Below are positions 1 to 64,000 of a stretch of DNA of 64,000 bases, piece after piece. The first letter of the stretch is position 1. The number at the start of each line of letters is the position of its first letter. Below the pieces are notes generated by a model. It was not told the origin of the DNA. It saw nothing but the letters and a program-made list of their open reading frames with translations, and made no database searches. The stretch is from Aquibaculum arenosum (GTDB taxonomy: Bacteria > Pseudomonadota > Alphaproteobacteria > Kiloniellales > DSM-21159). The stretch is taken from positions 62,001 through 126,000 of the forward strand of contig NZ_JARHUD010000006.1 in the NCBI RefSeq assembly GCF_029222965.1. The letters run 5' to 3'. The position numbers and the translations under genes were made by a program.

Positions 1-1119
1 TTCGGCTTCTTCGCCGGCGAATGCCTGCGCCTGTCCGGCGAGATGCTCGACAGTGTGCGCCCCGGCGTCTCGGTCACCATGACACGCGAGCCCATGGGCG
101 TGGTGGGCATCATCACCCCCTGGAACTTCCCGATTGCAATCCCTGCCTGGAAGATCGCGCCGGCCCTGGCCTACGGCAATACGGTAGTGTTCAAGCCGGC
201 CGACCTGGTGCCGGGCTGCGGCTGGGCACTGGTGGACATCCTGCAGCGCGCGGGCCTGCCAGCGGGTGTGCTGAATCTCGTCATGGGCAAGGGCTCCGTG
301 GTCGGTCAGGCCATCCTGGACCACGACGACATCGACGCCGTGACCTTCACCGGCTCGGTCGCCACCGGCAAGCGCGTCGCCGCCGCCTGCGCGGAGAAGA
401 TGCGCAAGGTGCAGCTCGAGATGGGCGGCAAGAACCCGCTGGTGGTGCTGGACGACGCCGATCTCAAGACGGCGGTCGAGGCCGCAGTCAATGGCGCCTT
501 CTTCTCCACCGGCCAGCGTTGCACCGCCTCCTCGCGCCTGGTGGTCACCGAAGGCATCCATGATCGCTTCGTCGATGCGGTCACCGAGCGGCTCCAGGGC
601 CTGGTGGTGGATGATGCTCTCAAGGAAGGCACCCACATCGGTCCCGTCGTGGATGAGCGGCAGTTGGAACAGGATATCTCCTACATCGACATTGGCCGCC
701 AGGAAGGTGCAAAGCTGCACTGGGGCGGCGAGCGTTTGAACCGGGCCACCCCGGGCTTCTATCTGCAGCCGGCGCTGTTCACCGAGACCAACAACGACAT
801 GCGGATCAACCGGGAGGAAATCTTCGGCCCGGTCGCGACTGTCATCAAGGTCGCGGACTACGACGAAGCACTGGCGGTCGCCAATGACACCAACTTTGGC
901 CTTTCGTCGGGCATCTGCACCGGCAGCTTGAAGTACGCGAGCCACTTCCGCCGTTATTCCCAAGCCGGCATGGTAATGGTCAACCTGCCGACGGCGGGCG
1001 TGGACTACCACGTGCCCTTCGGCGGCCGGAAGGGCTCCTCCCTCGGTGCGCGCGAGCAGGGTCGCTACGCCGCCGAGTTCTACACCACGGTCAAGACCAG
1101 CTACACCCTGCCGCTCTGA
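1..1119 (+). CDS. NAD(P)-dependent aldehyde dehydrogenase, 5' truncated (alpha-ketoglutaric semialdehyde dehydrogenase-like)
   Basis: The reading frame is open from base 1, so the N-terminal part (about 100 residues of a ~480-residue family) lies outside the window. The visible 372 residues carry the aldehyde dehydrogenase signature: the cofactor-binding ITPWNFP segment, a general-base Glu in LEMGGKNP (residue ~140 of the fragment) and the nucleophilic Cys in TGQRCTAS (residue ~174). The C-terminal half reads like dehydrogenases that oxidise 2-oxoglutarate semialdehyde or related semialdehydes in sugar-acid catabolism; substrate is inference. It ends in front of a strong hairpin, so it is probably the last gene of an upstream operon. 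The catabolic genes downstream fit a role in carbon-source breakdown. Confidence 0.93.
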   Translation, partial: FGFFAGECLRLSGEMLDSVRPGVSVTMTREPMGVVGIITPWNFPIAIPAWKIAPALAYGNTVVFKPADLVPGCGWALVDILQRAGLPAGVLNLVMGKGSVVGQAILDHDDIDAVTFTGSVATGKRVAAACAEKMRKVQLEMGGKNPLVVLDDADLKTAVEAAVNGAFFSTGQRCTASSRLVVTEGIHDRFVDAVTERLQGLVVDDALKEGTHIGPVVDERQLEQDISYIDIGRQEGAKLHWGGERLNRATPGFYLQPALFTETNNDMRINREEIFGPVATVIKVADYDEALAVANDTNFGLSSGICTGSLKYASHFRRYSQAGMVMVNLPTAGVDYHVPFGGRKGSSLGAREQGRYAAEFYTTVKTSYTLPL

Positions 1120-1130
1120 CCGGCGTTACA

Positions 1131-1163
1131 GCCCCGGCCGCAGTCTTCTGCTGCGGCCGGGGC
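1131..1163 (+). terminator. Hairpin terminator after aldehyde dehydrogenase
   Basis: A perfect 13-bp stem, GCCCCGGCCGCAG / CTGCGGCCGGGGC, closes a 7-nt loop twelve bases after the stop codon. The downstream tract is only weakly T-rich (gctctctc), so termination strength is uncertain. Confidence 0.6.
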
Positions 1164-1200
1164 GCTCTCTCACTATTGCGGTTCGAAGGTCACACGCACG

Positions 1201-2130
1201 ATGGCAAAAGCACGGATTTTTATCGACGGCGAAGCCGGAACCACCGGACTGCAGATCCGCGGCCGGCTGGAACAGCGCCCCGACATCGAGCTGTTGACCA
1301 TCGACCCGGAGCTGCGCAAGGACACCGCCGAACGCCGTCGCCTGCTCAATGCCGCCGATCTGGTGGTTTTGTGCCTGCCGGACGATGCGGCACGAGACTC
1401 CGTGGCCATGATCGAGCGGCCAGGCGTAAAGGTGCTGGACGCCTCCTCCGCCCACCGCGTTGCCGATGGCTGGGCCTACGGCTTTCCCGAGATGACGCGC
1501 GCACAGCAGGCCACGGTCGCCGAGGCCGGGCGCGTCGCCAACCCCGGCTGCTACCCGACCGGGGCGATCGCGCTGCTGCGCCCGCTCACCGACGCCGGCC
1601 TGCTGCCTGCCGACTATCCAGTCGCCGTTCACGGCGTTTCCGGCTACAGCGGCGGCGGCCGGCAGTTGATCGAGTCCTTCGAGGGGCGCGGCGACAATCC
1701 CACGCAGGAGAACTACCGGCTCTATGCCCTGGGCCTGGCCCACAAGCACCTGCCGGAAATGCAGCGCTACGCCGGTCTGGCGCACAAGCCGGTGTTCTTT
1801 CCGGCGGTCGGGCGCTTCCGCCAGGGCATGCTGGTGCAGGTGCCACTGCAGCTCTGGTCCCTGCCAAAGCAGCCGAGCGGGCGCGACGTCCATGCCGTGC
1901 TGACCGAGCATTATGAAGGCCAGTGCTACGTCCGCGTTCAGCCCCTAGCTGAGTCGCCGCCCACCGGCCTGGAGCCGGAAGCGCTCAACGACAGCAATGA
2001 CATGGAGCTCTTTGTCTTCAGCAATGAGGACAATAAGCAGGCACTGCTGGTGGCCCGCCTGGACAATCTGGGCAAGGGCGCATCCGGCGCTGCTGTCCAG
2101 AATCTGGAGCTCATGCTGGGGTTAGGCTGA
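1201..2130 (+). CDS. argC: N-acetyl-gamma-glutamyl-phosphate reductase (short, type 2 ArgC)
   Basis: This 309-residue protein matches the short ArgC class, which reduces N-acetylglutamyl phosphate to the semialdehyde in arginine biosynthesis. Visible are an N-terminal nucleotide-binding start ([13 protein letters not shown]), the catalytic Cys117 in NPGCYPTG and the later [11 protein letters not shown] segment. The start is ATG with only a weak upstream AAGG. It stands alone between a terminator hairpin and the TRAP promoter, so it is probably monocistronic. No other arginine gene is nearby; the catabolic neighbours leave open a role on another acyl-phosphate or semialdehyde, but the family assignment is clear. 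Confidence 0.88.
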
Positions 2131-2224
2131 CCTCCGTTCTTCCCGCTGTTGAATAGCCGACACAGCCGCTCTCGACGTTTTCTTACACGCGATTACGGCC
2201 GAGCGCGTTGACCGCTGCAAAAAA

Positions 2225-2236
2225 ATGGTATGCAAT
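2225..2236. promoter_or_regulatory. Candidate GntR operator, site A
   Basis: The sequence ATGGTATGCAAT is the reverse complement of the ATTGCATACCA element also found at 8067-8077 and 13630-13640. A TTGACC hexamer at 2208-2213 lies 15-17 bases upstream of the TATGCAAT core, so the site would overlap the -10 region of the TRAP operon and could block polymerase. Binding by the GntR protein encoded at 7329-8051 is inferred from the shared site and gene clustering. Confidence 0.6.
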
Positions 2237-2303
2237 CCTTCCCTGGGCGTAGAACGCCACAGGAGGACGGAACAATCCGCCCCTGTTTTCTGGGAGGAAA
2301 GCA

Positions 2304-3299
2304 ATGACCCGCTGGAAGTATCTCGTTCCCGCTGTCGCTTTCGGCCTGCTGGCCGGTTTCTCGACACAAGAGAGCGAGGCCCAAGGCCTCGACATGCAGT
2401 TCGGCACCACCAGCCCGCCGGGCAACATGCAATCCATGTCCGCCGAGGAATTTGCCCGGCGCGTCAATGAGAAGCTGGGCGATGCCGGAACCGTGACCGT
2501 CTATACCGACAGCCAACTCGGCAGTGATCGGGAGATGTTGCAGAAGCTGAAGCTCGGCACCCAGGACATGTCGCAGCCTTCTACGATCATGTCGACCATC
2601 GTGCCGGAGTTCGGCCTCTTCGACCTGCCATACCTCGTGGCCTCACGCGAGCACATGCGCTGCATCGGCGAAGAAATCGTCTGGCCTGAGTTGGCGCCCA
2701 AGGTGGAGGAAGCCGGCTACAAGCTCATCGGCATCTGGGAGAACGGCTTCCGCCACATCTCCAACAATGTCCGCCCAATCAACACGCCGGAAGATCTCGA
2801 TGGCGTGAAACTGCGCGTGCCGCAGGGTGTGTGGCGTGTGCGCATGTTCGAAGCCTATGGCGCCAACCCAACCCCGATGGCTTTCTCCGAGGTCTTCGTC
2901 GGTCTGCAGACCGGCGTCATCGACGGCCAGGAGAACCCCTACTCCAACATCTACGCCGGACGTTTCCAGGAGGTGCAGACCTACCTGACCGAAACCCGGC
3001 ACGTCTACACGCCGAGCTTCCCGGCAGCCAGCCTGCGGCGCTTCGAGAGCTACCCGGAAGAGGTGCAGGAAGCACTGCTTGAAGCTGGCCGTGAAACCCA
3101 GGATTGGACCTACGAGGAAGCGGCGCAACTGGAGGAAGAGACCAAGCAGAAGCTTCTTGATGCCGGCATGGAGTTCAACGTCTCCGATCGCGAGGCGTTC
3201 GTCGCCGGTTCCCAATCGGTCTACGACATCTTCGCCGAGGAGGTTCCCGGCGGGGCGGAGTTGATCGAGCGCGCCCTGGCTCTGGCCGACGGCTGCTGA
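2304..3299 (+). CDS. TRAP transporter solute-binding protein (DctP type), system 1
   Basis: A 331-residue periplasmic binding protein that delivers an organic-acid-type ligand to the TRAP permease encoded next. An N-terminal signal peptide ends near SEAQ (residue ~27), followed by family features: SQLGSDREML, the ligand-binding Arg region KLRVPQG and the typical FVGLQTGVIDGQENP segment. A GGGAGGAAAGCA ribosome site precedes the ATG. It heads an operon with small and large permease subunits, an enoyl-CoA hydratase and a CoA-transferase. An operator-like site lies about 70 bases upstream. The ligand cannot be read from sequence; a carboxylate is the usual class. Confidence 0.93.
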   Translation: MTRWKYLVPAVAFGLLAGFSTQESEAQGLDMQFGTTSPPGNMQSMSAEEFARRVNEKLGDAGTVTVYTDSQLGSDREMLQKLKLGTQDMSQPSTIMSTIVPEFGLFDLPYLVASREHMRCIGEEIVWPELAPKVEEAGYKLIGIWENGFRHISNNVRPINTPEDLDGVKLRVPQGVWRVRMFEAYGANPTPMAFSEVFVGLQTGVIDGQENPYSNIYAGRFQEVQTYLTETRHVYTPSFPAASLRRFESYPEEVQEALLEAGRETQDWTYEEAAQLEEETKQKLLDAGMEFNVSDREAFVAGSQSVYDIFAEEVPGGAELIERALALADGC

Positions 3300-3306
3300 T
3301 CGCGTT

Positions 3307-3345
3307 GCCCCCGCTGCGGCGCGAGACCGGTTCCGCAGCGGGGGC
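3307..3345. promoter_or_regulatory. Intercistronic hairpin between dctP and dctQ (system 1)
   Basis: A perfect 13-bp inverted repeat, GCCCCCGCTGCGG / CCGCAGCGGGGGC, with a 13-nt loop sits just after the binding-protein gene and has no T tract. Such elements commonly stabilise the upstream mRNA or partly terminate, giving more binding protein than permease. TRAP system 2 has an unrelated hairpin at the same place. Confidence 0.6.
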
Positions 3346-3437
3346 AGCCCATCGACACCACCCCTGGGCACGGCGGACCCACGACTGCGTCCGCCGCGCA
3401 CCGGAAGAACGGCATGGGGCTGTACAGGGAGTGAGCG

Positions 3438-3962
3438 ATGCTCAAAGCGGTGAGCAAGAGCCTGGAATGGATACTGATTGTCTTCTGCGTGTTCCTGATG
3501 GCGGCCTTGGCCATTCTGATCGTCTGGGGCGTCACCACCCGTAAACTCGGTGCTTCGCTGAGCTGGTATGACGAGGTCGCCTCGATCATGCTGGCCTGGA
3601 TCACCTACTATGGTGCCGCCCTGGCCGCCCTGAAACGCGCACACCTCGGCTTCCCAAACCTGGTTGCCCTAGCGCCCCCGCCCCTGCGCATCGCGCTGGT
3701 CCTTTTCTCTGAAACCATCGTTATCGGCTTTTTCGGCCTGGTGACCTGGTTCGGCTATCAAGTGGTGATGATCCTGTGGGGCGACACGCTGATCTCCTTG
3801 CCGTGGGTCACCACCCAGTTCAGCCAGAGCGTCATCCCCATTGCCGGCGCGCTTTTCATCCTGGCCGAGCTGCTCACCCTCCCCGATCGCGTCAAGGAAG
3901 CCGCACGCGGTTCGGGACCAGTCGACCCTGAACGGGTCCTCGGGGGGGAGATCAAGACATGA
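3438..3962 (+). CDS. TRAP transporter small permease (DctQ type), system 1
   Basis: A 174-residue four-helix inner-membrane protein. Hydrophobic segments start near residues 12, 45, 85 and 125, and the family-typical SWYDEVASIMLAWITYYGAA segment lies after helix 1. GGGAGTGAGCG precedes the ATG. Its stop overlaps the large-subunit start by four bases (ATGA), indicating translational coupling. It forms the membrane complex with the DctM-type protein and works with the binding protein upstream. Confidence 0.9.
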   Translation: MLKAVSKSLEWILIVFCVFLMAALAILIVWGVTTRKLGASLSWYDEVASIMLAWITYYGAALAALKRAHLGFPNLVALAPPPLRIALVLFSETIVIGFFGLVTWFGYQVVMILWGDTLISLPWVTTQFSQSVIPIAGALFILAELLTLPDRVKEAARGSGPVDPERVLGGEIKT

Positions 3963-5242
3963 TCCCAATTCTCATGTTCGTGGCCTTGATCGCCCTGGTG
4001 ATGATCAATGTCCCCATCGCCGTGTCTCTGGGCGTCGTTGCCATGGGGGCACTCTGGTACACCTATGGCTTTGACAATTTGGTGATGTCAGCCGTGGTGC
4101 TGTTCGAAGGCGCCACTTCCTTCCCGCTACTGGCGATTCCCCTGTTCGTGCTGGCCGGCGCGATCATGAACACCTCCGGCATCTCGCGCCGGCTGATCGC
4201 CTTTGCCTCGGCGCTGGTCGGTTTCGTGCGCGGCGGCCTCTCGATGGTCAATATTGGCACCTCGCTCTTCTTCGCGGAGATTTCCGGTTCGGCCGTGGCC
4301 GACGTGGCGGCCCTGGGCTCCATCCTGATCCCGGCCATGAAGCGCCTCGGCTACTCCAAAGAGTTCGCCGCCTCGATCACCTCTTCCTCAGCCTCGCTGG
4401 CGATCATCATCCCGCCGTCCATTCCGATGATCCTCTATGCGGTGATCGCCGATGCCTCGGTGGTGCAGCTCTTCGTGGCCGGCATCATCCCCGGCCTGAT
4501 CGGCGCCGCCATGATGGCCGGGCTCGCCTACTGGTTCGCCGTTCGCTACAATTTCCCCGTCGAGGAAGCCTTCCAGCTCCGGCGCGTCTGGGTGACCTTC
4601 AAGGAAGCCGCCTGGGCCTTCCTTCTGCCACTGATCATCCTGGGCGGCATCTTCGGCGGTTTCGTTACCGCTACCGAAGGCGCTGGCCTCGCGGTCGCGG
4701 CCGCACTCTTCATCGGCGGCGTCGTTTATCGCGAGCTCAGCTTCCGCGAACTCTTCGACAGCCTGCGCAGCGGCGTAATCCAGACGGCTGTGGTCATGCT
4801 GCTGGTGGCCACCTCGGCGCTGCTGGGCCAGTATCTCACCCAGGCGCGGGTGCCGCAGCAGCTCACCCAGGCGATCATCTCGGTCACCGAGAACCCCTAT
4901 GCGGTTCTCGCCATGCTGAACGTGCTTTTCTTGCTCTTGGGGTGCTTTCTTCATGGGGCCGCGGCGATCATTCTGGTGGTGCCGATCGTCATGCCGATTG
5001 TGCACACCATCGGCATCGATCCCGTGCACTTCGGCCTGATCGTCACCCTCAACCTCGCCATTGGCCAGCAGACGCCGCCGGTTGCCAGCGTGCTGATGAC
5101 CGCCTGTTCGATCGCGAAAGCCGATGTCTGGGACGTCAGCAAGGTGAACGTCGCCTTCATCGGCGTGCTCGTGGCGCTACTGCTTCTGGTGACCTACGTG
5201 CCGCCGGTGTCGATGACGCTGGTGGAAATGTTCTATCGATAG
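3959..5242 (+). CDS. TRAP transporter large permease (DctM type), system 1
   Basis: A 427-residue polytopic membrane protein of about twelve helices that catalyses sodium-coupled uptake with the DctQ and DctP partners. Typical segments are the GATSFPLLAIPLFVLAG motif, the FFAEISGSAVADVAALG stretch, IIPPSIPMILYAV and the C-terminal GQQTPPVASVL re-entrant-loop motif. Length matches the family (~425-440). It overlaps dctQ by four bases and is followed almost immediately by the enoyl-CoA hydratase gene, so uptake and a CoA-dependent pathway are probably co-transcribed. Confidence 0.93.
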   Translation: MIPILMFVALIALVMINVPIAVSLGVVAMGALWYTYGFDNLVMSAVVLFEGATSFPLLAIPLFVLAGAIMNTSGISRRLIAFASALVGFVRGGLSMVNIGTSLFFAEISGSAVADVAALGSILIPAMKRLGYSKEFAASITSSSASLAIIIPPSIPMILYAVIADASVVQLFVAGIIPGLIGAAMMAGLAYWFAVRYNFPVEEAFQLRRVWVTFKEAAWAFLLPLIILGGIFGGFVTATEGAGLAVAAALFIGGVVYRELSFRELFDSLRSGVIQTAVVMLLVATSALLGQYLTQARVPQQLTQAIISVTENPYAVLAMLNVLFLLLGCFLHGAAAIILVVPIVMPIVHTIGIDPVHFGLIVTLNLAIGQQTPPVASVLMTACSIAKADVWDVSKVNVAFIGVLVALLLLVTYVPPVSMTLVEMFYR

Positions 5243-5243
5243 G

Positions 5244-6038
5244 ATGAAAAAGACCATGTCCGGGACAATCCGACACGAAATTCTCGACGACGGCATCGCG
5301 CGCGTCGTGCTCGACCACGAGCCGCGCCTCAATGCCATCAACAACGCCATGTGGGACGAACTGAGCAGCCTGTTCGAGCGCTTCGATGCCGACAGTGACC
5401 TGCGCTGCATCATGATCACGGGCGCGGGCGAGAAGGCCTTCAGCACCGGTGCAGACATCTCCGAGTTCGAAGAGAACCGCTCGACCATCGAGAAAGCCCG
5501 CGCCTATGCGAAGCGCACCCACGGCGCCTTGCGCACCATTCAATCCTGCCGCCATCCGGTGATTGCCGAGATCCGCGGACTGTGCGTTGGCGGCGGGCTG
5601 GAGACGGCGCTCTGTGCGGATCTGCGCATTGCCGGCAAGAGTGCACGCTTCGGCATTCCGGTGAAGCGCCTCGGATTGGTGGTTGCCTATGACGAGATGC
5701 GCGGACTGGTCGAAACGGTGGGCCGTTCGAACAGCCTGCGCATCCTGCTGGAAGGCGACATCTTCGGCGCCGAGGAAGCATTGGGCATGGGCCTGATCAA
5801 CCGCGTGGTCGAGGATGCGCAGGTGGCCGAGGAGAGTCTCGCCACCGCCAAGCGCATTGCCGAAGGCGCGCCGCTGGTCGCCCGCTGGCACAAGAAGTTC
5901 GCGCGACGCCTGATGGACCCGGCGCCCCTCACCGCTGAAGAGAATGATGAGAGCTTTACCTGCTTCGGCACCGAGGATTTCCAAATCGGCTACCGCGCGT
6001 TCCTGGACAAGAAGAAGCCGGCCTTCACCGGCCGCTGA
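5244..6038 (+). CDS. Enoyl-CoA hydratase/isomerase family protein
   Basis: A 264-residue crotonase-fold protein starting one base after the TRAP permease stop. The oxyanion-hole segments are visible (AFSTGADISEF and GLCVGGGLETALCADLRIA). At the usual second catalytic-Glu position the text reads IPVKRLGLV, so a classical hydratase Glu is not obvious there. The true start may be ATG 5256 (MSGTIRHE), which has better spacing from AGGA. Its place between a transporter and a CoA-transferase suggests hydration, isomerisation or hydrolysis of the CoA thioester of the imported acid; the exact reaction is unknown. Confidence 0.87.
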   Translation: MKKTMSGTIRHEILDDGIARVVLDHEPRLNAINNAMWDELSSLFERFDADSDLRCIMITGAGEKAFSTGADISEFEENRSTIEKARAYAKRTHGALRTIQSCRHPVIAEIRGLCVGGGLETALCADLRIAGKSARFGIPVKRLGLVVAYDEMRGLVETVGRSNSLRILLEGDIFGAEEALGMGLINRVVEDAQVAEESLATAKRIAEGAPLVARWHKKFARRLMDPAPLTAEENDESFTCFGTEDFQIGYRAFLDKKKPAFTGR

Positions 6039-6077
6039 TCCCCCGCAAGCAGAAGACTCGTTAGCAGAAGAGAAGAC

Positions 6078-7292
6078 ATGACTGCACTGAAGGGCCTGAA
6101 GGTCGTCGACCTGACTCACATCATGGCCGGGCCGGCCTGCACCCTGATGCTGGCCGACATGGGGGCCGACGTCATCAAGGTGGAGAAGATCCCCGGTGGC
6201 GACGATACCCGCCGCTCCATCCCGCCGCAGATCGGCGATCAGGCCGCCTCCTTCCTGATGATGAACCGTAACAAGCGCGGCATCGCCGTTGATCTGCGCA
6301 GCGAGGGCGGCAAGGAGGTGCTGCGCCGCCTGCTGAAGGACGCGGACGTGGTGGTTGAAAACTACCGGCGCCAGACCCTGCCCAAGCTGGGCTTCGACTA
6401 CGAGGATCTGCGCAAGGAGAACCCCGGCCTGATCTACTGCGCCATCTCTGGTTTCGGCCGCACCGGCCCCTATGCCGACCGCGGCGGCTTTGATCTCGTG
6501 GCACAGGCCATGAGCGGCATCATGAGCATCACCGGCACTTCGCCCGACGAACCGCCGGTGAAGTGCGGTCCACCGCTCACCGACATCACGGCCGGCCTGC
6601 TGGCGGTGATCGGCATCCTGGCGGCCCTGCGCAACCGTGAAACCACCGGCCAGGGGCAGATGGTGGAGACCTCGCTGCTGGAAGCCGGCATCATCCACAC
6701 CTACTGGCAGTCGGCCATGGCCCTGGCCACTGGCGAGGCGCCGGGGCCCATGGGTTCAGCCCACCCCCTCTCAGCGCCCTATCAGGCCTTCGAGGCGCGG
6801 GACGGCTGGATCGTCGTCGGCGGCGCCAACCAGGCAAACTGGCTGCGCCTCGTCGATGTGCTGGAAGCCCCGCAACTGGCCGAAGACCCGCGCTTTAAGA
6901 CCAACGCCGACCGCATGGCCAACCTCCCGGCCCTGGAAGCTGAACTCAATGCCTGCTTCCGGCAGCGTGACAGCGCCGAGTGGCTGGAACTGCTCGACGC
7001 CGCCGGTGTGCCCTCCGGCCCGGTGAACGACGTGGTGCAGATGCACCAGGACCCGCAGGTCCTGGCGCGCGAGATGGTGACGGAGATTCCCCACACCACG
7101 CTGGGCTCCGTTAAGACCCTGGGGCTGCCGATCAAGTTCTCGGATACACCCGGCGGGCCGCGTCAGGGGGCACCGGTGCTGGGCGAGCATACCCGCGACG
7201 TGCTGGCGGAACAGGGCTTCACGGCCGAGGAGATCGACCGACTGGTGAGCGAGGGTGCGGTGATTGCCGCCGACCTTCCGTCCAAGGCCTGA
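6078..7292 (+). CDS. Class III (CaiB/BaiF family) CoA-transferase
   Basis: A 404-residue family III CoA-transferase, which moves CoA between carboxylic acids through Asp-bound intermediates. The N-terminal LTHIMAGPACTLMLADMGADVIKVE signature, the NRNKRGIAVDLR segment and the FDLVAQAMSG stretch with the catalytic Asp (residue ~139) are all present. An AGAAGAGAAG ribosome site precedes the ATG. It closes the TRAP 1 operon and probably activates the imported acid. The gene converges on the gntR gene with a 36-bp gap. Confidence 0.92.
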   Translation: MTALKGLKVVDLTHIMAGPACTLMLADMGADVIKVEKIPGGDDTRRSIPPQIGDQAASFLMMNRNKRGIAVDLRSEGGKEVLRRLLKDADVVVENYRRQTLPKLGFDYEDLRKENPGLIYCAISGFGRTGPYADRGGFDLVAQAMSGIMSITGTSPDEPPVKCGPPLTDITAGLLAVIGILAALRNRETTGQGQMVETSLLEAGIIHTYWQSAMALATGEAPGPMGSAHPLSAPYQAFEARDGWIVVGGANQANWLRLVDVLEAPQLAEDPRFKTNADRMANLPALEAELNACFRQRDSAEWLELLDAAGVPSGPVNDVVQMHQDPQVLAREMVTEIPHTTLGSVKTLGLPIKFSDTPGGPRQGAPVLGEHTRDVLAEQGFTAEEIDRLVSEGAVIAADLPSKA

Positions 7293-7328
7293 AGCGAGGA
7301 CAGCGGAGACGTGGCGCACAGGACAGGC

Positions 7329-8051
7329 TCAGGAGGCGTTGCGCTTCGGTTCAGCCGCCGCCTCTTCCAGCATCACGACCATCTTGTCCCAGGCCCGCAG
7401 CACGTGGTTGCGCAAGATGCTGGCGATCCGCGCCTCGTCTCGCGCTTCCAGGGCTTCCAGGATCTCCTCGTGCTCTTGCAGAGCCGAGGTCCAGCGCCGG
7501 GTGCGCAGGTTGCAGATGTAGCGCGCTCGGTAGAGCCGCGCATTCGCAACCTCGTGATGCTGGATCAGGGAACGATTGCGCGATGCCCGGACGATCCTCA
7601 CATGAATCGCCTGGTTGCAGCGGAAATAGCCCAGGCGGTCGTCGCGGGCAAAGGCCTGTTCCATTTCGTTCTGCAGCAAACGGAGTTCCTGCAAGTCCGC
7701 TTCGGTGCGGTGGCGGCAGGCCAGTTCGCCGGCATAGGCCTCGAGCACGCCCAGCAGTTCGACCAGGCCGCGCAACTCCTCGTTGCTTGGATTGGCCACC
7801 ACCGCACCCCGATGCGGCTGCACCTCCACAAGCCCCTCGGCCGAAAGAATCTTGATCGCCTCGCGCAGCGGCGTGCGCGATACCTGCAGTCGCTCCGACA
7901 GCGCGCGCTCACGCACCGGAGCGCCAGGCGGCAGCTCGTCTTGAATAATCATTTCCCGGATGCGCGCCGCCACGTGGGAACCCTTTCGGCCCCCGTCGCC
8001 CGGTCCGCTCACCACCGCGGGTTCGGCAATCTGTGTGATCTTGTTGGTCAT
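7329..8051 (-). CDS. GntR family transcriptional regulator (FCD/FadR subgroup)
   Basis: With the ATG at 8051, preceded by GGAGGCAAGGA, the protein has 240 residues; a longer frame exists but lacks a convincing start. An N-terminal winged helix (GSHVAARIREMI, then LSERLQVSRTPLREAIKIL) is followed by an all-helical FCD ligand-binding domain containing the usual His/Asp-rich residues (NQAIHVRIV; MVVMLEEA near the end). Such proteins usually repress catabolic genes until a pathway acid binds. An ATTGCATACCA element lies 16-26 bases upstream of its own start and recurs before both TRAP operons, suggesting auto- and regulon control. Confidence 0.92.
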   Translation of the reverse strand: MTNKITQIAEPAVVSGPGDGGRKGSHVAARIREMIIQDELPPGAPVRERALSERLQVSRTPLREAIKILSAEGLVEVQPHRGAVVANPSNEELRGLVELLGVLEAYAGELACRHRTEADLQELRLLQNEMEQAFARDDRLGYFRCNQAIHVRIVRASRNRSLIQHHEVANARLYRARYICNLRTRRWTSALQEHEEILEALEARDEARIASILRNHVLRAWDKMVVMLEEAAAEPKRNAS

Positions 8052-8066
8052 TCCTTGCCTCCGCAT

Positions 8067-8078
8067 ATTGCATACCAC
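8067..8078. promoter_or_regulatory. Candidate GntR operator, site B
   Basis: ATTGCATACCAC lies in the 86-bp divergent region between the gntR start (8051) and the PdxA-family gene start (8138). Its TTGCATACCA core is identical to sites A (2226-2235, reverse orientation) and C (13631-13640). TTGCATACCA approaches the TTGTATACAA-like dyads described for some FCD-type GntR regulators. Confidence 0.62.
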
Positions 8079-8137
8079 GGCAAGCGACCTGCGCGGAAGT
8101 CCAACCCCGCCACAATTACCACTGGAGGAACAGAAGC

Positions 8138-9148
8138 GTGACAGCAAGAATCGCACTGGTTATGGGCGATCCGGCAGGCATCGGCCCGGAATTGATGGCG
8201 GGCGTACTCAACTTGCCGGAGTCCTGCGCGGATGCCGGCGTGCTCGCCATCGGTGATCGGCGGGTGCTGGCCAAGGGTGAGGCGGCACTGGGCATCAGCC
8301 TGGATATCGAAACCCTACCTCGCGACGCCGCCCCGCCCCAGCCGGAGCCCGGCCGTCCGATCTTCTACGACATGGGCAATCTCGATCCGGCGAACCTGCC
8401 CGCCGCAACGGCTTCTGCCATCGGCGGCCGCTCGGCCCTGGAGAATTTCGGCCTTGCCCTCGACCTCGCCCGCGAGGGGAAGGTGGATGCCATCACCTTC
8501 GTGCCCTTTAACAAGGAAGCGCTGCGCCTCGGTGGCAATCCCTTCGATGACGAAATGAGCTTTGCCGCCGACCGCCTGGGTCACAGCGGCACCGTCGCGG
8601 AGTTCAACGTCGTCGACAATCTCTGGAACGCCCGGGTGACATCCCACGTGCCGCTGCGAGACGTGGCCGACCTGATCACCGAGGAACGGCTGCTGGAACA
8701 CCTGGATCTGGCGGTCAGGGCCTTGAAGGAAGCGGGTTTCGAACGGCCCCGAATCGCCGTGGCGGCGCTGAACCCCCACGCCGGCGACGGCGGTTCCTTC
8801 GGGCGGGAAGAGATCGACGTGATCGAGCCCACCGTGCGCAAGGCGCAGGCGCTGGCCCAGACGCAAGGCTTCGCGGTGGAGGGCCCCTACCCGTCCGACA
8901 CGGTTTTCGTGCGGGCGCGCGACGGGCACTTCGACGCGGTACTCACCATGTTCCACGACCAGGGTCAGATCGCCATCAAGCTGCTCGGCTTCGATCGTGG
9001 TATCACCGTGCTCTCCGGCTTCGCCGTGCCGATCACCACTCCGGCCCACGGCACCGCCTACGACATTGCCGGCAAGGGTATCGCCCGCCTGGAGCCGACT
9101 CGGCTCGCCTTCAACATGGCCAAGCAGATGGCCGCAAGCCGGAAGTGA
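8138..9148 (+). CDS. PdxA-family NAD-dependent dehydrogenase (PdxA2-like)
   Basis: A 336-residue member of the 4-hydroxythreonine-4-phosphate dehydrogenase family. Metal-binding histidines are visible as H170 (TSHVPL), H214 (NPHAGDGG) and H273 (MFHDQGQ), with TTPAHGTAYDIAG near the C-terminus. Translation starts at GTG 8138 after GGAGGAACAGAAGC. No other vitamin B6 gene is nearby. It lies under a shared GntR-type operator, so a catabolic paralogue (as in threonate/erythronate-type or aromatic diol pathways) is more likely than pyridoxal phosphate synthesis. No DUF1537-type kinase was found beside it, so a phosphorylated substrate is not established. Confidence 0.88.
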   Translation: MTARIALVMGDPAGIGPELMAGVLNLPESCADAGVLAIGDRRVLAKGEAALGISLDIETLPRDAAPPQPEPGRPIFYDMGNLDPANLPAATASAIGGRSALENFGLALDLAREGKVDAITFVPFNKEALRLGGNPFDDEMSFAADRLGHSGTVAEFNVVDNLWNARVTSHVPLRDVADLITEERLLEHLDLAVRALKEAGFERPRIAVAALNPHAGDGGSFGREEIDVIEPTVRKAQALAQTQGFAVEGPYPSDTVFVRARDGHFDAVLTMFHDQGQIAIKLLGFDRGITVLSGFAVPITTPAHGTAYDIAGKGIARLEPTRLAFNMAKQMAASRK

Positions 9149-9156
9149 TATGAGCG

Positions 9157-10545
9157 CTACTGCGTGAAGACCCGGTCCTGCTCGGCGCGCAGCCGCCAGA
9201 GGACCGAGTCTTCGGGCGGCGCCACCATGGCCCGGGTGACCAGGGCACCGGCAGGAATGTCCGTCAGGGCCCGCGTGCCGGGCAGCAGGTAATAGGGCAA
9301 GGCACTCTCGGCCCCGCCCATCTCTCCCGAAAGCAGCATTTCCGGCGCCAGACCGGCGATGCTGTGCCGCCAGCCGAGTTCAAAAACCGTCCCTGTGGGA
9401 ATGTCCTTCTCGGCACGGGCCACGAGGTCCACAAGCGGCTGCGGCGCCGCACCACCGGTTGACTTCCGCGCCAAGCAGGCCGACAGCACTGACATCGGCG
9501 CCTCCGCCCCCAGGAGGTGGACCGGGTTGTGCACCAGGACGCGCTTGCGATCAGCGCTCACTGGAATGCCCTTCTCGGCAAAAAGGCCCGCCGTCTCCGG
9601 GTCCGGCGCCGCGGCGATGACGTAAACGCCGCCGGCGAAGCTCAGCTCGTCGGGGCGGCGCAAGCAGTTGAAGATGTCGACACTGCCGCGCCGTGCAGTC
9701 AGGCCACCCTCCGACTGGAGGCCAAAGAGATCCGGCAGTTCCACCGTCCGGGCGATCGGCGCATGCAATGCCGGTGCATCGGGCAGCAGACCCGTGGCGT
9801 TTGCCACGATGGTCATCTCGCAGAGGTCTGGCACGGTGCGGTGCCAGAAGTCGGCGAGCAAGGCTGCCCTCTGCCGGGCGCTGTCCGCAAGCCGGTCAGA
9901 CGGCACATCCCAGAGCGCGCGCATCTCGGGCAGCGCTACGCTGCGTCCCTGGGCGCTGACCTCATCGCTGGCAGGGTCGTAGACGAAATCGTACTCGCTG
10001 GCCTTTCCGGCGGAGAGGACATCCAAGCCCAGCAGCTGGCACCAACCCACCAGCCCGATGAGAAGGCTGGGCTGATCGCCATCGACGGGCGTGTAGACCA
10101 GCCCCGCGTCATGCGCCCGCCGCCCCAGAAGCGGCCCCACGACACTCTCCGCTTCCTTGGTCACCATGGCCACGTGCATGCCATTCGCCAGCGCGCCTTC
10201 GGCGATGGCGGCGGCGGCTTCGGGAATGCCGGTGGCCTCCACGACCATGCTGAGCGGCAGATCGAGCAGCAGCGCCGAGTCCTCGACCACCACATGCCGG
10301 CCCGCCTCGAAGGCCTCACTGGCCTCCTTTGCACTGTCGCAGCGCCGGATGTCGTCCTCGGCGATGCCGATGGCGCGCAGCGTCTCCACGGCCCTGGCGC
10401 CGTCGCGGTCGCAGACCACCCGCCCCCGCATCCCCGCAACACGGCGCACCTGGGACAGGAAGGTCCGACCGAACTCGCCCGCTCCGACCAGAGCGACTTC
10501 GACAGGGCGCGCGCCGGGCGCCGGAAGAAGAGCTTGTAGGTTCAT
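9157..10545 (-). CDS. Homoserine-dehydrogenase-like NAD(P)-binding protein with C-terminal SAF domain
   Basis: A 462-residue protein with an N-terminal Rossmann fold (EVALVGAGEFGRTFL, residues ~16-30), a middle region with EATGIPEAA and VTKEAESVVG typical of homoserine-dehydrogenase-like oxidoreductases, and a C-terminal SAF-type domain (LLPGTRALTDIPAGALV, ~420-440). AGGAGACCCC precedes the ATG. It follows the TRAP 2 large permease by 22 bases and is probably its co-transcribed enzyme. Proteins of this architecture occur in sugar-acid and branched-sugar catabolic loci, but I do not know the reaction. Confidence 0.78.
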   Translation of the reverse strand: MNLQALLPAPGARPVEVALVGAGEFGRTFLSQVRRVAGMRGRVVCDRDGARAVETLRAIGIAEDDIRRCDSAKEASEAFEAGRHVVVEDSALLLDLPLSMVVEATGIPEAAAAIAEGALANGMHVAMVTKEAESVVGPLLGRRAHDAGLVYTPVDGDQPSLLIGLVGWCQLLGLDVLSAGKASEYDFVYDPASDEVSAQGRSVALPEMRALWDVPSDRLADSARQRAALLADFWHRTVPDLCEMTIVANATGLLPDAPALHAPIARTVELPDLFGLQSEGGLTARRGSVDIFNCLRRPDELSFAGGVYVIAAAPDPETAGLFAEKGIPVSADRKRVLVHNPVHLLGAEAPMSVLSACLARKSTGGAAPQPLVDLVARAEKDIPTGTVFELGWRHSIAGLAPEMLLSGEMGGAESALPYYLLPGTRALTDIPAGALVTRAMVAPPEDSVLWRLRAEQDRVFTQ

Positions 10546-10567
10546 GGGGTCTCCTGTCTGCCAGGGC

Positions 10568-11842
10568 CTACCGAAGCATCTTCGGCAGCCAGAGCGAGAT
10601 TTCCGGGAAGAAAGTGATCAGCAACAGGGTCCCGACCAGCGGGATGTAGAAGGGAACAAGTTCCCTCAGGATAGCGCGCATGGACACCCTGGCGATGTCG
10701 GTGATCAGGAAGAGCGCCAGCCCCATGGGCGGCGTCAACAGCCCGAGCATGAGATTGAAGATCGCCACGACACCCAGATGCACCGGATCGACGCCCGCCA
10801 TGTGCAGGGGGCCGGCGATGATGGGAATGACCAGCAGGGTGGCCGTGGTGCTGTCCAGGATCATGCCGACCAGGAGCAGGATGACATTCACGATCAGCAG
10901 CAGGACCAGCGGATCGGTGCTGAGCGAGAGGAGTTGCTGGGCGAAGACCTGCGGCACCTGCTCGATGGCCATGATCCAGCCAAAGATCGCCGCCGCGGAG
11001 ACAATGATCAGGATGGCCGAGGTGCTCTTCAGCGTCTCATAGGCAGCAAAACGGACATGCGCCCAGGAGAGGGTGCGGTAGACGAAAGCGCTGATCAGCA
11101 GCACATAGACCACCGTGACCGCCGCCGCCTCCGTCGGGGTGAAGAAGCCCAGCAGCATGCCCAGCACCAGCAGCACCGGCGTCAGCAGCGCCGGGGCGGC
11201 CGGCTTCAGGTCGCGCCAGATCTCGCTCGGCCGCGACCAGCGCTCCGAGCGGGGAAATTTGCGCCAGCGTGACATGACGGCCACCGTCAGCATCAGCAGC
11301 ACCACGCAGATCAACGCTGGAATGATGCCGGCCAGCAGGAGCTGCACGATGGAGACACTGGTGACCGAGCCGTAGATGATCAGGGGAATGGAAGGTGGGA
11401 AGATCGGTCCCACCACCGCCGAGGCACAGGTCAAGGCGCCGGAAAACTGCGGGGTAAAACCGCGCTTCGTCATCGCCTTGACCTCGATGCGGCCGAGGCC
11501 ACCCACATCGGCCAGCGCCGCCCCGCTCATGCCGGAGAAGATCAGGCTGGAGAAGATGTTGACCTGGCCCAGTCCGCCCGGAACGCGCCCGACCAGCGTG
11601 TCGGCAAAGCGGAAGATGCGCTCAGTGATTCCGGCCTGGTTCATCAGGTTGCCGACCAGGATGAAGAGCGGCACTGCGACCAACGGGAAGGAATCCAGCG
11701 CGTAGGTCATACGCTGCCCGACGAGCTGGAAGGGAAGGTCGTTCAATAGAATGTAAACGATGGCCGGCAGCATGATGGCCAGCACCACCGGCCAGCCGAG
11801 CATGAAGAAGACGCAGAAGGCGCCGATGATCAGCAGCGTCAT
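10568..11842 (-). CDS. TRAP transporter large permease (DctM type), system 2
   Basis: A 424-residue polytopic membrane protein with standard DctM features: ALDSFPLVAVPLFILVG near the N-terminus, FSGMSGAALADVGGLG, IFPPSIPLIIYGSV and the C-terminal LTPPMGLALF segment. About twelve helices are predicted from hydrophobicity. It lies 66 bases after the small permease and 22 bases before the SAF oxidoreductase. Together with the proteins at 11909-12481 and 12549-13550 it makes a complete second TRAP system whose binding protein differs from system 1. Confidence 0.93.
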   Translation of the reverse strand: MTLLIIGAFCVFFMLGWPVVLAIMLPAIVYILLNDLPFQLVGQRMTYALDSFPLVAVPLFILVGNLMNQAGITERIFRFADTLVGRVPGGLGQVNIFSSLIFSGMSGAALADVGGLGRIEVKAMTKRGFTPQFSGALTCASAVVGPIFPPSIPLIIYGSVTSVSIVQLLLAGIIPALICVVLLMLTVAVMSRWRKFPRSERWSRPSEIWRDLKPAAPALLTPVLLVLGMLLGFFTPTEAAAVTVVYVLLISAFVYRTLSWAHVRFAAYETLKSTSAILIIVSAAAIFGWIMAIEQVPQVFAQQLLSLSTDPLVLLLIVNVILLLVGMILDSTTATLLVIPIIAGPLHMAGVDPVHLGVVAIFNLMLGLLTPPMGLALFLITDIARVSMRAILRELVPFYIPLVGTLLLITFFPEISLWLPKMLR

Positions 11843-11908
11843 GGCCGCGAGCTCGGTCTGCCGCCGGAGACTGCCACTGAGGGCTGCCCGTTCAGGTTAC
11901 TTATCACA

Positions 11909-12481
11909 TCAGATCTCCGGCAGGTCTTCTGGCGGCATTTCTTCTTCGAAGCTCACGTAGAGCGGCGTGCCGCGCCAAGCCTTCACCATCTGAATGGCGC
12001 ATTCCAAGGCGGCGAACAGCAGGCCCACGAAGGCAGCTGAAAAGAAGACCCAATAGGGAATACCAAGCGTCGGCGTAGCGTTGTTGAGATTGCGCAGCGT
12101 GGCCAACCCCACCGACCAGGCTGCCACACCGAAGCCGACCATGCCGCTGGCGGCGATGAGCATTCGTAAGGCCTTGCCCCACTGCGCGCGCATGTCGGCC
12201 GTCAACTCCTCCATTCGGATCGAAACGCCGGAGGCGGCAACGTAGGGCAGTGTGATGAAGACGATGCAAATCAGCATGAAGCGCGTCAGCTCGCCCGCCC
12301 CGACGAAGGTAAAGGGCGTGAACTCGCGCAGCACCACCTGCAGCACCGGCAGCGCCACCATGACGGCCAGAAGCAACAGACCCAGTTTGCGCAGGGTCAC
12401 GCGCGCCGGCCGCATCAGTCGGTCAACGAGCGTGTGATCCTCGGGCGGCGGCAGGGGGGCATCGATTGTCGGAGGCGACAT
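11909..12481 (-). CDS. TRAP transporter small permease (DctQ type), system 2
   Basis: A 190-residue inner-membrane protein with four hydrophobic helices. The family-typical segment after helix 1 reads TFVGAGELTRFMLICIVF, followed by ASGVSIRMEELTADM. The ribosome site is weak. The gene sits between the binding-protein gene (67-bp gap containing a strong hairpin) and the large permease. The N-terminus has a ~30-residue cytoplasmic extension rich in acidic residues and proline. Confidence 0.88.
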   Translation of the reverse strand: MSPPTIDAPLPPPEDHTLVDRLMRPARVTLRKLGLLLLAVMVALPVLQVVLREFTPFTFVGAGELTRFMLICIVFITLPYVAASGVSIRMEELTADMRAQWGKALRMLIAASGMVGFGVAAWSVGLATLRNLNNATPTLGIPYWVFFSAAFVGLLFAALECAIQMVKAWRGTPLYVSFEEEMPPEDLPEI

Positions 12482-12504
12482 GCAGTGGGCACTCTACACA
12501 GGCT

Positions 12505-12536
12505 CCGGGGCCGGAGGCAGCAACCTCCGGCCCCGG
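12505..12536. promoter_or_regulatory. Intercistronic hairpin between dctP and dctQ (system 2)
   Basis: A perfect 13-bp inverted repeat, CCGGGGCCGGAGG / CCTCCGGCCCCGG, with a 6-nt loop lies in the 67-bp gap between binding-protein and permease genes on the minus strand. There is no U tract. It probably protects or partly terminates the dctP message so that binding protein exceeds permease. Confidence 0.6.
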
Positions 12537-12548
12537 CAACATCGAGAC

Positions 12549-13550
12549 CTATTTGATTGCGCGGATACGCTCCATGTAGGGACCCCAGGTCGGGAAATCC
12601 TCATTCACCTGGGCAACAACACCTTCGCGAAAGGCCTCGATATCCAGGCCATCCTCCTCGGTGATGAAGGTCATGCCCTTGCCTTCCAGTTCGACGATCA
12701 GGTCCTGCTGGGCCTGGTTGGCGTCCGCCAGGGTCTCCTGGGCCATTTCGTCGAGCTCGGCGAGAATGGCCTCCTGATCCTCCTCGCTGATGCTCTGCCA
12801 GACCTCTTCATTGATGAAGACCGGCAGCACGTTCTGCATGTGCGCGGTCAGCATCACATGGCTCTGGACCTCGTAGAGCTTGTTGGCGTTGATCATGGTC
12901 AGCGGGTTCTCCTGACCGACGACCATGCCGGTCATCAGCGCTGTCGGCAGTTCGCTCACCTCGACCGGAGTCGGGGTCGCGCCGAAGCCGCTCACCATGC
13001 TGGTCCAGAGCTGCAGCGGAACGCCGCGGAAGGGCTTGCCCTCTAGATCCGCTGGCGAGAGCACTTCCTGGTTGGCAGTCATCTGGCGCGCACCCCGGTA
13101 GAGGCGCCCGATAATGCGCATGTCGCCATTCTCGATCAGGCGCTCATTGAACTCCTGCATGATTTCCGAGTTGGCGGGATCAGTGGCGGCGAGCGCGTGC
13201 TCACCGTCACGATAGACGAAGGGAGCGCTGAAGACGGCGATATCTTCCGCAAGCTGCGCCAGAGAAGCAAACTCGTGGTGCGCCATGGCGATGGAGCCGC
13301 TGCGCACGCCGTCAATGGTTTCCTGCACGCCGCCAAGCTGCGAGTTGGGGAAGACGGTGACGGTAATGCGTCCGTCGGTCACTTCGGGAATCCGCTCGGC
13401 GGCCTCGGCCCCGTACCAGTATTGGATATCCCCTTCGGCGCCCACATGAGCGTAGCGCAGATTCACTTCCTGCGCCGAAAGGTCGGTCGCCTGCATGCCA
13501 AGCCCGAGGCTGGCTGCGACGCCTGCGGCAATAAGACTCCGGTGGAGCAT
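12549..13550 (-). CDS. TRAP transporter solute-binding protein (DctP type), system 2
   Basis: With the ATG at 13550, preceded by GGAGGAACAGACCG, the protein has 333 residues and a clear signal peptide ending near TDLSA. A longer upstream frame has no ribosome site. Family hallmarks include FPNSQLGGVQETIDGV, the GKPFRGVPL segment at the ligand-Arg position and the ALMTGMVVGQENPLT stretch. It heads the minus-strand TRAP 2 operon and is divergent from the amidohydrolase gene. Operator-like site C lies in the intervening promoter region. Confidence 0.93.
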   Translation of the reverse strand: MLHRSLIAAGVAASLGLGMQATDLSAQEVNLRYAHVGAEGDIQYWYGAEAAERIPEVTDGRITVTVFPNSQLGGVQETIDGVRSGSIAMAHHEFASLAQLAEDIAVFSAPFVYRDGEHALAATDPANSEIMQEFNERLIENGDMRIIGRLYRGARQMTANQEVLSPADLEGKPFRGVPLQLWTSMVSGFGATPTPVEVSELPTALMTGMVVGQENPLTMINANKLYEVQSHVMLTAHMQNVLPVFINEEVWQSISEEDQEAILAELDEMAQETLADANQAQQDLIVELEGKGMTFITEEDGLDIEAFREGVVAQVNEDFPTWGPYMERIRAIK

Positions 13551-13629
13551 CGGTCTGTTCCTCCCATCAGGGTAAGTGTTGTTGGCCCCCATCGTTCTTG
13601 TTGGACAGCACGATCAAGGCTCCCCTAGA

Positions 13630-13641
13630 ATTGCATACCAA
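13630..13641. promoter_or_regulatory. Candidate GntR operator, site C
   Basis: ATTGCATACCAA lies in the 155-bp divergent promoter region between the TRAP 2 operon (minus, start 13550) and the amidohydrolase operon (plus, start 13706). It shares the 11-mer ATTGCATACCA with sites A and B, so one protein could control both divergent operons. Confidence 0.62.
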
Positions 13642-13705
13642 AATTCCCAAGGGAAGAGCCGACGACACGACAGCCGGACCCTGTGCCGGCAGGAAGGACG
13701 ACCGC

Positions 13706-14623
13706 ATGAGTGAAGCCGAGGCTGCCGCACCGCTGCCCATCGTCGACGCGCACCAGCACTTCTGGAATCTCCAGGAAAACTACCATCCCTGGCTTTGTGA
13801 TCCGGACCTGATCCCCTTCCGCTATGGCGACTACAGCGCCATCCGCCGCAACTACCTTCCGGCAGACTATCGGCGCGATAGCCGGGATTTCCGCATCGTC
13901 AAGACGGTCCACATCGAGGCCGAACACGACCCGCAAGACCCGCTGGGCGAGACACGCTGGCTGGAGGTCTTGGCCGAGCGGGAAGGCCTGCCCAGCGCCT
14001 GCGTCGCCCAGGCCTGGCTGGACCGCCCCGATGTGGAGGAGGTGCTGGCAGCGCAGGCGGCACGTTCCCTGGTATGCGGCATCCGACACAAGCCCCGCTC
14101 GGCCGCCAGCCCCGATGCTGCGCGGCGCGGCGAAGCCGGGTCCATGGACTGCCCGACCTGGCGTGCCGGCTATGCCCTGCTGGCGCAGCATGGTCTGTCC
14201 TTCGACCTGCAGACGCCCTGGTGGCATCTGGACGCGGCAGCCGACCTCGCGCGCGATTTCCCTGTGACCCAGATCATCATCAACCACACGGCCCTGCCGG
14301 CCGATCGAAGTGAAGCGGGCTTGGCCGCCTGGCGGCGGGCGCTGGAGAATGTTGCCGACCTGCCCAATGTGGCGATGAAGATCTCCGGCCTGGGACAAGC
14401 AGGCCTGCCCTGGACCGTGGAAGCCAACAGGCCCATCATTCGCGACGCCATCGGGATTCTGGGTGTCACGCGCTGCCTTTTTGCCAGCAACTTTCCAGTC
14501 GACAGCCTGGTGGGCAGCTTCAGCGAGATCTTCGCGGGATTCTTGGCCGCAGTCGACGATCTCTCTCCAGTCGCGAAGCACGCCCTCTTCCACGAGAACG
14601 CGGTTCGGATCTATCGCCTGTAA
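13706..14623 (+). CDS. Amidohydrolase family 2 protein (lactonase-like)
   Basis: Starting at ATG 13706 (AGGAAGGA eight bases upstream), this 305-residue TIM-barrel hydrolase shows the metal-binding VDAHQHFWNL motif at residues ~12-21, the VHIEAEHD segment, IIINHTALP and a late FASNFPVDSL motif with the catalytic Asp. This pattern is typical of sugar-acid lactonases and related hydrolases (fuconolactonase / 2-pyrone-4,6-dicarboxylate lactonase group). It is transcribed divergently from TRAP 2, with the 3-hydroxyacid dehydrogenase gene 29 bases downstream. The substrate is unknown; a lactone of the imported acid is a reasonable guess. Confidence 0.85.
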   Translation: MSEAEAAAPLPIVDAHQHFWNLQENYHPWLCDPDLIPFRYGDYSAIRRNYLPADYRRDSRDFRIVKTVHIEAEHDPQDPLGETRWLEVLAEREGLPSACVAQAWLDRPDVEEVLAAQAARSLVCGIRHKPRSAASPDAARRGEAGSMDCPTWRAGYALLAQHGLSFDLQTPWWHLDAAADLARDFPVTQIIINHTALPADRSEAGLAAWRRALENVADLPNVAMKISGLGQAGLPWTVEANRPIIRDAIGILGVTRCLFASNFPVDSLVGSFSEIFAGFLAAVDDLSPVAKHALFHENAVRIYRL

Positions 14624-14652
14624 GCCTTCATAAACAGAACGGGAGGAATAGC

Positions 14653-15522
14653 ATGTCTCAAACAGTGGGCTTCATCGGCCTGGGCCTCATGGGCACCGGC
14701 TTCACGACGCGCCTGATCGCCACCGGCCACAAGGTGGTCGGCTTCGATCTCGACGAGACCCGCCGGAAGGAATCGCAGAGCCGCGGCGTTGAGGTGGCCG
14801 AGTCCGCCAGCGCCGTTGCTGCGCAGAGCGATATCCTGGCCATCTGCGTCACCACGACCGCCGCCGTGGCAGCCGTGGTGGAGGAACTGGCAGGCAGCGG
14901 CCAGATCAAGGGCAAGACCGTCGTCGACTTCTCCACCACCGAGATGGACACGACCATGAAGGCCGCCGCTCAGGTGGCCGACGCAGGCGGCCAGTTCCTG
15001 GATGCCCCCGTTTCCGGCGGACCGCCGGCCGCCGAGGCCGGTACGCTTGCCATCATGGCCGGCGGCGACAACGAGGCGTTGGAAGCGGCCCGGCCGCTGC
15101 TCGAGCAGCTCGGCCGCCTGACCAACATGGGTCCCAGCGGGGCGGGGCAGGCCACAAAGCTCGTGAACCAGGCGCTTTGCCTGACCAATTACTGCATCGT
15201 GGCCGAGGGGCTGCGCCTGGCGGAGGCCTATGGCGTCGATGCGCGCAAGATCCCGGAGGCCCTGGAGCCCGGCCTGGGTAATTCCGCGGTGCTGCAGAAC
15301 ATCTTTCCGCGCATGGTCGAAAGGGACTATGCGCCGCGCGGCTACGCGCGCCAGATTCTCAAGGATCTGGAGATGCTGCAGGAGGCGACACGCAAGCAGC
15401 ATATTGCGATGCCAATGGCAGCCACCGCGACCACGCTCTTCCGCCTGCTGGTTGCTCAGGGGCACAGCGAACTGGACGGCGCGGCTGTGGTGAAGCTCTA
15501 CCCTGAGCAAAACAAGGAGTAA
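14653..15522 (+). CDS. NAD(P)-dependent beta-hydroxyacid dehydrogenase (3-hydroxyisobutyrate dehydrogenase family)
   Basis: A 289-residue protein beginning with the Rossmann motif GFIGLGLMGTGF, with the substrate-binding DAPVSGGPPAAEAG segment and the catalytic-Lys motif GQATKLVNQ (K ~174). GGGAGGAATAGC precedes the ATG. It is the second gene after the amidohydrolase and shares its promoter. The family oxidises 3-hydroxyacids such as threonate, glycerate or 3-hydroxyisobutyrate. A separate MmsB-like member at 35495-36391 lies in the valine operon, so this copy probably serves the local catabolic pathway. Confidence 0.88.
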   Translation: MSQTVGFIGLGLMGTGFTTRLIATGHKVVGFDLDETRRKESQSRGVEVAESASAVAAQSDILAICVTTTAAVAAVVEELAGSGQIKGKTVVDFSTTEMDTTMKAAAQVADAGGQFLDAPVSGGPPAAEAGTLAIMAGGDNEALEAARPLLEQLGRLTNMGPSGAGQATKLVNQALCLTNYCIVAEGLRLAEAYGVDARKIPEALEPGLGNSAVLQNIFPRMVERDYAPRGYARQILKDLEMLQEATRKQHIAMPMAATATTLFRLLVAQGHSELDGAAVVKLYPEQNKE

Positions 15523-15695
15523 CTGCTCAAGCCCGGAACCTCTTCATTGTGCGCCGGGTTCACCGCAGCATAGGCCGCATGTCGCGGCAGCAGCGGGAGA
15601 CAGTATCGATGGAGAGGATCGGGCGTCAGTTGCATCGAAGGCCGGCCAATTGCTATTTGGTGTTCCGCTTGGGCATCGAAGGCAACTGATCCGCC

Positions 15696-16787
15696 ATGCC
15701 GACCTTGGAGACACTGCTTCCAGCCGGTCGCTACAAGGATGTGCTGCGCATCGCGCTGCAGTCGGTAGCAGCAGCGCTGCTGGCCTATGTTGTCATGAAG
15801 CAACTGGGTCTGGGGCAGCTTTCCTGGGCAATCATTGCAGCCCTCTTCACCATCCACGCCAGCCTTGACGAGACCCTCGGCTCCAGTTTTCAGCGTCTCG
15901 TGGCCGCCGGGCTGGGCGCGGGGCTGGGCGTGGCGGTGGTCTACTTATTCAGCGGCTTCGAGCTGATGCCGCTGCGCATTGCCCTGGTCGCCGCGATCAC
16001 CAATGCGCTGGCGAACTTGGAACCTGAGCTCGACTATGCGTCCGCCGCCGGTGCGGTGGTCGCACTCCAGCCAACAGCCGACCTGGAAGGTGCCGCGGGA
16101 ACGGCGCTGGCGGTGGGCGTGGGCGGTGTGGCGGGGGCCATCGCCAGTGTCACGATCTGGCCGGAATTGGGCCGCCACAGGGCTCAACGCTCCCTCGCCA
16201 CGGCCCTGCGCCAATGCCAGAAGCTGGTTGACCTCACCCTGAAGAGCGCGAACCGCGAGTTGAGCCGGGAAGAACGGCGCGAACGCAGCGATGTCCAACG
16301 CTGCATGTTAGAGACCCTGGAAGAAGCCCGCAGCATTGCCAGATCGACCCGCTTTCGGGCGCACCTGGCCGGGGGGGCTGACATTCGCGAGATGACGCGG
16401 CAGGCGGAAAAGCTTTGGTACAGCCTAATCATTATCGAACGGGTGATCGCGCGGGGCCGTGATCAGTTCGGGCCGGAGGATCACGAAGCCATCATGCCGC
16501 ACTTCACCGAGGCGCATCGGGCGCTTTGTGAACTGCTGCCCGCCTTGGCCGAGATGGTCGGAAAGAATCAAACCACCGGCCCCGACCAGAAACTCTGGGA
16601 GCGCTTCCATGAGGCGCAGCGCTCTGCACAAGACTGTCTGAAAGACCGCCCGGCAGAGCGAAACAGCATCAACGAACAGTCGGTCCAAGCTCTGCTGTTC
16701 GGTTTGGACGAACTGCGCCGCGCCGTAAGCGAACTGGAAAACCTAGCAGCCTGCGGCAAGGCTGACGGCCCAGACGGCTCGGACTAA
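15696..16787 (+). CDS. FUSC-family membrane protein (aromatic acid exporter-like)
   Basis: A 363-residue protein. The N-terminal ~155 residues are hydrophobic, with about five to six helices, and read like the FUSC/ArAE membrane domain (QLSWAIIAALFTIHASLDETLGS). The C-terminal ~200 residues form a soluble, charged helical domain rich in Glu/Arg. Members are linked to efflux of aromatic carboxylic acids and similar compounds. The ribosome site is weak. It stands alone between the catabolic block and phaR; whether it belongs functionally to either is unclear. Confidence 0.75.
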   Translation: MPTLETLLPAGRYKDVLRIALQSVAAALLAYVVMKQLGLGQLSWAIIAALFTIHASLDETLGSSFQRLVAAGLGAGLGVAVVYLFSGFELMPLRIALVAAITNALANLEPELDYASAAGAVVALQPTADLEGAAGTALAVGVGGVAGAIASVTIWPELGRHRAQRSLATALRQCQKLVDLTLKSANRELSREERRERSDVQRCMLETLEEARSIARSTRFRAHLAGGADIREMTRQAEKLWYSLIIIERVIARGRDQFGPEDHEAIMPHFTEAHRALCELLPALAEMVGKNQTTGPDQKLWERFHEAQRSAQDCLKDRPAERNSINEQSVQALLFGLDELRRAVSELENLAACGKADGPDGSD

Positions 16788-16850
16788 ACGCAGCCAAGCC
16801 GGCGCGCCCGGCCCTGATCCGCGAGCACATCCGAACGGTTGCGAGCGAAA

Positions 16851-17507
16851 CTACTCTTTCTTGCCGTCCTTCTCATCGGAAAGCTTGTCGAGTTGCTGGC
16901 GTAGCAGTTCGACCTGTTCGCGCAGACTGTCCAACTGCGCCCCGGCATCGGCTGGCGCTTCGGATGGGGTGCTGGCGCCGGAGGGAGCGGTACCGGCAGA
17001 GTGATTCCGACCCGAGGCAGAACCCGAAGGCCCCTGCCCCTGGAAGGGCGAGAACATCTGCATGGCGCGCTCGAACATGGCCATGTTCTGCTTGCTCATC
17101 TCCTCGATGCCACGCATCGGAAAGGAACCGCCCATGGCATCCTGCATGGCCTTGGCCATGGCTTCCTGATTGCCAGTGAAGGATTGCATCATCTGTTCCA
17201 GGTAGCCCGGAACCATCCAACCCATGCCGTGACCGTAAAAGGAGATGAGCTGGCGCAGGAAGGATATGGGCAGGAGGTTCTCGCCCTTGGCCTCCTCCTC
17301 CACGATAATCTGGGTCAGCACCTGGCGGGTGATGTCCTCCCCGCTCTTGGCGTCATAGACCACGAATTCCACATCTTCCTTCACCATCTGGCACAGATGA
17401 TCCAGGGTGACGTAGCTGCTGGTCGCCGTGTTGTAGAGCCGTCGGTTTGCGTATTTCTTGATAATGATCGGCGACGTTTCGTCCCTGGTGCCGTTTTTTG
17501 CGGTCAC
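16851..17507 (-). CDS. phaR: Polyhydroxyalkanoate synthesis regulator PhaR
   Basis: Starting at GTG 17507, after a purine-rich GAGAGGCGAGGGAC, the protein has 218 residues. The N-terminal DNA-binding/accumulation domain is classical: PIIIKKYANRRLYNT, SSYVTLDHLCQMVKE, FVVYDAKSGEDITRQVL, then a segment ending in MMQSFTGNQ. The C-terminus is Gly/Ser/Pro-rich and ends in a coiled coil (SLREQVELLRQQLDKL). PhaR binds both DNA and PHA granules, repressing phasin and PHA genes until polymer is present. It is divergent from the small PhaE-like gene, and a perfect dyad lies in the shared promoter. Confidence 0.95.
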   Translation of the reverse strand: MTAKNGTRDETSPIIIKKYANRRLYNTATSSYVTLDHLCQMVKEDVEFVVYDAKSGEDITRQVLTQIIVEEEAKGENLLPISFLRQLISFYGHGMGWMVPGYLEQMMQSFTGNQEAMAKAMQDAMGGSFPMRGIEEMSKQNMAMFERAMQMFSPFQGQGPSGSASGRNHSAGTAPSGASTPSEAPADAGAQLDSLREQVELLRQQLDKLSDEKDGKKE

Positions 17508-17554
17508 GTCCCTCGCCTCTCGCCGTTGCGTTGTATCAGCTGTTCGCTGGCGCG

Positions 17555-17574
17555 ATTGTGCGGTGCCGCACAAT
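17555..17574. promoter_or_regulatory. Perfect dyad between phaR and the PHA synthesis genes
   Basis: ATTGTGCGGTGCCGCACAAT has two 9-bp arms around a TG centre and lies 48 bases upstream of the phaR start and 66 bases upstream of the PhaE-like start. It contains TGC...GCA half-sites of the sort reported for PhaR-binding regions, so autoregulation by PhaR is plausible but inferred. Confidence 0.55.
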
Positions 17575-17639
17575 TTACTGTCAATGTAATGATTCCCGGG
17601 CGGTGGCCGAGGCCGCCCGGCAGGGTCTATAGTGCGGCC

Positions 17640-18068
17640 ATGAACCGGCAGCCCGATCTCCAGACCCTGGCGCAGCGCTATATCGACGCCTTCGAAGCCG
17701 AAGACAGCGCCCTGCCCGCCGACCCCGCCTTCGGCGAAGCGATGGACCGCCTGACTCGGGCTTGGTTCGAAGCTGCTGGCGCAGGCTGGGCGCTTGCGCC
17801 GCGACTCTGGAATGCCGGCCCCCTGGCTCCCAACGAACCAGCCTCGGCGCACGCCACGGGAGAAGAGGCACGCAATGACCGTCCCCCCGCACCTGCAGCA
17901 GCAAGCGGAGAAGCAACCACCACGTCCTCGCCTGGGCCCACGCCCGCTCAGCCTGCATCTGGCAGCAGCGCAGGCGACCTGGCGGCGCTCCGTGCTCGCC
18001 TGGCAGAACTGGAGCGCCAGCTCGCCGCCATGGAGCGTACCTCCGACAGCGGTGCTGGCTCTCGCTGA
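17640..18068 (+). CDS. Small PHA synthase-associated protein (PhaE-like candidate)
   Basis: A 142-residue protein with no clear family signature. Residues 1-60 are helical (LAQRYIDAFEAED, AMDRLTRAWFEAAG), the middle is Ala/Pro/Thr-rich and low-complexity, and the C-terminus is a short coiled coil (LAALRARLAELERQLAAME). This layout recalls the second subunit of two-component PHA synthases (PhaE/PhaR type), though it is much shorter than typical PhaE. It directly precedes and overlaps the PhaC-like gene. No ribosome site is visible; an 8-bp-stem hairpin at 17596-17620 lies just upstream, so a leaderless or structured 5' end is possible. Confidence 0.6.
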   Translation: MNRQPDLQTLAQRYIDAFEAEDSALPADPAFGEAMDRLTRAWFEAAGAGWALAPRLWNAGPLAPNEPASAHATGEEARNDRPPAPAAASGEATTTSSPGPTPAQPASGSSAGDLAALRARLAELERQLAAMERTSDSGAGSR

Positions 18069-19278
18069 TGATTTGGCGGGCGTTGCGACGGAGCCTTTCG
18101 CCGCAGCGCTTGAACAAGAAATCGCGGCACGCAGCAGCGCCTTTCTTGGCGCCATAGCTGCCTATCGCCGACACCCCTACCGCCGCCGCCTGATCGACCC
18201 GCCCACACTTTGGCAGGTTGGCGCCACGCGATTGTTGGATTTCGGAAACCCGGAGGAAGAGCGGCCGCCCCTCCTGCTGGTGCCCTCCCTGGTCAATCGC
18301 GCCTACATCCTTGACCTGATGGAGGAACGCAGCTTTGCCCGCTGGCTCGCCACCCCGGAGGCGGCCGGCGGCTTCCGGCCGCTGCTGCTGGACTGGGGCG
18401 AGCCCGGCGAGGCGGAAAGCGGCTTTACTCTGACCGATTACATCATCGGCCGCCTGGAAGCCGCTTTAGACCAGGTGCTGGCGGAAACCGGCCGCCCGCC
18501 ACTGGTGCTCGGCTACTGCATGGGCGGCCTTTTCGCGCTTGCCCTGGCCCAGCGGCGAGGACAGGAGATAAGCGGTCTCGCCCTGATGGCAACGCCCTGG
18601 GACTTCCATGCTGCACCCGGCCAAGCGGGCGTGGCGCGCAGCGCGCTGCTTAGCTGGTCTCCGGTCATGGAACTGCTGGGCCAGTTGCCCGTGGACGCGG
18701 TACAGGCATTGTTCGCCACCCTCGATCCGCTGACCGCTGTGCACAAGTTCCGGCGTTTCGCCCGCCTCGACCCGCAGAGCGCCGAGGCACAGGCCTTCGT
18801 CGCCCTGGAGGACTGGCTGAACGACGGTGTGGCTCTGACCGCTCCGGTGGCCCGGGAGTGCCTGGGCGGCTGGTACGCCCGCAACGAGCCGGTGAAGGGA
18901 CGCTGGCGCGTCGCAGGCCAGCCGGTGGAGCCGGCCGCGGTGGAGGTGCCTGCGCTCTGCGTTATCCCGAAAAGCGACCGCATCGTGCCCCCGGCTTCGG
19001 CCCGTGCCCTGGCTGCTGCGCTGCCGCATGCCAGCCTGCAGCAGCCCGCGGCCGGGCACATCGGCATGATCGCCAGCGCCCGTGCGCGCAAGACGCTCTG
19101 GCCCGAACTGGCCGAGTGGCTGGCGCAAAAGGCCCGGAGCGGAACCTTGAGAGGGCGTGGCGGGCGCAGTAAGGTGCAGCATAATGCTGCGTTGCGGCGA
19201 GAGGGGCCCGCACGCGGTGCCAGACTGCAAAACGCGGCCGCGAAAGGCCGCAAGCGCAAAAGGAGCGATCCAACATGA
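18052..19278 (+). CDS. phaC: Class III-like polyhydroxyalkanoate synthase (PhaC), alpha/beta-hydrolase fold
   Basis: Polymerises hydroxyacyl-CoA. From GTG 18052 the product has 408 residues; the start is uncertain because the preceding ORF ends at 18068 and no ATG is in frame. [13 protein letters not shown] and [12 protein letters not shown] match short class III/IV synthases. The triad would be C156 (GYCMGG lipase-like box), D309 (PKSDRIVPP) and H336 (AGHIGM). It is much shorter than class I enzymes (~560-600). The C-terminal ~55 residues are Arg/Lys/Gly-rich and look unstructured. It is flanked by a putative small subunit gene and by phaA (four-base overlap). Confidence 0.82.
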
Positions 19279-20450
19279 CGAACGTGGTGATCGTCGGCGC
19301 CGCCCGGACTCCGGTCGGTGCTTTTAACGGCGGACTGTCGAGCCTGTCCGCCTCCTACCTTGGCGGCGTGGCCATAGAAGCAGCGTTGCAGCGCGCGAAG
19401 GTCCAGCCCGGCGAGGTGGACGAGGTGGTGCTCGGCCAGATCCTCACTGCCGGAACCGGTCAGAACCCGGCCCGCCAGGCGGCCATGCAGGCCCAGGTGC
19501 CGCAGGAGAAGACCGCCTATCAGATCAATCAGCTTTGCGGCTCCGGACTGCGCGCCGTGGCGCTTGGCTACCAGGCGATCGCCACGGGTGACGCTGACAT
19601 CATCGTCGCCGGCGGTCAGGAATCCATGAGCCAGGCGCCGCACTGCGCCAACCTGCGCAATGGCCACAAGATGGGCGACGTGAAGTTCATCGACACCATG
19701 CTCAAGGACGGCCTCTGGGATGCCTTCCACGGCTATCACATGGGCAACACCGCGGAGAACGTAGCCCGCAAGTGGCAGCTCACCCGTGAGGAGCAGGACG
19801 CCTTCGCCGCCGCTTCCCAGCAGAAGGCTGAGGCAGCGCAGAAGGCCGGCCGCTTCCAGGAGGAGATTGTTCCGGTCACCATCAAGACCCGCAAGGGCGA
19901 GACGGTGGTGAGCGACGACGAGCACCCGAAGCACGGGACCACGGCGGAAAGCCTGACCAAGCTGCGTCCGGCCTTCGACAAGGAAGGCACGGTGACGGCC
20001 GGCAATGCCAGCGGCATCAACGATGGCGCCGCTGCGGTCGTGCTGATGAGCGCCGATGAGGCCCAGCGTCGCGGGCTCGCACCCATGGCGCGCATCGTCT
20101 CCTGGGCCACCTGCGGCGTCGATCCGGCGATCATGGGCACCGGCCCGATCCCGGCCAGCCGCAAGGCGCTGGAGAAGGCCGGCTGGTCCGTGGAGGACCT
20201 CGACCTAATCGAAGCCAACGAGGCCTTCGCCGCCCAGGCGCTGGCGGTGAACAAGGACATGGGCTGGGACCCCGAGAAGGTGAACGTCAACGGCGGCGCC
20301 ATCGCTCTTGGGCACCCCATCGGGGCCTCCGGCGCCCGCGTGCTCAATACCCTGCTGTTCGAGATGGCACGGCGCGATGCCAAGAAGGGCCTCGCTACGC
20401 TTTGCATCGGCGGCGGCATGGGCATCGCCATGTGCCTGGCCCGCGACTGA
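19275..20450 (+). CDS. phaA: Acetyl-CoA C-acetyltransferase (beta-ketothiolase)
   Basis: A 391-residue thiolase that condenses two acetyl-CoA to acetoacetyl-CoA, the first step of PHB synthesis, and also works in reverse. The acyl-accepting C88 lies in LCGSGLRAV, the catalytic H347 in [11 protein letters not shown] and the base C377 in [17 protein letters not shown] precedes the ATG, which overlaps the phaC stop by four bases. The matching acetoacetyl-CoA reductase (phaB) is not in the window. Confidence 0.95.
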
Positions 20451-20481
20451 GTTGACAAGCGCGACCCCGCGCGGGTGATCG

Positions 20482-23400
20482 ATGCCGGCGGAACAGCTCC
20501 GCATATCCTCGATCCCGAGCGGGGTCGCCTTCGTCGATACGCTGGCGCGGGGCCTGCTCTGGCGCTTTCCAGAGCCCGAGGCACTGGCCGGCGTCACCCT
20601 GCTCCTGCCGACCCGGCGCGCCTGCCGCGCGCTGCGCGATGCCTTCCTGCGGGTGACAGACGGCGCACCGCTGCTGTTGCCGCGGTTGCTGCCGCTGGGC
20701 GATCTGGACGCCGACGAGCTGCTGCTCTCCGCCGATGAGGGCCTGCCTGCCGACGACCTGACATTGCCGCAGGCGGTCCCGCCATTGCTGCGCCAGCTTC
20801 AACTTGCCCGCCTGATCGTCGCCTGGGGCCAGGCGGCTGGCCGGGCCGAAGCGCCCGACGAGGAGCGGGTGGCTCCGCTGGCGCAGGAACTCGCCCGTCT
20901 GATCGACCAGGTCGACACCGAAGGCCTGGACTTCACGCACCTGAAAGACCTCGTGCCCGAGCGCTACGCGGAGCACTGGGGCGAGACCCTGCGCTTCCTG
21001 GAGATCGTCGCCACCCATTGGCCCCTGGTGCAGGAGGAACTCGGCTACCTTGGTCCTGCCGAGCGACGGCGGCGCCTGCACGAAGCCCAGGTGGCGGCCT
21101 GGATCAGCAATCCGCCGGACAAGCCCATCATCGCCGCCGGCTCCACCGGTTCAATTCCCTCGACCGCGGCACTCCTGGGCACCATCGCCGCACTGCCGCA
21201 GGGGGAAGTGGTGCTGCCCGGACTGGACCGGGACAGCGACGCCGCGGCCTGGGCCTCCATTGCCGAGGATCCGGCGCACCCGCAGCACACCATGGCACGG
21301 CTGCTCGCCCATCTCGGCGTGGAGCGCGAGGCGGTCGGGGCGTGGCCGGGCCGCTCCGGTTTCGAAGACAGACCGCCCTTTGCACCGCTTCCCGCCGATC
21401 GGAGTGCGAGGAACAGGCTGCTGCATGCGGCCATGCTGCCCGCCGCCGCAACCCAACAGTGGAGCGCCTTCACGGGCCCACCGGAGACGGTGCGCACGGC
21501 CTTTGCCGGCGTCACGCGCATCGAGGCGGAAACCCAGGGCGAAGAGGCCACGGCCATTGCTTTGCTGCTGCGCGAGGCCTTGGAGACACCCGAACGCACC
21601 GCTGCCCTGGTCACGCCGGACCGCGCCCTGGCGCGGCGCGTAGCGGCCGAGCTGGCGCGCTGGGACATCGCCATCGACGACTCCGCCGGACGGCCGCTGA
21701 CAGAAACGGAAGCCGGCAGCTTCCTGCGCCTGACCGCCGCGGCAGTCTGGGAAGGCTTCGCGCCGGTGCCGCTGCTCGCCTGTCTGAAGCATCCGCTGGC
21801 CGCTGGCGGTGTCTCACTTAGGGATTTCCATGGCCAGGTGCGCGCGCTCGATCGCCTGGTCTTGCGCGGGCCGCGTCCGGCGCCTGGCATCGAGGGGCTG
21901 CGCGCCGCCCAGCTGCAGGCAGGTGACGTGGCCGTCGCCTTGACGCCGCTGCTGGACAGCCTCGAGAACCTGGCCTCACCCTTCATGGGAGCTCTGCGCG
22001 AGGGCAAGACTCTTACCGAAGTGCTGGCCGCCCACATTGCCTTTGCCGAAGGCCTGGCGAGCAGCAGCGAGGCTACGGGCGCCGAGCGTCTCTGGTCCGG
22101 CGAGGAAGGCGAGGCAGCGGCGGACTTCCTGCAGGAGTTCTCCGAGGCTGCAGAGGCCAGCGCCAGCATGGCCAGCCTGGGTTACCCGGCACTGCTCGAC
22201 ACGCTTCTGGCCCAGCGCGTGGTGCGCCCGCGCTTCGGCCGCCATCCCCGCTTGGCCATTCTCGGACCAATCGAGGCTCGCCTGCAGCAACCGGATCTCG
22301 TCATCCTCGGCAGTCTGGTGGAGGGCACCTGGCCGTCGGAGAGCGATCCGGGTCCCTGGCTGTCACGTCCCATGCGCGTCGACTTCGGCCTGCCGCCGCT
22401 GGAACGGCGGGTCGGCCTGGCGGCGCACGACTTCGTCCAGGCTCTGGGCGCCGAACAGGTGGTGCTCACCCGGGCACGCAAGGTGGATGGCACGCCAACG
22501 GTCCCCTCGCGCTGGCTCTTGCGCCTCGAGGCCCTCTTCCAAGCGCTGGGCGTTCCCGACGCCATCCGTGACGATAGCGCCCGCTGGGCGGGCTGGGCGC
22601 AGGCGCTGGACCGGGCGGAACGTCACGAGCCGCAGGGCCGGCCGGCGCCGCGGCCACCCCTGCCCGCACGCCCGACCCGCCTCCCCGTCACCGGGGTGGA
22701 GGAGTGGATCCGCGATCCCTACTCGCTTTACGCAAGGCGCATACTCAGGCTGCGCAAACTGGACCCGCTGGACGCGGACCCCAGCGCGGCCGACCGCGGC
22801 AGCATGATCCACAGCGTGCTGGAAGGCTTTGTAGTCGCCTTCCCCGAAGAGCTACCGGAGGAAGCCGAGCCGCGTCTGCTGGAACTGGCGCGGGATCACT
22901 TTGAGCCGCTGCGCGCGCGGCCGGGTCTCTACGCCTTCTGGTGGCCGCGCTTCCAGCGGATCGCCGCCTGGATCGTGCAACAGGAGCGTCAGCGCCGGGC
23001 CACTCATCCGCGCCTGTTTGCTGAGGTCAGCGGGCGCTTGGAGTTCGGCGGCTTTGTCCTGACGGCCAAGGCCGACCGCATCGAACAGCATCCCGATGGC
23101 TCGCTCACCTTGGTAGACTACAAGACCGGCAGTCCCCCCAGCGGCAAGGAAGTGCTCGCCGGCTACGCACCGCAGCTCCCTCTTGAAGCCGCAATCGCCG
23201 CTACTGGAGGCTTTCCGGGCATTCCGGCTGCTCCGGTGGCGGAGCTGCTCTACTGGAAACTGACCGGCGGCACCCCGGCCGGCGAAGAATGCGCGGCTCT
23301 GGGCAGGTCACGCACGACACCCTCAGAGGTGGCTGAGATCGCGCTCGAAGGGCTGCGCCGACGAATCGAGGACTTCGCCGATCCGCAAACGCCCTACCCC

Positions 23401-23499
23401 GCCCTGCCACGGCCCGGCCGTGCGCCGCGCTTCAACGACTATGCCCACCTCGCACGCCATAAGGAATGGGCCAGTTTCGGCGGGGAGAACGAGACATGA
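20482..23499 (+). CDS. addB: Double-strand break repair protein AddB
   Basis: A 1005-residue subunit of the AddAB helicase-nuclease, which resects DNA ends for RecA loading. The N-terminus has the degenerate helicase start [16 protein letters not shown]; around residues 600-680 lie [25 protein letters not shown]-type motifs; the C-terminal RecB-like nuclease has [20 protein letters not shown] at ~863-882. I see no four-Cys iron-sulfur arrangement around the nuclease, as in other alphaproteobacterial AddB proteins. The stop overlaps the addA start (ATGA), so the two are translationally coupled. Confidence 0.94.
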
Positions 23500-26400
23500 G
23501 CCAGGCAAGAGAACCAGCAATGACCCCGGAAGACCTGCGCCTGGAAAAGCGTGCGCGGGCCACGGCCCTGCAGCTGCGCGCCGCCGACCCCGAAGCCTCC
23601 GTCTGGGTCAATGCCTCGGCGGGGACCGGCAAGACCAAGGTGCTGACCGACCGGGTGCTGACCTTGCTGCTGCGCGGCACGCCGCCTGAACGATTGCTCT
23701 GCCTGACCTTTACCAAGGCGGCGGCAGCAGAGATGCGCAACCGTCTGGCAAAGGTGCTGCAGGACTGGGCCACCTCCGACGAGGAGGTGCTGACAGACAG
23801 GCTCTTTCAGCTGCTCGGTCGGCCCGCGGAGCCGGAGGAAAGCCTGCGTGCCCGGCAGCTCCTGGCGCGGGTGCTCGATTCTCCCGGCGGCATGAAGATC
23901 CAGACGATCCACGGCTTTTGCCAGTCGGTTTTGAGCCGCTTTCCCCTGGAAGCCGGTGTGGCACCGCACTTCCGTCTCATCGAGGAGCAGGGCGCGGGCG
24001 AACGTCTGGCCGCGGCCCGCGACCGCGTGCTGGCCGACGCCGGCCGCGATGCCGCCCTCGCCGATGCCCTTGCGCGCATCACCCCGCTGGTGGGCGAAGG
24101 CGACTTTGCAAGCCTGCTGGGATCACTCGTGAGCGAGCGCGGCCGCCTGCACGAACTGCTCGCCCACTTCAAGGGGCCTGAAGCCCTCGCCGATGCCGTT
24201 GCCCGGCAGCTCGGCGTGCCCGCTGATGCGACTCCGGAAGCGTGTCTCGCAAGTGCCTGCGCGGAAGCCTCCTTCGAGGGAGCCGCACTGCGTCGGGCGG
24301 TCGTCGTCTTGGAGTCCGGCACGAAGCAGGACCAAAATCGTGCCGCCCTGCTGCGGCCGTGGCTGGCTGCCGAGGGCAGCGAACGCCAAGAACTCTGGCA
24401 GAGCTATCTCTCCTTGTTCTTCAAGTCCGACGGGGAAAAGCGCGATGCCTATTTGACCAAGAAACTCTGCACCGCCCACCCCGAAACCGAAGACGCACTG
24501 CAGAAAGAAGCCCATCGTCTCGAAAGAGTGCGAGAGACCCACCGCGCGCTCACGCTGGCTTGCGGCACGCGGGCACTGCTGCGGCTGGGCGCAGCGGTGC
24601 TGGAGGCCTATGAGCGCGGAAAGCGCGAGCATGCGCTGCTGGACTACGACGACCTGATCCTGCGCACCCGCGATCTGCTGCGCCGCGCAGCAATCACGCC
24701 CTGGGTGCTCTACAAGCTGGACGGCGGCCTGGACCACCTGCTGATCGACGAAGCTCAGGACACCAACCCGGAGCAGTGGGAGGTGGTCCGGCTGCTCACC
24801 GAGGAGTTCTTCGCCGGCGAAGGCGCCGCCGAGGCGCGCATGGCCGGGCCGGCGCGCTCGCTGTTCGCCGTGGGCGACGCTAAGCAATCGATCTACCGCT
24901 TTCAGCGGGCCGACCCGCAGCAGTTCACCCACATGCAAGGCTACTTCGCCGGGCGGGCGCGGGATGCGGAGCGGCGCTGGGACCCGGTGGACCTGATCCA
25001 CTCCTTCCGCTCGAGTGCAGCCGTGCTCCGCCTGGTCGATTCCGTGTTCCAGGAGGGGCCGGCGCAGCGCGGCCTGCACTTCCGCCAGCCCTGGCTGGCC
25101 CACGACCCCGTGCGCGTCGGTCAGGGCGGACGAGTCGAGCTTTGGCCGGCGCCAAGCCCGGAAAAGGAGGAGGAAGAGGATCCCTGGGTGGCGGTTCCTG
25201 GGCGCCGCGGCCAGGCCGAACCGCTTACCCGTCTGGCGCGACTCATCGCCACGCGCATAGCGACCTGGGTGAATAGCCCCGACGCCCGGCCCGGGGATGA
25301 GGCCTGGCTCGACTCCCGTGGACGCCCCATGCGCGCCGGCGACATTCTGGTCCTGGTGCGGCGCCGCAACGCCTGCGTGGTAGAGCTGATTCGCGAACTC
25401 AAGCAGCGCAACGTGCCCGTCGCCGGCAGCGATCGCATGATCCTGATGGAGCAGCTGGCGGTCATGGATCTGGTGGCGCTGGGCCGTTCCCTGCTGTTGC
25501 CGGAGGACGACCTCACCCTCGCCACTGTGTTGAAAGGGCCGCTCATAGGCTTCAGCGAGGAGCAACTCTTCGACCTGGCCTGGAATCGCCCCGGCAATCT
25601 CTGGGCGGCGCTGCAGGCGCGCGCTGCCGATGACGAAGCCTGCCGCCAGGCACTCGATTTCCTGCAGGGCTTGAGCAGCCAGGCGCGCACCCGACCACCC
25701 TTCGAGCTCTACGCCGAGTTGCTGGCGCAGGGCGGGCGCACCCGGTTGCTGCGCCGACTCGGCCCCGATGCGGCTGACCCCATCGAGGAGTTCCTGAACC
25801 TCGCCCGCTCCTACGAACGCGACTCCACCGCCTCCCTGGAGGGCTTCCTGCACTGGCTGGAAAGCAGCCCGCGCCAGATCAAGCGCGACATGGAGGCCGG
25901 CGGCGAGGAAGTCCGAATCATGACGGTGCATGGCGCCAAGGGACTCCAGGCGCCGGTGGTGTTCCTGCCCGATACCCTGCAGCTCCCCAACGACCGCACC
26001 CGCCTGCTCTGGTTGGCACCGCAGCACGATGAACCCGCGCCCTTGCCGCTCTGGGCGCCGCGGCAGGAACTGGAGGTGCGCGCCGCTGCGACAGCGCGCC
26101 GCGCCGAGCGCGAGGCGATGGCCGAAGAACAACATCGCCTGCTCTACGTTGCGCTGACCCGTGCGGAAGACCGTCTCTACGTCTGTGGTTGGCATACCAG
26201 CAAGAGCGCCCCGCAGGGCAACTGGTACGAACTGGTCGAACAGGCCTGCGCCAGTGGTCTGGCGGAGCAAATCACGTTCGACTTCACCGAGGACCTGCCC
26301 GAAGGCGAAGGCTGGAGCGGCGAAGGCTGGCGCCTCGAGGCACCGCAGACCGCTGGGCCGGATATGCCGGGCGATAAGGTTGAAGCAGTTGCGGCGCCTG

Positions 26401-27029
26401 CGTTGCCAGCCTGGGTGCGACAGCAACCCCTCCCTGAACGGGCGCCATCACGACCACTCGCCCCTTCGCGCCCCGCTCAAAGCGACCCGGCGCCGCGCTC
26501 GCCGCTGCAAGGCAGCAAGGACGGCACCTTCCGACGCGGCATCCTGATTCACCGGCTGCTGCAAAGCCTGCCCGATCTGCCGGTCGGGCAGCGGGCGGCT
26601 GCCGGCCGGCGCTGGTTGTCGCAGACACAGCATGGTCTCGCGGACGATACGGCGGAGTCGTTGCTGGCCGAAGTTCTGGCCGTGCTGGATACACCGGATT
26701 TTGCAGCGCTGTTCGGCCCCGGTAGCCGCGCCGAAGTACCGATCGCCGGCCTGGTGCAGACACCCGAGGGCCCTCTCGCCCTTTCTGGGCAGTTGGATCG
26801 GCTCTACGTGGATCGCGAGCAGGTGCTCGTGGTCGATTTCAAGACCAACCGCCCGCCGCCACAGACCGCCGCCCAGGTGGCACCAGCCTACCTGCGGCAG
26901 ATGGCCGCCTACCGCGCCCTGCTCCGCGACATCTACCCAGGCCGGCAGCTGCATTGCGCCCTGCTCTGGACCGACGGGCCCCGGCTCATGCCTTTGGACT
27001 CGGCTGTGCTGGATGCAATGCTGCCATAA
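23496..27029 (+). CDS. addA: Double-strand break repair helicase AddA
   Basis: A 1177-residue UvrD-type helicase-nuclease. Walker A AGTGKT lies at ~42-47, followed by LCLTFTKAAAAEMRNR; the DEAQDTNPEQWEVV Walker B region comes at ~423, GDAKQSIYRFQRADP a little later, MTVHGAKGLQAPVVFLPD at ~810 and the RecB-family nuclease VLVVDFKTNRP at ~1112. The ATG overlaps the addB stop by four bases; an in-frame ATG 30 bases upstream is less likely. A short AAGCAA-CGA-TTGCTT hairpin follows the stop. In many alphaproteobacteria trxA is the next gene; here the ttr operon intervenes. Confidence 0.95.
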   Translation: MSQAREPAMTPEDLRLEKRARATALQLRAADPEASVWVNASAGTGKTKVLTDRVLTLLLRGTPPERLLCLTFTKAAAAEMRNRLAKVLQDWATSDEEVLTDRLFQLLGRPAEPEESLRARQLLARVLDSPGGMKIQTIHGFCQSVLSRFPLEAGVAPHFRLIEEQGAGERLAAARDRVLADAGRDAALADALARITPLVGEGDFASLLGSLVSERGRLHELLAHFKGPEALADAVARQLGVPADATPEACLASACAEASFEGAALRRAVVVLESGTKQDQNRAALLRPWLAAEGSERQELWQSYLSLFFKSDGEKRDAYLTKKLCTAHPETEDALQKEAHRLERVRETHRALTLACGTRALLRLGAAVLEAYERGKREHALLDYDDLILRTRDLLRRAAITPWVLYKLDGGLDHLLIDEAQDTNPEQWEVVRLLTEEFFAGEGAAEARMAGPARSLFAVGDAKQSIYRFQRADPQQFTHMQGYFAGRARDAERRWDPVDLIHSFRSSAAVLRLVDSVFQEGPAQRGLHFRQPWLAHDPVRVGQGGRVELWPAPSPEKEEEEDPWVAVPGRRGQAEPLTRLARLIATRIATWVNSPDARPGDEAWLDSRGRPMRAGDILVLVRRRNACVVELIRELKQRNVPVAGSDRMILMEQLAVMDLVALGRSLLLPEDDLTLATVLKGPLIGFSEEQLFDLAWNRPGNLWAALQARAADDEACRQALDFLQGLSSQARTRPPFELYAELLAQGGRTRLLRRLGPDAADPIEEFLNLARSYERDSTASLEGFLHWLESSPRQIKRDMEAGGEEVRIMTVHGAKGLQAPVVFLPDTLQLPNDRTRLLWLAPQHDEPAPLPLWAPRQELEVRAAATARRAEREAMAEEQHRLLYVALTRAEDRLYVCGWHTSKSAPQGNWYELVEQACASGLAEQITFDFTEDLPEGEGWSGEGWRLEAPQTAGPDMPGDKVEAVAAPALPAWVRQQPLPERAPSRPLAPSRPAQSDPAPRSPLQGSKDGTFRRGILIHRLLQSLPDLPVGQRAAAGRRWLSQTQHGLADDTAESLLAEVLAVLDTPDFAALFGPGSRAEVPIAGLVQTPEGPLALSGQLDRLYVDREQVLVVDFKTNRPPPQTAAQVAPAYLRQMAAYRALLRDIYPGRQLHCALLWTDGPRLMPLDSAVLDAMLP

Positions 27030-27329
27030 GCAACGATTGCTTGAACCTGACTGCAAATATCTTATCTCCGTGTTTTGCACAGCGATAATGTAGCCAGCGA
27101 TCTGTCGGGGTGGAGAGTCACCCTGAAAGTGGCGGCGACAGAGATGCCGATAAGAACGGTAAAATTGTTCATATGTTGCAGATCAAGGCATGGCTTTCGA
27201 GACTTTCACCTCCCCCTGTGATCATTTTATAGAAGTCAATGACCCATTTTTCTGGTTAGGCTAAGTTTGTTGTTTAGAGTGTAAGCAGCAACCAGCGTGC
27301 GCCCGGCGGCATCGAGGTGAGGAGGGCTT
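27030..27329. other. AT-richer intergenic region upstream of ttrBCA
   Basis: About 300 bases without a convincing ORF, visibly richer in A+T than the flanking genes. It starts with a 6-bp hairpin (AAGCAA/TTGCTT, 27028-27042) at the addA stop. A TATAGA hexamer occurs in the last third, and GTGAGGAGGGCTT supplies a ribosome site for ttrB. I searched by eye for a TTGAT-N4-ATCAA FNR site and did not find a good one. Confidence 0.5.
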
Positions 27330-28109
27330 ATGGACCTGGTTAAACGGATGTTCATGGGACAGTTGGCGCGTCTCGCCGCAGGAGCCGCCTTCGTCCCGCT
27401 CGCTTCAGTCGCCCATGCCAAAATCAATGAACAACCGCCGCGCCGGGGTGGCGATCCCGAAAAGCGCTGGGCCATGCTGATCGACCTGCGGCGCTGTATC
27501 GGCTGCCAGGCCTGCACGGTCTCTTGCCATCTCGAGAACGATGCCCCGCTTGGCAAGTTTCGCACCATCGTCTCGCAGTATGAGGTCGAGGACGAAGCGA
27601 CCGGCGATCTCTCCACCTTCTTTCTGCCGCGCCTGTGCAATCATTGCGACAATCCGCCCTGTGTGCCGGTCTGCCCGGTTCAGGCCACATATCAGCAGCA
27701 TGACGGCATCGTCGTCGTGGACAGCGACCGTTGCGTCGGCTGTGGCTACTGTGTTCAGGCCTGTCCCTACGACGCACGCTTTATCAACGAGCACACGCAA
27801 ACCGCGGACAAATGCACCTTTTGTACTCACCGGCTCGAAGCGGGGCTTTCGCCGGCCTGCGTCGAAAGCTGCGTCGGTGGTGCGCGCATTATTGGGGACA
27901 TCCTGGATCCCGACAGCACGATCTCGAAGATGATGGATGAGCACTACAGTGACTTGAAGGTGCTCCAGCCCGAAAAGGGTACGCACCCGCATGTCTTCTA
28001 TCTAGGCATGGATGATCGCTTCATTGACCGCCCCGAAGCCCTGGCCTCGGTCTGGGATGTGCGCGGCGAAGATTTCAGCGAGATGGGTTATGAATTCTCC
28101 GGTCATTGA
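27330..28109 (+). CDS. ttrB: Tetrathionate reductase iron-sulfur subunit TtrB
   Basis: A 259-residue ferredoxin-like electron-transfer subunit with four cysteine clusters: CIGCQACTVSC, CNHCDNPPCVPVCP, CVGCGYCVQACP and CTFCTHRLEAGLSPACVESC. These would hold four [4Fe-4S] centres linking the membrane quinol oxidase (TtrC) to the molybdenum subunit (TtrA). The N-terminal ~30 residues are a hydrophobic export-like or anchor segment ending in SVAHA. GAGGAGGGCTT precedes the ATG. On its own it could belong to other DMSO-reductase-type complexes; the TtrA partner fixes the assignment. Confidence 0.9.
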   Translation: MDLVKRMFMGQLARLAAGAAFVPLASVAHAKINEQPPRRGGDPEKRWAMLIDLRRCIGCQACTVSCHLENDAPLGKFRTIVSQYEVEDEATGDLSTFFLPRLCNHCDNPPCVPVCPVQATYQQHDGIVVVDSDRCVGCGYCVQACPYDARFINEHTQTADKCTFCTHRLEAGLSPACVESCVGGARIIGDILDPDSTISKMMDEHYSDLKVLQPEKGTHPHVFYLGMDDRFIDRPEALASVWDVRGEDFSEMGYEFSGH

Positions 28110-29268
28110 GATCCTTGCGCCCCGCTACGAAATCGCCTGGTACCCTTGGGCGGTCCAGTACTTCTTTCTTGTCGCGCTGGCCTACTGCAGCGTCTGGCTG
28201 GCGCTGCCGGGCTTGCTGTTCGGCAGGAACGGCCGGTGGGCGGCGACCGCGCGCTATGCCTTGCTGGCCGCGATGACAACGGCCATATGCGCGCCCATCG
28301 CGCTCCTGGCCGACCTCCACCAACCACTGCGCTTCTGGCACTTCTACGCCCACTTCACTTCCACCTCCTGGATGTCCATCGGCAGCCTGCTGCTGCCGCC
28401 GTTCGTCTTTGCGGTGATCGGACTTGCCTGGCTGGTCTGGCGCGAACCGATGCTGGCTTGGCGTGAGCGCCAGGACTGGACGGGACGCATCGCCCGGATC
28501 GCGACCCTGGGCGGTTGGCAAACGCCCCACTTTGCTGTGCGGATTCTCGCAGTGGTGGCTGCCATCCTTTCGCTGTCGATCATGGTGTACACCGGCAGCG
28601 AGATCGCCGTCGTCGAAGGCCGGCCGCTGTGGAACACCATTTGGCTGCCCCCGCTGTTGCTCACGACCGGAATGATGGGAGCTGCCGGCTTGGTATTGCT
28701 GCTGAACCGCGTCGCAGGCCCGTGGGACGCTGGAACGGACCGCAAGATGCTTGGTGTTATCACGCTCTTCGGTCTGCTGACGGCCGGAGTGGTCCTGATG
28801 TGGGGTATGGAGGGGCTGTTCGTCGAAGGCAGTTCGATAGCGGCCGCGATCGACTCGGTGCGTCACGAGCCGCATTGGCGCAACACAGCCATTTGGGGAA
28901 TGCTTGCCGGAGCAGTGCTCACCCTGGCCGCCGGGCTCATGCTGTGGCGCGCTGGGTGGAGCAACAAACCCAAGATTCTTGGACCATGGATCCTCGGCTT
29001 GGTTGCGTTGCACATGGCGTGGATGGCCCGCTGGGTCGTTCTCATGCATGTGCAAACAGTCCAGAAGCAGACCGCCGGCTATTCCGAATACATCGTGGGT
29101 TGGCAATCGAGCGGCTGGGGTGGCGTCATCGGCATCTTTGGCCTGTGGCTCGCCGTCATCCTCATCATCGACATTTTTGTCCCTTGGCGAGCCGCCCTCG
29201 GCGGCAGCACAGGTGAACCACGCCCTGCGCCCCTGTCGCCCAACCAAGGAGTTGCGACTCATGGATAA
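28090..29268 (+). CDS. ttrC: Tetrathionate reductase membrane subunit TtrC (NrfD/PsrC family)
   Basis: From ATG 28090, which overlaps ttrB by 20 bases, the protein has 392 residues and about nine hydrophobic helices. It matches the NrfD/PsrC quinol-oxidising anchor family: WYPWAVQYFFLVALAYC near the N-terminus, then LLADLHQPLRFWHFYAHFTSTSWMS with the conserved Asp/His, and a charged C-terminal tail. It takes electrons from menaquinol or ubiquinol and passes them to TtrB. Its stop overlaps the ttrA start by eight bases. Confidence 0.88.
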   Translation: MNSPVIEILAPRYEIAWYPWAVQYFFLVALAYCSVWLALPGLLFGRNGRWAATARYALLAAMTTAICAPIALLADLHQPLRFWHFYAHFTSTSWMSIGSLLLPPFVFAVIGLAWLVWREPMLAWRERQDWTGRIARIATLGGWQTPHFAVRILAVVAAILSLSIMVYTGSEIAVVEGRPLWNTIWLPPLLLTTGMMGAAGLVLLLNRVAGPWDAGTDRKMLGVITLFGLLTAGVVLMWGMEGLFVEGSSIAAAIDSVRHEPHWRNTAIWGMLAGAVLTLAAGLMLWRAGWSNKPKILGPWILGLVALHMAWMARWVVLMHVQTVQKQTAGYSEYIVGWQSSGWGGVIGIFGLWLAVILIIDIFVPWRAALGGSTGEPRPAPLSPNQGVATHG

Positions 29269-32200
29269 GTCACGCCGCAATCTTCTGAAGGGCGGCGCGG
29301 CCGCAGCCGGGGCGGCCGCCTTTGTCGCAGGTTACTCCGAACCTCTGTCGCGCATGTATCGTGGGCTTTCGGGCACCTCTGGCGAGAAGCCGAAGCATCC
29401 GATCTACGGAAATGCGCTGGAGCCGGAATATACGGTCGACATGGGCACAGGCGACATTACGCCAAACCCCAACCAGCGAGTCGCCTTTACGGTCTGCTAC
29501 GGCTGCACCACGAAGTGCGGTGTACGCGTGCGCATCGACAATCGCAGCGAAACTGTGCTGCGGGCTCTTGGGAATCCCTACAACCCCCTATCGTCAGACG
29601 AGCACGTGGACGAGGCGACCTCGGTCAAGGACGCGCTTCTGACCACGACACTCTACCAGGATCAGGGCTGGTCCAAGCGCTCTACGACCTGCGCCCGCGG
29701 CAACGCGATGATCGCGCAGATTTCCAGCCCACACCGCGTGACCCAGTGCCTCAAGCGATCCGGCAAGCGCGGGGAAGGCAAGTGGACCGCCATAAATTTC
29801 GAGCAGTTGATCGAAGAGATCGTTGAGGGTGGTGATCTGTTCGGTGAGGGCCACGTCGACGGATTGGCAGCCATCAACGACTACGAGACGCCTCTCGATC
29901 CGGAGAATCCGGAGTACGGCCCCAAGACCAACCAGCTTCTGGTCATGGAAGCCACCGACTATGGCCGCTCGGCCCTGTTGCGGCGCTTCTCAGACAAGGC
30001 TTTCGGTACGAGAAACTACGGCCATCACGGCTCCTACTGCGGCCTTGCGTTCCGCATGGGAGCGGGGGCCATGTTGAACGACCTGGCCAGGAACGCCCAT
30101 GTGAAGCCCGACTTCGAAGAGGCCACCTTCGCGCTCTTCGTGGGCAGCGCCCCCTCGCAGGCGGGCAACCCCTTCAAGCGGCAGGGTCGCCTCATCTCGA
30201 AGGCGCGGGTCGACGGCGACCTGGAGTACCTGGTCGTCGACCCTGCGCTCAACGCCTCAGTCGCGCGCTCCACCACTAAACGCTCACGATGGGTGCCAAT
30301 CCGGCCCGGAAGCGACAGCGCGTTGGGCATGGCCTTGATCCGCCTTCTCTTCGAACGCGATGGCATCGCCCACGACTATCTTGCCTACCCCAATGCCGCG
30401 GCTGCGCAGGCCGCCGGGGAGGCCACCAACACCAATGCCACCCACTTGGTTATCACCAGCGAGGGGCATCCCCGCCAAGGTGCCTTCCTGCGCCAATCGG
30501 ATCTGGGGCAGACAGAGGCGGGCGCAGAGGATGACGGGGTGTTAGTGGCCGACGCTAACGGTAACATCGTTCCCGCCGCCGAAGTCACCAAGGCCACGCT
30601 TTTCTGGAAAGGCGACGTCGCCACCGCCGAAGGCGAGCAGATCGAAGTCCAGACGGCTCTCAACCTCCTGCGCGCCTCCGCCATGGAGCACGAACTGGAG
30701 ACGCTCTCCGAGGCCTGCGGCATTCCCATTTCCACCTTCCGCCGGATCGCCGCCAAACTGGCAGAGCACGGTCGCACCGCAGTGGTTGACTGCCATGGCG
30801 GCATGATGTCGGGCGCGGGCTTCGATGCAGCCTTCGCGCTACAAATCTTGAACGTGCTATTGGGCAACGTGAACCACGCGGGCGGCAGCGCCCACGGAGG
30901 CGGCTCCTTCAATGGTACGGGCGCTGGTCCACGCTATGACTTGGCCAATTTCGAGGGGCAGCGCGAACCGACTGGCGTCTTTCTCTCTCGTTCGCGCTTT
31001 CCCTATGAGAAGACCAGTGAGTTCAAGCGCCTCAAGGAAGCAGGCCAGAATCCCTATCCGGCGCGCGCGCCCTGGCGCAAGCTGGCACCACCCACCCTGA
31101 CGGAGCACCTGCCCTCCGCCCTGGAAGGCTACCCCTACCCGATCAAGGCTCTGATCGGCGTCATGTGCAATCCGATCTACGGCCAGACGGGGTTGCGCGG
31201 ACTGATCGAGGAAAAGCTGCGGGATCCGTCTGTTCTGCCCCTCTACGTGGCGGTTGACGGCTTCATCAACGAAACCAGCACCTTCGCCGACTACATCGTC
31301 CCGGATTCGGTCATGTACGAGGTATGGGGTTTCACCGGTTCCTGGTCTGGCACCCTGACCAAAATGACAACCGCTTGTTGGCCGATCGTCGAGCCGCGTC
31401 AGGTCAAGACGGCCGACGGAGAGCCGGTCAGCATGGATAGCTTCTTCATCGCACTGGGCAAGAAGCTGGGCCTGCCCGGATTCGGCGCGGACGCCATCAC
31501 GGACGCTCAGGGCAACAAGCATTCGCTCGACCGGGCAGAGGACTTTTATCTTCGGGCGGCTGCGAATCTGGCGTTCACGGGAGACGTGCTGGCTGACGCG
31601 ACGGAGGAAGACATCGCCTTCGCCGGGCTGGAGCGGCTGCTCCCCGAACTGGAGGCAACCCTTCCGCCGGACGAGCGCGGCCCCGTCGCCCGGCTCTATT
31701 CGCGCGGCGGCCGCTACCAGACATTTGATGCGGCGCGACAGGGAGATCGCCTCGGCAACACTTGGACGCGCGAGCTTTGCGTCTGGAACGAGAGCGTAGC
31801 GACCACGGTCGACAGCATGTCTGGTAAGCGGCTGCACGGCACGGCGCGCTTCATGGTGCCGAAGATGGCTGACGGATCAGCCATGCGCGACCACTACCCG
31901 GAGGAGGAATGGCCCTATCTGGCCTTCTCCTACAAGTCCAACGTGATGAACAGCTACGCCATTGGCCTTGAACGGCTACGCATGATCAAGCCCTACAACC
32001 CGATGCTGGTGAACCGGCGGGACGCGGAGCGCCTGGGCATTAAGCATGGCGGCGAAGTGGTCCTGCAAAGCCCTGGCGGCGAAGTACGAGGGGTCGCCGT
32101 GGTCACCGACGGCGTGATGGAAGGCTGCATCGGCATCGAGCACAGCTACGGCCACAAGGAACTGGGAGCTCGCGAGCATGTCGTTGACGGCGAGGCCGTG

Positions 32201-32347
32201 GCGGGCAACCGGTGGATTGCCGCCGGCGTCAACATCAACGACCTCGGCTTCGCAGACCCCACCCGCGAGGTTGCCGGAACCTGGCTGGAAGGCGTCTCAG
32301 GCGCCGCGGTGCGGCAGGGCCTGCCGGTGCGCCTCCTTAAGGTCTAA
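29261..32347 (+). CDS. ttrA: Tetrathionate reductase molybdopterin catalytic subunit TtrA
   Basis: A 1028-residue Tat-exported molybdoenzyme that reduces tetrathionate to thiosulfate in the periplasm. The twin-arginine signal is SRRNLLKGG; CYGCTTKCGV plus a later CARG hold an N-terminal [4Fe-4S] cluster; C260 in GSYCGLAF is the likely Mo ligand. Long stretches agree from memory with enterobacterial TtrA (EGGDLFGEGHVDGL; GPKTNQLLV; the C-terminal VSGAAVRQGLP). AAGGAG lies nine bases before the ATG. The gene order B-C-A equals that of Salmonella, but no TtrSR two-component genes adjoin it. Confidence 0.93.
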   Translation: MDKSRRNLLKGGAAAAGAAAFVAGYSEPLSRMYRGLSGTSGEKPKHPIYGNALEPEYTVDMGTGDITPNPNQRVAFTVCYGCTTKCGVRVRIDNRSETVLRALGNPYNPLSSDEHVDEATSVKDALLTTTLYQDQGWSKRSTTCARGNAMIAQISSPHRVTQCLKRSGKRGEGKWTAINFEQLIEEIVEGGDLFGEGHVDGLAAINDYETPLDPENPEYGPKTNQLLVMEATDYGRSALLRRFSDKAFGTRNYGHHGSYCGLAFRMGAGAMLNDLARNAHVKPDFEEATFALFVGSAPSQAGNPFKRQGRLISKARVDGDLEYLVVDPALNASVARSTTKRSRWVPIRPGSDSALGMALIRLLFERDGIAHDYLAYPNAAAAQAAGEATNTNATHLVITSEGHPRQGAFLRQSDLGQTEAGAEDDGVLVADANGNIVPAAEVTKATLFWKGDVATAEGEQIEVQTALNLLRASAMEHELETLSEACGIPISTFRRIAAKLAEHGRTAVVDCHGGMMSGAGFDAAFALQILNVLLGNVNHAGGSAHGGGSFNGTGAGPRYDLANFEGQREPTGVFLSRSRFPYEKTSEFKRLKEAGQNPYPARAPWRKLAPPTLTEHLPSALEGYPYPIKALIGVMCNPIYGQTGLRGLIEEKLRDPSVLPLYVAVDGFINETSTFADYIVPDSVMYEVWGFTGSWSGTLTKMTTACWPIVEPRQVKTADGEPVSMDSFFIALGKKLGLPGFGADAITDAQGNKHSLDRAEDFYLRAAANLAFTGDVLADATEEDIAFAGLERLLPELEATLPPDERGPVARLYSRGGRYQTFDAARQGDRLGNTWTRELCVWNESVATTVDSMSGKRLHGTARFMVPKMADGSAMRDHYPEEEWPYLAFSYKSNVMNSYAIGLERLRMIKPYNPMLVNRRDAERLGIKHGGEVVLQSPGGEVRGVAVVTDGVMEGCIGIEHSYGHKELGAREHVVDGEAVAGNRWIAAGVNINDLGFADPTREVAGTWLEGVSGAAVRQGLPVRLLKV

Positions 32348-32393
32348 GACGAAGGCAAGGCTCTGCGTGTTGCGCTACTATTGCGCGTATCTC

Positions 32394-32428
32394 CCCATCG
32401 GGAGGGGTGCCTTGACGCTCCCGGTGGG
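32394..32428. terminator. Hairpin between ttrA and trxA
   Basis: An 11-bp stem, CCCATCGGGAG / CTCCCGGTGGG (one G-U pair), with a 13-nt loop lies 47 bases after ttrA. There is no U tract, so it may be a Rho-independent-like attenuator or an mRNA-stabilising element separating the ttr operon from trxA. Confidence 0.4.
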
Positions 32429-32482
32429 CTTCCCAATACTCAGCGCAGCCAAACGACGGCGCCCAACAGGCAAGAGGAAGCC

Positions 32483-32809
32483 ATGAGCACTTCCAAAGTG
32501 ACCGACGCGAGTTTCGATACCGACGTTCTGAAGGCCGGAAAGCCCGTAGTGGTGGACTTCTGGGCCGAATGGTGCGGCCCCTGTAAGATGATCGCCCCAG
32601 CCCTGGAGGAGATCTCCCAGGCTCTTGGGGAGAAGGTCGAGATTGCCAAGCTCAACATCGACGAGAATCCCATGACGCCCTCCAAATATGGCGTCCGCGG
32701 CATCCCGACTCTGATGATCTTTCGCGACGGCCAGGTGGCTTCGACGAAGATCGGTGCCCTGCCCAAGAACCAGCTTCAGGCCTGGATCGAAGAGAATATC
32801 GAAGCCTGA
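32483..32809 (+). CDS. trxA: Thioredoxin
   Basis: A 108-residue cytosolic disulfide reductase with the active site WCGPCK (C31/C34), preceded by VVDFWAE and followed by KLNIDENP and the cis-Pro motif RGIPTLMIF. The length is standard. The start is ATG 32483 with AGAGGAAG just upstream; a longer in-frame extension lacks a ribosome site. It stands directly downstream of ttrBCA, which separates it from addBA. Confidence 0.96.
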
Positions 32810-32816
32810 ATTCTTC

Positions 32817-32858
32817 CGCAGGCGGGCGCGCGGCCTTGACGCAGCGGGCCCGCTTGCG
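32817..32858 (+). terminator. Hairpin after trxA
   Basis: An 11-bp stem, CGCAGGCGGGC / GCCCGCTTGCG (one G-U pair), encloses a 20-nt loop directly after the trxA stop. The downstream sequence lacks a U run, so it may terminate poorly. Confidence 0.4.
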
Positions 32859-32937
32859 TAGAAGCACTCGACCGCGACCGGAGGCCTCTGCGGCATCCGG
32901 CGTTTCTTTATGACATGCAGCAAGTGGAATCGGAATC

Positions 32938-33231
32938 ATGGCACGACGTTGCGCCTTCACCGGCAAGGGCGTGCAGTCCGGCAACAACGTGAGCCACGCG
33001 AACAATAAGTCGCGGCGTCGCTTTCTGCCGAATTTGCAGCAGACCTCCCTCTACAGCGATGCGCTCAAGCGCATGGTGCGCCTGCGCCTGACGACCTCGG
33101 CGATTCGCACCATTGAGCACAAGGGTGGCCTCGATGCCTTCCTGCTCAACACGAACAACAGCCGCCTGAGCCCGGAGGCGCAGCGCCTCAAGCGCCAGGT
33201 GTCCCAGGCTGGAGCCACCGCCCAAGCCTGA
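32938..33231 (+). CDS. rpmB: 50S ribosomal protein L28
   Basis: A 97-residue basic ribosomal protein beginning [26 protein letters not shown]-like, with [16 protein letters not shown] and a C-terminal [23 protein letters not shown] segment, all typical of alphaproteobacterial L28. The single N-terminal Cys does not make a zinc site. It has its own spacing from trxA and is followed by a good intrinsic terminator. Confidence 0.97.
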
Positions 33232-33307
33232 TACGTCTGGGCGCCGGCCCGCGCCCTGACCACTCCTCCTGCCACGGCAGCAGGGGAGCGCAGAACCAAA
33301 TCCCTGA

Positions 33308-33340
33308 CCCGTGAGTTGCAAAAGCAGCTCGCGGGTTTCT
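33308..33340 (+). terminator. Intrinsic terminator after rpmB
   Basis: CCCGTGAGTTGC / GCAGCTCGCGGG forms a 12-bp stem with two G-U pairs and an AAAA loop, followed by TTTCT. It lies 76 bases after the rpmB stop. Confidence 0.7.
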
Positions 33341-33510
33341 GCATTGCAGCCTTGCGTTGCTGATAGCTTTCGTTGCGCTTATTGTACAAACGGTCAAAAC
33401 ATATTGGCGCAGTGTCCAAGAAGGCCGTACTCTCAATAATAGATGGTCCAGCGTAAGTTGCGTCCGGAATGGTGCGGTCAAGAGCACCCCGCGACAATCA
33501 GGAGAGACAA

Positions 33511-33573
33511 ATGAGTGACGCCTGCAGACCGGATCCAGCGTCCAGCAGTCTCGAAGCCGTTCGGAGGATCTGA
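33511..33573 (+). CDS. Putative 20-codon leader ORF before the receiver-EAL gene
   Basis: ATG 33511 is preceded by a good ribosome site (GGAGAGACAA) and encodes 20 residues (start MSDACRPDPA, end EAVRRI) before a TGA. The stop falls five bases before the GTG 33578 proposed as the start of the next gene. Translation of the leader could couple to that gene, or this could be the relic of a longer N-terminus in another frame. Nothing else supports a functional peptide. Confidence 0.35.
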   Translation: MSDACRPDPASSSLEAVRRI

Positions 33574-33577
33574 CTCC

Positions 33578-34822
33578 GTGGCGTCGTCGCTCTCGCCCAC
33601 ACCGCGCTTGCTGGCCATCGACGATGATCCCGCGATCGGTCGCATGCTCGAACTTTTGGCGCGCAACAGTGGCTTTGAAGCCAAGGCCACCACCGACAGC
33701 GAAGAGTTCGCGCGGCTGGCGGAAGAGTGGCAGCCGACCCACGTTTCCGTCGATCTGGCGATGCCGGGCGAGGACGGACTCTCGGTGCTTCGGCGACTGG
33801 CGGCCATGGGGTGCAAGGCCAGGATCATCATCCTCAGCGGCCTCGACGATCCGGTGCTCGGCGCCGCGCGTGCCATGGCCGAGGAGGACGGTCTCACGGT
33901 CGCCGGCGTCCTGATCAAGCCGTTCAGTAGCAGCAAACTGCGCGCCTTGCTCTTTGATACGAGCGACACATCCGCGCACGCGAAGCCCAGTGACACGGAC
34001 TACGAGCCCAAGGCGCATCCTGCCGTTTCGCCAGACAGCATCGTCCAGGGATTGAACGACGGCCAGTTCACGCTTCACTACCAGCCGGTGATAAGCTGTG
34101 CCGCCGGCACCCCTGTCGGCTTCGAGGCTCTGGTGCGCTGGTCCCACCCGCAAGCGGGCCTGCTGTTGCCGCAGCATTTCCTTGCCGTTGCGGAGACTGC
34201 CGGACTCATCGACCGTCTGTCCGAGATCATCGTCTCTCAGGGTCTAATGTGGTTCAGTAGGCATTTCCGCGAAACGGACTTGCTTCTCGCGTTCAATCTT
34301 TCGGCACACAGCTTCCACGGCGACTCCTTCATCGACCGCATAGCAGCAGCTTCCAGGTCCGTAGACATTGCCCCCGAACGCATTGTGCTGGAGCTGTCGG
34401 ACACCGGACGCGTGTCAGACCCGACCACCACCCTCAACATCCTGACACGCCTGCGGGTGAACGGCTTTCAGCTGAGCATCGACGATTTCGGCATCGGCTA
34501 TTCCTCGATGTCGGAGCTGTTGCGCCTGCCCTGTACGACGATCAAGATCGATCGAAAGTTCGTGACGACGGCAAAACACTCAGAGGAGGCGCAGAAGATC
34601 ATCACCTCGATCACCGACCTGGGCCGTCGTCTCGGACTGCGAGTCACTGCGGAAGGCGTGGAAGACGACTGGACCCTGTCTTTCCTGGCGACAGTGGGCT
34701 GTGCCTACGCGCAAGGCTATTTCATCGGCCGCCCTATGGAAGGGAAGTCCGCCGTGGAGTGGGTCAATCAGCAGGAGCACAGCAATGGCGGCAGTGGCTC
34801 TGCCTCCTCCTTGCGTGCTTGA
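33578..34822 (+). CDS. Receiver-EAL domain protein (c-di-GMP phosphodiesterase)
   Basis: From GTG 33578 (GGAGG eleven bases upstream) the protein has 414 residues; GTG 33515 would add 21. Residues ~10-125 are a response-regulator receiver with phospho-acceptor Asp in VSVDLAMPG, ILSG and IKPF. Residues ~150-390 are an EAL domain with EALVRW, FNLSAHS, LELSD, IDDFGIGYSS, IKIDRKF, TAEGVED and AQGYFIGRP, so all main metal ligands seem present; the usual ELTE reads ELSD. It should hydrolyse c-di-GMP under phosphorylation control. No cognate histidine kinase adjoins it. Confidence 0.9.
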   Translation: MASSLSPTPRLLAIDDDPAIGRMLELLARNSGFEAKATTDSEEFARLAEEWQPTHVSVDLAMPGEDGLSVLRRLAAMGCKARIIILSGLDDPVLGAARAMAEEDGLTVAGVLIKPFSSSKLRALLFDTSDTSAHAKPSDTDYEPKAHPAVSPDSIVQGLNDGQFTLHYQPVISCAAGTPVGFEALVRWSHPQAGLLLPQHFLAVAETAGLIDRLSEIIVSQGLMWFSRHFRETDLLLAFNLSAHSFHGDSFIDRIAAASRSVDIAPERIVLELSDTGRVSDPTTTLNILTRLRVNGFQLSIDDFGIGYSSMSELLRLPCTTIKIDRKFVTTAKHSEEAQKIITSITDLGRRLGLRVTAEGVEDDWTLSFLATVGCAYAQGYFIGRPMEGKSAVEWVNQQEHSNGGSGSASSLRA

Positions 34823-34880
34823 GCCTCAGACCGGATCGCGTAGCGATTCCAATTGAACGCGACCCGCTCTAAGCCCTGTG

Positions 34881-35345
34881 TCAGCGTTCGTAGGCGCTGG
34901 TATACTGTGTCGGCGTGGACCAGTAGCGTAGCAGCTGCGTCAGCACGTTGCCGGTTCTCTCCAAATCTGCCTGTTCCAACCCGATTTCGTCCAACCCATT
35001 GGCGTGCTGCTCGAAGAACTCATCGAGATAGCGTGAGACCTCCTGCCCCTTCTCGCTGACCCGCACATGGGTGGAGCGGCGATCATGTGGCGAGCGCTCC
35101 TGTATCAGGTAGCCGTTCCCAACCAGCTTCCTGACGTTATAGGAAACATTGGAGCCCAGATAGTAGCCGCGCTGGGTCAATTCGCCCACGGACAGCTCGC
35201 CATCTCCGATGTTGTAGAGAATCAAGGCCTGAATGTTGTTCAGATCGCGAATGCCCCGGCGATCAATTTCCCCTTTGATCACTTCCATGCACTGCCGGTG
35301 CAATCTCTCGACCATGCGAATGGTATCGATGTAAGTGGCCTTCAC
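34881..35345 (-). CDS. MarR-family winged-helix regulator (LdtR-like)
   Basis: I choose GTG 35345, with GGAGG six bases upstream, giving 154 residues; an ATG at 35408 has no ribosome site. The N-terminal helix YIDTIRMVERLHRQCMEVIKGE, the HTH (LSVGELTQRGYYLGSNVSYNVRKL), the wing (SPHDRRSTHVRVSEKG) and the C-terminal dimer helix are typical of MarR proteins, close in feel to the LdtR group. It follows the valine operon on the same strand (~150 bases) but has its own upstream dyad. Target unknown. Confidence 0.82.
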   Translation of the reverse strand: MKATYIDTIRMVERLHRQCMEVIKGEIDRRGIRDLNNIQALILYNIGDGELSVGELTQRGYYLGSNVSYNVRKLVGNGYLIQERSPHDRRSTHVRVSEKGQEVSRYLDEFFEQHANGLDEIGLEQADLERTGNVLTQLLRYWSTPTQYTSAYER

Positions 35346-35395
35346 TCCGGTCCTCCAACCAGACCCTTCAAGGGACGCACCCAAAGAGCCCTTAT

Positions 35396-35420
35396 TAGTA
35401 TACTTCATAAGTGAGTACTA
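35396..35420. promoter_or_regulatory. Imperfect inverted repeat upstream of the MarR gene
   Basis: TAGTATACTT-CAT-AAGTGAGTACTA is an imperfect dyad 51-75 bases upstream of the proposed GTG start. It is a candidate autoregulatory operator; it would overlap the coding region if the ATG at 35408 were the true start. Confidence 0.4.
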
Positions 35421-35494
35421 CAGGGTATCCTGCTTTTAAAGGGAAAATAATCCGGCACTTCCACTGAAGGAAGACCAGGCACAACAACCATCGG

Positions 35495-36391
35495 TTACTC
35501 TGCGGCCTTGCCTTGTATCATACGAACGATGGCCGAGTAATCGAGATGACCGTGGCCGGCTGCCACGAAAAGACTGTAGAGCTGGGCCGCTTCTGCACCG
35601 ATTGGAGTCGCGCAGTCGGCCAGCGCGGCCGCTTCCTGCGCGAGTTTCAGGTCCTTGTGCATCATAGCCGCAGCAAAGCCAGGCTTGTAGTCACGATTGG
35701 CTGCGGCGGTGGGAACGATGCCGGGCAAGGGGTGATGATTCAGCATTGCCCAACAAGAGCCCGAAGAGGCCGAGGAGATCTCGAACAGCGTCTTGGGGTC
35801 GAGGCCGAGCTTCTCTCCTAGCGAGAAGCTTTCACACACAGCCAGCATGGAAATGCCAAGCATCATGTTGTTGCAGACCTTGGCAACCTGACCATTACCA
35901 GGCTGGCCCGCGTGCACCACCTTGCCGCCGACCACGTCCAGAAATGGCTGTGCCTTGGCAAAGGAAGCATCGCTGCCCCCCACCATCATGGTCAAGGCGC
36001 CCGCCTCGGCTCCGGCGACGCCGCCCGAGACCGGCGCATCCACCATGAAGAACCCGGCTGCTTCACTGGCCTCGTGCACCGCGCGGGCGCTGGCCACATC
36101 GATGGTCGACGAATCGATGAAAAGCGCCCCCGGCGGCGTGCTGGCGAGAATGCCCCCCTCCCCCAAGTAAGCTTCGCGCACATGGCTGCCGGCCGGCAGC
36201 ATGGTGAAGACGACCTCAGCCGCAGCACAGGCCGCGGCAGCGCTCTCTGCAATCTCAACGCCGCCGTCCGAAGCGGCCTGTCTGGCACCCTCGGAAGGAT
36301 CGAAGCCGTGCACCTGATGGCCGGCCGCCACCAGATTGCGCGCCATTGGGCCACCCATATTGCCCAGACCCAGGAATGCGATTGTCGCCAT
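35495..36391 (-). CDS. mmsB: 3-hydroxyisobutyrate dehydrogenase
   Basis: A 298-residue NAD-dependent dehydrogenase converting 3-hydroxyisobutyrate to methylmalonate semialdehyde in valine degradation. IAFLGLGNMGGPMARNL is the nucleotide-binding start, VDAPVSGGVAGAEAG the substrate loop and GQVAKVCNNM carries the catalytic Lys. GGGAGGATAGAT precedes the ATG. It is the third gene of a valine operon with an acyl-CoA dehydrogenase and 3-hydroxyisobutyryl-CoA hydrolase. Methylmalonate-semialdehyde dehydrogenase (mmsA) is not in the window. Confidence 0.93.
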   Translation of the reverse strand: MATIAFLGLGNMGGPMARNLVAAGHQVHGFDPSEGARQAASDGGVEIAESAAAACAAAEVVFTMLPAGSHVREAYLGEGGILASTPPGALFIDSSTIDVASARAVHEASEAAGFFMVDAPVSGGVAGAEAGALTMMVGGSDASFAKAQPFLDVVGGKVVHAGQPGNGQVAKVCNNMMLGISMLAVCESFSLGEKLGLDPKTLFEISSASSGSCWAMLNHHPLPGIVPTAAANRDYKPGFAAAMMHKDLKLAQEAAALADCATPIGAEAAQLYSLFVAAGHGHLDYSAIVRMIQGKAAE

Positions 36392-36463
36392 ATCTATCCT
36401 CCCTGTTCTTGCTCAGGCCAGCCGGTCGAGCGCCGGCCTTTCGGCCATCAGTCCTTGAAGGTG

Positions 36464-37528
36464 TCAGTCGTTGAACGTCAGATCGCGCTCTCCCAAGGGA
36501 GCGAAATGCCGCTCCACCAGCGCGGCATCGACCGCGTCGAGGCTGGAGGGGTCCCATTTCGGGCTGTGATCCTTATCCACCAGAACCGCGCGAATGCCTT
36601 CATAGAAGTCGTGGCCCGCCATGCAGGCCTGGCTCATACGATACTCCATGGTCATGCAGTCGTCGAAGCTCAGTTCGGCGCCGCGCCGGAGCTGCTCCGC
36701 GGTGATCTTCATCGAGGTGGGAGAGCGCGTGGCGAGAATGTCGCGCTGTTCACGCGCCCAATCACCACCATCGGCGTTCAGAGCCTCCAGAATCGCTTCC
36801 GGCGTATCCGCCGCGAAGAGGCGGGTAATGTCGGAAAGGTAAGGCTGTACAGCCGAGGGACCCGGATCGCCAGACAGTCGACCCAGCACGCCATTGACCG
36901 CGGCGGCCGCATCCTCGGCATAATCCGCCTCAGCCAAAGCATCGATCAGGTCGCCATGCTGTGCGCTTGGAACAAAGTGCGTGGCAATGCCAAGCTGCAG
37001 ACAGTCCGCCGCCTTCAGGCGCGCACCCGTCAGCGCCATCCAGAGGCCGCTGCGGCCGGGCAAACGCGGCAGAAACCAGGAGCCGCCGACATCGGGAAAG
37101 AGACCGATGGCCGTCTCGGGCATGGCCAGCATGGTCTTGTCGCCGACCACGCGGTGGCTGCCATGAATGGACAGCCCGACACCGCCGCCCATGCAGACCT
37201 TGTCGACCAAGGCGACGAAGGGCTTCGGGAAGGCATGAATGGTCCGATTGACGGTGTATTCCTCATAGAAGAACTCGCGGGTGAGGGAGCCGCCCTCCTT
37301 GCCCGCGTACCAGACTGCACGCACGTCACCGCCGGCGCAGAAAGCCTTTTCCCCGGCCCCCTGAATCGCCACCACCGCCACTGAAGGGTCCTGCGCCCAG
37401 GCATCGAGCCTGGTCTGCAGTTCCCTGATCATGCCGAGTGTCAGGGCGTTGAGTGCCTTGGGCCGGTTAAGCGTGACAAGCCCCAGCGGGCCACGCTGTT
37501 CAAAAAGGATCTCTGGCTCTTCGGTCAT
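36464..37528 (-). CDS. 3-hydroxyisobutyryl-CoA hydrolase (enoyl-CoA hydratase family)
   Basis: From ATG 37528 (AAAGGAAACAGT upstream) the product has 354 residues, longer than simple crotonases and matching the HIBYL-CoA hydrolase group. Features are AFCAGGDVRAVW, the VDKVCMGGGVGLSIHGSHRV oxyanion region, MPETAIGLFPDVGGSWFLPRL with catalytic Glu/Asp, and the C-terminal IRAVLVDKDHSPKW. It releases free 3-hydroxyisobutyrate for MmsB. An in-frame extension to 37903 is an artefact in the antisense of nothing recognisable and overlaps the dehydrogenase gene. Confidence 0.92.
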   Translation of the reverse strand: MTEEPEILFEQRGPLGLVTLNRPKALNALTLGMIRELQTRLDAWAQDPSVAVVAIQGAGEKAFCAGGDVRAVWYAGKEGGSLTREFFYEEYTVNRTIHAFPKPFVALVDKVCMGGGVGLSIHGSHRVVGDKTMLAMPETAIGLFPDVGGSWFLPRLPGRSGLWMALTGARLKAADCLQLGIATHFVPSAQHGDLIDALAEADYAEDAAAAVNGVLGRLSGDPGPSAVQPYLSDITRLFAADTPEAILEALNADGGDWAREQRDILATRSPTSMKITAEQLRRGAELSFDDCMTMEYRMSQACMAGHDFYEGIRAVLVDKDHSPKWDPSSLDAVDAALVERHFAPLGERDLTFND

Positions 37529-37580
37529 ACTGTTTCCTTTTGGTGATTGAAGCTGTCTCGTACGTCGGGCAGTGCCGCAC

Positions 37581-38720
37581 TCACTCGGCCAGGAGGCGGC
37601 GCGCGATGATGACGCGCATGATCTCGTTGGTCCCTTCCAGGATCTGATGCACGCGGAGATCGCGCAGGTAGCGCTCGATGGGATATTCGCGAATGTAGCC
37701 GTAGCCGCCGTGCAGCTGCAGCGCTTCATTGGCGACCCTGAACCCCACGTCCGTGGCGAAGCGCTTGGCCATGGCGCAGCGCTGGGTCGCATCCGGCGCA
37801 CCGGCATCCAATGCCGTCGCAGCGCGATGTAGCAGCAGGCGTGCGGCCTCCAGTTCCGTCGCCATATCCGCCAGCTTGAACTGCGTGGCCTGGAACTCGG
37901 CAAGCGGCTTGCCGAACTGCTGCCGCTCCTTCACGTGGGCCAGGGCAGCCTCCAGTGAAGCACGTCCGCCCCCTAGGGAACAGGCCGCAATGTTCAGGCG
38001 CCCGCCATCGAGGCCCATCATCGCGATTTTGAAGCCATCGCCCTCTTCGCCGAGGCGGTTGGCGACCGGCACCCGCGCGTTCTCGAAGATCACGGCGGCA
38101 GTGGGTTGGCTGTTCCAGCCCAGTTTCTCTTCCTTGCGCCCGAAGGACAGCCCGGGCGTGTCCTTGGGTACGACCAGTGTGGATATGCCTTTGGCCCCCT
38201 CTCCGCCGGTCCGGCACATCACGACATAGATGTCGCTGCTGCCACCGCCGGAGATGAAGGCCTTGCTGCCGTTCAGCACATAGTGATCGCCGTCACGCTC
38301 CGCCCGGGTGCGCAGGTTGGCCGCGTCGGAGCCGGCACCCGGTTCCGTCAGGCAGTAGGAGGCGAAATGCTCCATGCTCATCAACTTCGGCAGGAAGGCA
38401 TTGCGCTGCGCATCATTGCCGAAACGATCGATCATCCAGGCGGCCATGTTGTGAATGGACAGATAAGCCGCGGTCGAAGGGCACGCCGCCGCCAGTTCCT
38501 CGAAGATGATGGTGGCATCAAGTCGCGAGAGGCCCGAACCGCCCACATCCTCCCCGACATAAATGCCGGCAAACCCCAAACTGGCTGCCTTGCGCAAGGC
38601 TTCGACCGGGAAGATGCAATCGGCATCCCATTTGGCAGCATGGGGCGCCATTTCAGCGCGCACGAAATCACGCGCCATGGCCTGGAAGGCGCGCTGTTCC
38701 TCTGCGAGTTGGAAATCCAT
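37581..38720 (-). CDS. Acyl-CoA dehydrogenase (probable isobutyryl-CoA dehydrogenase)
   Basis: A 379-residue FAD-dependent dehydrogenase starting at ATG 38720 (GGGGAGACGG upstream). Typical motifs are [17 protein letters not shown], the [14 protein letters not shown] stretch, [17 protein letters not shown] and the C-terminal [36 protein letters not shown] block with the catalytic Glu. The operon partners (HIBYL-CoA hydrolase and MmsB) argue for isobutyryl-CoA as substrate. It is the first gene of the operon; a TATGAT hexamer lies 41-46 bases upstream of the start as a possible -10. Confidence 0.92.
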
Positions 38721-38976
38721 CACCCGTCTCCCCGTCTGCGCACCAAACGCCGTCACAGATATCATAATCAAAGCCGCGGCACCGCGATCATAGAAAGGGC
38801 CCGCGACCTGTCAATTCGCGGCCCGACGAAACGAATCCCCGGGGCTCACCACAGCCTTAAAGGGAATGTTGTTCAAATACGTCAGATCGGGTTGTAGGTC
38901 CGCCAACCAAAGGTCTAGCATGTCGGTCAGGAATGGGAAGTAACCGCCCAATAGAGAGGCGGGCTGGGGGGAGTAT

Positions 38977-39918
38977 ATGGTAGGCGTAGCAGTTCGGCAG
39001 CGGCAAGTGCGTGAAGAGGCACAGCCGTGCCCAAAGATGTGGTGGATCGATGACCGGGGGCGATGGAATCCCCTCGGCGAAGCCGCAGAGAGCGAGGCAA
39101 CGGGGGGACACAACACGGTCCTGGACACCCCGCTCGGCCGGGACATGATGTACCGCCATTTCGGCATGCTGCGCCTGGAGGAAACGAGCCACCGCATCGT
39201 CGTAAGCTGGGACATCCGCCACGTCTGCGAAGCAGCCCTCAATGAGGCCTGCAATTATCTGCGCCAGGTGCGCGTTCCGGTACTCCTGCGGTTCTGCTTC
39301 GTCGGCTGGCATGAGGAGCTTCATGCCAAAGGGGGCAGCGCCCTGGACCGCATGCGCTGGACCCGTGCCTACAGCGGTGTCACGCCCCTGCCCCGCCCCA
39401 GCATTCTGCAGCGGTCGCTTTCCGAAGCGATGAACACACACAACGGCTTCAGCTTGCTGCTCAAAGGGCTTCAGGACAGCGACGGCTATCTCACAGCGGA
39501 GCTGCGTGCGGAATTTGAGTGCCGTGGCCTGATGGACAAGCTGGTCCTCTTTGCCGAGGAGGATGCCAATCTCCTCTTTTCTCACATCGGTGCGAACTCG
39601 GCCTTGCGGCAGGTCTTCGGCGAAGCCTGGGCTGCCGAGGCCAAGGGACGCCCTTACGATTTCGCGCCCTGCGCCGACGGTCTGCTGCGGCGCGTCTGGG
39701 ATCCCTACAAGCCAACTCTGGAATCGGCACAGCCGCGCTTCGACCACGTGAGAACGCTGATCTCCCCGCCACAAGGAGAAAGCCATTGGGTCACCTACAA
39801 GCGACTGCTCGTGCCCTATCGCCAGCCCGGTCAGGGGCGTGGCCTGGCGCTGCTGTCGCGCCTGACCCGCGCGGTCGCCATCCCCTTCATGGACCCGCAT
39901 CGCGTGACATGGAGTTGA
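38977..39918 (+). CDS. Protein of unknown function (possible sensory/regulatory)
   Basis: A 313-residue soluble protein that I do not recognise. GGGGGGAG is close to the ATG at 38977; ATG 39037 (MWWIDDRG) is an alternative. It contains a conserved-looking N-terminal block (LGRDMMYRHFGMLRLEE, VVSWDIRHVCEAALNEACNYL), a central LRFCFVGWHEELHAK, and a C-terminal LVPYRQPGQGRGLALLSRL, reminiscent of PAS-like attachments in Rhodospirillales proteins but not assignable. No signal peptide or membrane segment is seen. It precedes the STAND-type regulator on the same strand by 220 bases. Confidence 0.7.
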   Translation: MVGVAVRQRQVREEAQPCPKMWWIDDRGRWNPLGEAAESEATGGHNTVLDTPLGRDMMYRHFGMLRLEETSHRIVVSWDIRHVCEAALNEACNYLRQVRVPVLLRFCFVGWHEELHAKGGSALDRMRWTRAYSGVTPLPRPSILQRSLSEAMNTHNGFSLLLKGLQDSDGYLTAELRAEFECRGLMDKLVLFAEEDANLLFSHIGANSALRQVFGEAWAAEAKGRPYDFAPCADGLLRRVWDPYKPTLESAQPRFDHVRTLISPPQGESHWVTYKRLLVPYRQPGQGRGLALLSRLTRAVAIPFMDPHRVTWS

Positions 39919-40138
39919 GCCCGCCGCCGGCAGGGTGAAGCACTCCACCCACATCGAGTGAAAGCGGCCCCCAAAGGTGCTGCCCGTCCCTGGCCGGCAA
40001 TGGCGCCGGCCTATTGCTAATTTATCCATAATATTTCACAGTTCGTCTCCAGCTGACCGGCGCAGCGCTCGAACATTGCGAACGCCATGATCGCGCACCG
40101 GAGAGGCACCAGGGTCCGGACCGGCCCAGGGAGCAGAC

Positions 40139-42097
40139 GTGCGCACGATCCGCGACCGCCTGCTACGAAACAGCCATCACGGCATGGTCGGACGGGAGCG
40201 CGAGCAGGACGCGCTGCTGCGCTGCCTGGACGGGGACGCCCCCATCGTTACTCATGTGCATGGCATGTCGGGCATCGGCAAGACCACGCTTCTGCGGAAC
40301 CTGGCCGAGCAAGCGACCAGTGCCGCGAACGAGAGCGTCCTTTTGGACGGCACAGCGATCGAGCCCACAGCCACAGGACTGCTGCACAGCCTCTCCGAAG
40401 CGCTCGGCCAGTCGGTTCTGTCTCCCCTGGAAGCCCGCAGGGTCTTGGCCGGACGTGGGCATCCGGTTCTCCTGATCCTCGACCACTACGAAAATCTCAG
40501 CCTGCTCGACACCTGGCTGCGCCAGGCGCTGCTGCCGGCACTCCCCGCGAGCGCGCGCCTGGTGCTCGCAAGCCGCCTTCCTCCCAATCCATCCTGGCTG
40601 ATGGATCCGGACTGGCACGGCCTGTTTCGGGCGCTGCACCTGCGGCCGCTCGACGACGCGGCCGCACGCCAGCTGGTCGAACATGCCGGTGCGCCGCCAC
40701 ATGCCGCAGAAACGATCGTGCGGTTTGCCCACGGCCACCCGCTCGCTCTCACGATGGCAGCGACCCTGGCCCGCAGCGAAGGTCTGGACAGCGACGCCCC
40801 TCTGGAGCGCGTTCTCCATCAACTGTCGCGCCTCTACCTCGGTTCGGTGGAAGACTCCGAGCTGCGCGATGTCCTGCGCGCCAGTTCGGTCGTCCGTCGC
40901 ATTACGGTGCCCCTGATCGAGGCAGTCGCGCCCACTGCAGGCGGCCAGGCGCTTCTGGACCGCATTGCTCACCTCCCCTTCATCGATTCCGACCAAAGCG
41001 GTCTGTCGCTGCACGACGCCATCCGTGAAGCGATCGCCGCCGATTTCGAAGCCTGCAACCCAGAGGGCTTCCGCCAGGCCCGACGCGCTGCCTGGCGCCT
41101 GCTCCGGGAAGCAGCGGCCGGCACCCACGGGGGTGAACTGTGGCGATATACCGCTGATCTGATCTATCTGCTGCGCAACCCGGCTGTACGAGACGCATTC
41201 TTTCCGCGGGAATCCTCGTCGCTGGCGATAACCGAGGCACAGCCCGAACACGGGGCGGCGATCAAGGCTGTGGCGGGGGCCCATGAGCCGGCCGGCTGCC
41301 GCTCCGCCCTGGAGCGCCTGTGGGAGCGCGCACCCCAGACTTTTTCCGTGGTCCTGCAGCCGGAGCAAGAGGTTGCCGGATTCTATGTGATGTTCGATCC
41401 GGCGACCTTGCCGGAACCGTTGCTGCGAGATGATCCCATCACCGCGCGCTGGTGGAACCACCTTCGCGAAAACCGGCTGCCCCGCGGACAGTGCGCCCTG
41501 TTCCTGCGACGTTGGCTGAGCTGGCGGGACGGCGAACAGCCCTCGCCGGTGCAGGCGGCCGCCTGGCTCGACATCAAGCGCTGCTACATGGAGCAGCGCC
41601 CGCGGCTGCGCCGAGTCTACCTGACCCTGGCAGAGCCGGCGGCTTACAGTGCCGTTGCAACGCAGCTTGGCTTTCGCATGCTCCCGGAGTGCGCCGTGGA
41701 GTGCGAGGGCACCACCTTCCACACGGCAATGCTGGACATGGGGGCGGCGTCGGTGGATGGCTGGCTGTCCTGGCTCGTCGGCAAGGAACTGGGGGAAGAA
41801 GAGCAGGGGCTCCTGGATGTCACAGGACGCAGCCTGCGCGGTGAGGCCGGGCCGGTCCCCCTCACCCCGCTCGAGTTCGAGGTGATACGCTACCTCTGGG
41901 AACGTCCCGGCCAGGCGGTCGCGCGCGACGCTCTTCTGAATGACATCTGGGGGCGACACTTCAACGGCGGGAGCAACGTCGTCGATACCGTGGTGGCGTC
42001 CCTGCGTCGCAAGCTCGGCACGCGAGCCGCGCTGATTCGAACGGTGCGCGGCTACGGCTACGCCCTTCGAGAGGAGGAAAACGGCCAAGGCCGCTGA
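40139..42097 (+). CDS. STAND-like ATPase / GNAT-like / OmpR-type winged-helix regulator
   Basis: A 652-residue protein starting at GTG 40139 (GGGAG upstream). Residues ~15-330 form a STAND/AAA-type ATPase with Walker A GMSGIGKT (42-49) and Walker B LLILDHYE (D115). Residues ~410-545 resemble a GNAT fold (WLDIKRCYMEQRPRLRRVYL, ATQLGFRML). Residues ~573-644 are an OmpR/PhoB winged helix (LTPLEFEVIRYLWERPG ... IRTVRGYGYAL). It has no membrane segment or receiver domain, so it probably senses an intracellular signal. It is followed by direct repeats and the DUF1326/DUF2182 genes, which are its likely targets. Confidence 0.85.
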   Translation: MRTIRDRLLRNSHHGMVGREREQDALLRCLDGDAPIVTHVHGMSGIGKTTLLRNLAEQATSAANESVLLDGTAIEPTATGLLHSLSEALGQSVLSPLEARRVLAGRGHPVLLILDHYENLSLLDTWLRQALLPALPASARLVLASRLPPNPSWLMDPDWHGLFRALHLRPLDDAAARQLVEHAGAPPHAAETIVRFAHGHPLALTMAATLARSEGLDSDAPLERVLHQLSRLYLGSVEDSELRDVLRASSVVRRITVPLIEAVAPTAGGQALLDRIAHLPFIDSDQSGLSLHDAIREAIAADFEACNPEGFRQARRAAWRLLREAAAGTHGGELWRYTADLIYLLRNPAVRDAFFPRESSSLAITEAQPEHGAAIKAVAGAHEPAGCRSALERLWERAPQTFSVVLQPEQEVAGFYVMFDPATLPEPLLRDDPITARWWNHLRENRLPRGQCALFLRRWLSWRDGEQPSPVQAAAWLDIKRCYMEQRPRLRRVYLTLAEPAAYSAVATQLGFRMLPECAVECEGTTFHTAMLDMGAASVDGWLSWLVGKELGEEEQGLLDVTGRSLRGEAGPVPLTPLEFEVIRYLWERPGQAVARDALLNDIWGRHFNGGSNVVDTVVASLRRKLGTRAALIRTVRGYGYALREEENGQGR

Positions 42098-42121
42098 GCC
42101 TGCAGTCGCGGCACTCCCTCC

Positions 42122-42151
42122 CATGAAATTCTCATGCAGTCCTCATGCAGG
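42122..42151. promoter_or_regulatory. Direct repeats with 11-bp period upstream of the DUF1326 gene
   Basis: CATG occurs at 42122, 42133 and 42144, exactly 11 bp apart; the last two repeats are CTCATGCAG copies. OmpR/PhoB-type winged helices bind tandem sites with this period. An AAATAAG stretch just downstream could act as a -10 element. The repeats start 25 bases after the regulator stop and lie 58-87 bases upstream of the DUF1326 start. Confidence 0.6.
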
Positions 42152-42208
42152 CAAATAAGTCCGGGGTCACACTCTCACCCCAACCGCTTCAACACAGAGG
42201 AGGCTGTC

Positions 42209-42808
42209 ATGGCCAGTTGGAACCTTAAAGGATTCTACGCGGAAGCCTGCACCTGCGAAGGCGCCTGCCCTTGTGTCTACACCGAGAAGCCGACCGGCGG
42301 CACCTGCACCGGGCTGGTGGGCTGGCACATCGACGAAGGCGAGGACGGCGGCGTCCGGCTGGAAGACCTCAACGTCGCGCTCGCCCTCCACTCGCCCGGC
42401 CGTATGACGGATGGCAACTGGCGCGTGGCGCTCTATCTCGACGATCGTGCCGATGATCAACAGCGCGCGGCGCTGCAGCGCATCTTCTCCGGCGCGGCTG
42501 GCGGCCACCCTGCCAATTTATCCCCGCTGATCGGCGAGGTGACGGAGGTGACACCGGCGCGCATTCGCTTCGAGCAATCCGACCGGGGATGCCGCCTCGA
42601 CGTGGGTTCCGTGGCGGAAGCCGATTTGCAGGCGATCGAAGGACTCGATGGCGGCAAGGCCTCGATCAGCGGGCATCCACTCGCTGTGGCGCCGGGATTT
42701 CCGGCCACTGTCGCGAAGTCCAGCACCTTCAAGCTGCAGGCAGGTGACATCCGCTGCGACGTGACGGGCCGCACTGCCTTCTATTCACCCTTCGCCTACG
42801 AAGGCTGA
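42209..42808 (+). CDS. DUF1326 domain protein
   Basis: Starting at ATG 42209 (GAGGAGG five bases upstream), this 199-residue soluble protein opens with the DUF1326 signature WNLKGFYAEACTCEGACPCVYTEKPTGGTC, a cysteine-rich segment suited to metal or thiol chemistry, and continues with VALYLDDRADDQQ and PLIGEVTEV. Function is unknown. The four clustered Cys (CTCEGACPC) suggest metal binding by inference. It is adjacent to the DUF2182 membrane protein (three-base gap), a pairing common in proteobacteria, and probably co-transcribed under the upstream winged-helix protein. Confidence 0.88.
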   Translation: MASWNLKGFYAEACTCEGACPCVYTEKPTGGTCTGLVGWHIDEGEDGGVRLEDLNVALALHSPGRMTDGNWRVALYLDDRADDQQRAALQRIFSGAAGGHPANLSPLIGEVTEVTPARIRFEQSDRGCRLDVGSVAEADLQAIEGLDGGKASISGHPLAVAPGFPATVAKSSTFKLQAGDIRCDVTGRTAFYSPFAYEG

Positions 42809-42811
42809 ACC

Positions 42812-43594
42812 ATGGAACGCGAAGGAGGTATCCTGCGCACCAGCAGCCCCGCGACGCTCGCGGGGCTGCTGGCCGCCATCATGGTGGCCTGGGGCCTGGT
42901 TATGTGGCCAGCTATGACCATGCATACGGGCAGTATGCATTCGGGACTGGTCCACCTGATGATGCCGGGCACAGCCGTATGGACTCCCACGAACGTCGCG
43001 GCCGTGTTCGCAATGTGGTCCGTGATGATGGCGGCAATGATGCTGCCGGGCGCAGTGCCCATGGTGCTGCTGTACAGGCAGCTCGTGGCGCGACGGCAGC
43101 CCGAAGTGGCGCGGCGGCGGAGCATTCTCTTCACCAGCGCCTATCTTGTTGCCTGGGCCGGCTACAGCATTGCGGCCACTGGAATGCAGTGGGGTCTTCA
43201 GGCGGGCCTGGTTCTCTCCCCCATGGGCGTGCTCACCAGCCCCTGGGTGGCGGCAACGCTGCTGCTGACGGCCGGGGTCTATCAACTGACAGGGTTCAAG
43301 GACGCCTGTTTGACCAAATGTCGCTCGCCCTTCGGCTTCCTCATGTCCGCTTGGCGCGACGGCGACCGTGGCGCCATGCTGATGGGACTGAAGCATGGAA
43401 GCTGGTGCATCGGCTGCTGTTGGGCGCTGATGGTTCTCGCCTTCGTGGGCGGCACCATGAACCTGGCCTGGATGGCACTGCTGACCCTGTTGGTGACGGC
43501 GGAGAAGGTTGCCCCCTTTGGCGCGACCATCTCACGCTTCACTGGTATCCTGCTGATTGGTGGCGCAGCCTACTTTGTTCTGCTGGCCGTTTAG
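42812..43594 (+). CDS. DUF2182 Met/His/Cys-rich membrane protein
   Basis: A 260-residue polytopic protein with about six hydrophobic helices. Methionines and histidines are abundant early (MWPAMTMHTGSMHSGLVHLMMPG; MWSVMMAAMMLPG) and cysteines appear later (FKDACLTKCRSPFGF; GSWCIGCCWALM), a pattern suggesting metal, possibly copper, binding in the membrane. DUF2182 proteins are annotated only as predicted metal-binding membrane proteins. It lies three bases after the DUF1326 gene. A terminator follows downstream of the intergenic riboswitch. Confidence 0.88.
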   Translation: MEREGGILRTSSPATLAGLLAAIMVAWGLVMWPAMTMHTGSMHSGLVHLMMPGTAVWTPTNVAAVFAMWSVMMAAMMLPGAVPMVLLYRQLVARRQPEVARRRSILFTSAYLVAWAGYSIAATGMQWGLQAGLVLSPMGVLTSPWVAATLLLTAGVYQLTGFKDACLTKCRSPFGFLMSAWRDGDRGAMLMGLKHGSWCIGCCWALMVLAFVGGTMNLAWMALLTLLVTAEKVAPFGATISRFTGILLIGGAAYFVLLAV

Positions 43595-43611
43595 CAACGG
43601 CGCTGCCTTTC

Positions 43612-43640
43612 TTGACGACGAAGAGTGGCAATGCTAGGTC
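43612..43640 (+). promoter_or_regulatory. Candidate promoter of the metY riboswitch transcript
   Basis: TTGACG (43612-43617) and TAGGTC (43635-43640) are separated by 17 bases. Transcription would begin about seven bases later, right at the start of the first SAM-II-like aptamer. The -10 match is modest. Confidence 0.45.
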
Positions 43641-43645
43641 ATCAA

Positions 43646-43707
43646 CAGCGCCGATTTGAGTGAGACAGCTTGCGGGCGCTATAAAAGTACGGCTAAAGCG
43701 TTGGGAG
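43646..43707 (+). promoter_or_regulatory. SAM-II riboswitch aptamer (first copy) upstream of metY
   Basis: P1 stem AGCGCC (43647-43652) / GGCGCT (43675-43680) flanks a loop with GATTTGA and CAGCTTGC. The 3' strand is ATAAAAGTACGGCTAAAG (43681-43698). This matches the known alphaproteobacterial SAM-II architecture: GAUUUG, CUUGC in loop 1, then an A-rich strand ending in GCUAAA that forms the pseudoknot. It would lower metY expression when S-adenosylmethionine is abundant. An intrinsic terminator follows immediately, so transcription control is likely. Confidence 0.82.
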
Positions 43708-43739
43708 CACCGCCCGGCCTTGGCCGAGCGGTGTTTTTT
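43708..43739 (+). terminator. Intrinsic terminator coupled to the first SAM-II aptamer
   Basis: CACCGCCCGGCC / GGCCGAGCGGTG form a 12-bp stem with one C-A mismatch, followed by TTTTTTG and another T run. It sits between the two aptamers and before metY, so it may be the riboswitch expression platform. Confidence 0.75.
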
Positions 43740-43772
43740 GTTTTTGCTGCGGACTGGCCGGCCCAACCGGCT

Positions 43773-43821
43773 CCCGGGATTTGAGGGGGCAGCTTGCTCC
43801 GGGTCACCAAATGCTAAAGCG
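43773..43821 (+). promoter_or_regulatory. Second SAM-II-like aptamer (tandem copy) upstream of metY
   Basis: P1 CCCGG (43773-43777) / CCGGG (43799-43803) encloses GATTTGAG and CAGCTTGC, the same loop words as the first copy, and is followed by TCACCAAATGCTAAAGC. The 3' strand has a shorter A-rich part than the first copy, so it may be a variant or degenerate aptamer. A 5-bp hairpin CCACG-GCAT-CGTGG follows at 43822-43835. The metY ribosome site is ~60 bases further. Confidence 0.6.
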
Positions 43822-43891
43822 CCACGGCATCGTGGAGCCCCTCGCCCGCTGGCGGACTGCGCCGGAGACGTGAACACAAGAGGAGTGAACC

Positions 43892-45202
43892 ATGAGCCAG
43901 AATTCCCGAAATCCCGAAACCCTTGCCTTGCATGCCGGCTATCGCGCCGACCCCACCACTGGGTCGGTCGCCGTGCCGATCTACCAGACAACCTCCTATC
44001 AGTTCGAGAGCACGGACCATGCGGCCGATCTCTTCGCGCTGAAGGAACTGGGCAACATCTACACCCGGATCATGAACCCGACCTGCGACGTGCTGGAAAA
44101 GCGCGTTGCGGCCATCGAGGGCGGCGCCGTGGCGCTGGCAGTGGCCTCCGGGCAAGCCGCGTCCGCCTACTCCATCCAGAACATTGCCCAGGCCGGCGAC
44201 AACATCGTCAGCGCCACCGACCTCTACGGCGGCACCTGGAACCTCTTCGCCCACACGCTGCGCCAGCAAGGCATCGAGGTGCGGTTCGTCGATCCCTCCG
44301 ATCCGGAGAATTTCCGCCGGGCCACCGACGCCAAGACCCGCGCCTACTATGCAGAGACGCTGCCCAACCCGAAGCTGCACGTCTTCCCGATCGGCGAGGT
44401 GGCCGCCATCGGGCGTGAAGTGGGCGTGCCCCTGATCGTGGACAACACGGCCGCCCCGATCATCTGCCGGCCGCTCGAGCACGGCGCCGCCGTGGTCGTC
44501 TATTCCACCACCAAGTACATCGGCGGCCACGGCACCTCGATCGGCGGCCTTATCGTCGATGGCGGCAACTTTGATTGGGAAGCTCACGCCGAGCGCTTCC
44601 CGCTGCTGACCCAGCCGGACCCCAGCTATCACGGCGCCGTCTGGACCGAAGCAGTGAAGCCGCTCGGCCCCATCGCCTATGGCCTCAAGGCCCGGGTCAC
44701 GCTGCTACGCGACCTCGGCGCGGCCATGAGCCCCTTCAACGCCTTCCAGTTCATCCAGGGGCTGGAGACCCTGCCGCTGCGCATCCGCGAACACAGCCGC
44801 AACGGCCAGCAGGTGGCGGAGTGGCTGCGCGACCGGCCGGAGGTGGCGCGGGTCATCTACCCCTCCCTGCACGAGGATGCGGAGCAGCGCCGGCGCGCCG
44901 AAACCTACCTGAAGGGCGGTTTTGGCGGTCTGGTCGGCTTCGAACTGAAGGACGGTATCGAGGCCGGCCGCGCCTTCATCGACGGGCTCGAGCTCCTGTA
45001 CCACGTGGCCAACATTGGTGACGCGCGGAGCCTGGCGATTCATCCGGCCACCACCACCCACTCGCAGCTAACGGCGGAAGAACTGCAGGCCACCGGCGCG
45101 ACGCCGAGCTACGTCCGCCTTTCCATCGGCATCGAGCACATCGACGACATCCTCGCCGATCTCGACCGCGGCCTGGCCGCCGCCGCGAAGGCAGCGGGCT
45201 GA
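43892..45202 (+). CDS. metY: O-acetylhomoserine sulfhydrylase
   Basis: A 436-residue PLP enzyme that adds sulfide to O-acetylhomoserine to give homocysteine for methionine synthesis. It begins [29 protein letters not shown] and has [27 protein letters not shown] and PLP-Lys208 in [11 protein letters not shown]. The length (~430) fits MetY rather than the shorter MetZ/MetB types. GAGGAG lies six bases before the ATG. The upstream SAM-II-type riboswitch(es) agree with a methionine-pathway role. Confidence 0.95.
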
Positions 45203-45219
45203 GCACAGCCTCCTGACAA

Positions 45220-45251
45220 GCGCCCAGGGGAACAGTCTACCCCCTGGGCGC
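45220..45251. terminator. Bidirectional hairpin between convergent metY and the small-gene operon
   Basis: A perfect 11-bp stem GCGCCCAGGGG / CCCCTGGGCGC with a 10-nt loop sits between metY (ends 45202) and the minus-strand gene ending at 45266. Confidence 0.6.
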
Positions 45252-45265
45252 CAGTCCCCTACCCA

Positions 45266-45811
45266 CTACTCCGGTGGCCAACCGCGCAGCCGGCAAAAGA
45301 GGCTCAGGGCGTCGCGTAAGCCCTGGGCCGCCCTGCCCTTGCGTTGCCGCCGACGTCGGTCGGTTTCGGCGCAGGAATAGCCCTGGCCGAGCACGTCCAT
45401 GACCATGTCATGGTCAAGCCCGTCCTGGCGACAAGCCCGGCTCCAGCGCAAATAGTCCTCCACCAATTCCTGCGGGTAGTCCGGCTCCTGGGGTGTGCCG
45501 TCGAGCCGCGGTCGGCCGATGGCGCTGGCCTGCATGCCGATGCCGCGGGTCAGGATGGAGAAGCCGGCTTCCAGCCGCACAGCTGCGCGCTGCTGCCCCG
45601 CTCCCAGTGATCCCCAGAGCCGCGCGTCCAGCACACGGCGTTCGACGGACTGGCGCTCTTCGCGCACCACGGTCGTTTCGCTCACCACGTCGAGCCAGCG
45701 GTCGAGGAGAATATCCACCCGCTCAGTCGGGCTGTGCCGCCGCTGAAGCTCAAGCGCGTCCTGCCCTCGTCCGACCCTTCCGGAACCGTCATGACCCCGC
45801 CACCGCTTCAT
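45266..45811 (-). CDS. Hypothetical protein (possible DUF6456-like)
   Basis: From ATG 45811 (AGGAGG upstream) the protein has 181 residues. The middle (VERRVLDARLWGSLGAGQQRAA) and the C-terminus (DYLRWSRACRQDGLDHDMVMDVLGQGYSCAETDRRRRQRKGRA) resemble in layout the DUF6456 group of alphaproteobacterial DNA-associated proteins, where an ageing helix precedes a GxSLxEIERxRGWPKG-like motif; the match is weak. It overlaps the gene at 45808 by four bases (ATGA), so the two are co-translated. Function unknown. Confidence 0.6.
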   Translation of the reverse strand: MKRWRGHDGSGRVGRGQDALELQRRHSPTERVDILLDRWLDVVSETTVVREERQSVERRVLDARLWGSLGAGQQRAAVRLEAGFSILTRGIGMQASAIGRPRLDGTPQEPDYPQELVEDYLRWSRACRQDGLDHDMVMDVLGQGYSCAETDRRRRQRKGRAAQGLRDALSLFCRLRGWPPE

Positions 45812-46182
45812 GCCGCGCCTCCTTTCACCCTCGTTCCGGCCGGACGGGCGCGCCAGCGTCGGCGCCGCCCTTTGGCCGGCTTGCCGTGGCGCCACCCCAA
45901 CCGGAACGCCAGACTGGCCGCTTGGGGCAGTGGATCGCCCGCACCGCGCGCCAGGCGGCCATAACGATACTCCCGACCCTCTCGGCAGGAATCCGGGGTC
46001 AGCCCCAAGGCAGACCGCACGGACTTAGGGCTCATCCGCTCCCAGTCCACACCGGGATGCAGTCGAGCGGCCATGGCGTGCAGACTTTCCCGCACCTCCT
46101 CCTCTGCTTCCTTGTCGAGTGGATCAGGTTTCTCATCCGCATCCGTGACCGTTTTCTGCCTTTCCTTGCGCTGGGCCACCAT
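45808..46182 (-). CDS. Small basic hypothetical protein, first gene of a putative SOS-type operon
   Basis: From ATG 46182 (GGGAGGCAGGCG upstream) the product has 124 residues: an acidic N-terminal third (DADEKPDPLDKEAEEEVRESL), a middle segment WERMSPKSVRSALGL and a strongly basic C-terminus (KGRRRRWRARP). I recognise no family. It overlaps the next minus-strand gene by four bases. A GTTC-N7-GTTC element lies 43-57 bases upstream of its start. Confidence 0.6.
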   Translation of the reverse strand: MVAQRKERQKTVTDADEKPDPLDKEAEEEVRESLHAMAARLHPGVDWERMSPKSVRSALGLTPDSCREGREYRYGRLARGAGDPLPQAASLAFRLGWRHGKPAKGRRRRWRARPAGTRVKGGAA

Positions 46183-46224
46183 CGCCTGCCTCCCTCTTGG
46201 CTTGCCTATCGACCCGAAAAGCAT

Positions 46225-46239
46225 GTTCTATGTTTGTTC
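46225..46239. promoter_or_regulatory. SOS-type LexA box (GTTC-N7-GTTC)
   Basis: GTTCTATGTTTGTTC matches the alphaproteobacterial LexA consensus exactly, in the divergent region between the small-gene operon (start 46182) and the S24-type repressor (start 46315). One or so such match is expected by chance in 64 kb, but its position in an AT-rich promoter beside an S24-type gene makes it noteworthy. Confidence 0.5.
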
Positions 46240-46274
46240 TCTTTTCAACCATTTTTCTTGTGATCTGCCATGTT

Positions 46275-46287
46275 CCTTGTTGCAAGG
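46275..46287. promoter_or_regulatory. 13-bp dyad upstream of the S24-type repressor
   Basis: CCTTG-TTG-CAAGG lies 28-40 bases upstream of the repressor ATG and is a candidate autoregulatory operator. A related inverted repeat AACAAG-TTTC-CTTGTT lies at the end of the same gene (~46957-46973). Confidence 0.4.
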
Positions 46288-46314
46288 CACGAAGCGCTAT
46301 GGCAAGATGAGTAC

Positions 46315-46959
46315 ATGGATACGCTGGCTCAGACTCTGCGGCGCTGGCGCCGGTCGGCCGGGCTGTCACAGCCGCAGCTCGCAGCACGCCTCGGCGTGTC
46401 GCAGCAGGCGGTGCAGCAGCTCGAGGCCGGCAGCATCCGCAACCCACGCTATCTCCTGCGACTGGCAGAGGTGATGGGCGCCGACCCCAAGGCCCTGGCC
46501 GAGGGGCGCTACCAGCCCGCCGCACCGGAGGCGGCGGAGCCACAGGTCGGTGGGGCGCTGCTCAATGCGCGCGATTTACCGGTCTTTGCCAGTGCCCAGG
46601 CCGGTCCCGATGGCATGGTGGTCACCTTTGACCCAATCGAATGGATCCAGCGCCCCGCGCCTCTCGCCACGGTGCGCGATGCCTTTGCCATGTATGTGGT
46701 CAACGATTCCATGGAGCCGCGCTATCGCCAGGGCGACCTGCTGCTGATCCACCCGCAGCGCCCGGTACGCCCTGGACGCGACGTGCTGGTCATCGTGGCA
46801 GCCGAGGAGGGGGAGCATCGCGCCTGGGTCAAGGAACTGGTCAATCTCGACGCCGAACGACTGCGCCTGCGCCAGCTCAACCCCGCCCAGGAGTTCGAGA
46901 TCGCCCGCAGCCAGGTCAGCGATCTGCATCTAGTGGTGGGCGTTTATTACAATGGATAA
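46315..46959 (+). CDS. XRE-HTH / S24 peptidase-type repressor
   Basis: A 214-residue LexA/CI-like repressor from ATG 46315. The N-terminal helix-turn-helix (LSQPQLAARLGVSQQAVQQLEAG) spans residues ~17-40. A linker with the likely self-cleavage Ala-Gly (ASAQAGPDG) leads to the S24 domain with the catalytic Ser in VVNDSMEPRY and the Lys in AWVKELV. Such proteins self-cleave after RecA activation and control prophage or stress genes. No other prophage genes are near, so it may be a stand-alone SOS-linked regulator of the divergent two-gene operon. Confidence 0.85.
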   Translation: MDTLAQTLRRWRRSAGLSQPQLAARLGVSQQAVQQLEAGSIRNPRYLLRLAEVMGADPKALAEGRYQPAAPEAAEPQVGGALLNARDLPVFASAQAGPDGMVVTFDPIEWIQRPAPLATVRDAFAMYVVNDSMEPRYRQGDLLLIHPQRPVRPGRDVLVIVAAEEGEHRAWVKELVNLDAERLRLRQLNPAQEFEIARSQVSDLHLVVGVYYNG

Positions 46960-46986
46960 ACAAGTTTCCTTGTTTTCCGCGATGCC

Positions 46987-48606
46987 CTATGCTGCGGTCG
47001 GAGCTCGGTCGCGGTAGAAGTCGCGGCCCTTGTCGTCGATCACCAGGAAGGCCGGCAGGTCGACCACCTCGATCCGGCGCACGGCCTCCATCCCCAGCTC
47101 TTCCATGTCCAGCGTTTCCACCGAACGGATGTGATCGCGCGCGATGGCCGCGGCCGCGCCGCCGATGGTGCCGAGGTAGAAGCCGCCGTGGCGCGCGCAG
47201 GCGTCCGCCACCGCAGCACTCCGATTACCCTTGCCGAGGCTGATCGGCCAGACACCCGCGGCGAGAAAGGTCTCCATGTAGCCGTCCATGCGCGAGGCCG
47301 TGGTCGGGCCGAAGGCGCCGCTGACCATGCCGTCGGGCGTCTTGGCCGGGCCGGCATAGTAGACGGGATGGTCGCGCAGGTAGTCCGGCAGGGTTCCCCC
47401 CGCCGCCAGGCGCTCGGACAGCGCCGCATGGGCCTTGTCGCGCGCCACCACCAGGGGGCCGGTCAGTGAGAGGCGGGTTCCGACGGGTAAAGTCGCAAGC
47501 TGGCGCCGTATGCCCTCCATCGGCTGGGTGAGATCGATGGGAACCGCCGGCGCCACGCACTCGTCCAACTCCGGAAGGAAGCGTTCCGGATGGGCCTCCA
47601 GGCGTTCCAGAAAGACGCCCTCCGCCGTAATCTTTGCTGCCGTCTGCCGGTCGGCCGAGCAGGAGACCCCCAGCCCCACCGGCAGCGAGCCAGCGTGACG
47701 CGGCAGGCGGATCACCCGCACGTCGTGGCAGAAGTATTTGCCCCCGAACTGCGCGCCGATCCCCAGTTCACGGGTGATCGCCAGCACTTCCGCTTCGAGT
47801 GCCCGGTCCCGGAAGGCCCGACCACTGGCATCGCCGCTCTCCGGCAAATTATCCAGCGCCCGGCAGTTCGCCAGCTTCACGGTCTTGAGTGTCTGCTCCG
47901 CCGACAGACCACCGATAACCAGTGCCAGATGGTAGGGCGGACAGGCCGCCGCGCCCAGGGTTGCCACCTTCTCCGCCAGAAAGGCCCGCAGACGCTCAGG
48001 CGAAAGCAGCGCGGTGTTCTGCTGGAAAAGGAAGGTCTTGTTGGCGCTGCCGCCGCCCTTGGCGACGAACAGCAGCCGGTAGTCGCTGCCGGGACCGGCG
48101 GCGATCTCGATCTGCGCCGGCAGATTGCTGCCCGTGTTGCGCTCCTCATAGAGAGAGAGCGGCGCAAGCTGGCTGAATCGCAGATTGCGCGTGGCATAGG
48201 TGCGCGCAATGCCGTCCGAGAAGGCGGCGACATCCTCCCCGCCGGTCAGGACCTGCTCGCCCTTCTCGCCGATGACGACGGCGGTGCCGGTGTCCTGGCA
48301 GAGCGGCAAAGCGCCGGCGGCGGCGATCACCGCATTGTGCAGCAGGGCCCTGGCCACGCTGCGGTCGTTGTCGCCGGAGTCCGGGTCGTCGAGGATGGCG
48401 CGGAGCTGAGCCAGATGGCTGGGACGCAGCAGGTGAGCCGAGCGCGCGAAGGCTTCCGCGGCCAGATCGGCCAAGGTCTCGCGCGGCACGATCAGCCAGT
48501 CGCGGCCGCGCCAGCGCTCGCGCACCACGCCTCCGTCGCCCAGGCGCTCGTAGTCGGTGCGATCGGGCCCGTGTTGGAACAGGGGCGCATAGTCTGCCTC
48601 GGCCAT
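46987..48606 (-). CDS. Class I fumarate hydratase-type enzyme
   Basis: From ATG 48606 (GGGAG nine bases upstream) the product has 539 residues, matching single-chain class I fumarases. It has both halves of the fused alpha/beta form and Cys ligands for a [4Fe-4S] cluster in LPLCQDTGTAVV, ACPPYHLAL and GVSCSADR, plus SGAFGPTTASRMDGY near the C-terminus. It hydrates fumarate to malate; some class I enzymes also act on mesaconate. Lying beside a CoA-transferase and a TRAP system, a C4-C5 dicarboxylate role is possible. Divergent from that operon. Confidence 0.9.
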   Translation of the reverse strand: MAEADYAPLFQHGPDRTDYERLGDGGVVRERWRGRDWLIVPRETLADLAAEAFARSAHLLRPSHLAQLRAILDDPDSGDNDRSVARALLHNAVIAAAGALPLCQDTGTAVVIGEKGEQVLTGGEDVAAFSDGIARTYATRNLRFSQLAPLSLYEERNTGSNLPAQIEIAAGPGSDYRLLFVAKGGGSANKTFLFQQNTALLSPERLRAFLAEKVATLGAAACPPYHLALVIGGLSAEQTLKTVKLANCRALDNLPESGDASGRAFRDRALEAEVLAITRELGIGAQFGGKYFCHDVRVIRLPRHAGSLPVGLGVSCSADRQTAAKITAEGVFLERLEAHPERFLPELDECVAPAVPIDLTQPMEGIRRQLATLPVGTRLSLTGPLVVARDKAHAALSERLAAGGTLPDYLRDHPVYYAGPAKTPDGMVSGAFGPTTASRMDGYMETFLAAGVWPISLGKGNRSAAVADACARHGGFYLGTIGGAAAAIARDHIRSVETLDMEELGMEAVRRIEVVDLPAFLVIDDKGRDFYRDRAPTAA

Positions 48607-48724
48607 GAGTGCCATCTCCCTTTCAGGCGGGTCGCGTGGTTGTCAGAACAGCCTGTCTAAAGGAAGCTACGCCGCCCGTGCCTGGGGAACCAGTCTGGGC
48701 CGGACCTGGCAAGAAGGGAAAACC

Positions 48725-49870
48725 ATGCCGCGCGATCTCGAAGGCCTGCTCGTCGTTGCTTTGGAACAGGCCGTCGCCGCCCCCTACTGCGCCTCGCGCC
48801 TGGCCGACGCGGGCGCCCGGGTGATCAAGCTGGAACGGCCCGAGGGAGACTTCGCGCGGCGCTATGATCGCCATGTCAGGGGCGAGAGCGCCTACTTCGT
48901 CTGGCTGAACCGGGGCAAGGAATCCTGCCGGGTCGACCTCAAACAAGCGGACGACCTCGCCCTCGTCCGCAAGCTGATCGCGCGCGCCGACGTCTTCATC
49001 CAGAACCTGGCGCCGGGTGCCACCACCCGCCTGGGGCTGGGCAGCGCCGCGCTGCGCGACGCCCATCCGCGGCTCATCACCTGCGACATCTCCGGCTACG
49101 GAGAGAGCGGCCCGCTGGCACACCTCAAGGCCTATGACCTTTTGGTGCAGGCGGAGTCGGGCTTGGCGGAGTTGACCGGTTCGCCGGCCGAGCCGGGACG
49201 GGTCGCGGTCTCGGTCTGCGACATTGCCTGCGGCATGTACGCCCACCAGGCAGTGCTTCAGGCCCTCTTCGCCCGCGAACGCAGCGGTCAGGGCCGCGGC
49301 ATCCAGGTCTCGCTGTTCCACGCCATGGCCGACTGGATGAACGTGCCCTATCTGCAGCACGTCTATGGCGGCATTACTCCTGAGCGACCGGGCCTGAATC
49401 ATCCCACGATCGCCCCTTACGGACTCTACCGCTGCGGCGACGGGCAGGGAATCCTGCTCTCGATCCAGAACGAGCGCGAATGGCTGGCCTTCTGCGAACA
49501 GGTGCTGGGTCGGCCGGAGCTGGCCGGCGATCCACGCTTTGCCAGCGGTCCCGATCGGGTCACCAACCGCCCGGCGCTCAATGCCGCGATCGACTCCGTT
49601 TTCAGCACGCTGTCTCGGCCGGAGGTGATCGAACGCTTGGAGGCCGCGCGCATCGCCTATGGCCGCCTCTCCACCCTACCCGACCTCGCCGCCCACCCGC
49701 AGAACCGCTACGTGCAGGTCGTCACCAGCGCTGGTGACGTGCAGCTTTTGGCGCCGCCGCCAGTGGTTCCAGGCATGGAGGAAGACCGCCTGGGAGCCGT
49801 GCCGGCCTTGGGCGAGCATGACGAAGCGGTCCGTGCGGAGTTTGCCGGTGACAGCCAGCACAGTCGCTGA
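48725..49870 (+). CDS. Class III (CaiB/BaiF family) CoA-transferase
   Basis: From ATG 48725 (GAAGGGAAAACC upstream) the enzyme has 381 residues. Family features: VVALEQAVAAPYCASRLADAGARVIKLERPEGD, ESCRVDLKQADD, the YDLLVQAESGLAEL segment with the catalytic Asp (~138), and a later ILLSIQNEREW. It shares a cluster with a class I fumarase (divergent) and a TRAP transporter (downstream, overlapping). Plausible substrates are dicarboxylates such as mesaconate or citramalate, but this is inference. Confidence 0.92.
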   Translation: MPRDLEGLLVVALEQAVAAPYCASRLADAGARVIKLERPEGDFARRYDRHVRGESAYFVWLNRGKESCRVDLKQADDLALVRKLIARADVFIQNLAPGATTRLGLGSAALRDAHPRLITCDISGYGESGPLAHLKAYDLLVQAESGLAELTGSPAEPGRVAVSVCDIACGMYAHQAVLQALFARERSGQGRGIQVSLFHAMADWMNVPYLQHVYGGITPERPGLNHPTIAPYGLYRCGDGQGILLSIQNEREWLAFCEQVLGRPELAGDPRFASGPDRVTNRPALNAAIDSVFSTLSRPEVIERLEAARIAYGRLSTLPDLAAHPQNRYVQVVTSAGDVQLLAPPPVVPGMEEDRLGAVPALGEHDEAVRAEFAGDSQHSR

Positions 49871-51704
49871 GAGAAGCGCGGCGGCCCGCCTGCTCCACGG
49901 CCTGGACCGGAGCATCGCCGCCCTGGCGACGCTCTGCCTGTCGGGACTCATCCTGATCCTGCTGGCCAATGTCACCGGGCGCTACCTCCTGGGCACCTCC
50001 CTGGTCTGGGCGCAGGAAGCGGCGATCTGGCTGTTCATCTACATCATCTTTCTGGGATTGCCGCTGGCACTCAGGGCGCGCCAGCACATCGCACTCACCC
50101 TGCTGCGCGACCGCCTGCCGCCGGTGTGGCAACCGGCGCTCGCCATTCTGATCGACGGGATCGTCGCCTACGTCACCCTCATGCTGCTGATCGCGGGCCT
50201 GGAGCTCATGCAGCGCATCGGCGGCACCAGCCCGGCGCTGCTGCTGCCGGTCTGGCTCAAGTTCCTCTTCATCCCGCTGAGCTGTCTCGCCAGCCTGCTC
50301 TGCATCGCGCTGGCCGGCTTCGAGCGGGGCATCGCCCGCTGGCAGGGACCGCTCAGTCTGCTGCTGGGCGCGCTGCTCTATCTGCTGCTGCATCACGTCG
50401 AAGCGGTGAGCCTGCCGGCAGCCTCGGTCAGCCTGGTCATGGGCCTGGGCTTTCTCGCCACCCTGCTCCTGGGTGTGCCGGTGGCCTTCGCGCTGTTGTT
50501 CGGGGTGTTCCTTTCCGGCGTCGCCCTGCCGTTGCTGCCGCCGCCGGCGCTGGTGCAGAACCTGGTCAACGGCGCTGGCAAGTTCCTGCTGCTCGCCGTG
50601 CCGCTCTTCCTGACGGCCGGCACGCTGATGAACGCCGGTGGCCTCACCCGCCGCCTGATGGACTTCGCCTTCAGCCTGGTGGGGCATATGCGCGGCGGCC
50701 ATGGGCAGGTGAGCGTGGTCTCCAGTCTGCTCTACGGTGGCATCTCCGGCTCCTCCTATTCGGAGGCCTCGCTCAGCGCCAAGCTGTTGGCGCCACAGAT
50801 GATCCGCCACGGCTACTCACCGCCCTTGGCCTGCGCCATCACGGCCGCCTCCGGCGTACTGCCCAACATCGTCCCGCCCTCGGTGGCGCTGCTGATCCTG
50901 GCGGCCGCAGGCAACCTTTCCGTAGGCGCGCTCTGGCTCGCCGGCATCGGCCCGGGGCTCCTGCTTGCACTGTGCCTGATGCTCGCCGTCCACCTCCTGG
51001 CCCGGCGGCAGGGACAGGCCCCGGCCGGGAGGCGGACGGATGGCGCCACCCGGCTGCGCCACGGGCTTCACGCCGCCCCGGTGCTCTTCCTCGCGGTGGT
51101 AATCATCGGCGGCATCCGCATCGGCGCGGTGACACCGACTGAGGCGGGCGTGCTGGCCGTCACCTATGCCCTGCTGCTCGGCCTCCTCGTCTACCGCGCC
51201 TACGGCTTGCGGGGCCTCTGGGAGAGCCTCGAGCGCTCGGCCCAGGAAAGCGCGCTTATCGGCCTTCTGATCGGCGCCGCCGCACCCTTCGCCTTCATCC
51301 TGGCCGCCGAGCAGGTGCCGCAGGACCTGGTGCGCGGACTGACCGGCCTCACCGAGAACCCCTGGTTGATCCTGCTGCTCGCCAACCTGCTGCTGCTGCT
51401 CTTCGGCATGATTTTGGACATCGGGGCCGCGATCCTGATCCTGGCGCCGCTGCTCCTGCCGGTGGTTGTGGCGGTGGGAATCGATCCGATCCACTTCGGC
51501 CTGGTGATCGTCGTCAACCTGATGCTCGGCGGTCTGACCCCGCCGGTGGGCATGCTGGCCTTCATCGCAGCCACCGTCACGGAAACGCCGGTGCACAAGG
51601 TGTTCCGCGCCCTGCTGCCGCTGTTGGCCGCATTGCTGATCGGGCTCGCCATCGTAACCTATGTCCCGGCGGTGTCCATTGGCCTGCTGGAGCTTATTCG
51701 TTAG
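49818..51704 (+). CDS. TRAP transporter fused small-large permease (DctQM type), system 3
   Basis: A 628-residue membrane protein in which a DctQ-like domain (residues ~25-165, with SLVWAQEAAIWLFIYIIFLG) is fused to a DctM-like domain (from ~200: GKFLLLAVPLFLTAGTLM, GISGSSYSEASLSAK, IVPPSVALLIL, GLTPPVGMLAF). ATG 49818 overlaps the CoA-transferase gene by 53 bases; GTG 49848 is an alternative. Its binding protein is encoded next, so order (permease before DctP) is the reverse of systems 1 and 2. Confidence 0.9.
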   Translation: MTKRSVRSLPVTASTVAERSAAARLLHGLDRSIAALATLCLSGLILILLANVTGRYLLGTSLVWAQEAAIWLFIYIIFLGLPLALRARQHIALTLLRDRLPPVWQPALAILIDGIVAYVTLMLLIAGLELMQRIGGTSPALLLPVWLKFLFIPLSCLASLLCIALAGFERGIARWQGPLSLLLGALLYLLLHHVEAVSLPAASVSLVMGLGFLATLLLGVPVAFALLFGVFLSGVALPLLPPPALVQNLVNGAGKFLLLAVPLFLTAGTLMNAGGLTRRLMDFAFSLVGHMRGGHGQVSVVSSLLYGGISGSSYSEASLSAKLLAPQMIRHGYSPPLACAITAASGVLPNIVPPSVALLILAAAGNLSVGALWLAGIGPGLLLALCLMLAVHLLARRQGQAPAGRRTDGATRLRHGLHAAPVLFLAVVIIGGIRIGAVTPTEAGVLAVTYALLLGLLVYRAYGLRGLWESLERSAQESALIGLLIGAAAPFAFILAAEQVPQDLVRGLTGLTENPWLILLLANLLLLLFGMILDIGAAILILAPLLLPVVVAVGIDPIHFGLVIVVNLMLGGLTPPVGMLAFIAATVTETPVHKVFRALLPLLAALLIGLAIVTYVPAVSIGLLELIR

Positions 51705-51745
51705 GCTTGGGCGAAATAGGGAACTGGGGAACAAGGGAGTTTTTC

Positions 51746-52720
51746 ATGCGCTTGCACCAGCTGCCAGCCTTGCTGCTGGCCGGCCTCTTGGTTGCTGCGG
51801 CCGGCACCGCCGAGGCCCAGCGTCCAGTCACCATTGCCTCGCTGTTGGGACCGGACAAACCGGAGACGCTGGTCTGGACCTACATCGAGGAACGGTTGGA
51901 GGAGCGGCTGCCGGGCGCCTTCGATCTGCGCATCGCCACCGACGCCTCCCTGGGCGGCGAGCGTGAGGTGGCGGAAGGCGCGCGCCTCGGCTCCATCCAT
52001 GGCAGCCTCTCCACCCTGGCCAACATGAGCGCCTGGGTTCCCGAGGGGCAGGTCTTCGACATGCCCTTTGTGTTCCGCGACGCCGAGCATGTAGACCAGG
52101 TGATGAAGGGACCCATCGGCGATGAGTTCCGCGAACTCTACCGCGAGCAGGGCTTCCGCGTGCTGGGCTATGTGAACTACGGCGCCCGGCACCTCCTGGC
52201 CAAGGAGCCGCTGGACAGCCCCGAGGACGTGGCCGGGCAGAGCATCCGGGTGATTCAGAGCCCGCTGCACACCCAGCTTTGGGAGAGCCTGGACGCCAAC
52301 CCGACCCCCATTCCCATTCCCGAAGTCTACAACGCGCTGCAGACCGGCGTGGTCGACATGATGGACCTCACCAAATCAGCCACCGTCGGCTTCCGCCTGC
52401 ACGAGGTGGTACCCTATGTGGTGGAAACCGGCCACATCTGGGCACTGGGCATTCTCTTCCTATCGGAGGACTTCTACCAGAGCCTGACGCCGGAGCAGCA
52501 GGAGGCCTTCCTGGAGATTGGCGCCGAGGCGGCGGATCACTTCAACGCGCTGATGGCCGAGGATCACGCCAGCTCCATGGCCCTGGCCGAGAGCGAAGGC
52601 GCCCAGGTGGTGCCAGTGGACCGTGCCGCCTGGCAGGAGGCCATCAAGCCCTTCTGGGAGAGCTACGCGCCGGAAGTGGGCGGCATGGAGCGCATCAAGG
52701 CCATCGTCGAAACCGAGTAA
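51746..52720 (+). CDS. TRAP transporter solute-binding protein (DctP type), system 3
   Basis: From ATG 51746 (AAGGGAG six bases upstream) the protein has 324 residues with a signal peptide ending near AEAQ. Features: DASLGGEREVAEG, the SIRVIQSPLHTQL ligand region, PIPIPEVYNALQTGVVD and a C-terminal MERIKAIVETE. It is the last gene of the CoA-transferase / TRAP 3 operon; ligand identity is unknown, a dicarboxylate being the contextual guess. Confidence 0.93.
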   Translation: MRLHQLPALLLAGLLVAAAGTAEAQRPVTIASLLGPDKPETLVWTYIEERLEERLPGAFDLRIATDASLGGEREVAEGARLGSIHGSLSTLANMSAWVPEGQVFDMPFVFRDAEHVDQVMKGPIGDEFRELYREQGFRVLGYVNYGARHLLAKEPLDSPEDVAGQSIRVIQSPLHTQLWESLDANPTPIPIPEVYNALQTGVVDMMDLTKSATVGFRLHEVVPYVVETGHIWALGILFLSEDFYQSLTPEQQEAFLEIGAEAADHFNALMAEDHASSMALAESEGAQVVPVDRAAWQEAIKPFWESYAPEVGGMERIKAIVETE

Positions 52721-52749
52721 CTGGGTCGGGTCCGCCCGGCTCCGGCTGG

Positions 52750-53358
52750 TCATGCGCCGAGCAAGCGACGGCGCCTTGCCGCGAACTCCTCGGCGAGCAG
52801 ACCGTAGAGCACATGGTCCTGCCAGCGCCCGGCGATGCGCAGATAGCCGCGCGCCATGCCCTCCTCGCGAAAGCCGAGTTTAAGCAGCAGGGCGCGGCTG
52901 GCCGCATTGTGCGGCAGGCAAGCCGCCTCGGCCCGGTGCAGGCCCAGCGGGCCGAACGCAAAGTCCAAGAGGGCGAAGAGGGCCTCGCTCATATAGCCGC
53001 GGCCGGCATGAGGCTCGCCCATCCAGTAGCCCAGGCTGCCGGTCTGGGCCACGCCGCGGCGCAGGTTCCCTAGCGTGATACCCCCGAGCAATTCCCGGTC
53101 GTCCCGCCGCAGGATGAAGAGGGTGTAGCCCCAGCCCTCGCGCTGGTCCCGCTCGTAATGGCGCAGGCGCCAGCGCCAGGCCCTGCGGCTGAGCGCGTCC
53201 GCAGGCCAGGTCGGCTCCCAGGGCTCCAGGAAGGCGCGGCTGCGCTCGCGCAGGCTCGCCCAAGCGTCGTAGTCGCGGGCCTGGGGCGGGCGCAGCAGAA
53301 CACGCTTATGGGTCAGGATCGGTCCGGCTGCCCCACCGAGGAGTAGCGGGCGCAGCAC
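52750..53358 (-). CDS. GNAT family N-acetyltransferase (RimJ/RimL-like)
   Basis: A 202-residue acetyltransferase with LLRPPQARDYDAWASLRERSRAFLEPWEPTW at the N-terminus, ELLGGITLGNLRRGVAQTGSLGYWMGEPHAGRGYMSEAL containing the acetyl-CoA loop (GRGYMSEA) and a C-terminal HNAASRALLLKLGF. It starts ten bases after the M16 peptidase stop and closes the thrC operon. It probably acetylates a ribosomal-protein or other N-terminus, by family. Confidence 0.9.
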   Translation of the reverse strand: MLRPLLLGGAAGPILTHKRVLLRPPQARDYDAWASLRERSRAFLEPWEPTWPADALSRRAWRWRLRHYERDQREGWGYTLFILRRDDRELLGGITLGNLRRGVAQTGSLGYWMGEPHAGRGYMSEALFALLDFAFGPLGLHRAEAACLPHNAASRALLLKLGFREEGMARGYLRIAGRWQDHVLYGLLAEEFAARRRRLLGA

Positions 53359-53367
53359 CGCATGACC

Positions 53368-54654
53368 TCAGACAGCAGCCCGAGCCGCCTGCGGCGCTGC
53401 GAAGCGCGCACAGAGCTGCTCGAAGGCTTCGACCTCGCTGAGCGGCCCGAGGGCAGCCAAGGTCGGACGGCTGGCAAGCAGGCGCCGGGCAACCCGGGAT
53501 ATATCCGCCTGGTCCACGGCCTCCACCTTGGCGAGGATCTCCTGGGCCGAAAGCGGCCGATCATGTACGAGAATCTGATTGGCCAGGTGCTCGACGCGGT
53601 TCTCGTTCCGCTCCCGTCCCATGGCGATGCTGGCGCGCAACTGGGCCTTGGCGCGCGCCAATTCGGCGTCGCTCAGCCCCTCTTCCGCCACCCGCTGCCA
53701 CTCGTCGCAGAGCACGGGCAGAAGCTCGCGCGCTTCGCGTTCGCCGGTGCCGGCATAGACACCGAAGATTCCGCTGTCCACCTGTGCCGCGGCGAAGGAG
53801 AAGACAGAGTAGACCAGCCCGCGGCGCTCGCGCAGTTCCTGGAAGAGGCGCGAGGACATGCCACCGCCGAAGGCGGTCGAGAAGGCGGCACAGGCATGGT
53901 AGTCGCTATCGCGAAAGCCGATGCCGTCGAAGCCCAGGATGAGGTGCACCTGCTCCAGCTCACGGGCCTCGCGGTAGTCGCCGCCGCGGTAATGCGGCTG
54001 GTCGGTGACCGCGCGACTCTCCCGCTGCAGGCCGCCGAAGTGACGCTCCGCCAGATCAACCAGGCGCGCGTGCTCCACCGCGCCCGCCGCGGCGAGCACC
54101 ATGCAGTCTCCACCATAGTTGGCCTGCTGGAAGCCGCGCACGGCGTCCCGATCCAGCCGGCTTACTATGTCGGGCCGGCCAAGCACCGGCCGTCCGACGC
54201 CCTGGTCCGGAAAGGCGGTTTCCTGGAAATGGTCGAAGATGATGTCGTCGGGCGTATCGGCCGCCTGGCCAATCTCCTGCAGCACCACCTGGCGCTCGCG
54301 CTCCAGTTCCGCATCCTCGAAGAGCGAGTTCTGCAGAATGTCGGCGATGAGCTCCAGGCCCAGCGGCAGGTCTTCGGTCAGCACCTTGGCATGATAGGCC
54401 GTGATCTCACGGCCAGTGTAGGCGTTGAGGTGACCACCCACCGCCTCGATCTGCTCAGCGATGTCCTGTGCCGAGCGGCTGGGGGTGCCCTTGAAGAGCA
54501 TGTGCTCCAGCAGGTGCGCCACACCGTTGCTCTGCGGCGTCTCGTGCCGGGTGCCTACTCCGATCCATACGCCGAGCGACACCGACTGGGCTTCCGCCAT
54601 GCTGTCGCTGGCGACCGTCAGCCCGTTAGCGAGCCGCGTAACCTCCACCGTCAT
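53368..54654 (-). CDS. M16 family zinc metallopeptidase (processing peptidase-like)
   Basis: From ATG 54654, overlapping the thrC stop by four bases, the protein has 428 residues. The inverted zinc motif HLLEH is at 47-51 (SNGVAHLLEHMLFKGT) and ELERERQVVLQEI supplies the downstream Glu ligand; the C-terminal half has FGGGMSSRLFQELRERRGLVYSVF typical of M16B/mitochondrial processing-peptidase-like proteins. It lacks a signal peptide, so it acts in the cytoplasm or is exported by another route. The thrC-M16-GNAT order is common in alphaproteobacteria. Confidence 0.94.
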   Translation of the reverse strand: MTVEVTRLANGLTVASDSMAEAQSVSLGVWIGVGTRHETPQSNGVAHLLEHMLFKGTPSRSAQDIAEQIEAVGGHLNAYTGREITAYHAKVLTEDLPLGLELIADILQNSLFEDAELERERQVVLQEIGQAADTPDDIIFDHFQETAFPDQGVGRPVLGRPDIVSRLDRDAVRGFQQANYGGDCMVLAAAGAVEHARLVDLAERHFGGLQRESRAVTDQPHYRGGDYREARELEQVHLILGFDGIGFRDSDYHACAAFSTAFGGGMSSRLFQELRERRGLVYSVFSFAAAQVDSGIFGVYAGTGEREARELLPVLCDEWQRVAEEGLSDAELARAKAQLRASIAMGRERNENRVEHLANQILVHDRPLSAQEILAKVEAVDQADISRVARRLLASRPTLAALGPLSEVEAFEQLCARFAAPQAARAAV

Positions 54655-56060
54655 GCCGCCTCCGTCTGCACGCGCGCGCGCGCACCGATGAAAGCCTTGA
54701 GCTGCGTCTCGTCGGCGGGCACGACCGTCAGGCATTCCGGGCGCTCATGCAGGTCCGCCAGACGCGGCGGCAGGGCCGGCCGCTGGCCGATAGCGCGTTC
54801 CACGGCATCCGGGAACTTGGCCGGATGCGCGGTGGCCAGGGTGATCATCGGCACCGCCGGATCATCGCGCCGCGCCCGGGCTGCCGCCAGACCAACGGCA
54901 CTGTGCGGATCGAGCACCGCGCCACAGGTCTGATAGCAGCGCGCGATCTCCGCCACGGTCCCCTCGTCATCGAGCCTGTAACCGTCGAAGCCGGCGCGCA
55001 CCTGCTCCATCACCGCATCCGGCAGGGCGAAACGCCCCTCGCGCCGGAAGCTGGTCAGGGTTTCGGCCACGGCCGCCCCCTGCCCGTCCAGCAGCTCGAA
55101 CAGCAGGCGTTCGAAGTTGCTCGACACCTGGATGTCCATCGAGGGTGAGAGCGTGGGCACCACGCTTTCGATCGCCATCTCTCCGCGCTCGAAGAAGCGG
55201 GCCAGGATGTCGTTGCTGTTGGAGGCGACCACCAGCCGCTCCATGGGCAGCCCCATGCAGCGCGCGGCGTGACCGGCGAAGACATTGCCGAAGTTGCCCG
55301 TCGGCACGGCAAAGGCCACCCGCCGCTCCGGCGCGCCCAAAGCCACCGCCGAGGCCACGTAATAGACGATCTGCGCCATGACCCGGGCCCAGTTGATCGA
55401 ATTGACCGCTGAGAGGTGCAGACCGTCGCGGAAGCCATGGTCGTTGAAGCAGGCCTTCACCAGGTCCTGGCAATCATCGAAGGTGCCGCGGACCGCCAGA
55501 TTGTGCACGTTGTCGGCCTGCACCGTGGTCATCTGCCGGCGCTGCACTTCGGAGACACGGCCCTCGGGATGCAGCATGAAGAGGTCGATGCGGCTGCGCC
55601 CGGCAAAGGCCTCCACGGCCGCCGCGCCGGTATCGCCCGAGGTGGCGCCCAGAATCGTCACCCGCTCATCCCGGGCTTCCAGCACCGCATCGAAGATGCG
55701 GCCCAGGAACTGCATCGCCACGTCCTTGAAGGCCAGCGTGGGCCCGTGGAAGAGCTCCAGCAGCCAGTCATTGGCATCCAGCTGACGCAGCGGCGTGACC
55801 GCGCTGTGCTCGAAGCCCGCGTAGGCCTCGGCCACCAGCCGGTCGAAGCGATCCTCAATCGCGGAGCCGGTCACGAAAGGGCGCATCACTGCCGCAGCAA
55901 GCTGAGGGTAGGAGAGTCCGGCGAGGCTGCGCAGGCGATCCGGCGTCAGCGTGGGCCAGCTCTCCGGCAGATAGAGGCCGCCATCGCGCGCCAGACCGGC
56001 CAACAAAACCTCGTCGAAACCCAACGCCGGCGCCTGGCCGCGGGTAGAAATATAGCGCAT
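54651..56060 (-). CDS. thrC: Threonine synthase
   Basis: A 469-residue PLP enzyme converting O-phosphohomoserine to threonine. From ATG 56060 it reads MRYISTRGQAPALGFDEVLLAGLARDGGLYLPE-like, with ELFHGPTLAFKDVAMQFLG holding the PLP Lys (~112), LGATSGDTGAAAVEAF, SINWARVMAQIVYYV and VPTGNFGNVFAGH. A long upstream in-frame extension (to 56654) is not part of the gene. Its stop overlaps the M16 gene start (ATGA), so the operon is translationally coupled. Confidence 0.96.
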   Translation of the reverse strand: MRYISTRGQAPALGFDEVLLAGLARDGGLYLPESWPTLTPDRLRSLAGLSYPQLAAAVMRPFVTGSAIEDRFDRLVAEAYAGFEHSAVTPLRQLDANDWLLELFHGPTLAFKDVAMQFLGRIFDAVLEARDERVTILGATSGDTGAAAVEAFAGRSRIDLFMLHPEGRVSEVQRRQMTTVQADNVHNLAVRGTFDDCQDLVKACFNDHGFRDGLHLSAVNSINWARVMAQIVYYVASAVALGAPERRVAFAVPTGNFGNVFAGHAARCMGLPMERLVVASNSNDILARFFERGEMAIESVVPTLSPSMDIQVSSNFERLLFELLDGQGAAVAETLTSFRREGRFALPDAVMEQVRAGFDGYRLDDEGTVAEIARCYQTCGAVLDPHSAVGLAAARARRDDPAVPMITLATAHPAKFPDAVERAIGQRPALPPRLADLHERPECLTVVPADETQLKAFIGARARVQTEAA

Positions 56061-56337
56061 GCTTGATTTATCCGTGCCGGGAGCGCGATCCGCTCGGCCG
56101 GCTTGACCTGAAGGGAACATCGAACTCCGTTGTGTCTCATCCCGCCTACAAGGGCCGAAATCCGGCCAGACAGGCTCCATAAGGCGGCACTCTAGTCCTG
56201 CCTCCGGGCACGAACAAGGCAGCGGTGACATGCCAACGGGATTGATCCCGGCCCGCTGGCCCCTCACCTTTGCAGGAATCGGCGGCGCCCCAGCGAGAAC
56301 CGCAGAACCTGAACGGCAGGCAGGAGGATCACGATCC

Positions 56338-57183
56338 ATGACAGCAGACAAGCCCGGCATTACCTTCCCCGGCGGGACCACGGTGCCCAAACTCGGCCTT
56401 GGCACCTGGGGCATGGGCGAACGCGCGCAGGAGCGCGCCCGCGAGGTCCGGGCGCTGCAAGCCGGACTGGACCGCGGCCTGACGCTGATCGACACGGCGG
56501 AGATGTACGGCTCCGGCGGCGCCGAAGAGGTGGTGGGCGAGGCCATTGCCGGCCGGCGGGATTCTGTCTTCCTGGTCAGCAAGGTCCTGCCGCACAACGC
56601 CAGCCGCGAGGGCACCCGGCGCGCCTGCGAGGCCAGCCTGCGCCGCTTGGGCACCGACCATCTTGATCTCTACCTGCTGCACTGGCGCGGCAGTTGGCCT
56701 CTGGAGGAAACGCTGGAAGCCTTCTCGGCGCTGCAGACGGAGGGCAAGATCGGCGCCTGGGGGGTCAGCAACCTCGACATGGAGGATTGCCAGGAGCTTG
56801 CCGCGCTGCCGGGCAGCGAGGGCCTGGCCACAAACCAGCTCCTCTACAACCTCTCACGCCGCGGCATCGAGGCCGACCTGCTGCCCTGGTGTCAGGCGCG
56901 CGGCGTGCCGGTCATGGCCTATTCGCCCATCGAGCAGGGGCGACTGCTGTACCAACGCCCCCTGGAGCGCATCGCACAGCGCCACACGGCCACGGCGGCC
57001 CAGATCGCGTTAGCCTGGCTGTTGCGTCAGGAGGGCGTGTTACCAATCCCAAAGGCCAGCGATCTGGACCACCTGGAGGAGAACATTGCGGCCCTGTCGG
57101 TGGAACTGACACAAGAGGATCTCGAGGAGCTGGATCGGGGCTTTCCGCCGCCCGACGGCCCTCAGCCCCTGGACATTCTTTAG
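56338..57183 (+). CDS. Aldo/keto reductase
   Basis: From ATG 56338 (AGGAGG ten bases upstream) the protein has 281 residues. The catalytic tetrad is D52/Y57 (IDTAEMYGSGG), K82 (FLVSKVLP) and H115 (LLHWRG), with GLGTWGMG near the start and IPKAS for NADP(H) binding near the end. It reduces aldehydes or ketones; substrate unknown. The gene is divergent from thrC and lies 52 bases before the ABC transporter operon, possibly co-transcribed. Confidence 0.92.
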   Translation: MTADKPGITFPGGTTVPKLGLGTWGMGERAQERAREVRALQAGLDRGLTLIDTAEMYGSGGAEEVVGEAIAGRRDSVFLVSKVLPHNASREGTRRACEASLRRLGTDHLDLYLLHWRGSWPLEETLEAFSALQTEGKIGAWGVSNLDMEDCQELAALPGSEGLATNQLLYNLSRRGIEADLLPWCQARGVPVMAYSPIEQGRLLYQRPLERIAQRHTATAAQIALAWLLRQEGVLPIPKASDLDHLEENIAALSVELTQEDLEELDRGFPPPDGPQPLDIL

Positions 57184-57235
57184 ATACAAGAGGCAGGACA
57201 GAGTTCACAGGGGTTACGCGAACAGCAAGCGGGGG

Positions 57236-58939
57236 ATGAGGGATATGGGTGATGTCAGCCGAGGTATTCTTGTCGCAGCCGTGATTGGGGTGGCAAGTCT
57301 CGCCGGCGCGGTTTTGCAATCCGATACGGCTGCCGCGGCCGGCGGCGACGGCGAGTTGACCATCGGCATCACCCAATTTCCCGGCACCCTGCACCCCAAC
57401 ATCGACGCCATGGCTGCGAAGTACTACGTGCTCGCCATGACCAACCGCCCGCTCAGTCACTTCGATCACGACTGGGAACCGAGCTGCATGCTCTGCACAG
57501 AGCTGCCGACCCTGGAGAACGGCCTGGTCGAGCGCGAGGCCCTGCCCGACGGCGGCGAGGGATTGGCCATCACCCTGGAACTGCATCCCGAGGCGACCTG
57601 GGGCGATGGCACCCCGGTGACCACCGAGGACGTGGTCTTCACCTGGGAGGTGGGACGCCACCCGGGCTCCGGCATCTCCAACGCAGAACTCTATCGCCGG
57701 CTGCTGGACGTGCGGGTGCACGACGGCAAGCGCTTCACCTTCCTGACCGACCGCGTCAGCTTTCGGTACAACGTCTTCGCCGACTTCCGTCTGCTGCCGG
57801 CCCACATCGAGCGCCCGATCTTCGAGTCCGACCCCGACGCCTATCGCAACCGTACCGCCTTCGATGCCGATCCTACCAATCCAGCGCTGGCCTGGGGGCC
57901 ATATCGCATCACCGAGATCACGCCCGGCGCGGAAATCTCGCTGGAACCGAACGAAACCTGGTACGGGCAGCCGCCGGCTTTCGACCGCATCACCGTGCGT
58001 GCCATTGAGAACAGCGCCGCCTTGGAGGCAAACCTGCTCTCCGGCTCGATCGACATGATCGCCGGCGAACTGGGACTGGAGGTGGACCAGGCCATGTCGC
58101 TGGAGCCGCGGCTTGGCGGTGACTACCAGGTGGAATACGTCGCCGGCCTCTTCTACGAACACATCGACCTGCTGCTCGACAATCCGGTCCTGGCTGACCG
58201 CCGGGTGCGGCAGGCGCTGCTCTACGCCATCGACCGGGAGGCGGTGTCCGAGCGGCTGTTCGGCGGCCACAACCCGGTCGCCCATGGCAACGTCTCGCCG
58301 CTCGACCGTGTCCACGCCGAAGACATCCAGCACTACGCCTTTGACCCGGAACGCGCCGGGGCGCTGCTCGACGAAGCCGGCTGGTCGGAGCTGCGCGACG
58401 GCGTGCGGCACAATGCCGAAGGCGAGGCGTTGCGGCTCGATTTCATGACCACGGCTGGCAACCGCACTCGCGAGCTGCTGCAGCAGGTGCTGCAAAGTCA
58501 GTGGCGCGAGGTGGGGGTCGACGCGCGCATTCGCAATGAAACGCCGCGGGTCTTTTTCGGCCAGACCCTGGACCGCCGCAACTACGGCGCCATGGCGCTT
58601 TTCGGCTGGCTCAGCTCGCCCGAGCACGTGCCGCGCACCACGCTGCATTCCGAAGAGATCCCGACGGCCGATAATGGTTGGACAGGACAGAACTACTCTG
58701 GCTTCAGCGATCCACGGGTGGATGAACTGATTGACCTCATCGAGGTGGAGCTCGACCCGGAGGTCCGGTTGGAACTATGGCACGAGCTGCAGACCATCTA
58801 CGCCGAGGAGCTGCCCGTCCTGCCGCTGTTCTGGCGGGCTCAGCCATTCATCGTGCCGGACTGGTTGGCCGGGCTGCGCCCCACCGGGCACATGCTCGCC
58901 TCCAGCAACTGGGTGGAGGAGTGGCATCGCCGTGACTGA
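57236..58939 (+). CDS. ABC transporter peptide/nickel-type solute-binding protein
   Basis: A 567-residue periplasmic binding protein of the SBP_bac_5 family; an N-terminal signal segment ends near TAAAAG. Typical stretches are LHPNIDAMAAKYYV, RFTFLTDRVSFRYNV, GPYRITEITPGAEI, DRRVRQALLYAIDREAV and PEVRLELWHELQTIYAEELPVLPLFW. ATG 57245 is an alternative start. It heads an operon with two permeases; cargo could be a peptide, sugar-acid conjugate or other compound. Confidence 0.92.
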   Translation: MRDMGDVSRGILVAAVIGVASLAGAVLQSDTAAAAGGDGELTIGITQFPGTLHPNIDAMAAKYYVLAMTNRPLSHFDHDWEPSCMLCTELPTLENGLVEREALPDGGEGLAITLELHPEATWGDGTPVTTEDVVFTWEVGRHPGSGISNAELYRRLLDVRVHDGKRFTFLTDRVSFRYNVFADFRLLPAHIERPIFESDPDAYRNRTAFDADPTNPALAWGPYRITEITPGAEISLEPNETWYGQPPAFDRITVRAIENSAALEANLLSGSIDMIAGELGLEVDQAMSLEPRLGGDYQVEYVAGLFYEHIDLLLDNPVLADRRVRQALLYAIDREAVSERLFGGHNPVAHGNVSPLDRVHAEDIQHYAFDPERAGALLDEAGWSELRDGVRHNAEGEALRLDFMTTAGNRTRELLQQVLQSQWREVGVDARIRNETPRVFFGQTLDRRNYGAMALFGWLSSPEHVPRTTLHSEEIPTADNGWTGQNYSGFSDPRVDELIDLIEVELDPEVRLELWHELQTIYAEELPVLPLFWRAQPFIVPDWLAGLRPTGHMLASSNWVEEWHRRD

Positions 58940-58974
58940 GCTGTGATGGCGCCCGCTACAAAGACCCAGACCCC

Positions 58975-59919
58975 ATGAGCCGCTTCCTCCTGCAGCGCCT
59001 GCTCGAATCCCTGCTGGTGCTCGCACTCATGTCCTTCCTGGTCTATCTGCTCATAGGGCTGATGCCGGGCGATCCGATCGACATCATGATCTCCGGCGAT
59101 CCCAACATGAGCGCAGCCGATGCCGAGCGTCTGCGTGCGGTCTACGGCCTGGATCAGCCACTGCTCGCCCGCTACTGGGCCTGGCTGACCTCCGTCCTGT
59201 CCGGCGACCTTGGCTACTCACGCCTCTTTAACCGGCCGGTGGAGACAATTCTGTTACCGCGCCTGGGCAACACCCTGCTGCTGATGGGCGCTGCCCTGCT
59301 GCTGGCGCTGATTGTTGCGCTCCCTCTGGGCGTCGCGGCTGCGCGGCGGCCCGGCAGCCTCATGGATGTCGGTGTCAATCTCGGCGCCTTCGCCGGCGCC
59401 TCGCTGCCACCCTTCTGGCTCGCCATCCTGCTGATCCTGCTTTTTGCCGTTTACCTCGGCTGGTTGCCGGCCGGTGGCATGGGGGATGGCAGTTTGGCTG
59501 AGCGTCTGCGTCACATGATCCTGCCGGTGGTGGCGCTCTCGGTTGCCAGTGTCGCGGGACTGCTGCGGCACATCCGCGCGGCCCTGCGCGAGGCTCTGCG
59601 CCAGGACTATGTGCGCACCGCACGCGCCAAGGGCCTCTCCGATCGCCAAGTCGTCTATCGCCACGCCCTGCGCAACGCCATGATCCCGGTGGTGACCATC
59701 CTGGCCCTGGATCTGGGCATGCTGTTCAGCGGCGCGCTGATCACCGAGACGGTCTTCGGCTGGCTCGGCATGGGCAAGACCATCTACGACGCCATAATGG
59801 GCAATGACTACAACCTCGCCCTCATCGGTCTGCTGCTGGCCACAGGCACGGTGTTGCTGGCCAATCTGCTGGCGGATCTGGTCTATGCCTGGCTCGACCC
59901 CAGGATCGAGTACAGATGA
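58975..59919 (+). CDS. ABC transporter permease (DppB type)
   Basis: A 314-residue inner-membrane permease starting MSRFLLQRLLESLLVL, with the GLDQPLLARYWAWLTSVLSGDLGYSR segment and the EAA-like loop (REALRQDYVRTARAKGLSDRQVVYRHALRNAMIPVV) that contacts the ATPase. It is overlapped by the DppC-type gene by four bases (ATGA). About six helices. The matching ATPase genes are not in the window. Confidence 0.93.
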   Translation: MSRFLLQRLLESLLVLALMSFLVYLLIGLMPGDPIDIMISGDPNMSAADAERLRAVYGLDQPLLARYWAWLTSVLSGDLGYSRLFNRPVETILLPRLGNTLLLMGAALLLALIVALPLGVAAARRPGSLMDVGVNLGAFAGASLPPFWLAILLILLFAVYLGWLPAGGMGDGSLAERLRHMILPVVALSVASVAGLLRHIRAALREALRQDYVRTARAKGLSDRQVVYRHALRNAMIPVVTILALDLGMLFSGALITETVFGWLGMGKTIYDAIMGNDYNLALIGLLLATGTVLLANLLADLVYAWLDPRIEYR

Positions 59920-60869
59920 GCGACAGCCACGGCCTAGCCGCAGAGAGACGCGCCGCACTCGCGCCCTCGGCCTCGCCACGCCGCCTGGCCTGGCGCCGGT
60001 TCCTGCGCCATCCGGCAGCACTGCCCTCGCTGGCCCTGTTGCTGCTCCTGACGCTCGGTGCCCTGGCCGCGCCGCTGGTTGAGCAGATGCTGGGGGTGGA
60101 TGCGACACGCGCCGACCTGCTCGGCCGCTATGAGGTGCCCTCGGCCGGACACCCGCTGGGCAAGGACGAACTGGGTCGCGACCTGCTGGTGCGTCTGCTC
60201 TACGGCGGGCGCATCTCGCTTGCCGTCGGGCTGGCCGCCGCCCTGGCCGCCATGGTGATCGGCAGCCTGTTGGGCCTCCTGGCCGGCTACTTCGGCGGCC
60301 GCCTCGATGCCCTGCTGATGCGCCTGGCCGACACGGTCATCGCCCTGCCCCTGCTGCCGCTGCTGATCGTGCTGGCCGCCGTCGACCTCACCAAGCTGGG
60401 ACTGCCGGAATCGGCCGCCCGTTCGGAGATGGCGAGCTTCTGGCAGATCGTCATCCTGATCAGCCTCTTCGGCTGGACGACCGTGGCGCGCCTGGTGCGC
60501 GGTGCGGTGATGAGCCTGAAGCGCCGCGAGTTCGTGCGCGCAGCCGAAGCGCTTGGTGCCGGTCCCTGGCGCATCATGCTGCGTCACCTGCTACCGAACG
60601 CCGTTTCGCCCATTCTGGTGGCGACCACGCTCTCCATCGGCAACGTGATTCTGCTGGAATCCGTACTGTCCTTCCTGGGGCTGGGGATCCAGCCGCCGCT
60701 GCCCAGTTGGGGCAACATGTTGAGCGGCGCCCAGGAGACCCTCTGGGCCGCGCCCCGCCTGGCGGTTCTGCCCGGACTGCTGATCTTCGTGACGGTGATC
60801 GCCTTCAACTTCCTGGGCGATTCTTTACAGGATGCCCTCGATCCCCGGGCCTCCCTCACGCAGCGATGA
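59916..60869 (+). CDS. ABC transporter permease (DppC type)
   Basis: A 317-residue permease with a cytoplasmic N-terminus, GADLLGRYEVPSAGHPLGKDELGRDLLVRLLYGGRISL-like region and an EAA loop (LKRREFVRAAEALGAGPWRIMLRHLLPNAVSPI). Four-base overlap with the DppB-type gene. It ends ~25 bases before the convergent aldolase gene, and no ATPase ORF follows on this strand, so the operon here contains only binding protein and permeases. Confidence 0.93.
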   Translation: MSDSHGLAAERRAALAPSASPRRLAWRRFLRHPAALPSLALLLLLTLGALAAPLVEQMLGVDATRADLLGRYEVPSAGHPLGKDELGRDLLVRLLYGGRISLAVGLAAALAAMVIGSLLGLLAGYFGGRLDALLMRLADTVIALPLLPLLIVLAAVDLTKLGLPESAARSEMASFWQIVILISLFGWTTVARLVRGAVMSLKRREFVRAAEALGAGPWRIMLRHLLPNAVSPILVATTLSIGNVILLESVLSFLGLGIQPPLPSWGNMLSGAQETLWAAPRLAVLPGLLIFVTVIAFNFLGDSLQDALDPRASLTQR

Positions 60870-60894
60870 GGCGGCCCGGGAGCGAAGGTTTCGT

Positions 60895-61653
60895 TCAGGC
60901 GCGCATTTCGGCCACGGTCTGCGCCGCACCGGCGGCGATGAAGCGGGCATCGGAACCGATGGTCACCAGACGGAAGCCCTTGTCGATCATCTGTCGTGCG
61001 TAGGCTGTGCTGCCGTTGTGGATGCCGGCGACCAGTCCGTGCTCCTTGGCCTTGGCCAGGACAAGATCGATTGCCTCCACCAGCTCCGGTTCCTGCCGGT
61101 CGAAGCCCGGCGCATAGCCCAGAGCCGAGGCCAGATCGGACGGCCCGACATAGACGCCGTCCAACCCCTCGACGGACATGATGGCATCCAGGTTGTCCAG
61201 CGCGCGGCGGGTTTCCACCATGGCAAAGACCGCCACGGTCTCGTTGGCATGGGCTGGATAGTCCGCACCGCCATAGAGGCTGGCGCGGATCGGCCCGAAG
61301 CTGCGCCCGCCCAGCGGCGGATAACGGCAGGCGGAGACCAGGCGCGCGGCTTCCTCGCCGTCGTTGATCATCGGGCAGATCACGCCGTAGGCGCCGGCAT
61401 CGAGCATCTTCATCAGGATGCCCGGCTCCAGCCAGGGCACCCGAACCATGGGTACGGTGGCGGTGGTGGAGATGGCCTGCAACAGGGTGACAGCGGTCTG
61501 GTAGTCGACCACCCCGTGCTGCAGATCGATGGTCAGGGAATCCCACCCCTGATGGGCCATGATCTCGGCCGCAAATGAGGAGGGAACCGCGCACCAGCCG
61601 TTCACCGCCGCCTTGTCTTCCGCCCAGAGTCGCTTGAGAAGATTCTCGCGCAT
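60895..61653 (-). CDS. HpcH/HpaI family aldolase
   Basis: From ATG 61653 (GGAGACGG upstream) the product has 252 residues; an ATG six codons upstream is less likely. The family features are WDSLTIDLQHGVVDYQTAV, metal-binding FAMVETRRALDNLDAIMSVEGLDGVYVGPSDLA and GIHNGSTAYARQMIDKGF. These class II aldolases cleave or form 2-oxo-acid-type aldols, e.g. 4-hydroxy-2-oxoheptanedioate-like substrates. Its real substrate is unknown; it converges on the peptide-type ABC operon. Confidence 0.9.
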   Translation of the reverse strand: MRENLLKRLWAEDKAAVNGWCAVPSSFAAEIMAHQGWDSLTIDLQHGVVDYQTAVTLLQAISTTATVPMVRVPWLEPGILMKMLDAGAYGVICPMINDGEEAARLVSACRYPPLGGRSFGPIRASLYGGADYPAHANETVAVFAMVETRRALDNLDAIMSVEGLDGVYVGPSDLASALGYAPGFDRQEPELVEAIDLVLAKAKEHGLVAGIHNGSTAYARQMIDKGFRLVTIGSDARFIAAGAAQTVAEMRA

Positions 61654-61747
61654 CGTCGTTTCCGTCTCCATTGATCACCAGCATAAACGCGGGCGCGAGT
61701 ATGACCGCTTCAACCGGTGGGGAAAACGACGTTCACCCCAAAGGTCC

Positions 61748-62827
61748 CTATTGCGCCGCGGTTTCCCGCGGTGCCGACAAGACTTCGGCAAGAAAGCGCC
61801 CGAGATCGGCGTTGGAACGTGCACGCACCGCCTCGTCCCGGCCCATGAGATAGCCCTCGGCGCCGGCGCAGAGACCAAGGATCAGCCGCCGGGTCAGGGG
61901 ATCAGCCATGGGAATGAAGGTGCGCCCGTCGCGCACCCGTCCCGAAGCGGTGACGGTCAGTTCGCAAGGCGCGAGATTGCGGCCGGTGCGCCGCGGGCCC
62001 GGGCGTGCCCCGTCCCATTGGTGATAGGCGCCCTCGTAGACGATCATTGCCACTTCGGCGCCGCCGTCGCGCAGTTCCTCGGCCACGGCCGCACAGCGCG
62101 CGGGGTCGGTGATCTCGTCCTCGCTGCCGATCAGCATCAGCAGCGGGGCACCCGTGGCGCGATTGTCGCGAAAACGGGCAATGCAGGGGCCATAGAAGGT
62201 GGCGTGACCGGCAAAACGCCGGCCCTCGGGGCTGTAGATCTCTGCCACCTGCTCGTAGGCGGCAAACATGGTGGCCATAGCACCGTAGGAGAAGCCGATC
62301 AGGGCGACCCGCTCGCCATCCACCTCTGGCCGGTCATCGAGGTAGGCGAGCCCGGCATAGGCATCCGCCAGCAGCATCGCCTCGGTGATTTCCAGAAGTC
62401 GCTGGATGAAGCCCCTCGCCATCTCCCGCCGATTGCCGAAGGCATCGAGCACCAGCGCCGCCACACCCATATCGGCGAACTGCCGGGCGTAGGTCAGTTC
62501 CCGGGCGCCCATCACACCGCCGGCCCCATGCAACAGGATGACGGCCGGCACCGGCTCCTCGGTGTCCTCAGGCAGGTAGAGTCGAGCCGAGACCTCGCGC
62601 TTGGGCGCCGCGCCTACATGGCGCAGGGTGAAGGGATCCTCCGACTCGAAGCTCACCTGCTCTTCGCCTTGCCCGCCCGCACTGCCACTGGGCCAACTCT
62701 CTTGCATGAGCGCGGCTGCGGCATCGCGTGCCTGCGCCGGCCCGGAGGCAAGCGCCAGGAGCAGCACCAGAATAAAAAGCGGAGACATGAGCGCTGCTGA
62801 GCCGACCATCCCGCCCCGCCAGCCCAT
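61748..62827 (-). CDS. Secreted alpha/beta hydrolase (dienelactone-hydrolase-like)
   Basis: I place the start at ATG 62827 (GAGGGCAGGC upstream), giving 359 residues with a hydrophobic N-terminal signal-like segment ending near GPAQA; ATG 62788 is a shorter option. Motifs: VILLHGAGGVMG (oxyanion), the nucleophile Ser in LIGFSYGAMA, an Asp in GSEDEI and a His in EGAYHQWD. Cytosolic dienelactone hydrolases use Cys, whereas this has Ser, so it is a DLH-fold esterase or lipase-like enzyme. No neighbours suggest a substrate. Confidence 0.8.
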   Translation of the reverse strand: MGWRGGMVGSAALMSPLFILVLLLALASGPAQARDAAAALMQESWPSGSAGGQGEEQVSFESEDPFTLRHVGAAPKREVSARLYLPEDTEEPVPAVILLHGAGGVMGARELTYARQFADMGVAALVLDAFGNRREMARGFIQRLLEITEAMLLADAYAGLAYLDDRPEVDGERVALIGFSYGAMATMFAAYEQVAEIYSPEGRRFAGHATFYGPCIARFRDNRATGAPLLMLIGSEDEITDPARCAAVAEELRDGGAEVAMIVYEGAYHQWDGARPGPRRTGRNLAPCELTVTASGRVRDGRTFIPMADPLTRRLILGLCAGAEGYLMGRDEAVRARSNADLGRFLAEVLSAPRETAAQ

Positions 62828-62943
62828 CACGTTCGCCTGCCCTCGAGAGTGAGGGGTCTGTGCAACGGGGCGGGGAACAATCAACGGGAATTCAGTCATT
62901 CTTTTGCCTAAGAGGGGAGGTTGTTGCTATAGCTGCAGGATAG

Positions 62944-63897
62944 GTGGCGAAGGGATTGAAAGTGGACAAGTCCTGTCGGGACGAAAGCGCAGTGTCATGG
63001 CAACTCTCGACCGCCGGCCGGTCGCGGGTAACCGGGGTTGCGGGAGGAACACTCGGGCTAGCCGCCCTGTTTCTGCTTGCGGCTCCCTCCGCTCTCGCGG
63101 CGGCAGCACCGGGCGTGCCTGGGTCACTGGAGGTGGTGACCGCAGCCATTGAGCCTCATCGCGCCGCCTACGACCTTTCCCTCGATCGGGCGCTGAGCAG
63201 CCCGGAGATCGCGTCTGCGGTGGGCCGCCTGGAGTTCGAGTGGGCCGACGTATGTTCCGGCTGGACGGTGCAGCAGCGCTCGCGTGTGCTGCTCGATCGC
63301 GCCGAGGGCCCGCGGGTCGACTTCGGCTGGACCCTGAACGCCTGGGAGGCCAAGAGCGGACAGCGCTACCGGTTCATCATCCGCCGCTTCTTCGACGGGC
63401 TCGAGACGGAAGAAACCCGCGGCGAGGCGGAACTGGGTGATGGGAATGGCCCCGGGCGTGCCCGTTTCGAGGATCCCAACGGCTTCGAGGTCGCGCTGCC
63501 GGCCGGCACGGTCTTTCCCACCGCGCACAGCCTGGAGATCCTGGCCCATGCCACGAAGGAAACGCTGCCGTTCTGGCGGCTCGTCTTCGACGGCTCGGGC
63601 GACGACGGTGGCCTTTCGGGTGTCTCGGTGCTGCCGGTGGCTGCCTATGCGCCTGGTGAGCGCGAACTTCCGCTGCCCGAGGGCAGCAGCGGTGCGGAAC
63701 TGCTGGCCGATGAGCCGGGCTGGCGGGTGCAGCTTGCCTTCTTCTCGCCGGGCGAAGTGGACGCCCTGCCTTTACATGAGCAGACCCTAACCCTCTACGG
63801 CAACGGGGTCGCCGACAACCTGCTGTTCGACTATGGGGATTTCTCGCTGCGCGCGCGCCTGGTGGAGTTGGAAGCCTTGCCCGACCCGGGCTGCTGA
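62944..63897 (+). CDS. eipB: EipB family cell-envelope protein (DUF1849)
   Basis: A 317-residue periplasmic protein with a signal segment ending near residue 55. IEPHRAAYDLSL begins the DUF1849 domain, followed by EFEWADVCSGWTVQQRSRVLL, FGWTLNAWEAKSG and a C-terminal LLFDYGDFSLRARLVE. Cys104 and the terminal Cys317 correspond in position to the disulfide described for Brucella EipB, which supports envelope integrity. Divergent from the alpha/beta hydrolase gene. Confidence 0.87.
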   Translation: MAKGLKVDKSCRDESAVSWQLSTAGRSRVTGVAGGTLGLAALFLLAAPSALAAAAPGVPGSLEVVTAAIEPHRAAYDLSLDRALSSPEIASAVGRLEFEWADVCSGWTVQQRSRVLLDRAEGPRVDFGWTLNAWEAKSGQRYRFIIRRFFDGLETEETRGEAELGDGNGPGRARFEDPNGFEVALPAGTVFPTAHSLEILAHATKETLPFWRLVFDGSGDDGGLSGVSVLPVAAYAPGERELPLPEGSSGAELLADEPGWRVQLAFFSPGEVDALPLHEQTLTLYGNGVADNLLFDYGDFSLRARLVELEALPDPGC

Positions 63898-63929
63898 CCT
63901 CGGCCAGAGGCCGTCACCTTGACGCCGGA

Positions 63930-64000
63930 CTACCCTGTAGCCGCACCGCCGGCCAGGTCCATGAGGCAGTCCTGCGGCGCAAGGGGATTGGCGCGCCCGT
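63930..64000 (-). CDS. Possible 3' end of a gene running off the window edge
   Basis: A minus-strand frame is open from the window end to a TAG at 63930-63932, giving about 22 codons (end DLAGGAATG). This is too short to identify and could be chance in GC-rich DNA. It is listed only so the edge is not read as empty. Confidence 0.2.
   Translation of the reverse strand, partial: GRANPLAPQDCLMDLAGGAATG

Follow-up and report, generated by a model that had tools for sequence, protein, structure and literature searches.

MalT, the STAND activator of the maltose regulon of Escherichia coli, comprises a TPR-type sensor and a LuxR-type HTH. From the work on this protein, STAND regulators are described as closed on ADP at rest and opened by inducer and ATP, upon which they multimerise (PMC4381067). 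A second described group is formed by AfsR and the large SARPs of Streptomyces, where an OmpR-type domain and a STAND-type NOD belong to one protein and 11-bp direct repeats lie near the -35 element (PMC10936776). The DNA targets of OmpR-family proteins are 7-bp motifs separated by 4-bp spacers and occupied head to tail, tri-repeats included (PMC4832192). A third is PpoB2 of Marinomonas mediterranea, founder of PF09948 (COG5486), which transfers copper and whose gene adjoins a tyrosinase gene (PMC2855505).

The locus described here belongs to Aquibaculum arenosum and lies in a window of 64 kb, the whole stretch of DNA that was analysed. It comprises a regulator gene, a predicted operator and promoter, and two genes in tandem, with the following features:

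40139..42097, + strand: STAND-GNAT-wHTH regulator gene, 652 aa, GTG start (Pfam AAA_16/NACHT and Trans_reg_C)
40187..40210, + strand: STAND hhGRExE-type motif VGREREQD, residues 17-24 (family conservation)
40244..40288, + strand: Walker A region, GMSGIGKT at residues 42-49 (family conservation)
40466..40492, + strand: Walker B VLLILDHYE, with D115 in 35 of 35 family rows
41210..41797, + strand: GNAT-fold middle domain, proposed sensor, residues 358-553 (AlphaFold2 and structure matches)
41804..42073, + strand: OmpR/PhoB-type winged helix, residues 556-645 (Trans_reg_C and response-regulator DNA-binding domains of the PDB)
42118..42150, + strand: predicted operator, three 11-bp direct repeats CTCCCATGAAA TTCTCATGCAG TCCTCATGCAG, conserved across loci
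42168..42173, + strand: predicted -10 hexamer CACACT, 17 bp after the array, weak (3 of 6 positions)
42209..42808, + strand: DUF1326 gene, Cys-rich (Pfam PF07040, 5e-51), with ribosome-binding sequence GAGGAGG upstream
42812..43594, + strand: PF09948/PpoB2 membrane copper-chaperone-family gene, formerly DUF2182 (Pfam)

We consider it likely that the regulator is a one-component, ligand-gated activator of DUF1326-ppoB2 transcription acting through the three-repeat operator, and that the pair delivers copper or another thiophilic metal.

The N-terminal part of the regulator matches Pfam AAA_16 (4e-9) and NACHT (1e-6) and contains the STAND motif set (VGREREQ, GMSGIGKT, D115 and GHP, the latter of GxP type), kept across 35 full-length family rows. 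G42, G45 and G47 of Walker A are present in all 35 rows and K48 in 34; in the hhGRExE-type motif R19 is found in all 33 ungapped rows and E22 in 29 of 35. The full AlphaFold2 model, built with a 39-row family alignment as input, has a pLDDT of 85.9 and a pTM of 0.77. In a structure search with this model the core matched MalT 8bob (Z 24.5, 322 residues aligned), APAF1 3sfz (Z 22.2) and also plant NLR NB-ARC domains; as modelled, the core is the NBD-HD-WHD fold of a MalT/APAF1-like STAND NTPase. The C-terminal domain was identified as Trans_reg_C at residues 572-643 (6e-20) and matches the GlnR domain 8hml (Z 14.5). Neither Pfam nor the AlphaFold2 model contains a receiver domain, the phosphoacceptor part of response regulators, and PADLOC gave no match for a role in anti-phage defence. 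The sequence-only reading had proposed a Walker-type ATPase (42-49, D115), a GNAT-like middle and a winged helix in one polypeptide without receiver, an architecture that Pfam, AlphaFold2 and the fold matches bear out.

The regulator shares with MalT the STAND core, the C-terminal position of the DNA-binding domain and, presumably, ligand-triggered multimerisation, and differs from it in carrying a GNAT fold and an OmpR-type winged helix predicted to sit on 11-bp repeats. The large SARPs have the SARP domain ahead of the NOD, contain TPRs and end their repeats 8 bp from the -10 element, with no GNAT fold described (PMC10936776), whereas here the winged helix is C-terminal, Pfam finds no BTA or TPR match and the array ends 17 bp from the -10; the regulator is thus not of the SARP/AfsR type. 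The PhoB/PhoP-type response regulators are alike in the winged-helix fold and in the 7-bp motifs with 4-bp spacers, also as tri-repeats (PMC4832192), but the present protein has a STAND core and a GNAT fold in place of the receiver. The open-licence literature on DUF1326/DUF2182 and on STAND proteins with GNAT or OmpR-type domains gave no description of the present combination or of its operator. Provisionally, the protein is an undescribed variant among the STAND regulators, a probable activator that would sense its ligand through a GNAT fold.

The middle domain (residues 356-556), modelled alone, has a pLDDT of 94.6, and all 50 PDB matches among those listed are GNAT or acyltransferase entries (Z 11.6-13.8). 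The structure prediction that the sequence-only reading had proposed as a check of its GNAT-like middle therefore came out in its favour. The best match is FeeM, an N-acyl amino acid synthase (2g0b; Z 13.8, rmsd 3.5, 173 residues), which is alike in fold but has 12% identity and is tied with many other GNATs, catalysis being only putative here. An LGF signature is present in its C-terminal half, and several polar residues are invariant (D432, K480, R481, Y483). None of the 39 family members matches any Pfam acetyltransferase model, and the acetyl-CoA pyrophosphate loop has degenerated, a minority of the 39 keeping RxxGxG/A exactly at the expected place and most having GExPS there. Since the Pfam match is lacking and the CoA loop is degenerate, catalysis appears less likely than sensing, and the ligand site would lie in this domain. 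The residues invariant across the whole regulator family include no Cys and no Met, with a single near-invariant His, so direct metal sensing is not indicated. The metal state that had been suggested as signal is disfavoured on this ground and because many relatives adjoin genes for non-metal enzymes; an acyl signal is possible.

The predicted operator has the consensus TTCTCAT-N4, repeated three times (7-bp core, 4-bp spacer) and conserved at 31 loci; the recognition helix SNVVD...LRRKL is conserved in the family alongside it. The three CATG elements reported earlier are all present at 11-bp spacing (42122, 42133 and 42144), a triple found once in the 64 kb and in 0 of 100 shuffles, but by the consensus CATG is only part of the unit, which is really 11 bp long with the 7-bp core. 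The array with its promoter pattern has a single match in the 3.49-Mb own genome at no more than 2 mismatches. The longer DUF1326 open reading frame has its ATG at 42134, inside the operator; the start is 42209, behind GAGGAGG.

The family was collected from genome contigs, where a single-sequence search gave no relative and a two-row alignment search gave 40 loci. With the window and L007 added, and L070 removed as apparently the same locus as L007, the set comprises 41 loci, a sample drawn via two peptide patterns and thus neither exhaustive nor independent. These belong to Alpha-, Beta- and Gammaproteobacteria, Chloroflexota, Actinomycetota, Acidobacteriota and others. The family is rare, with 2 of 61 genomes in the order and 3 of 398 in the phylum (one partial); among 385 genomes in the class the full protein was identified in the own genome only. 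The three genes and the repeats recur together in a relative with 48% identity, which comes from a different genus of the host's family. Co-occurrence of the three genes, whose survey had been proposed from the sequence, is strong: the regulator adjoins DUF1326 and PpoB2 in 17 of the 41 loci, in tandem in three alphaproteobacterial loci and divergently in 14 gamma- and betaproteobacterial ones, and the regulators of these 17 form two separate, well-supported clades in the tree.

In each of the 17 regulator-linked loci the top-scoring array of three units is situated 5' of DUF1326 and directed towards this gene; its middle unit reads TYCTCAT throughout. When the 200 bp upstream of DUF1326 are scored for the array, loci with the regulator give 16.3-21.8, and 29 alphaproteobacterial loci that lack the regulator give 10.6-15.9 (Mann-Whitney p=1e-8; shuffled 99th percentile 15.6). 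By this comparison the array is lacking in the 29 loci without regulator, and the operator is strictly linked to the regulator. Adjacency and array together support the control of DUF1326-PF09948 by the regulator and the role of the repeats as operator for the OmpR-type domain, binding itself being predicted.

A TA dinucleotide is present at the 17-bp offset past the array in 22 of 31 loci, the -10 position of L007 being CAGGCT. The -10-like signal at 17 bp reaches a value attained by 0 of 5000 shuffles, in the PpoB2 set and in the other-target set alike. The stretch under the last repeat shows no conserved -35-like hexamer. Taken together, a last repeat over the -35, no conserved -35 hexamer and a -10 at 17 bp predict the layout of a class II activator, and from this geometry the regulator would activate DUF1326-ppoB2 rather than repress it.

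The domain architecture, the operator, its orientation and its spacing to the -10-like element are documented by sequence, fold and comparison; the steps that would connect them are as follows. The resting regulator would keep its MalT/APAF1-like STAND core closed on ADP. A small intracellular ligand would bind the GNAT-fold domain, the counterpart here of the repeat sensor usual in STAND proteins, and open the core, with exchange of ADP for ATP and self-association; this switching and multimerisation are suggested by analogy with MalT. The C-terminal OmpR-type winged helices would then occupy the three repeats (42118-42150) head to tail, and, the last one overlapping the -35 region, RNA polymerase would be recruited to the -10 at about 42168 and DUF1326-ppoB2 switched on. 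DUF1326 and PpoB2 would bind copper or another thiophilic metal and deliver it to a target in the cell envelope.

The second gene of the pair matches PF09948 at 1.8e-63 (214 bits versus a cut-off of 28.7), a family now named PpoB2, copper chaperone, in Pfam. Invariant residues are M68, M72, M73, M76, M77, C166, C170, C199, C202, C203, M207, M216 and M221 in PpoB2, and C14, C16, C20, C22, C33, H100 and H156 in the 16 regulator-linked copies of DUF1326, for which no PDB relative was found by sequence. The Marinomonas protein is alike in family (PF09948/COG5486), membrane location and invariant Met and Cys, and differs in its neighbour, a tyrosinase gene there (PMC2855505) and DUF1326 here. A search of the own genome for a tyrosinase as target enzyme gave no match, and neither did the control queries. 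The family name and the invariant Cys, Met and His support the metal handling first proposed from the sequence, and copper is the metal suggested by the Marinomonas PpoB2 and these residues. Most often the pair occurs without this regulator: of 30 DUF1326 loci sampled in Alphaproteobacteria only the own one has it, so that a copper role of the pair does not depend on it.

That the neighbourhood was co-inherited by chance, the repeats having nothing to do with the regulator, is hardly credible: the family loci were found by homology and so are not independent samples, but the three genes occur in two arrangements and in two well-supported separate clades, the array stands before genes of other kinds in other phyla, and the 29 loci without the regulator have no array. 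Repression from the same array, with an apo form that blocks the promoter until the ligand releases it, is unlikely. A site overlapping the -35 can serve repression too, and the last repeat covers that position; however, the want of a conserved -35-like hexamer under it is expected if an activator replaces that element, a constant distance of 17 bp to the -10 would fit a contact with polymerase, and the multimerisation of STAND proteins on induction (PMC4381067) favours binding in the induced state.

The GNAT-fold domain could, instead of sensing a ligand, act as an acyltransferase on the regulator, the chaperone or RNA polymerase. A fully GNAT fold, the LGF signature and the invariant polar residues (D432, K480, R481, Y483) agree with this, but GExPS in place of the RxxGxG/A loop and the failure of every family member to match a Pfam acetyltransferase model make it quite improbable. 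The identity of the metal is where an alternative carries more weight: the pair may handle nickel, zinc or silver, or serve a redox or nitric-oxide response in which copper is incidental. DUF1326 is without assigned function, the same operator precedes a truncated-globin gene in two genomes, a relative adjoins a globin gene, and other neighbours or targets are a YdhR-type monooxygenase, a nitroreductase, a tautomerase and methyltransferases. Against this stand the copper transfer by the founder of PF09948 in Marinomonas (PMC2855505) and an invariant Met/Cys-rich set that suits Cu(I), and we regard the alternative as rather doubtful.

The activator reading may well extend to a widespread, undescribed family of ligand-gated STAND regulators, with a GNAT-fold sensor and a near-constant operator across phyla (three TTCTCAT-N4, 17 bp, -10), where the controlled gene is swapped: copper-chaperone pair, truncated globin, YdhR-type monooxygenase, methyltransferases or tautomerase. 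If true, the switch would be portable and respond to a single class of intracellular metabolite. The STAND class, NLR immune receptors included, would gain a non-repeat sensor of GNAT fold, in a protein that with its 652 aa is compact and lends itself to structural studies. DUF1326 and the PpoB2 family would have a regulator of their own, its operator and promoter predicted, making the physiological trigger directly searchable; the near-invariant operator would predict regulons wherever the regulator is present and could serve as a clean reporter in the search for the ligand.

Over 18 regulator-carrying genomes the full pattern of array and promoter gave 27 matches, and its reversed control gave 3. 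Second sites that were weak, for example the one in L115 ahead of a 2-hydroxyacid dehydrogenase gene, were disregarded. Arrays beside other relatives precede genes for a YdhR-type monooxygenase, an Rv2258c-like or other methyltransferase, a tautomerase or a cupin. At L060 a nitroreductase gene adjoins the regulator and the array was not found, and at L049 the target is uncertain because no open reading frame of at least 60 aa follows the array. The own genome has a truncated globin gene, and its sole operator match is the array of the window. Aquisalimonas and Amphritea have one regulator each and a second perfect site before an unlinked truncated-globin gene; in Paraferrimonas a globin gene adjoins the relative of the regulator.

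The STAND-GNAT core of the regulator is a module that is combined with other outputs, because in a relative from Aminicenantes (locus L046, 1005-3578) a protein kinase domain (PF00069, 9e-47) replaces the winged helix. Another relative (locus L111, 1180-3243, from genome G633) presents the OmpR-type winged helix at its N-terminus, before the STAND core. For two ATP-binding proteins carried on plasmids of Rhodococcus and Nostoc (loci L121 and L122), the alignment covers the STAND core and a large part of the middle domain, and no winged-helix match was identified in them. A second relative of the regulator, partial, was found in a Geodermatophilus genome (G445, contig C33, 352577-354184).

In Aquisalimonas and Amphritea, a perfect predicted operator accompanies a truncated-globin gene distant from the only regulator gene of the respective genome:

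L112, 2162-2533: truncated-globin gene with perfect predicted operator
L113, 2464-2985: truncated-globin gene with perfect predicted operator

Upstream of the regulator in the window lies an open reading frame with no match in Pfam or NCBIfam:

window 38977-39918: 313-aa open reading frame

The regulators of loci L049, L052 and L058 are almost identical, their metagenome-assembled genomes being labelled Verrucomicrobia, Dehalococcoidia and Chloroflexi; this near-identity may reflect mis-binning or recent transfer.

Follow-up and report, generated by a model that had tools for sequence, protein, structure and literature searches.

The leader of the metY-like gene of Aquibaculum arenosum contains two SAM-II-type aptamers in series, here called E1 and E2, and their presence is confirmed in the window, i.e., the 64,000-nucleotide stretch of DNA that was analysed. 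The tandem arrangement is of a known kind; what is new is E2, a SAM-II variant whose regulon is broad. The reading we favour, as probable though by no means assured, is that two aptamers of the SAM-II family act in succession on metY: a canonical E1 followed by its terminator, and E2, with a split P2 pseudoknot, acting on translation.

Two aptamers and a terminator in the metY leader

The elements of the leader are listed in Table 1. E1 carries the P1 stem and the GATTTGA, GCTTGC and GCTAAA core of SAM-II, as read from its letters, and matches the Rfam model RF00521 with 32.2 bits (E 1.9e-4 for the 6 kb searched, 2.7e-5 for the genome). The gathering score of this model, 36, is exceeded by related copies of E1, e.g., those at loci L110 (38.0) and L101 (41.5). 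The hairpin of the terminator between the aptamers has a folding energy of -23 kcal/mol (z -3.8), and none of 200 shuffled sequences was equally stable. A strict scan for promoters and terminators returned nothing and missed this element, probably because its stem is interrupted. A P2 pseudoknot contiguous with the core of E1 gave z 0.0 in a shuffle test on 36 related copies, which vary little, and an antiterminator pairing was without support among close relatives (z 0.5 in the shuffle test).

Since the terminator lies directly behind the aptamer, we infer from its anatomy that E1 is a canonical SAM-II riboswitch and, like SAM-II in general (PMC1273637, PMC9373788), a transcriptional OFF switch. 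Binding of SAM to E1 would stabilise P1 and P2, the terminator would form, and transcription would stop. The original prediction had likewise proposed that the first aptamer may act on transcription, which is supported by the terminator; a T-run is present at this place in 36 of 43 related tandems.

E2 begins about 30 bases behind the tail of the terminator (at 43773), and is followed by a gene whose product belongs to the PLP enzymes of cysteine and methionine metabolism; PF01053 (Cys_Met_Meta_PP) was among the top families for query A4, which includes the first 230 residues of the metY product.

Table 1 Elements of the tandem leader and the gene below it (positions in the window)
Feature	Position	Strand	Evidence
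E1, SAM-II aptamer	43647..43699	+	RF00521 32.2 bits over 43638-43716; sequence; kept before metY in relatives
E1 parts	P1 AGCGCC 43647-43652 / GGCGCT 43675-43680; GATTTGA 43653-43659; GCTTGC 43668-43673; GCTAAAGC 43692-43699	+	read from sequence
Intrinsic terminator between E1 and E2	43703..43745 (stem 43703-43738, T-rich tail to 43745)	+	fold; T-runs of relatives
P0 hairpin, GGCCGG/CCGGCT, adjoining the 5' side of E2 P1	43756..43772	+	fold; own-locus complementarity
E2 core	43773..43820	+	RF00521 18.0 bits; R1 72.5 bits (training sequence); invariant pocket motifs in 24 copies
E2 core parts	P1 CCCGG 43773-43777 / CCGGG 43799-43803; GATTTGA 43778-43784; GCTTGC 43792-43797; J TCACCAAAT 43804-43812; GCTAAAGC 43813-43820	+	sequence
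E2 outer P2 (P2a), 5' strand GGGGGC, within the P1 loop	43785..43790	+	pairs with 43837-43842; covariation
E2 inserted hairpin, CCACG 43822-43826 / CGTGG 43831-43835, between the P2 halves	43822..43835	+	conserved inner pairs; fold
E2 outer P2 (P2a), 3' strand GCCCCT, 3' of the inserted hairpin	43837..43842	+	covariation
metY ribosome-binding site GAGGAG, 7-12 bases 5' of ATG 43892	43880..43885	+	sequence
metY-like gene encoding a 436-aa PLP enzyme of Cys/Met metabolism	43892..45202	+	ORF; PF01053

A family of E2 elements in Alphaproteobacteria

E2 scores 18.0 bits against RF00521 (E 1.3 for the 6 kb searched), below the gathering score of 36, and on the Rfam score alone it is indistinguishable from chance level. 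It is nevertheless accepted because it is conserved in relatives. When the leader was compared by BLASTN with 58 relatives, many genomes of the order showed the tandem, and E2 was also seen alone at other sites, two of them in the window's own genome. A covariance model of the E2 core, termed R1, was built from 24 copies, nearly all of them from metY leaders; it matches E2 in 41 of 61 genomes at the level of the order and, at that of the class, in 82 of 385 at E <=0.001 or about 67 of 385 at >=41 bits, the latter number being counted from the match table. Outside the class, 398 genomes of the phylum gave two weak matches only, and the family is nearly entirely alphaproteobacterial. Copies of E2 that precede genes other than metY and stand outside the training set score 42-64 bits. 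The original prediction of a pair of SAM-II-like aptamers separated by a terminator is supported.

The E2 collection comprises 134 distinct elements, of which 43 lie behind a SAM-II-like element. The pocket motifs GATTTGA, GCTTGC and GCTAAA show no variation in the 24-copy alignment and very little across the wider set. The element thus has the core motifs and P1 of SAM-II, but neither a score at the gathering level, which only 5 of 62 E2-type relatives pass, nor a contiguous outer P2, and it is a SAM-II-related subtype rather than a plain member of RF00521. Descent of E2 from E1 by recent duplication was considered and rejected, as E2 copies at different genes are closer to each other under R1 than to the adjacent E1. 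Because R1 separates E2 copies (38-81 bits overall) from adjoining E1 copies (~20-36 bits), E2 is a distinct and old lineage.

Covariation points to a P2 split by an inserted hairpin

In E2, GCTAAAGC is followed by a hairpin (typically CCACGG..CCGTGG) and immediately behind this by a strand that can pair with the portion of the P1 loop adjoining AGCTTGC on its 5' side. As alignment of the full element with MAFFT misaligned the hairpin region, the helices were tested with anchored segments. Pairing of the two P2a strands within their own loci reached 1326.8, compared with 1175.0 +/- 22.9 for shuffled partners (0/1000 reaching the observed value), and for loops without GGGC, 367.8 compared with 307.3 +/- 14.5 (0/1000). 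A sliding window placed the peak of P2a pairing just 3' of the hairpin (z 5.3-5.6), with adjacent windows about zero or negative; the hairpin end was picked with a small bonus for P2a pairing in this test, and with no such bonus in the 1000-shuffle test. The inner pairs of the inserted hairpin, which were tested as the ones that copy selection did not demand, are conserved in 78 and 76 of 89 distinct copies (shuffle maxima 60 and 64). Because the distal strand behind the hairpin co-varies, whereas a contiguous P2a immediately after GCTAAAGC, as in plain SAM-II, is without support (z 0.6), covariation over the family shows that P2 of E2 is split into two halves by the inserted hairpin.

In this architecture, the SAM pocket would be held by the inner half of P2, GCUUGC/GCUAAAGC, and the hairpin in the 3' strand closes the outer half, GGGGGC/GCCCCU. 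Because every pocket motif is conserved, E2, like E1, is most likely a SAM sensor. The features that distinguish E2, namely the inserted hairpin and the outer strand of P2, had been overlooked in the original prediction; its interval, 43646-43821, should be extended downstream to ~43842, the pseudoknot strand of E2 being 3' of the hairpin.

The P0 helix adjoining P1 is conserved in position, and its own-locus complementarity in the family gave z 3.7 (0/300 shuffles). Two further pairings were rejected: that of the P0/P1 5' strand with the 3' arm of the hairpin, as an anti-sequestor (z 1.0), and that of the P1 3' strand with the spacer or the ribosome-binding site (z 0.9).

Genes downstream of E2

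Across the class, E2 sites precede cysG, cysH, metN, metQ, metE, metF and metY/metZ genes, and the proteins encoded below them include siroheme synthase, PAPS reductase, sulfite reductase, MetN-type ABC ATPases, a MetQ-type lipoprotein, MetE, MTHFR, homoserine succinyltransferase and PLP enzymes of cysteine and methionine metabolism. These genes are targets of SAM feedback. If SAM is a ligand of E2, then a large group of sulfur-assimilation and methionine genes under SAM control is largely unannotated, the Rfam threshold capturing ~8% of the sampled E2 copies.

No E1 accompanies the other two copies in the same genome (L002 1509-1586 and L071 701-780, on contigs C25 and C27), which lie upstream of MetN-like and MetQ-like genes. 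At both, a tiny reading frame lies directly behind E2 (MHRCPPSP and MRYHHF), and the main gene begins ~150-250 bases further on. Many copies of E2 without an immediate downstream gene are followed by a short reading frame with a cysteine-rich end (MTCCCP, MTTCCP, MTPMRKSILCCCR, MNTLPIPVTSASCYCRMGTCC); such frames were seen at L144, L147, L162, L163, L164, L141, L151, L175 and others, with start codons 42-63 bases past GCTAAA. At least two cysteines among the last eight residues occur in 19 of 36 short frames behind E2 and in 37 of 592 background short frames, kinship among loci being only crudely removed in this comparison. These frames have the look of cysteine leader peptides placed under an aptamer of the SAM-II type.

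Further arrangements were observed at single loci. A sulfur-assimilation cluster on the minus strand of L078 (region 1675-2960) holds two full tandems of SAM-II-like element, terminator and E2, one before the siroheme synthase gene and the other before the PAPS reductase gene, and the first aptamers of both have a variant core, GATTTCG..GCTAAG. At L063, L064, L028 and L070, E1, terminator and E2 precede an OsmC-like gene, and metY follows a few hundred bases later, so that the tandem may control a two-gene unit. SAM-II of the E1 type also stands at L091, L092, L094 and L095 before genes for exported proteins which, by the look of their sequences, resemble sulfonate-type ABC substrate-binding proteins.

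E2 and the ribosome-binding site

The ribosome-binding sites of genes below E2 are more complementary to the inserted-hairpin region of their own locus than to that of other loci (z 4.4, 0/300; 80 thinned loci). The complementarity is centred on the hairpin loop and 3' arm (z 3.7, 0/400; control segments z ~0), and persists when metY loci are left out (z 3.3). Because the hairpin matches the ribosome-binding site of the genes below, E2 probably acts on translation, and at the present metY leader such control is plausible by resemblance to the family. In the window, the match is 4 bp long, CCTC 43840-43843 (the 3' end of P2a and C43843) with GAGG, and locking the E2 aptamer in the folding model leaves the exposure of the site about the same (0.38 to 0.34). 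The original prediction that the second aptamer may act on translation is thus plausible at the level of the family, but folding of the window's own leader predicts no change.

The short match in the window, together with the RF00521 score of 18 bits, could also be taken to mean that E2 is a degenerate or non-binding copy of SAM-II, retained because it stabilises the RNA or serves as an insulator, with E1 as the sole regulator of metY. This is quite improbable, as the pocket motifs are invariant in 24 copies, the helices co-vary, and standalone copies of E2 are found before metN and metQ in the same genome and also across the class.

In the mechanism we favour, transcripts that escape E1 would come under the control of E2 at the start of translation. 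The hairpin loop, the 3' arm and the 3' strand of P2a are complementary to the ribosome-binding site, and the masking strand is a strand of the aptamer fold; masking would therefore compete with folding of the aptamer. SAM is expected to lower metY expression at both steps, a sign that follows from the logic of the regulon and differs from the outcome of simple folding.

As to the sign of control by E2, folding points to ON, while the regulon and E1 point to OFF. E2 could be a genetic ON switch, in which the ligand-bound P2a and hairpin free the ribosome-binding site and translation depends on the ligand; combined with E1, such a switch would give a band-pass or a two-input gate. The sequence that would mask the ribosome-binding site is located in the 3' arm of the hairpin and the 3' strand of P2a, so that masking and the aptamer fold exclude each other, and among 60 loci the locked aptamer exposes the site in 17 and clearly hides it in none. 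However, the controlled genes are those of SAM feedback, E1, which shares the leader, is arranged as an OFF switch, the predicted effect at the window's own locus is nil, and the folding model omits tertiary contacts and kissing between the loop and the ribosome-binding site; such kissing could reconcile the folding result with an OFF sign. We therefore regard an ON switch as unlikely. A wider proposal, to which we would give similarly little weight, is that E2 is an undescribed SAM riboswitch subtype and the chief RNA element by which many alphaproteobacteria regulate sulfur assimilation, that its bound fold frees the ribosome-binding site, and that, in leaders where it is the sole aptamer, it controls whether the cysteine-rich leader peptides are translated, so that SAM and cysteine would be read jointly.

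Comparison with known systems

The tandem of SAM-II and SAM-V in Pelagibacter (PMC9481103, PMC11508383) resembles the metY leader in that a SAM-II aptamer with a terminator lies upstream and a second pseudoknotted SAM aptamer lies toward the ribosome-binding site. This common order (PMC9481103, PMC6061858) would be explained if E2 were a SAM-V aptamer and the leader an instance of the known tandem. However, the SAM-V model (RF01826) gave no match at E2 up to E 10, and a search of 20 E2 loci with a limit of E 5 was negative as well. The layout differs as well: in SAM-V, P3 follows P1, between P1 and the A-minor strand, and the ribosome-binding site lies within P2a (PMC6061858), whereas in E2 the hairpin lies between the P2 halves and the ribosome-binding site ~37 bases past P2a. 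Identity with SAM-V was rejected for lack of a match and is exceedingly improbable. Against SAM-II, E1 and E2 both stay below the gathering score of 36 bits.

Tandems of two SAM-II aptamers are known, too. Forty-four such doublets have been published, with a terminator first and a second platform of the RBS type in some (PMC9481103), and, as here, both aptamers precede one gene; in the accessible part of its text, neither an inserted hairpin nor a subtype of its own is mentioned for the second aptamer, and the published doublets may overlap with the E2 loci. The original prediction had suggested that the leader would be a different arrangement from SAM-II with SAM-V; in view of these doublets, this is right only in part. 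The ordinary and the split-P2 aptamer in one leader can be compared on the same gene.

A regulon study from 2014 placed SAM_alpha only in Rhizobiales and Rhodobacterales, mostly before metY (PMC4239095). In the open-licence literature, supplementary lists aside, no description of a split-P2 subtype of SAM-II and its regulon was found, nor, for SAM-II, of a pseudoknot with a regulatory hairpin inside one strand. The long-loop form of SAM-II (RF01726; PMC2864571) shares with E2 a SAM-II core with altered loops, but the model lacks a hairpin between the halves of P2, and the form was described from Bacteroidetes and marine sequences; its best score on E2 is 30.8 bits (L160; gathering score 44), and it has no match at E2 of the window. 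SAM-II/SAM_alpha itself (RF00521; PMC1273637) has P1, GATTTGA, GCTTGC, GCTAAA, the P2 pseudoknot and the metY/metA context in common with E2, whereas in E2 a hairpin separates the outer P2 from the core, and the strand joining P1 and P2 reads CANCAA instead of UUAAAcAA.
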